NCBI GenBank assembly: GCA_903920405.1
Contig: CAIXMC010000044.1
Coordinates: forward strand, 1-12,918
Length of the DNA: 12,918 nt
Reading direction: 5' to 3'
Origin: an uncultured beta proteobacterium
GTDB taxonomy: Bacteria > Pseudomonadota > Gammaproteobacteria > Burkholderiales > Burkholderiaceae_C
Position numbers and translations under genes: made by a program. Shown here piece by piece: positions 1 through 12,918 of the stretch; the first letter of the stretch is position 1; each line of letters opens with the position of its first letter. Under the pieces are notes generated by a model. The model had not been told where the DNA came from and did not search any database. It was given only the letters and a program-made list of their open reading frames with translations.

Positions 1-143
1 CACTTAAGGCGGGACAAATGCAATATCAATGGGTTACGGTTGATTCGCTCACGTGGTTTTCTTGGCAGGGGAAGCTCACACATTTGGCTGATTAGCCGTA
101 ACAAGCGCAGGCATCTGATTTCATCTCTGTCCCGCCTTAAGTG
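1..143. repeat. Perfect 16-bp inverted repeat bracketing 111 bp
   Basis: Bases 1-16 (CACTTAAGGCGGGACA) are the exact reverse complement of bases 128-143. The right arm lies inside the remnant transposase reading frame, where it encodes the residues SRLK. The arms could be the ends of a small nested insertion or the product of an inversion inside the IS remnant. The left arm begins at the window edge and may extend further. Confidence 0.6.
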
Positions 144-225
144 GGAAGCCCGAAAACTCATTCATGTGGCTTTTCGTGTCTTGAAATCTGGAAAAAAGTT
201 TGATCCGGCGTTGCATGGGGCTTGA
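1..225 (+). pseudogene. IS110-type transposase, C-terminal remnant
   Basis: The frame is open from the window edge to the TGA at 223-225. Its last 30 or so codons (from about 133) read RLKWEARKLIHVAFRVLK and then SGKKFDPA. This matches the C-terminal helix of IS110/IS1111-family transposases, which typically end in an M/E-RKL-(I/L)H-(I/V)-FGVLK-(S/T)G-x-x-(F/Y)-x-P pattern. The residues before it, encoded by about 1-130, do not look like the basic helix that normally precedes this pattern in IS110 transposases, so the 5' part appears rearranged or replaced. The junction coincides with the right arm of a 16-bp inverted repeat. The 5' end lies outside the window, so I cannot tell whether an intact copy once existed here. 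Family assignment rests on pattern recall. Confidence 0.5.
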
Positions 226-302
226 CATTCATAACAGTATCTACACGTTTTGCTAACCTATTGTTTTTATAGAACTAATGCTTAAGGTAGTGCCATTGCC
301 CC

Positions 303-329
303 TAACCCCCCTTTTTTCAAAGGGGGGTA
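303..329. repeat. C-tract/G-tract hairpin downstream of guaC
   Basis: CCCCCCTTT at 306-314 pairs with AAAGGGGGG at 319-327 around a four-base loop, and the TA steps on either side extend it imperfectly. It sits between the IS remnant and the guaC stop codon. On the guaC strand no T-run follows the stem, so it is not a canonical intrinsic terminator, though it could still act as a 3' stabilising or attenuating structure. It resembles the dispersed C-run/G-run palindromes found in many betaproteobacterial intergenic regions (recalled). Confidence 0.55.
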
Positions 330-341
330 GGATATGTCATT

Positions 342-1319
342 TCACGGTAACAAATGCCGGCTGGCATTGTGGCCACCCAGGGTCACATAGTTCACATTGC
401 GAATGTCCATCAGTTTTTTTCCCCCCGCATAACTTATGGAACTTTGGATGTCTTGTTCCATTTCTATCAGGGTGTCGGCCAGATGACCCTTCTTTGGCTC
501 CAAAATGCGCTTGCCTTCCACGTGCTTGTACTCGCCTTTGTTGAAGTCGCTCGCTGATCCGTAATATTCCTTGAACAACTTGCCATCTACCTCCACGGTG
601 TTACCGGGTGATTCTTCGTGACCCGCCAGTAACGATCCCACCATCACCATGGTGGCTCCAAAACGGATGGATTTGGCAATGTCGCCATGTTCACGAATGC
701 CACCGTCTGCAATGATGGGCTTTGTCGCTACGCGAGCGCACCATTTCACGGCACTGAGCTGCCATCCTCCTGTTCCAAAACCTGTTTTCAATTTGGTAAT
801 GCAAACCTTACCCGGCCCAATACCTACTTTGATGGCATCTGCGCCCCAGTTTTCCAGGTCAATGACAGCTTCAGGCGTGGCCACATTGCCTGCGATGATA
901 AAAACATTGGGAATTTTTGTGCGCAGGTAGCCAATCATGTTTTTGACGCTGTCTGCATGACCATGGGCAATGTCGATGGTGATGTAGTGAGGAAATAAGC
1001 AAAAAGCAGCCAGACGGTCCACAGTGTCGAAGTCAGACGGTTTAACACCCAGCGAGATGGATGAATAAAGCCCCAGCGTTTGCATGGCTTTGACAAAAGC
1101 AACGGTATCCAAATCAAAACGGTGCATGACATAAAAATAATTGTTCTGTGCCAGCCAAATACAAATGGCTTCATTCACAACGGTTTTCATGTTGGCAGGT
1201 ACCACCGGAATACGAAACAGGCGCAAACCCAGTTGCACACTGGTATTGCACTCGGAACGACTTTGTACGCGGCATTGACGTGGCAGCAGCAAAATATTGT
1301 CGTAGTCAAAAATTTCCAT
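342..1319 (-). CDS. guaC: GMP reductase
   Basis: Encodes 325 residues. GMP reductase performs the NADPH-dependent reductive deamination of GMP to IMP in cytoplasmic purine salvage. The protein is a single TIM barrel of the IMPDH/GMPR family. It opens with [11 protein letters not shown], and the catalytic loop is GPGKVCITK with the nucleophilic Cys at residue 173, followed by the TGFGTGG flap. [15 protein letters not shown] (about 204-218) and [12 protein letters not shown] form the phosphate-binding part. The CBS pair of IMPDH is absent, and EYYGSAS lies near the C-terminus. The length and the short N-terminus fit the bacterial GuaC2 type usual in Firmicutes rather than the roughly 347-residue E. 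coli GuaC. The ATG at 1319 is chosen because it gives the family N-terminus; no convincing Shine-Dalgarno precedes it. The gene stands alone between the IS remnant and fic, and it is A/T-richer than the genes from 2.3 kb on. GMPR is preferred over IMPDH because of the length and missing CBS domains. Confidence 0.93.
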
Positions 1320-1421
1320 AATAATAATGTCAAATGATCCAGTACCAGACGAATTTTTTATAATCCAATGAATTACATTAAATAATTTTCAACGATCGGG
1401 GATATCTGAAGGATGAATCCA

Positions 1422-2177
1422 TCAAACTACTGCCCCGTAGGCATCCATCATAAACCGCCTGTGCAGTAAATAATCTCCATATTCATAATAGTTCAGTGTC
1501 GCTTCAAGATAATCCTGAATCATGCGGACTGGAAACAATACAGGAGGCAAATTATGGGCCATCAGGATGGCATTTTGAAATAGTCTGGATGTTCTTTTGT
1601 TTCCATCTTCAAAATATTGAAGATAGGCCAGATTTGCAGCAGCGTAAAGGGATTGATCAAAAGTGTCATGTATTTTGTTCATTTCTGAAAATAAAATACT
1701 GATTTCCCTGTTGAGTTGTTTTTTGCCTGAAAGGGGCTGGTATTCGCTGCCCCCAATTTTAATGCCAGCAGTTTGACGTGAGCTACCGAGGTTAGAGTCG
1801 GACAGCAACCCTCTCATGATGATGCTGTGGTAAGTCGCGCATTCCTCCAGGGGATGTGTTAATACTTTGTGTGAATGGTGCAAAATATAATCATAGGCTG
1901 CACGCAAATTCATGATCATCACGGCTTCAGAATAACGTTTATCGCCAGCCGTTTTGCCAAGTTTCAGCAGACTGATAGTATCTGCACGGGTGTAGGTATT
2001 TCCCTCAATTTGCGAAGATGTAAAAACAAAATCGATGGCGCTTTCTTCCATCCATCGTGGATGTTTGATAAGTTGAGAAAGTGAAAATGAATTCCCAATG
2101 TTGTGCAAAAATTCAAGTTCTTCACTTGAAAAAATAATATGATTTAATAATCTGGATGATTGGTAACCAAAAGACAT
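1422..2177 (-). CDS. Fic-domain protein with His-to-Gln at the catalytic site
   Basis: Encodes 251 residues. Fic enzymes usually transfer AMP from ATP to a Ser, Thr or Tyr of a target protein. The Fic motif is at 187-195 and reads QYFEDGNKR, against the consensus HPFxxGNGR; the catalytic His is Gln (codon CAA, base-checked). The phosphate-anchoring DGN and the Arg remain. TSSQIEGN at 53-60 matches the (S/T)xxxE(G/N) inhibitory helix of N-terminally inhibited (class II) Fic proteins, and GSSRQTAGIKIGG (131-143) with the following YQPL is the target-clamp (flap) region. Start: the ATG at 2177 follows AAGGAGAGTCA, a strong ribosome binding site. No DNA-binding domain is visible, and no antitoxin gene is adjacent. 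The gene is A/T-rich compared with the ABC-F gene that diverges from it, which suggests acquisition. Activity is uncertain: it may be a pseudo-enzyme, a binding protein, or a Fic with altered chemistry. Confidence 0.9.
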   Translation of the reverse strand: MSFGYQSSRLLNHIIFSSEELEFLHNIGNSFSLSQLIKHPRWMEESAIDFVFTSSQIEGNTYTRADTISLLKLGKTAGDKRYSEAVMIMNLRAAYDYILHHSHKVLTHPLEECATYHSIIMRGLLSDSNLGSSRQTAGIKIGGSEYQPLSGKKQLNREISILFSEMNKIHDTFDQSLYAAANLAYLQYFEDGNKRTSRLFQNAILMAHNLPPVLFPVRMIQDYLEATLNYYEYGDYLLHRRFMMDAYGAVV

Positions 2178-2185
2178 TGACTCTC

Positions 2186-2214
2186 CTTTTTGTTGATGAT
2201 TTTTAATTTATACT
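2186..2214 (+). promoter_or_regulatory. Possible promoter of the ABC-F gene
   Basis: The 78-base gap between fic and the ABC-F start carries TATACT at 2209-2214, with only a weak -35-like T-rich stretch at 2186-2192. A second TATACT lies at 2230-2235, which would give a very short leader before the proposed TTG start at 2256. Either could serve; neither has a good -35. Confidence 0.3.
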
Positions 2215-2255
2215 CTCGGCCTTCATTTTTATACTTAACTTACCTTAACTCCCCC

Positions 2256-4214
2256 TTGATTACCCTTAAAAACGTTACCCTACGCCGAAGCACCAAAGTC
2301 TTGCTCGACTGTGCATCTGTCACATTGAATCCCGGTGAAAAAATCGGTCTGGTCGGGCGCAATGGATCAGGCAAGTCATCCTTGTTTGCACTGTTCAATG
2401 GTAGCTTGCACGAAGATGTTGGCGAATGCACCGTTCCCCGTCAATGGCGTATGGCTCAAGTGGCGCAGGACATGCCCGAAACCCATCAAGCTGCCACTGA
2501 CTTTGTGGTTGATGGTGATACCACTTTGCTTTTGGCTCGGCAAGAAGTGGCAGCGGCTGAGGCCACCGACGATTATGAGCGCATGGCACACGCCTACATG
2601 GTGTTGCATGACGCTGGCGCACACGATGCTCCGGCACGCGCTCAAGCCTTGATATTGGGCTTGGGCTTTCAAACCACAGAGTTGGGCAACCCCGTCAACA
2701 GCTTTTCTGGTGGCTGGCGCATGCGCTTGCAACTCGCACGTGCATTGATGTGTCCGTCAGACCTGTTACTGTTGGATGAACCTACCAACCACCTTGATTT
2801 GGATGCGCTGGTGTGGCTTGAATCGTGGCTCAAAAAATACGAAGGCACGATGATTGTCATTAGCCACGACCGCGAGTTTCTGGATGCCGTGACCTACGTC
2901 ACCCTGCACATTGATGCTGCCAAACTGGTTCGCTACGGTGGCAACTACAGCAAATTTGAAGACATGCGATCCGAGAAACTGGAACTGCAACAGGCCGCAT
3001 TTTCAAAGCAGCAAGACAAAATTGCCCACCTGAAAAAGTTCATCGACCGCTTCAAGGCCAAGGCCAGCAAGGCCAAACAGGCACAAAGCAGGGTCAAGGC
3101 ACTCGATCGCATGGCAAAAATTGCCCCACTGCTGTCTGAGGCCGACTTCACGTTTGAGTTCAAAGAACCTGCCCAATTGCCCAACCCTATGCTGTCGATG
3201 AAAAACGTCAGTTTTGGCTACTTGCCTGTGTCTGACGAGAAAACGCCCACCGTGATTGTGCGCAACGTTAGCCGTTCAGTGCTGGCCGGTCAGCGCATCG
3301 GCATTCTGGGGGCCAACGGTCAGGGCAAATCAACACTGGTCAAAACCATTGCGCGCGATTTACAAGCCATCAGCGGCGAAATCACCGAAGGAAAAGGTCT
3401 GAACATTGGATATTTTGCCCAGCAGGAGCTAGACGTTCTGCGCCCAGCCGATACCCCTCTTGAACACATCACCCGACTGGCCAAAGACATGTTGGCTGTG
3501 GGAAAAATGGCCGGTCAGCCCACCCGTGAACAAGATTTGCGTAATTTTTTAGGCACCTTCAATTTCAGTGGCGACATGGTCAAGCAAGCCGTAGGCAGCA
3601 TGAGTGGCGGTGAAAAAGCGCGATTGGTGTTGTGCATGATGGTCTGGCAGCGCCCCAATTTGCTGTTGATGGACGAACCCACCAACCATCTTGATTTGAC
3701 AACGCGTGAAGCTCTGGCCGTTGCACTCAATGAATTTGAGGGCACGTTGATGCTGGTCAGCCACGACAGGGCTTTGCTTCGGGCGGTGTGCGACGAATTC
3801 TGGCTGGTGTCTCACGGGGGTGTAGAACCTTTTGATGGCGACCTGGACGACTACCAACGCTACCTTCTGGATGAAGCCAAACGCCAGCGTGAAGCACTCA
3901 AAGAGATCAGCAACGCATCTTTGAAGGCAGAACGTCAGGCATTGGCAGAAAACGCTGCCGCGCCCACCAAGGTCAAGCCAAAATCTGTGTCAACGCTTCA
4001 ACGTCAACTGCTGGACATTGAAGCACGCATGGCCTCGTTTCAAAACGAAGGGGCGACTCTTGAAAGCCAGTTGTGCCAATCGCCCTCCCCTGCCAATATG
4101 GCTGAACTGGGCAAACGCCTGAACATGGTTCATGAAGCATTGCAAGCGGCAGAAGAACAGTGGCTGGCTGTGTCTGGCGAAATAGAATCCCTATCCACAT
4201 CCACTTGTTCCTAA
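2256..4214 (+). CDS. yheS: ABC-F ATPase, YheS type
   Basis: Encodes 652 residues if translation starts at the TTG at 2256. ABC-F proteins are soluble twin-cassette ATPases that bind the ribosomal E site and act on stalled or specialised translation; YheS itself is still poorly defined. Cassette 1 has Walker A GRNGSGKS (34-41), a signature [12 protein letters not shown] (150-161), Walker [13 protein letters not shown] (170-181) and switch His in SHDRE (203-207). A basic helical P-site tympanum-like linker runs about 245-290 ([18 protein letters not shown]). Cassette 2 has Walker [10 protein letters not shown] (352-360), signature MSGGEKARL (449-457), Walker [13 protein letters not shown] and SHDRA. 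A charged coiled-coil tail follows from about 540. There are no membrane segments. The frame is open further upstream (ATG at 2196), but the TTG gives [11 protein letters not shown], the standard family N-terminus. No Shine-Dalgarno supports either start. The gene lies 10 bases upstream of rfbB and is probably co-transcribed with it. Confidence 0.9.
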
Positions 4215-4224
4215 GGAAAACAAC

Positions 4225-5289
4225 ATGATTCTTGTCACTGGCGGCGCTGGCTTTATCGGTGCCAATTTTGTACTTGACTGGCTGGCTTTGAACGATGAGC
4301 CTGTTATCAACCTTGACAAACTCACCTACGCAGGCAACACAGAGTCGCTTCAAAGCCTGGAACAGGATGCTCGCCACACGCTGGTTCAAGGCGATATTGG
4401 CGACCGCGCATTGGTATCTGCCCTCCTGGCGCGCCACCAAATTCGCGCCGTGGTCAATTTTGCAGCCGAAAGCCATGTGGATCGATCCATTCACGGCCCT
4501 GGAGAATTTATCCAGACCAACATTGTGGGCACATTCAACCTGCTTGAATCCGTTCGCGGCTACTGGCAGGGCTTATCCCAAGCGCCCAAAGAGGCTTTTC
4601 GCTTTTTGCATGTTTCCACCGACGAGGTCTATGGCAGTCTTGCCAAAGATGACCCCGCCTTTACCGAATCCAACCACCTGGAACCCAACAGCCCCTACAG
4701 CGCCAGCAAAGCCGCCAGTGACCACTTGGTGCGTGCCTGGCATCACACATATGGACTGCCGGTGCTCACCACCAACTGTTCCAACAACTATGGTCCCTAC
4801 CACTTTCCTGAAAAACTCATCCCTCTGATGATCGTCAACGCCTTGGCGGGCAAACTATTGCCTGTTTATGGCGACGGTTTGCAAATTCGGGACTGGCTGT
4901 ATGTGAAAGACCATTGCAGCGCCATTCGCCGTGTGCTGGAAGCTGGTCGTCTGGGTGAAACCTACAACGTGGGGGGCTGGAACGAAAAAGCCAATCTGGA
5001 GATTGTTCATACCGTCTGCCACCTACTGGACGAACTGCGCCCACGTGCTGATGGCAAACCCTACCAAGATCAAATCACCTCTGTGACCGACCGCCCAGGT
5101 CATGACCGTCGCTATGCCATTGATGCACGCAAGTTGGAGCGTGAACTGGGCTGGAAACCACTGGAAACTTTCGAATCCGGCATCCGAAAAACCGTGCAGT
5201 GGTACCTGGATAACCCCGATTGGGTCGCCCATGTGCAAAGCGGAGCCTACAGACAGTGGGTGCAAAAACAATACCATTCTGGTGGATAG
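4225..5289 (+). CDS. rfbB: dTDP-glucose 4,6-dehydratase
   Basis: Encodes 354 residues. RmlB/RfbB converts dTDP-glucose to dTDP-4-keto-6-deoxyglucose in the cytoplasm, the second step toward dTDP-rhamnose and other deoxysugars for surface polysaccharides. It is an extended short-chain dehydrogenase with NAD-binding [10 protein letters not shown] at 6-15. [12 protein letters not shown] (78-89) is characteristic of RmlB. The catalytic Thr-Asp-Glu is at 132-134 (STDEVYG), and Tyr158 and Lys162 form Yxxx[18 protein letters not shown] (184-200) and [17 protein letters not shown] (215-231) complete the substrate pocket. AAGGAAAACAAC precedes the ATG, overlapping the stop of the ABC-F gene upstream. 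The usual partners rmlA, rmlC and rmlD do not follow; the gene runs straight into repeat-rich non-coding DNA. It may complement a rml cluster elsewhere. Full length, with no sign of damage. Confidence 0.95.
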
Positions 5290-5319
5290 ACACAGTCACA
5301 CATCCAAAGCTCTTTGATG

Positions 5320-5430
5320 TTTTATCGTTCCCACGCTCCTGCGTGGGAACGTTCTGTACGTTGGGTGAGACAGTGGGCGCACAAGCGCTCAGGGGCTGCG
5401 TTCCCACGCAGGAGCGTAGGAACGATAAAA
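5320..5430. repeat. Double-hairpin inverted-repeat element (30-bp arms)
   Basis: The left arm 5320-5349 and right arm 5401-5430 are inverted copies with one mismatch. Each arm is itself palindromic: CGTTCCCACGC at 5326-5336 pairs with 5341-5351 around TCCT, and the second hairpin spans 5400-5423 with one mismatch. The core CGTTCCCACGC...GCGTGGGAACG is a dispersed palindrome seen in many proteobacteria (recalled). Two REP-like units facing each other suggest a small mobile unit. The element sits about 30 bases after rfbB and could end its transcript; a weak stem with a T-run occurs just beyond it (5451-5457). Confidence 0.8.
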
Positions 5431-5471
5431 ACTGCGCGAACTTGAGTGAGTTTTTTTGTATAACAAATCAG

Positions 5472-5633
5472 CCTCTAGCGCACGTCCAGCTTGCGTAGTT
5501 AGCTATCTTTTTGGTAGTAAAAGGGTGTGATTCAAACGGTGGTGATTTTCAAGTCGCTGGTTGCCCATCATGGCGTGTGTTGATTCGCTACCAATTCAAT
5601 AGCTACCAACGCAGACTGGACGGGCGCTAGAGG
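5472..5633. repeat. MITE-like element with long inverted terminal arms
   Basis: Bases 5472-5506 (beginning CCTCTAGCGC and ending TTAGCTAT) are the inverted copy of 5599-5633 with about six mismatches over 35 positions. The match continues more weakly inward to 5517 and 5588 (GGTAG/CTACC). The 162-bp unit has no open frame of note. Its TAGCGC and TAGCTAT blocks resemble a dispersed intergenic repeat of Comamonadaceae (recalled). Its right end lies six bases from the stop codon of the reverse transcriptase remnant, so its arrival may have set that boundary. Together with the element at 5320-5430 it fills most of the gene-free interval 5290-5639. Confidence 0.75.
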
Positions 5634-5639
5634 GTTATT

Positions 5640-6020
5640 TCATGGGTAAAAATACATTGCAACAGTCTGTAAAGAATTACGACGCACCGGCCACTGCAAG
5701 CGCTCATAAAACGCGCCCACCTGAATCAAAATCACATCGTCAGGAAACGCTTCACGCCAATACCGGTATTGCGCCTGCACTGTGCGAACAGCACCTGGCT
5801 TAGGAAGCCTGTCGCGCCGAAAGAGTTGTAAAGTTTTTCGGCGCAGTCCAAAATACACCTTGAGCCACGGGTGAGCCGCCCCAATGCTCTGAATCAGCCG
5901 ATGGCAGGCAGCGTAGCGAAAATGCCCCAGGTACGATGAGAAACTCGCCTGCAATGTGTCAAGTGCATCGACATCAAACCCAGGGTGAATTTGTTCTGAA
6001 GGCAAGTTGTTGAATTTTCG
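5640..6020 (-). pseudogene. Reverse transcriptase remnant with MutS-I-like C-terminal domain (DGR type)
   Basis: About 121 codons are open after an in-frame stop at 6021-6023; the best start is a TTG at 6003-6005. The segment LDTLQASFSSYLGHFRYAACHRL (two parts: about 15-25 and 24-37) matches the C-terminal SYLGH-x-R-x-A-x-x-x-RL helix that closes reverse transcriptases of diversity-generating retroelements and their relatives. After a spacer, AQYRYWREAFPDD followed by VILIQVGAFYERL (78-103) resembles the start of MutS domain I, where the G-x-FYE motif lies. MutS-like (MSL) accessory domains are described for DGRs. All fingers/palm motifs, including the YxDD active site, are missing. The 5' side is cut by the palindrome at 5981-6080, and the 3' side abuts the element at 5472-5633. 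No avd gene or template repeat is visible nearby. Could instead be the tail of a related RT class. Confidence 0.55.
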
Positions 6021-6108
6021 TCATTCCCGCGAAGGCGGGAATCTAGTGCATTCTGGATTCCCGCCTTCGCGGGAATGACGGAACTGGCTGTAGAACAAAT
6101 TCACCCTG
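5981..6108. repeat. Nested inverted repeat with outer 17-bp arms
   Basis: CAGGGTGAATTTGTTCT at 5981-5997 is the perfect inverted copy of 6092-6108. These arms enclose the REP-like palindrome at 6019-6080. The left outer arm lies within the reverse transcriptase remnant and the right outer arm within the 3' end of the 313-codon gene, so the same 17 bases are read as parts of two unrelated frames in opposite directions. That points to a fold-back duplication or inversion rather than to two homologous genes. Confidence 0.75.
6019..6080. repeat. REP-like palindrome (CGTCATTCCCGC type)
   Basis: A perfect 25-bp inverted repeat at 6019-6043 and 6056-6080 is separated by 12 bases. Each arm contains ATTCCCGCGAAGGCGGGAAT, a small hairpin in itself. 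This family (dRS3-like, with ATTCCC...GGGAAT ends) is widely dispersed in proteobacteria. Translation through it gives the tell-tale SFPRRRES peptide at the C-terminus of the neighbouring protein, showing that it was inserted into or onto that gene. Confidence 0.9.
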
Positions 6109-6984
6109 ACTAAGGCCCAAAGTACGGGTTTCTCGTTCATTTACTGTACCGGCTTTAATTCCCACCTCTGCCTTGATGGCTGATGCTTGAGCACCACCGC
6201 TCACGCCAACATTTACCGCTTCATTGGTGGCAACCTTGCCTTGGATTTTGGCTCCAACACTGACATCTCCGAGCTTTACAGTCACAACCGTCTCAGCGAA
6301 CTTTTCGCCGTCTTCAGTGATGAAAGTGTCTCGACGCTCGGCCTTGGCCATTGAGTATTTACCGTTGGCCCCAAGGTTAGCCTCGGCCCCCATTGTGAAA
6401 GCATCAGACTTGGACGCATTGCTGCTTGTTGATGTCTTTGCCCACGGATCGCCCTCTGTTTTATAACTAACGCTCTGCTTGGTGCTTTGCTTAAGCGCGT
6501 CATACTCTGTTTTCGCCTCAAAATCTCCGATTCTTGCAGATGCACCTGCATTTGCCTTGGCATTGATCGACACTTTATTAACATCGACTTGCGTACTGGA
6601 AATATGCACATCACCCGAGTCGGTTGATGTGAGGTGAACTGTTCGCACTACCGAATCATGAGCAACATCCGGACGATAGTCGCGTTGAAGCAGTCGCGCA
6701 GCTGTTTTCTCAGCAGGTTCCAATAAATAATCGCGGCCCCTGGTTGGCCCCAATTTGAACTCAATGAAATTCTGGGCCTCTTGCAGTGAGATGTCGCGCC
6801 CCATTTTGTCGCTGAGGGTTGATTGCAGTTCCTCAAGTCTTTGTTGTGCCTGGGCAGTCCTGGACATCAGGTCCACCGGGGTTTGCAACAGGTCTGCATC
6901 TGGTCGATACTTGTTGGCGGCCGCAATGTTGGCAAGCCACAACTGGTTTGCTAGCTCTGTTGAGCTCAATTCTTCTGATGACAT
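6043..6984 (-). CDS. Unrecognised 313-residue protein, 3' end replaced by a repeat
   Basis: I do not recognise a family. Residues 1-75 or so are probably helical (AQAQQRLEELQSTLSDKMGRD). From about 115 to 290 the sequence turns to short alternating stretches rich in Ala, Gly, Val, Ser and Lys, for example VSINAKANAGASARIG and VNVGVSGGAQASAIKAEVG, suggestive of a beta-rich region; stretches like this occur in secreted or toxin-like proteins, but no toxin domain is visible. There is no signal peptide or membrane segment. The last residues, PSFPRRRESRMH, are encoded by the palindrome at 6019-6080, so the native C-terminus is lost or altered from about residue 300. The ATG at 6984 follows GAGGTGTTGTT, a usable ribosome binding site. 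The gene starts 66 bases after the heptad-repeat gene on the same strand and is probably the second gene of that operon. It may now be non-functional. Confidence 0.65.
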   Translation of the reverse strand: MSSEELSSTELANQLWLANIAAANKYRPDADLLQTPVDLMSRTAQAQQRLEELQSTLSDKMGRDISLQEAQNFIEFKLGPTRGRDYLLEPAEKTAARLLQRDYRPDVAHDSVVRTVHLTSTDSGDVHISSTQVDVNKVSINAKANAGASARIGDFEAKTEYDALKQSTKQSVSYKTEGDPWAKTSTSSNASKSDAFTMGAEANLGANGKYSMAKAERRDTFITEDGEKFAETVVTVKLGDVSVGAKIQGKVATNEAVNVGVSGGAQASAIKAEVGIKAGTVNERETRTLGLSQGEFVLQPVPSFPRRRESRMH

Positions 6985-7050
6985 AACAACACCTCAGTTC
7001 AAAGGGTATCTCGTCGCACTTGATTGAATCAGGATCAGTTACCAATAACT

Positions 7051-8529
7051 TTACAGCATCGAATACGCACGCGCCGCAGCCTCAGACGCAGACCGTGCGG
7101 AGTTCTCGGCCATCTCGGCGGCTGAACCGGCGCGCGAATCACTCGATTCAGCATTGCGCGCTGAATTTTGCGCTTCGTCAGCCGCGCGCTGCGCTTCATC
7201 GCGCGCATGCTGCGCATCGTCAAGTGCCTGCTGGGCCGTGCGCAGCGCTTCCTGCGCATCAGTCAATGCGCTTTGCATTTGTTGCAGCAATTCATTGGCA
7301 CTTTGCAAGGCATCATCCACTTGCGCCCGTGTCGTTGCAGCATCCTGTGCCTGCTGGCGTGCTTCTTCAACGTGTTGCTCGGCCTGCTGCACCTGAGCTT
7401 GCGCTTGCGACGCCAATGTATTGAGCGCTTCGGCGTGTGTGGCTGCTGCCTCTGCCGCTGATGCGGCGTGTTGCAATTGCTCGTGTGCCTGATCACGCGC
7501 GCTCATCGTTTCGCGGGCCAATGCCTCGGCATTTTGCGCATGGGCCTCGGCAGTAGTGGCTTGACTGGTTGCTGTGGTCGCTGCTTGTCCGGCCTGATCA
7601 GCATTCGAGTGCGCCGTTTCGGCCGCTTGGGTAGCCTGGGCGGCCTGCTGCAGGGCGTCGCCTGAAGCCTGCTCAGCTACACCGGCTTGCTCTTGTGCAG
7701 TGCCTGCTGACGCTTCGGCGGCAGTGCCTGCAGACTGCGCTTGCGTTGCCGATCCATGAGCGGCCTCTGACTGGGCGTGCGCATCGCTGGCTGCTGTGGT
7801 TGCCTGGGTAGCTTGGTTGGACGCATCGGCGGACGCAGTCTGTGCTTCGCTGGCGTGCGTTGCCGCCTCGCTGGCAGCATGCTCAGTATCCTTCGCGCTT
7901 GCATCTGCATGTTGGGCACTTTCTGCCGCCTGGCGCGACTCGTCATTTGCGGTTTCAGCCGCTCTGGCGGCCTCATCGGCGTGTGATCCAGCCGTATCTG
8001 ATGCTTGATGTGCGGTGTCGGCCTGCTGCTGTGCCTCAGTGGCCGAATGCGTTGCCGCTTGCGCCTCATGGCTGGCCTCTTGGGAAGCGTTCTCAGCCGA
8101 ATCAGAATGTTGCTGAGCCTGTCCGGCAGAATGTCCGGCCTCGCTGGCGTGTTGGCCGGCTTCACCTGCCGAAGTATGTGAGGCTTCGGCCTGGGAGTGT
8201 GCTTCGCTTGCCGACTGCCCTGCGGTCTGTGCGTGTGCTTGGGCCTCGCCAGAAGACTGAGTGGCGGTTTGCGCCTCCGCTTTGGCTTCGCCCGCAGATT
8301 GCTCGGCCACGCCGGAATGCCCATGGGCGCTGCTGGCATGCTCTTCCGAGGTGTGTGCATGGGTTCCCGCTTGGGCTGCGCTGGCACTGGCTGCGGCCTG
8401 TTCTTGCCCTGCACGCTGCGCCTCATCGTGGGCTGATTGCTCAGCCTCGGCGGCGCGCGCGGCGGCCTCCTGGGTCTGTTGCGCCATTTGATTGGCCTGC
8501 TCCAGTGCTTCTGAAACACGATCTGACAT
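7051..8529 (-). CDS. Ala-rich coiled-coil protein of 70 continuous heptads
   Basis: Encodes 492 residues with no recognised family. Read in sevens from Met1, the protein divides into 70 heptads with no skip or insertion, ending in Met-Leu. Typical units are SAGEAGQ, HASEAGH, QADTAHQ and HADEAAR. By hand count, heptad position 5 is Ala in about 61 of 70 units and position 2 is Ala in about 44, with Ser or Leu the common alternatives. Leu at position 2 clusters at about residues 407-441, and His is frequent between about 57 and 340. I see no Pro, Cys, Phe, Trp or Ile. This predicts one uninterrupted, tightly packed Ala-zipper (Alacoil-like) rod, roughly 70 nm long if fully helical. There is no signal peptide or membrane segment. 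The ATG follows GAAGGAGAACAGC, a strong ribosome binding site. The gene is divergent from the dynamin-like/Hsp70 pair. Possible roles are a scaffold, a filament or an LEA-like protectant; none can be proved here. Confidence 0.88.
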   Translation of the reverse strand: MSDRVSEALEQANQMAQQTQEAAARAAEAEQSAHDEAQRAGQEQAAASASAAQAGTHAHTSEEHASSAHGHSGVAEQSAGEAKAEAQTATQSSGEAQAHAQTAGQSASEAHSQAEASHTSAGEAGQHASEAGHSAGQAQQHSDSAENASQEASHEAQAATHSATEAQQQADTAHQASDTAGSHADEAARAAETANDESRQAAESAQHADASAKDTEHAASEAATHASEAQTASADASNQATQATTAASDAHAQSEAAHGSATQAQSAGTAAEASAGTAQEQAGVAEQASGDALQQAAQATQAAETAHSNADQAGQAATTATSQATTAEAHAQNAEALARETMSARDQAHEQLQHAASAAEAAATHAEALNTLASQAQAQVQQAEQHVEEARQQAQDAATTRAQVDDALQSANELLQQMQSALTDAQEALRTAQQALDDAQHARDEAQRAADEAQNSARNAESSDSRAGSAAEMAENSARSASEAAARAYSML

Positions 8530-8629
8530 GCTGTTCTCCTTCAGTTAACAGTCCAAAAAAAGCCCACACACCCGAGCCAACACTTTCATCATTCTGGCAG
8601 AAACCATGCAAGCCAGAAAGCAGGGGAAG

Positions 8630-8657
8630 CTACATTATTCGCAAATCATTGTATACT
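8630..8657 (+). promoter_or_regulatory. Possible promoter of the dynamin-like/Hsp70 operon
   Basis: TATACT at 8652-8657 is a good -10 box; about 16 bases upstream is a weak -35-like CTACAT at 8630-8635. Transcription would start near 8664, giving a leader of about 25 bases to the ATG at 8689. The poor -35 suggests activator dependence or low basal expression. Confidence 0.35.
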
Positions 8658-8679
8658 TTGCCACGAAACCCATCTCCAA
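8650..8679 (-). promoter_or_regulatory. Possible promoter of the heptad-repeat operon
   Basis: On the minus strand TTGGAG (8674-8679) and TATACA (8650-8655) are 18 bases apart. The -10 overlaps the -10 of the opposing promoter because both use the palindrome GTATAC at 8651-8656. The leader to the ATG at 8529 would be about 115 bases. Shared -10 DNA means that the two divergent units could not easily initiate at the same moment. Confidence 0.35.
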
Positions 8680-8688
8680 TTGAAGTGA

Positions 8689-10599
8689 ATGGCTGATTCC
8701 CGTCTCATCCTCAAATTTCGTGACCTGGCGCTCAATTGCCAGCAAATCGGTCAAGATGTTGAGCGTGGTCAGGCCAATACACCGCTCGCAGACCATTGCG
8801 CCCAGATATTGCGGGAACTTCAGTACCAACCTTATGCCATCACACTGGTGTCGCTGGCACCCGATGCTCGCACCGAAGCTCTACTTTGGCTGCTTGGAGA
8901 GGAACATCACGGTGTATCCATGCAAATTAGCCGACTTGGCGGGCTTGCGGAAATTCATCTGGCACAACACAGCTACGCATTTCTGGAGTCAGATGGGCGC
9001 AAGCTCGAATTTGAGTCGCTGCCAGGCTTTATCGCCGCTTTGGAACAAGAGTTGCCAAAGTGGAGCGCCGCTCTCGATGCCGGCTCCGCTATCAAACTGG
9101 CACTGGCTGCGCCCGCAGGGGCACAGGGCCTGACGATTTTGCTGCCCGAGTCTCTGGCGGCCACAGGCAGCGTGGCCGGACTGGCAGGTGAATTGATCTC
9201 GCGTAGCCAGATGTTGTTGGTGGCCAGTACCCAAGACCAGGCACCGCCAGAGGGTGACGATCTCGCATTTTTGCGGCATTTGGCCAGCGGCATTGGCTGC
9301 GTGTTACCCCTTGTGACAAACCCCCAACCCGAAAATGCCACTCCACAGCGCTGGTGGTCTAACCTCAGTCTCAATGGCGCTCGAATCCTTGCGCCTGTGG
9401 TTCCTGGCAAGCCACACTCGCCATGCCTTTTGACCTCGCCAGTACAAGAGCTATTACCCCTCTTGGCGATGACAGGCGCTGTGCAGCGTTTGCAGTTGGC
9501 CAGCGAGGCACTGCGTGAGCGTCTTGAACAAGACATTCGTCAGTTGCAATCGAGGCGTAGTCGGGAAGAAGATGCTGCACGACCCGAAACAACGGTCGAT
9601 GTCAGCGCGCGCCGTCCTTTCGACCTGGCCCGCGCACAAGCCCTGGACGAGCTTGCCGCATTGGCCAAGGCCAGTGTTGAATCTTCCAGACGTAGCCTTT
9701 TGCCCGAGGGGCCTTTAACGCTGGCTTTGGGTGAGGAGTTGCGTGGTTTGCAACATGCCGACCTGGAACGTGAACAGGCCAGTAAAACTTTCAAACTCAG
9801 CCTATCGTCGTCCTATCAAGGACACCTGGCCAAAACGCTGCGCAGTACCCTCAAGGAAGAACTGTCGCGTGATTTGGTGACCATTCGCGATGGTCTGGAC
9901 GTGATTCGCACTCGGCTGGAAGCCACACTGGAAGAAACCTGCGGCATGCCAGTCAGTTTTACCCTGACGCCGCCTTCCAAGTCTGAGCTGTGGGCGCGCA
10001 TTGGTGAGCTGGTAGCCATCGAGATTCGCTACCGGGGCGAGATGCCACGGCGTGGTTTCATGCAGCGCTTGGGCGAGGGGCGCCGTGCAGTATTTGCCGG
10101 AATGATGGTGCTTTCACTGGTGGGTAGCTTTGTCGGCTTTTCCTGGCGCGGCATTGGCATCATGGGTGCACTCTTCCTGCTGGTCTTTATCGGCGTGGTT
10201 TTTTTTACCTACAAGTCTTGGCAACGCGAAGACGAGGAGAAGCTCGACAACGAACTGGTGCGCATCCGTGAGCAATTGCAGTCGGAGTGCCGTCGTGTCG
10301 CCAGCGACGTCCAGCGTGAAAAGCAAACCCGTCTGGCCGAATTTCTGGACCAGATCAAGCGCTTGGTTCAGCAGCGCATCGACGACCTTTCGCGAGAACG
10401 CCAACAGCGCGACCAGGCCAGCCAAAACGAGCAGCGCGAGCGCTCTCGCATCCGGCTCAAGAAACTCGATCAGCAACTGCGTGAACTGCAAGCGATCACG
10501 CCCCGTGCCACCAAACTGCGTCAGGATCTGGCCAGCCTGAACCATGAGGCCGAGCTGGCAGTGCGTGATTTCATACAACAACGAAAGCTTGGCACATGA
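8689..10599 (+). CDS. Dynamin-like membrane protein with degenerate GTPase domain
   Basis: Encodes 636 residues. The layout follows bacterial dynamin-like proteins. A hydrophobic strand enters the G1 position at 51-72 (ITLVSLAPDARTEALLWLLGEE), where a GTPase would have GxxxxGKS before the ALLG helix; here the Gly and Lys are gone. GLTILLPESLAATG (147-160) occupies the G3 position, where DxPG is expected but absent. MLLVASTQDQ and VLPLVTNPQPE (175-184, 205-215) match the following strands, with no N/TKxD. Helical segments at about 265-420 are followed by two hydrophobic stretches at about 467-484 and 488-507, a membrane hairpin or paired membrane segments. A highly charged coiled coil covers about 511-625. 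GTP binding is therefore unlikely. The protein overlaps the Hsp70 gene by four bases (ATGA), indicating translational coupling. The ATG has only a weak GAAG upstream. The dynamin-like call is by eye and may be refuted by structure prediction. Confidence 0.75.
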   Translation: MADSRLILKFRDLALNCQQIGQDVERGQANTPLADHCAQILRELQYQPYAITLVSLAPDARTEALLWLLGEEHHGVSMQISRLGGLAEIHLAQHSYAFLESDGRKLEFESLPGFIAALEQELPKWSAALDAGSAIKLALAAPAGAQGLTILLPESLAATGSVAGLAGELISRSQMLLVASTQDQAPPEGDDLAFLRHLASGIGCVLPLVTNPQPENATPQRWWSNLSLNGARILAPVVPGKPHSPCLLTSPVQELLPLLAMTGAVQRLQLASEALRERLEQDIRQLQSRRSREEDAARPETTVDVSARRPFDLARAQALDELAALAKASVESSRRSLLPEGPLTLALGEELRGLQHADLEREQASKTFKLSLSSSYQGHLAKTLRSTLKEELSRDLVTIRDGLDVIRTRLEATLEETCGMPVSFTLTPPSKSELWARIGELVAIEIRYRGEMPRRGFMQRLGEGRRAVFAGMMVLSLVGSFVGFSWRGIGIMGALFLLVFIGVVFFTYKSWQREDEEKLDNELVRIREQLQSECRRVASDVQREKQTRLAEFLDQIKRLVQQRIDDLSRERQQRDQASQNEQRERSRIRLKKLDQQLRELQAITPRATKLRQDLASLNHEAELAVRDFIQQRKLGT

Positions 10600-12119
10600 A
10601 CATCGGCATTGATCTGGGCACCACGTTTTCTCTGGCGAGCTATCTGAACGCTCAAGGCGTACCCGTGCTGGTGCCAGATTTTCACCAGGCCACCCTGTAT
10701 CGCACGCCCAGCGTGGCCAGCATCCGCGGCGGCCAGGCGCATGTTGGCCATGCGCTGGAAGAAAAGCTCCTCGATGAACCCGGTCTGCCCATTTGCCGAG
10801 GCTTCAAGCAATTGATGGGCAGTCTGACGGTGGCGTACAGGGACGACGAAGGCCGCCATTGGAGTGCGCCGGCGCTATCGGCGCTGGTGCTCAAAAAGCT
10901 GTTGAACGACGTGGAAGGCCATTGTGCCGAAAGTGTCGAACATGCCCTCATCACCGTACCCGCCAACTTCAACGACGCCCAGCGCAAGGCCACGCAGATG
11001 GCGGCGCGGCTGGCGGGTCTGTCCTCTGTTTCGCTGATTGAAGAGCCTGTGGCCGCTGCGGCCTTCTATGGTTTTAGCGAACGCGATGCCGAGCAAACCC
11101 TGCTGGTGTACGACTTTGGTGGTGGCACCTTTGACGCCACGGTGTTGCAAATTTCGCAGGGGCGGCTGTATGTGTTGGCTACCGATGGAGACAATCAGCT
11201 CGGGGGTCGCCATCTGGATCAGGCTCTGGTGCAATTGGTGGCGGCTGATTTTCAGCGCAGGCATGGCATCGACCCCCTGCAAGACGCGGCTGCGGCAGAG
11301 ACCCTTCGCCGCTTTGCTGAAGCCGCCAAAATTGGCCTGTGCCAACCCGGCCACGGCCAGATGCGCAAAACCCTGGTGCTGACGGGCAAGGTCAGCGAGG
11401 TCACCTTGAGCGCCGATCAGCTTGAGCGGCTGGTCGCGCCATTGGTGGCGGCCACGCTGCAAAGCTGTGCGCGCTGCCTGGAGGGGGCAGGCCTGGGCTG
11501 GAGCCAGATCGACCGCATTTTGCTGGTGGGTGGCTCCAGCCTGCTGCCCCAGATCGGGCGGGCACTGTTGCAAACCAGTGGCAAGGCACCGGCAGCGCTC
11601 ATCTGTAAGCAACCGCATCAGGCAGTGGCCTACGGCGCAGCCATTCTGGCTGAAGCCCTGGCGCACCAGGCCATTTCTGGAGAGGCTGCGCTGCACCACG
11701 CCGTTGCCCCCTACCACCTGGGTCTGCGCGTGCGCGAAGCCAACGGCCAGGGCGTGCGTGTGGAGGTGTTGATCAAGCGCAACACGCCACTGCCAGCGCG
11801 CCATACCGCGACGTTTTACACCAGCCGCTCAGACCAGACGCGCCTGATTTTTGACATTGTGCAAAGCAAGGGCGACAACGCCATTGACGCCAGCCTGGGC
11901 ATGTTTGCCTTTGGCCCGCTGCGCAGCCCCTGCAAGAATTATCCAGTGGAACTCAGCGTAGCCTACGACGCGCAAGGCCTGGTGCGCGTCACGGCCAAGG
12001 ACATGATGACCGGCGAAACCTTGCAACAGGAGCTTGCCAACAGCGAAAACCCGGATATGGCCGGGTTGACGACGGCTCGCACCTTATTGGATAGCGTCAG
12101 GTTGGAAACAAGGGGCTGA
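10596..12119 (+). CDS. Short Hsp70-family ATPase lacking the C-terminal lid
   Basis: Encodes 507 residues. The nucleotide-binding domain is complete: phosphate 1 motif GIDLGTTFS (4-12), the hydrolytic Lys in GFKQLMG (Lys71), EEPVAAAAFYG (149-159, Glu150 matching DnaK Glu171), phosphate 2 motif VYDFGGGTFDATV (171-183), Thr196 in ATDGDN and adenosine motif LLVGGSSLLPQIG (309-321). The linker region (about 364-378, EAALHHAVAPYHLGL) has no DLLLLD-type acidic/hydrophobic motif, although PYHLGLRV matches the PxSLGIET strand that opens the substrate-binding beta domain. That domain ends near 475 (VRVTAKDMMTGE), and the roughly 100-residue helical lid of DnaK is missing; only about 30 residues follow. 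It is thus an Hsp70-like protein, closer in size to HscC types than to DnaK, and no dnaJ or grpE lies nearby. It starts inside the stop of the dynamin-like gene, so the two are almost certainly made together. The membrane protein is a plausible dedicated partner. Confidence 0.9.
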   Translation: MNIGIDLGTTFSLASYLNAQGVPVLVPDFHQATLYRTPSVASIRGGQAHVGHALEEKLLDEPGLPICRGFKQLMGSLTVAYRDDEGRHWSAPALSALVLKKLLNDVEGHCAESVEHALITVPANFNDAQRKATQMAARLAGLSSVSLIEEPVAAAAFYGFSERDAEQTLLVYDFGGGTFDATVLQISQGRLYVLATDGDNQLGGRHLDQALVQLVAADFQRRHGIDPLQDAAAAETLRRFAEAAKIGLCQPGHGQMRKTLVLTGKVSEVTLSADQLERLVAPLVAATLQSCARCLEGAGLGWSQIDRILLVGGSSLLPQIGRALLQTSGKAPAALICKQPHQAVAYGAAILAEALAHQAISGEAALHHAVAPYHLGLRVREANGQGVRVEVLIKRNTPLPARHTATFYTSRSDQTRLIFDIVQSKGDNAIDASLGMFAFGPLRSPCKNYPVELSVAYDAQGLVRVTAKDMMTGETLQQELANSENPDMAGLTTARTLLDSVRLETRG

Positions 12120-12166
12120 TAAAAAAGAAATTGACAGCAATTTGGCCGTGCAGCCCGCGTGGAATA

Positions 12167-12181
12167 TGCGTTGATAGCTAT
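12167..12181. repeat. Solo fragment resembling the 5472-5633 repeat arm
   Basis: TGCGTTGATAGCTAT matches the inner part of the right arm of the 5472-5633 element (read on the minus strand, TGCGTTGGTAGCTAT) at 14 of 15 positions, with only loose similarity further left. It may be a decayed half-copy. It lies in the 135-base gap between the Hsp70 gene and the DUF1566 gene. Confidence 0.35.
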
Positions 12182-12215
12182 TAATTCAGCAGCGAATCTG
12201 GCAGTGGCAACGGCC

Positions 12216-12241
12216 AAAAAAAACGATCCGCCTTCGGCGGA
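12216..12241 (-). terminator. Intrinsic terminator of the DUF1566 gene
   Basis: On the minus strand a 6-bp stem TCCGCC/GGCGGA (12227-12232 and 12236-12241) with a GAA loop is followed, after CG, by eight T residues (12216-12223). It begins 14 bases past the stop codon of the DUF1566 gene. In DGR systems a hairpin just past the variable region helps target recognition, so a second role is conceivable, though here it lies some 50 bases downstream of the domain end. Confidence 0.7.
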
Positions 12242-12254
12242 AAAAATAATCAAA

Positions 12255-12884
12255 TCACCAAATAGCCAAATACCCCAGCACCATGCTCAGGGACGCCGCA
12301 CACACAAAGCCCGACCGTCGGGAGTCGCGGTCCCCGACATGGTCAGCGCCCCGACCACCACTGTAGAGAGTAACATCAAAGGCCTCGGAGGAACTAGCGC
12401 GCTCATTGCTCCAGAACCCCCACTCAGTTAATCTAAACTTTGGCGAGGTTCTACAGGTGGACGTGCCACAAGGTATTGACAGCGAAACGTCATAAATGCC
12501 CTGTAGTTCTGAACTTGCAGGCAGCCGCCAGTTCCCTCCTTTGTTGTCGCAATAACGGGTGGCATCTTCCCAATCGATGTCCGAACCGTTGTCAGACTGG
12601 CTCCACTCCAGGCCCGTGGTACTGTCCCTGATCGTGCCTCCATCGGTCAGCACAAATCGTTCTGTCGGTCTGGCAACTGGCTCCTGGGCCTGACGTGTTT
12701 CAACCGGCCGGTCAGATTTTTTCCTGGCCTGGCGCTGTGCAGCTTCCTTTTTTGTCTTGGCTGCTATTTTTTCGTTGAAGCGCCGCTCCAGTTCCTCTAT
12801 CGTCTGCTGCTGCGACCATGCCAGACTGCCCAGCAGCACACTTGACAGCACAACGCTCCAACCCCATAAGCGTGCCAGTTTCAT
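12255..12884 (-). CDS. Secreted DUF1566 (Lcl C-type-lectin-like) protein
   Basis: Encodes 209 residues. A signal peptide occupies 1-24 (MKLAR, hydrophobic core, AWS then Gln-rich mature start), so the protein is exported. A charged helix rich in Gln, Glu and Lys follows (27-57). The Lcl/DUF1566 domain spans about 77-198: FVLTDGGTIRDSTTGLEWSQS (two parts, 77-97), WEDATRYC (105-112), GNWRLPASSEL (117-127), WGFWSNERASSSEAFDVTLYSGG (155-177) and a closing GFVCA (192-196). DUF1566 domains adopt a C-type-lectin-like fold used for ligand binding, and some are DGR targets. The last 13 residues (SLSMVLGYLAIW) are hydrophobic and unlike the usual C-terminal VRCVR ending. The ATG at 12884 has AGAGGAG seven bases upstream. 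Its function is unknown; surface adhesion or recognition is the family expectation. Confidence 0.88.
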   Translation of the reverse strand: MKLARLWGWSVVLSSVLLGSLAWSQQQTIEELERRFNEKIAAKTKKEAAQRQARKKSDRPVETRQAQEPVARPTERFVLTDGGTIRDSTTGLEWSQSDNGSDIDWEDATRYCDNKGGNWRLPASSELQGIYDVSLSIPCGTSTCRTSPKFRLTEWGFWSNERASSSEAFDVTLYSGGRGADHVGDRDSRRSGFVCAASLSMVLGYLAIW

Positions 12885-12918
12885 GCAATTTCTCCTCTGA
12901 ATTTTGGATTGCTGAAAG

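Follow-up and report, generated by a model that had tools for sequence, protein, structure and literature searches.

The window analysed here, a 12,918-nucleotide stretch of DNA from an uncultured beta proteobacterium, carries genes for a heptad-repeat rod, a membrane pseudo-dynamin and an Hsp70, and comparison with other genomes supports these three as a unit conserved across phyla. We put at a little under even the chance that the window holds one form of a membrane module that is rare and conserved, with assembly triggered by a receptor and gated by a dedicated Hsp70. Sensor-like proteins in relatives, some with tips apparently mutated on purpose, suggest a recognition or defence device. 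The J-like, kinase and FGE genes of the relatives, and their link to diversity-generating retroelements (DGRs), go beyond the first-pass annotation of the window.

The rod (492 aa; 7051..8529, reverse strand) is an Ala-rich heptad coiled coil with no proline and no predicted transmembrane (TM) segment. A divergent intergenic region of 159 bases (8530..8688) separates its gene from that of the pseudo-dynamin (636 aa; 8689..10599, forward strand), which is followed by the gene for a lidless Hsp70 with intact ATPase motifs (507 aa; 10596..12119, forward strand), overlapping the pseudo-dynamin stop as ATGA. The divergent gap, the gene overlap, the heptad rod, the lidless Hsp70 with its ATPase motifs and the lack of GTP-binding residues in the dynamin-like membrane protein had been described in the first-pass annotation and are confirmed. 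Of the four-protein module proposed there, the rod, pseudo-dynamin and Hsp70 are conserved; the fourth member, a beta-rich protein of 313 residues (6043..6984, reverse strand), is an orphan without conservation in the module, and we reject it as a part. REP-like inverted repeats lie at window positions 6015-6115 and 5325-5430, and the last codons of the orphan fall inside one of them. A 313-base remnant at 5668..5980 (reverse strand) is a piece of the C-terminus of a DGR reverse transcriptase (RT), and a Fic-domain protein (251 aa; PF02661, E 1.1e-7) is encoded at 1422-2177 on the reverse strand.

Convergent to the Hsp70 gene is one for a 209-residue Lcl_C protein of C-type-lectin fold (12255..12884, reverse strand; PF07603 at 9e-12), and the contig ends 34 bases past it. 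Its N-terminus has the look of a signal peptide by eye, and a hydropathy scan flagged 0 segments. Position and layout resemble those of the FGE proteins in the Accumulibacter locus described below, and this is tentatively a possible sensor partner of the module.

A family-profile scan of genome contigs identified six loci: Accumulibacter L009, Phaeospirillum L010, Phenylobacterium L011, Verrucomicrobiales L012 and L013, and Psychromonas L014. Genome searches added G025 (L023) and G1147 (L049; 288 genomes searched). With the window this makes nine module loci, in Pseudomonadota and Verrucomicrobiota, and the module genes recur across these phyla in several orders and strands. The family is thinly spread. 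Among 399 genomes of the order, the window's own genome and one other gave clear matches; none of 23 same-genus relatives carries the family; a phylum sample of 398 genomes gave no clear match, four weak ones being dropped; and 249 genomes of the family of L009 gave none beyond L009's own genome, one weak match being dropped. Weak partial matches excluded throughout were those in G413, G429, G433, G483, G763, G852 and G1045 and the second in G788 (E 2.9e-5 to 7.1e-4). Twelve pattern matches on viral contigs included 0 relatives, and plasmids gave no tblastn match.

To call genes in the loci, we searched 2630 stop-to-stop frames from 11 stretches, plus L083 and L084, the additional Phaeospirillum and Psychromonas stretches, with profiles A2, A3 and A6 (the J-like profile). 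The stretches L013, L023, L011, L083 and L014/L084 end at contig ends. Since overlaps were pruned from the ORF lists, these may omit a gene lying beneath a longer antisense frame.

The modelled 636-residue protein has a dynamin-superfamily fold. Its predicted parts are a degenerate G domain (residues ~48-260), a helical stalk, a hydrophobic TM pair (467-506) that by hydropathy only would form a membrane insertion or binding tip, and a long C-terminal helix. The predicted fold and membrane hairpin are those of the Mitofusin / Fzo1 / BDLP dynamins, which differ in that the P-loop is absent from the present family: GxxxxGK[ST] occurs in 0/31 aligned members and 0/22 rows of a second alignment. 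The absence of GTP-binding residues, noted earlier for the window protein, holds, the P-loop being lost throughout the aligned family. The first alignment (A1) comprised the window protein and 30 others, obtained by excluding the self match P0001 and the fragments P0025, P0030 and P0031 from 34 proteins found among the best 8000 candidates scored; the second (A2) comprised 15 of the A1 proteins, the window and six loci, 22 rows in all. The helical region (residues 361-598) also resembles LeoBC, a dynamin-linked defence candidate in PADLOC, by a weak and partial match (E 2.9e-5). Neither this protein nor the rod has a Pfam or NCBIfam family above cut-off. The G025 copy of the pseudo-dynamin has lost its G domain; the rod is retained at that locus, as is a kinase-TM-FGE protein.

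In the window Hsp70 the phosphate and adenosine motifs of the nucleotide-binding domain are present, and the C-terminal helical lid has no match, the Hsp70 profile reaching position 501 of 599. The six aligned module Hsp70s all stop within roughly a dozen columns of the end of the common alignment. The gene adjoins that of the pseudo-dynamin or sits one gene off in 6/9 loci, immediately after it in the window, L009, L010 and L011 and with one gene between in L012 and L013. Profile search found no Hsp70 in the available stretches of L049, L023 and Psychromonas L014/L084. A screen of 274 genomes of the class at E<=1e-150, an uncalibrated threshold, detected the module Hsp70 in a single genome, that of the window itself. 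Beside the G025 module, a 475-residue protein (14365-15792, reverse strand) adjoins an FHA protein (12711-14255, forward strand); considered as a degenerate Hsp70, it was not counted (hhalign probability 2.2%, E 0.022, no A3 profile match).

Heptad rods were found in eight of the nine loci (the window, L009, L010, L011, L012, L013, L023 and L049). Whether the Hsp70 and membrane protein commonly occur without a coiled-coil neighbour had been posed as a check on the module, and the one locus without a rod is Psychromonas, whose available sequence (L014 and L084) is cut by contig ends. Rods with both ends inside the contig measure 467, 492, 701 and 829 aa, the last with a non-repeat N-terminal part; the L009 rod (5873-8362, reverse strand) begins with ~330 non-repeat residues, unlike the window rod. 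The L010 rod lies on L083; ~11 kb, including the J-kinase gene, separate it from the pseudo-dynamin. The Ala power of this rod is 6.2, against a comparison maximum of 1.53. For the 137-residue rod fragment of L013, Ala power (1.22) is below the shuffle maximum (1.29) and apolar power (2.15) above it (1.62). The heptad filter, its cut-offs chosen after rods had been seen, was applied to pruned ORFs no shorter than 130 aa. It passed 10/180 ORFs, one of them a chemotaxis receptor and the other nine module rods (L051 repeats L012). The ORFs of 20 stretches, which overlap in part, gave 8/169, every one a module rod, and those of L083/L084 gave 2/11, the L010 rod and the receptor.

J-like proteins are encoded in 7/9 loci: L009, L010, L011, L012 (two), L013 (two), L014 and L049. 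Profile search of stop-to-stop frames found no such gene in the window or L023, and none elsewhere in the window's genome is convincing, the best match there (E 0.017) overlapping a J domain. The alignment of seven N-termini has the helical profile of a J domain. An hhalign comparison with nine true J domains, taken from 24 loci, gave a probability of 84.6% and E 6.8e-6 (for one comparison) over 55 in-register columns; the five regions used as controls, compared with both sides, reached at most 2.4% probability. The HPD motif is in none of the seven aligned rows, and Pfam DnaJ matched none of nine J-like proteins scanned, one of which begins inside the domain. A membrane segment is predicted in five of six J-like proteins scanned.

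By Pfam, the J-like domain is fused to a kinase in L009, L014 and L010 (via L083), and to PEGA and FGE domains in L012 and L013; the L049 protein has no Pfam family. The middle part of the L011 protein aligns with the L009 kinase, yet has no Pfam kinase match, and may be a pseudokinase. L023 encodes its kinase-TM-FGE protein without a J-like part. Pfam thus places a kinase in 4/9 loci and a lectin-fold domain in 6/9 (the window, as Lcl_C, L009, L010, L012, L013 and L023).

A DGR whose template (TR) and variable (VR) regions pair at FGE tips, identifying these as DGR targets, was found in two of the eight loci scanned (the window, L009 to L014 and L023). In L009 the RT (321-1595) and template (388-517) are accompanied by three variable regions, with 18/20, 19/21 and 21/23 mismatches falling on template A. 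One of these regions is the end of an FGE gene (2078-3349). Another closes a second FGE gene (15607-16647), which is the next recognised gene past the J-kinase gene and shares its strand; the remaining one closes an FGE-like tip, in a frame with an upstream stop. A calcineurin-like phosphoesterase (3334-4194, reverse strand) sits between one DGR target and the rod of this Accumulibacter locus. In L013, where an RT and a bAvd gene accompany the template (2852-2994), both J-like PEGA-FGE proteins terminate in variable regions, with 17/17 and 20/20 mismatches on template A. The window, L010, L011, L012, L014, L023, L083 and L084 yielded no TR/VR pair. The FGE tips of L012 match no template in their own locus or next to three RT genes elsewhere in that genome. 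Of the seven relatives' genomes searched, four contain an RT gene of some kind and three have none.

Elsewhere in the window's genome, contig C350 (L015) carries a complete-looking DGR, with VR 163-302, an Avd-like ORF at ~483-848, TR 1065-1204, RT 1216-2823 and 20/20 mismatches on template A. By eye, the tip of its target is Lcl-like and the end PEP-CTERM-like. The 313-base RT piece of the window is 97% identical to this RT. The tip of the window Lcl_C protein has no match to this TR, and we reject the protein as a target of that DGR.

The literature offers partial likenesses. In cyanobacteria, dynamin-like membrane protein genes of a 'chaperone clade' have a DnaK gene downstream, presented there as a gene adjacency (PMC5827413, in the sections consulted). 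Nearly all of those dynamins have an extended P-loop according to these sections, against 0/31 in the present family, and the present module adds rods, J-like and FGE proteins. A dynamin-like neighbour of BDLP1 has a DnaJ-like C-terminus (PMC6104087, in part). The GAP1-N2 conflict systems, as given in the portion of PMC7159879 consulted, likewise join a membrane-linked GTPase-fold protein, an Hsp70 and a J-domain partner. They consist of GTPases with GAP1 and FNIII proteins, Hsp70, GrpE and DnaJ-fused proteins; FGS lectin domains or kinases occur in some of them, and a subset has an Hsp70 lacking the peptide-binding domain. The present module differs from that account in a G domain without P-loop, a J-like domain without HPD and a recurrent heptad rod; the GTPase with P-loop that defines GAP1-N2 is absent from it (0/31 and 0/22 rows). 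DGR-diversified antigen sensors of multicellular bacteria have C-type-lectin-fold tips linked to kinases or NTPases, and Accumulibacter is among the bearers of multiple DGRs; the main text does not mention Hsp70, dynamin or chaperone (PMC10907252). DGR-diversified lectin sensors also appear in the part of PMC8195603 consulted. PMC8144416 does not mention Hsp70, dynamin, kinase or chaperone, and PMC7517822 does not mention Hsp70, dynamin, coiled or DnaJ, with 'chaperone' once in its reference list. Searches joining diversity-generating retroelement, Hsp70 and dynamin, or pseudoGTPase, dynamin-like and bacteria, found nothing, most subscription papers lying outside them. The module is best read as a combination not found in the literature searched, akin to DGR-diversified conflict systems and to cyanobacterial dynamin-DnaK pairs. 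Its earlier description as a candidate undescribed module stands, within that literature, for the combination; the pairing of dynamin and DnaK genes was already published, as the consulted sections of PMC5827413 attest.

An Hsp70 is switched by ATP and its J partner, and a dynamin by GTP. In the receptor-triggered module that we favour, the lectin-fold part would sense a ligand outside the cytoplasm and the J-like part would recruit its partner Hsp70, whose ATP cycle would replace GTP as the timer by which the pseudo-dynamin is assembled or released at the membrane. The rod could be a scaffold or substrate propagating assembly, and the output a membrane change, possibly harmful to the cell and so perhaps defensive. 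As had been proposed, the Hsp70 may supply the lost nucleotide cycle, or it may act on the rod. In the window version the role of sensor would fall to Lcl_C; the J-like link would be missing or past the contig end, with the locus reduced or cut.

This explanation draws on the recurrence of the parts (rod 8/9, J-like 7/9, Hsp70 and lectin-fold 6/9 each, kinase 4/9), the J-like profile match, the A-specific DGR mismatches, the predicted membrane segments of the J-like proteins, the rarity of the module Hsp70 in its class, and the retention in G025 of rod and kinase-TM-FGE protein after G-domain loss. Counted against it are the window, with no J-like gene or TR/VR pair and an Lcl_C tip unmatched to a template; the three loci whose available stretches gave no Hsp70; the DGR pair in only 2/8 loci and the three genomes without RT; the distance of ~11 kb in L010; and the L012 tips without template. 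An HPD-less J-like domain may also fail to stimulate an ATPase. In a fuller version, doubtful at present, the module would be an immune or recognition device: HPD-less J-like receptors bearing deliberately hypermutated lectin tips would call the dedicated Hsp70, which would take over from GTP as the switch of the dead dynamin and drive a rod-scaffolded membrane assembly.

Less probable still is a housekeeping device for membrane remodelling or envelope stress, in which the pseudo-dynamin scaffolds the membrane, the Hsp70 only folds or disassembles it, the rod is a spacer, and sensors and DGR are later add-ons. It would suit the absence of a J-like gene from the window and of a DGR pair from 6/8 loci scanned, and the cyanobacterial pairs of a dynamin-like gene with a downstream DnaK gene, for which the same role is proposed (PMC5827413, in part); a family this rare and patchy (one clear match beyond its own genome in 399, 0/23 in the genus), with J-like proteins in 7/9 loci and lectin folds in 6/9, argues against it. 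The rod lengths (467 to 829 aa, as listed above) and the presence of rods in 8/9 loci would fit an appendage or storage structure, the rod being a packed or exported filament and the Hsp70 and pseudo-dynamin its membrane assembly factors. We consider this improbable: the window rod has neither a predicted TM segment nor, by hydropathy, a hydrophobic N-terminus, and the J-kinase and FGE proteins are left unexplained. That unrelated genes merely came together in the window, a region with repeats, an RT fragment and the 313-residue orphan, is hardly credible, chance adjacency being refuted by recurrence across phyla in various orders and strands for rod, pseudo-dynamin and Hsp70, and holding for the orphan.

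If the receptor-triggered reading is right, a chaperone-gated class would be added to the DGR-diversified sensor systems, and the family would provide a natural example of a dynamin that has handed over its nucleotide switch to a different protein. The dynamin-DnaK gene pairing would then gain testable partners in the J-like protein, the kinase, the lectin-fold sensor and the rod.
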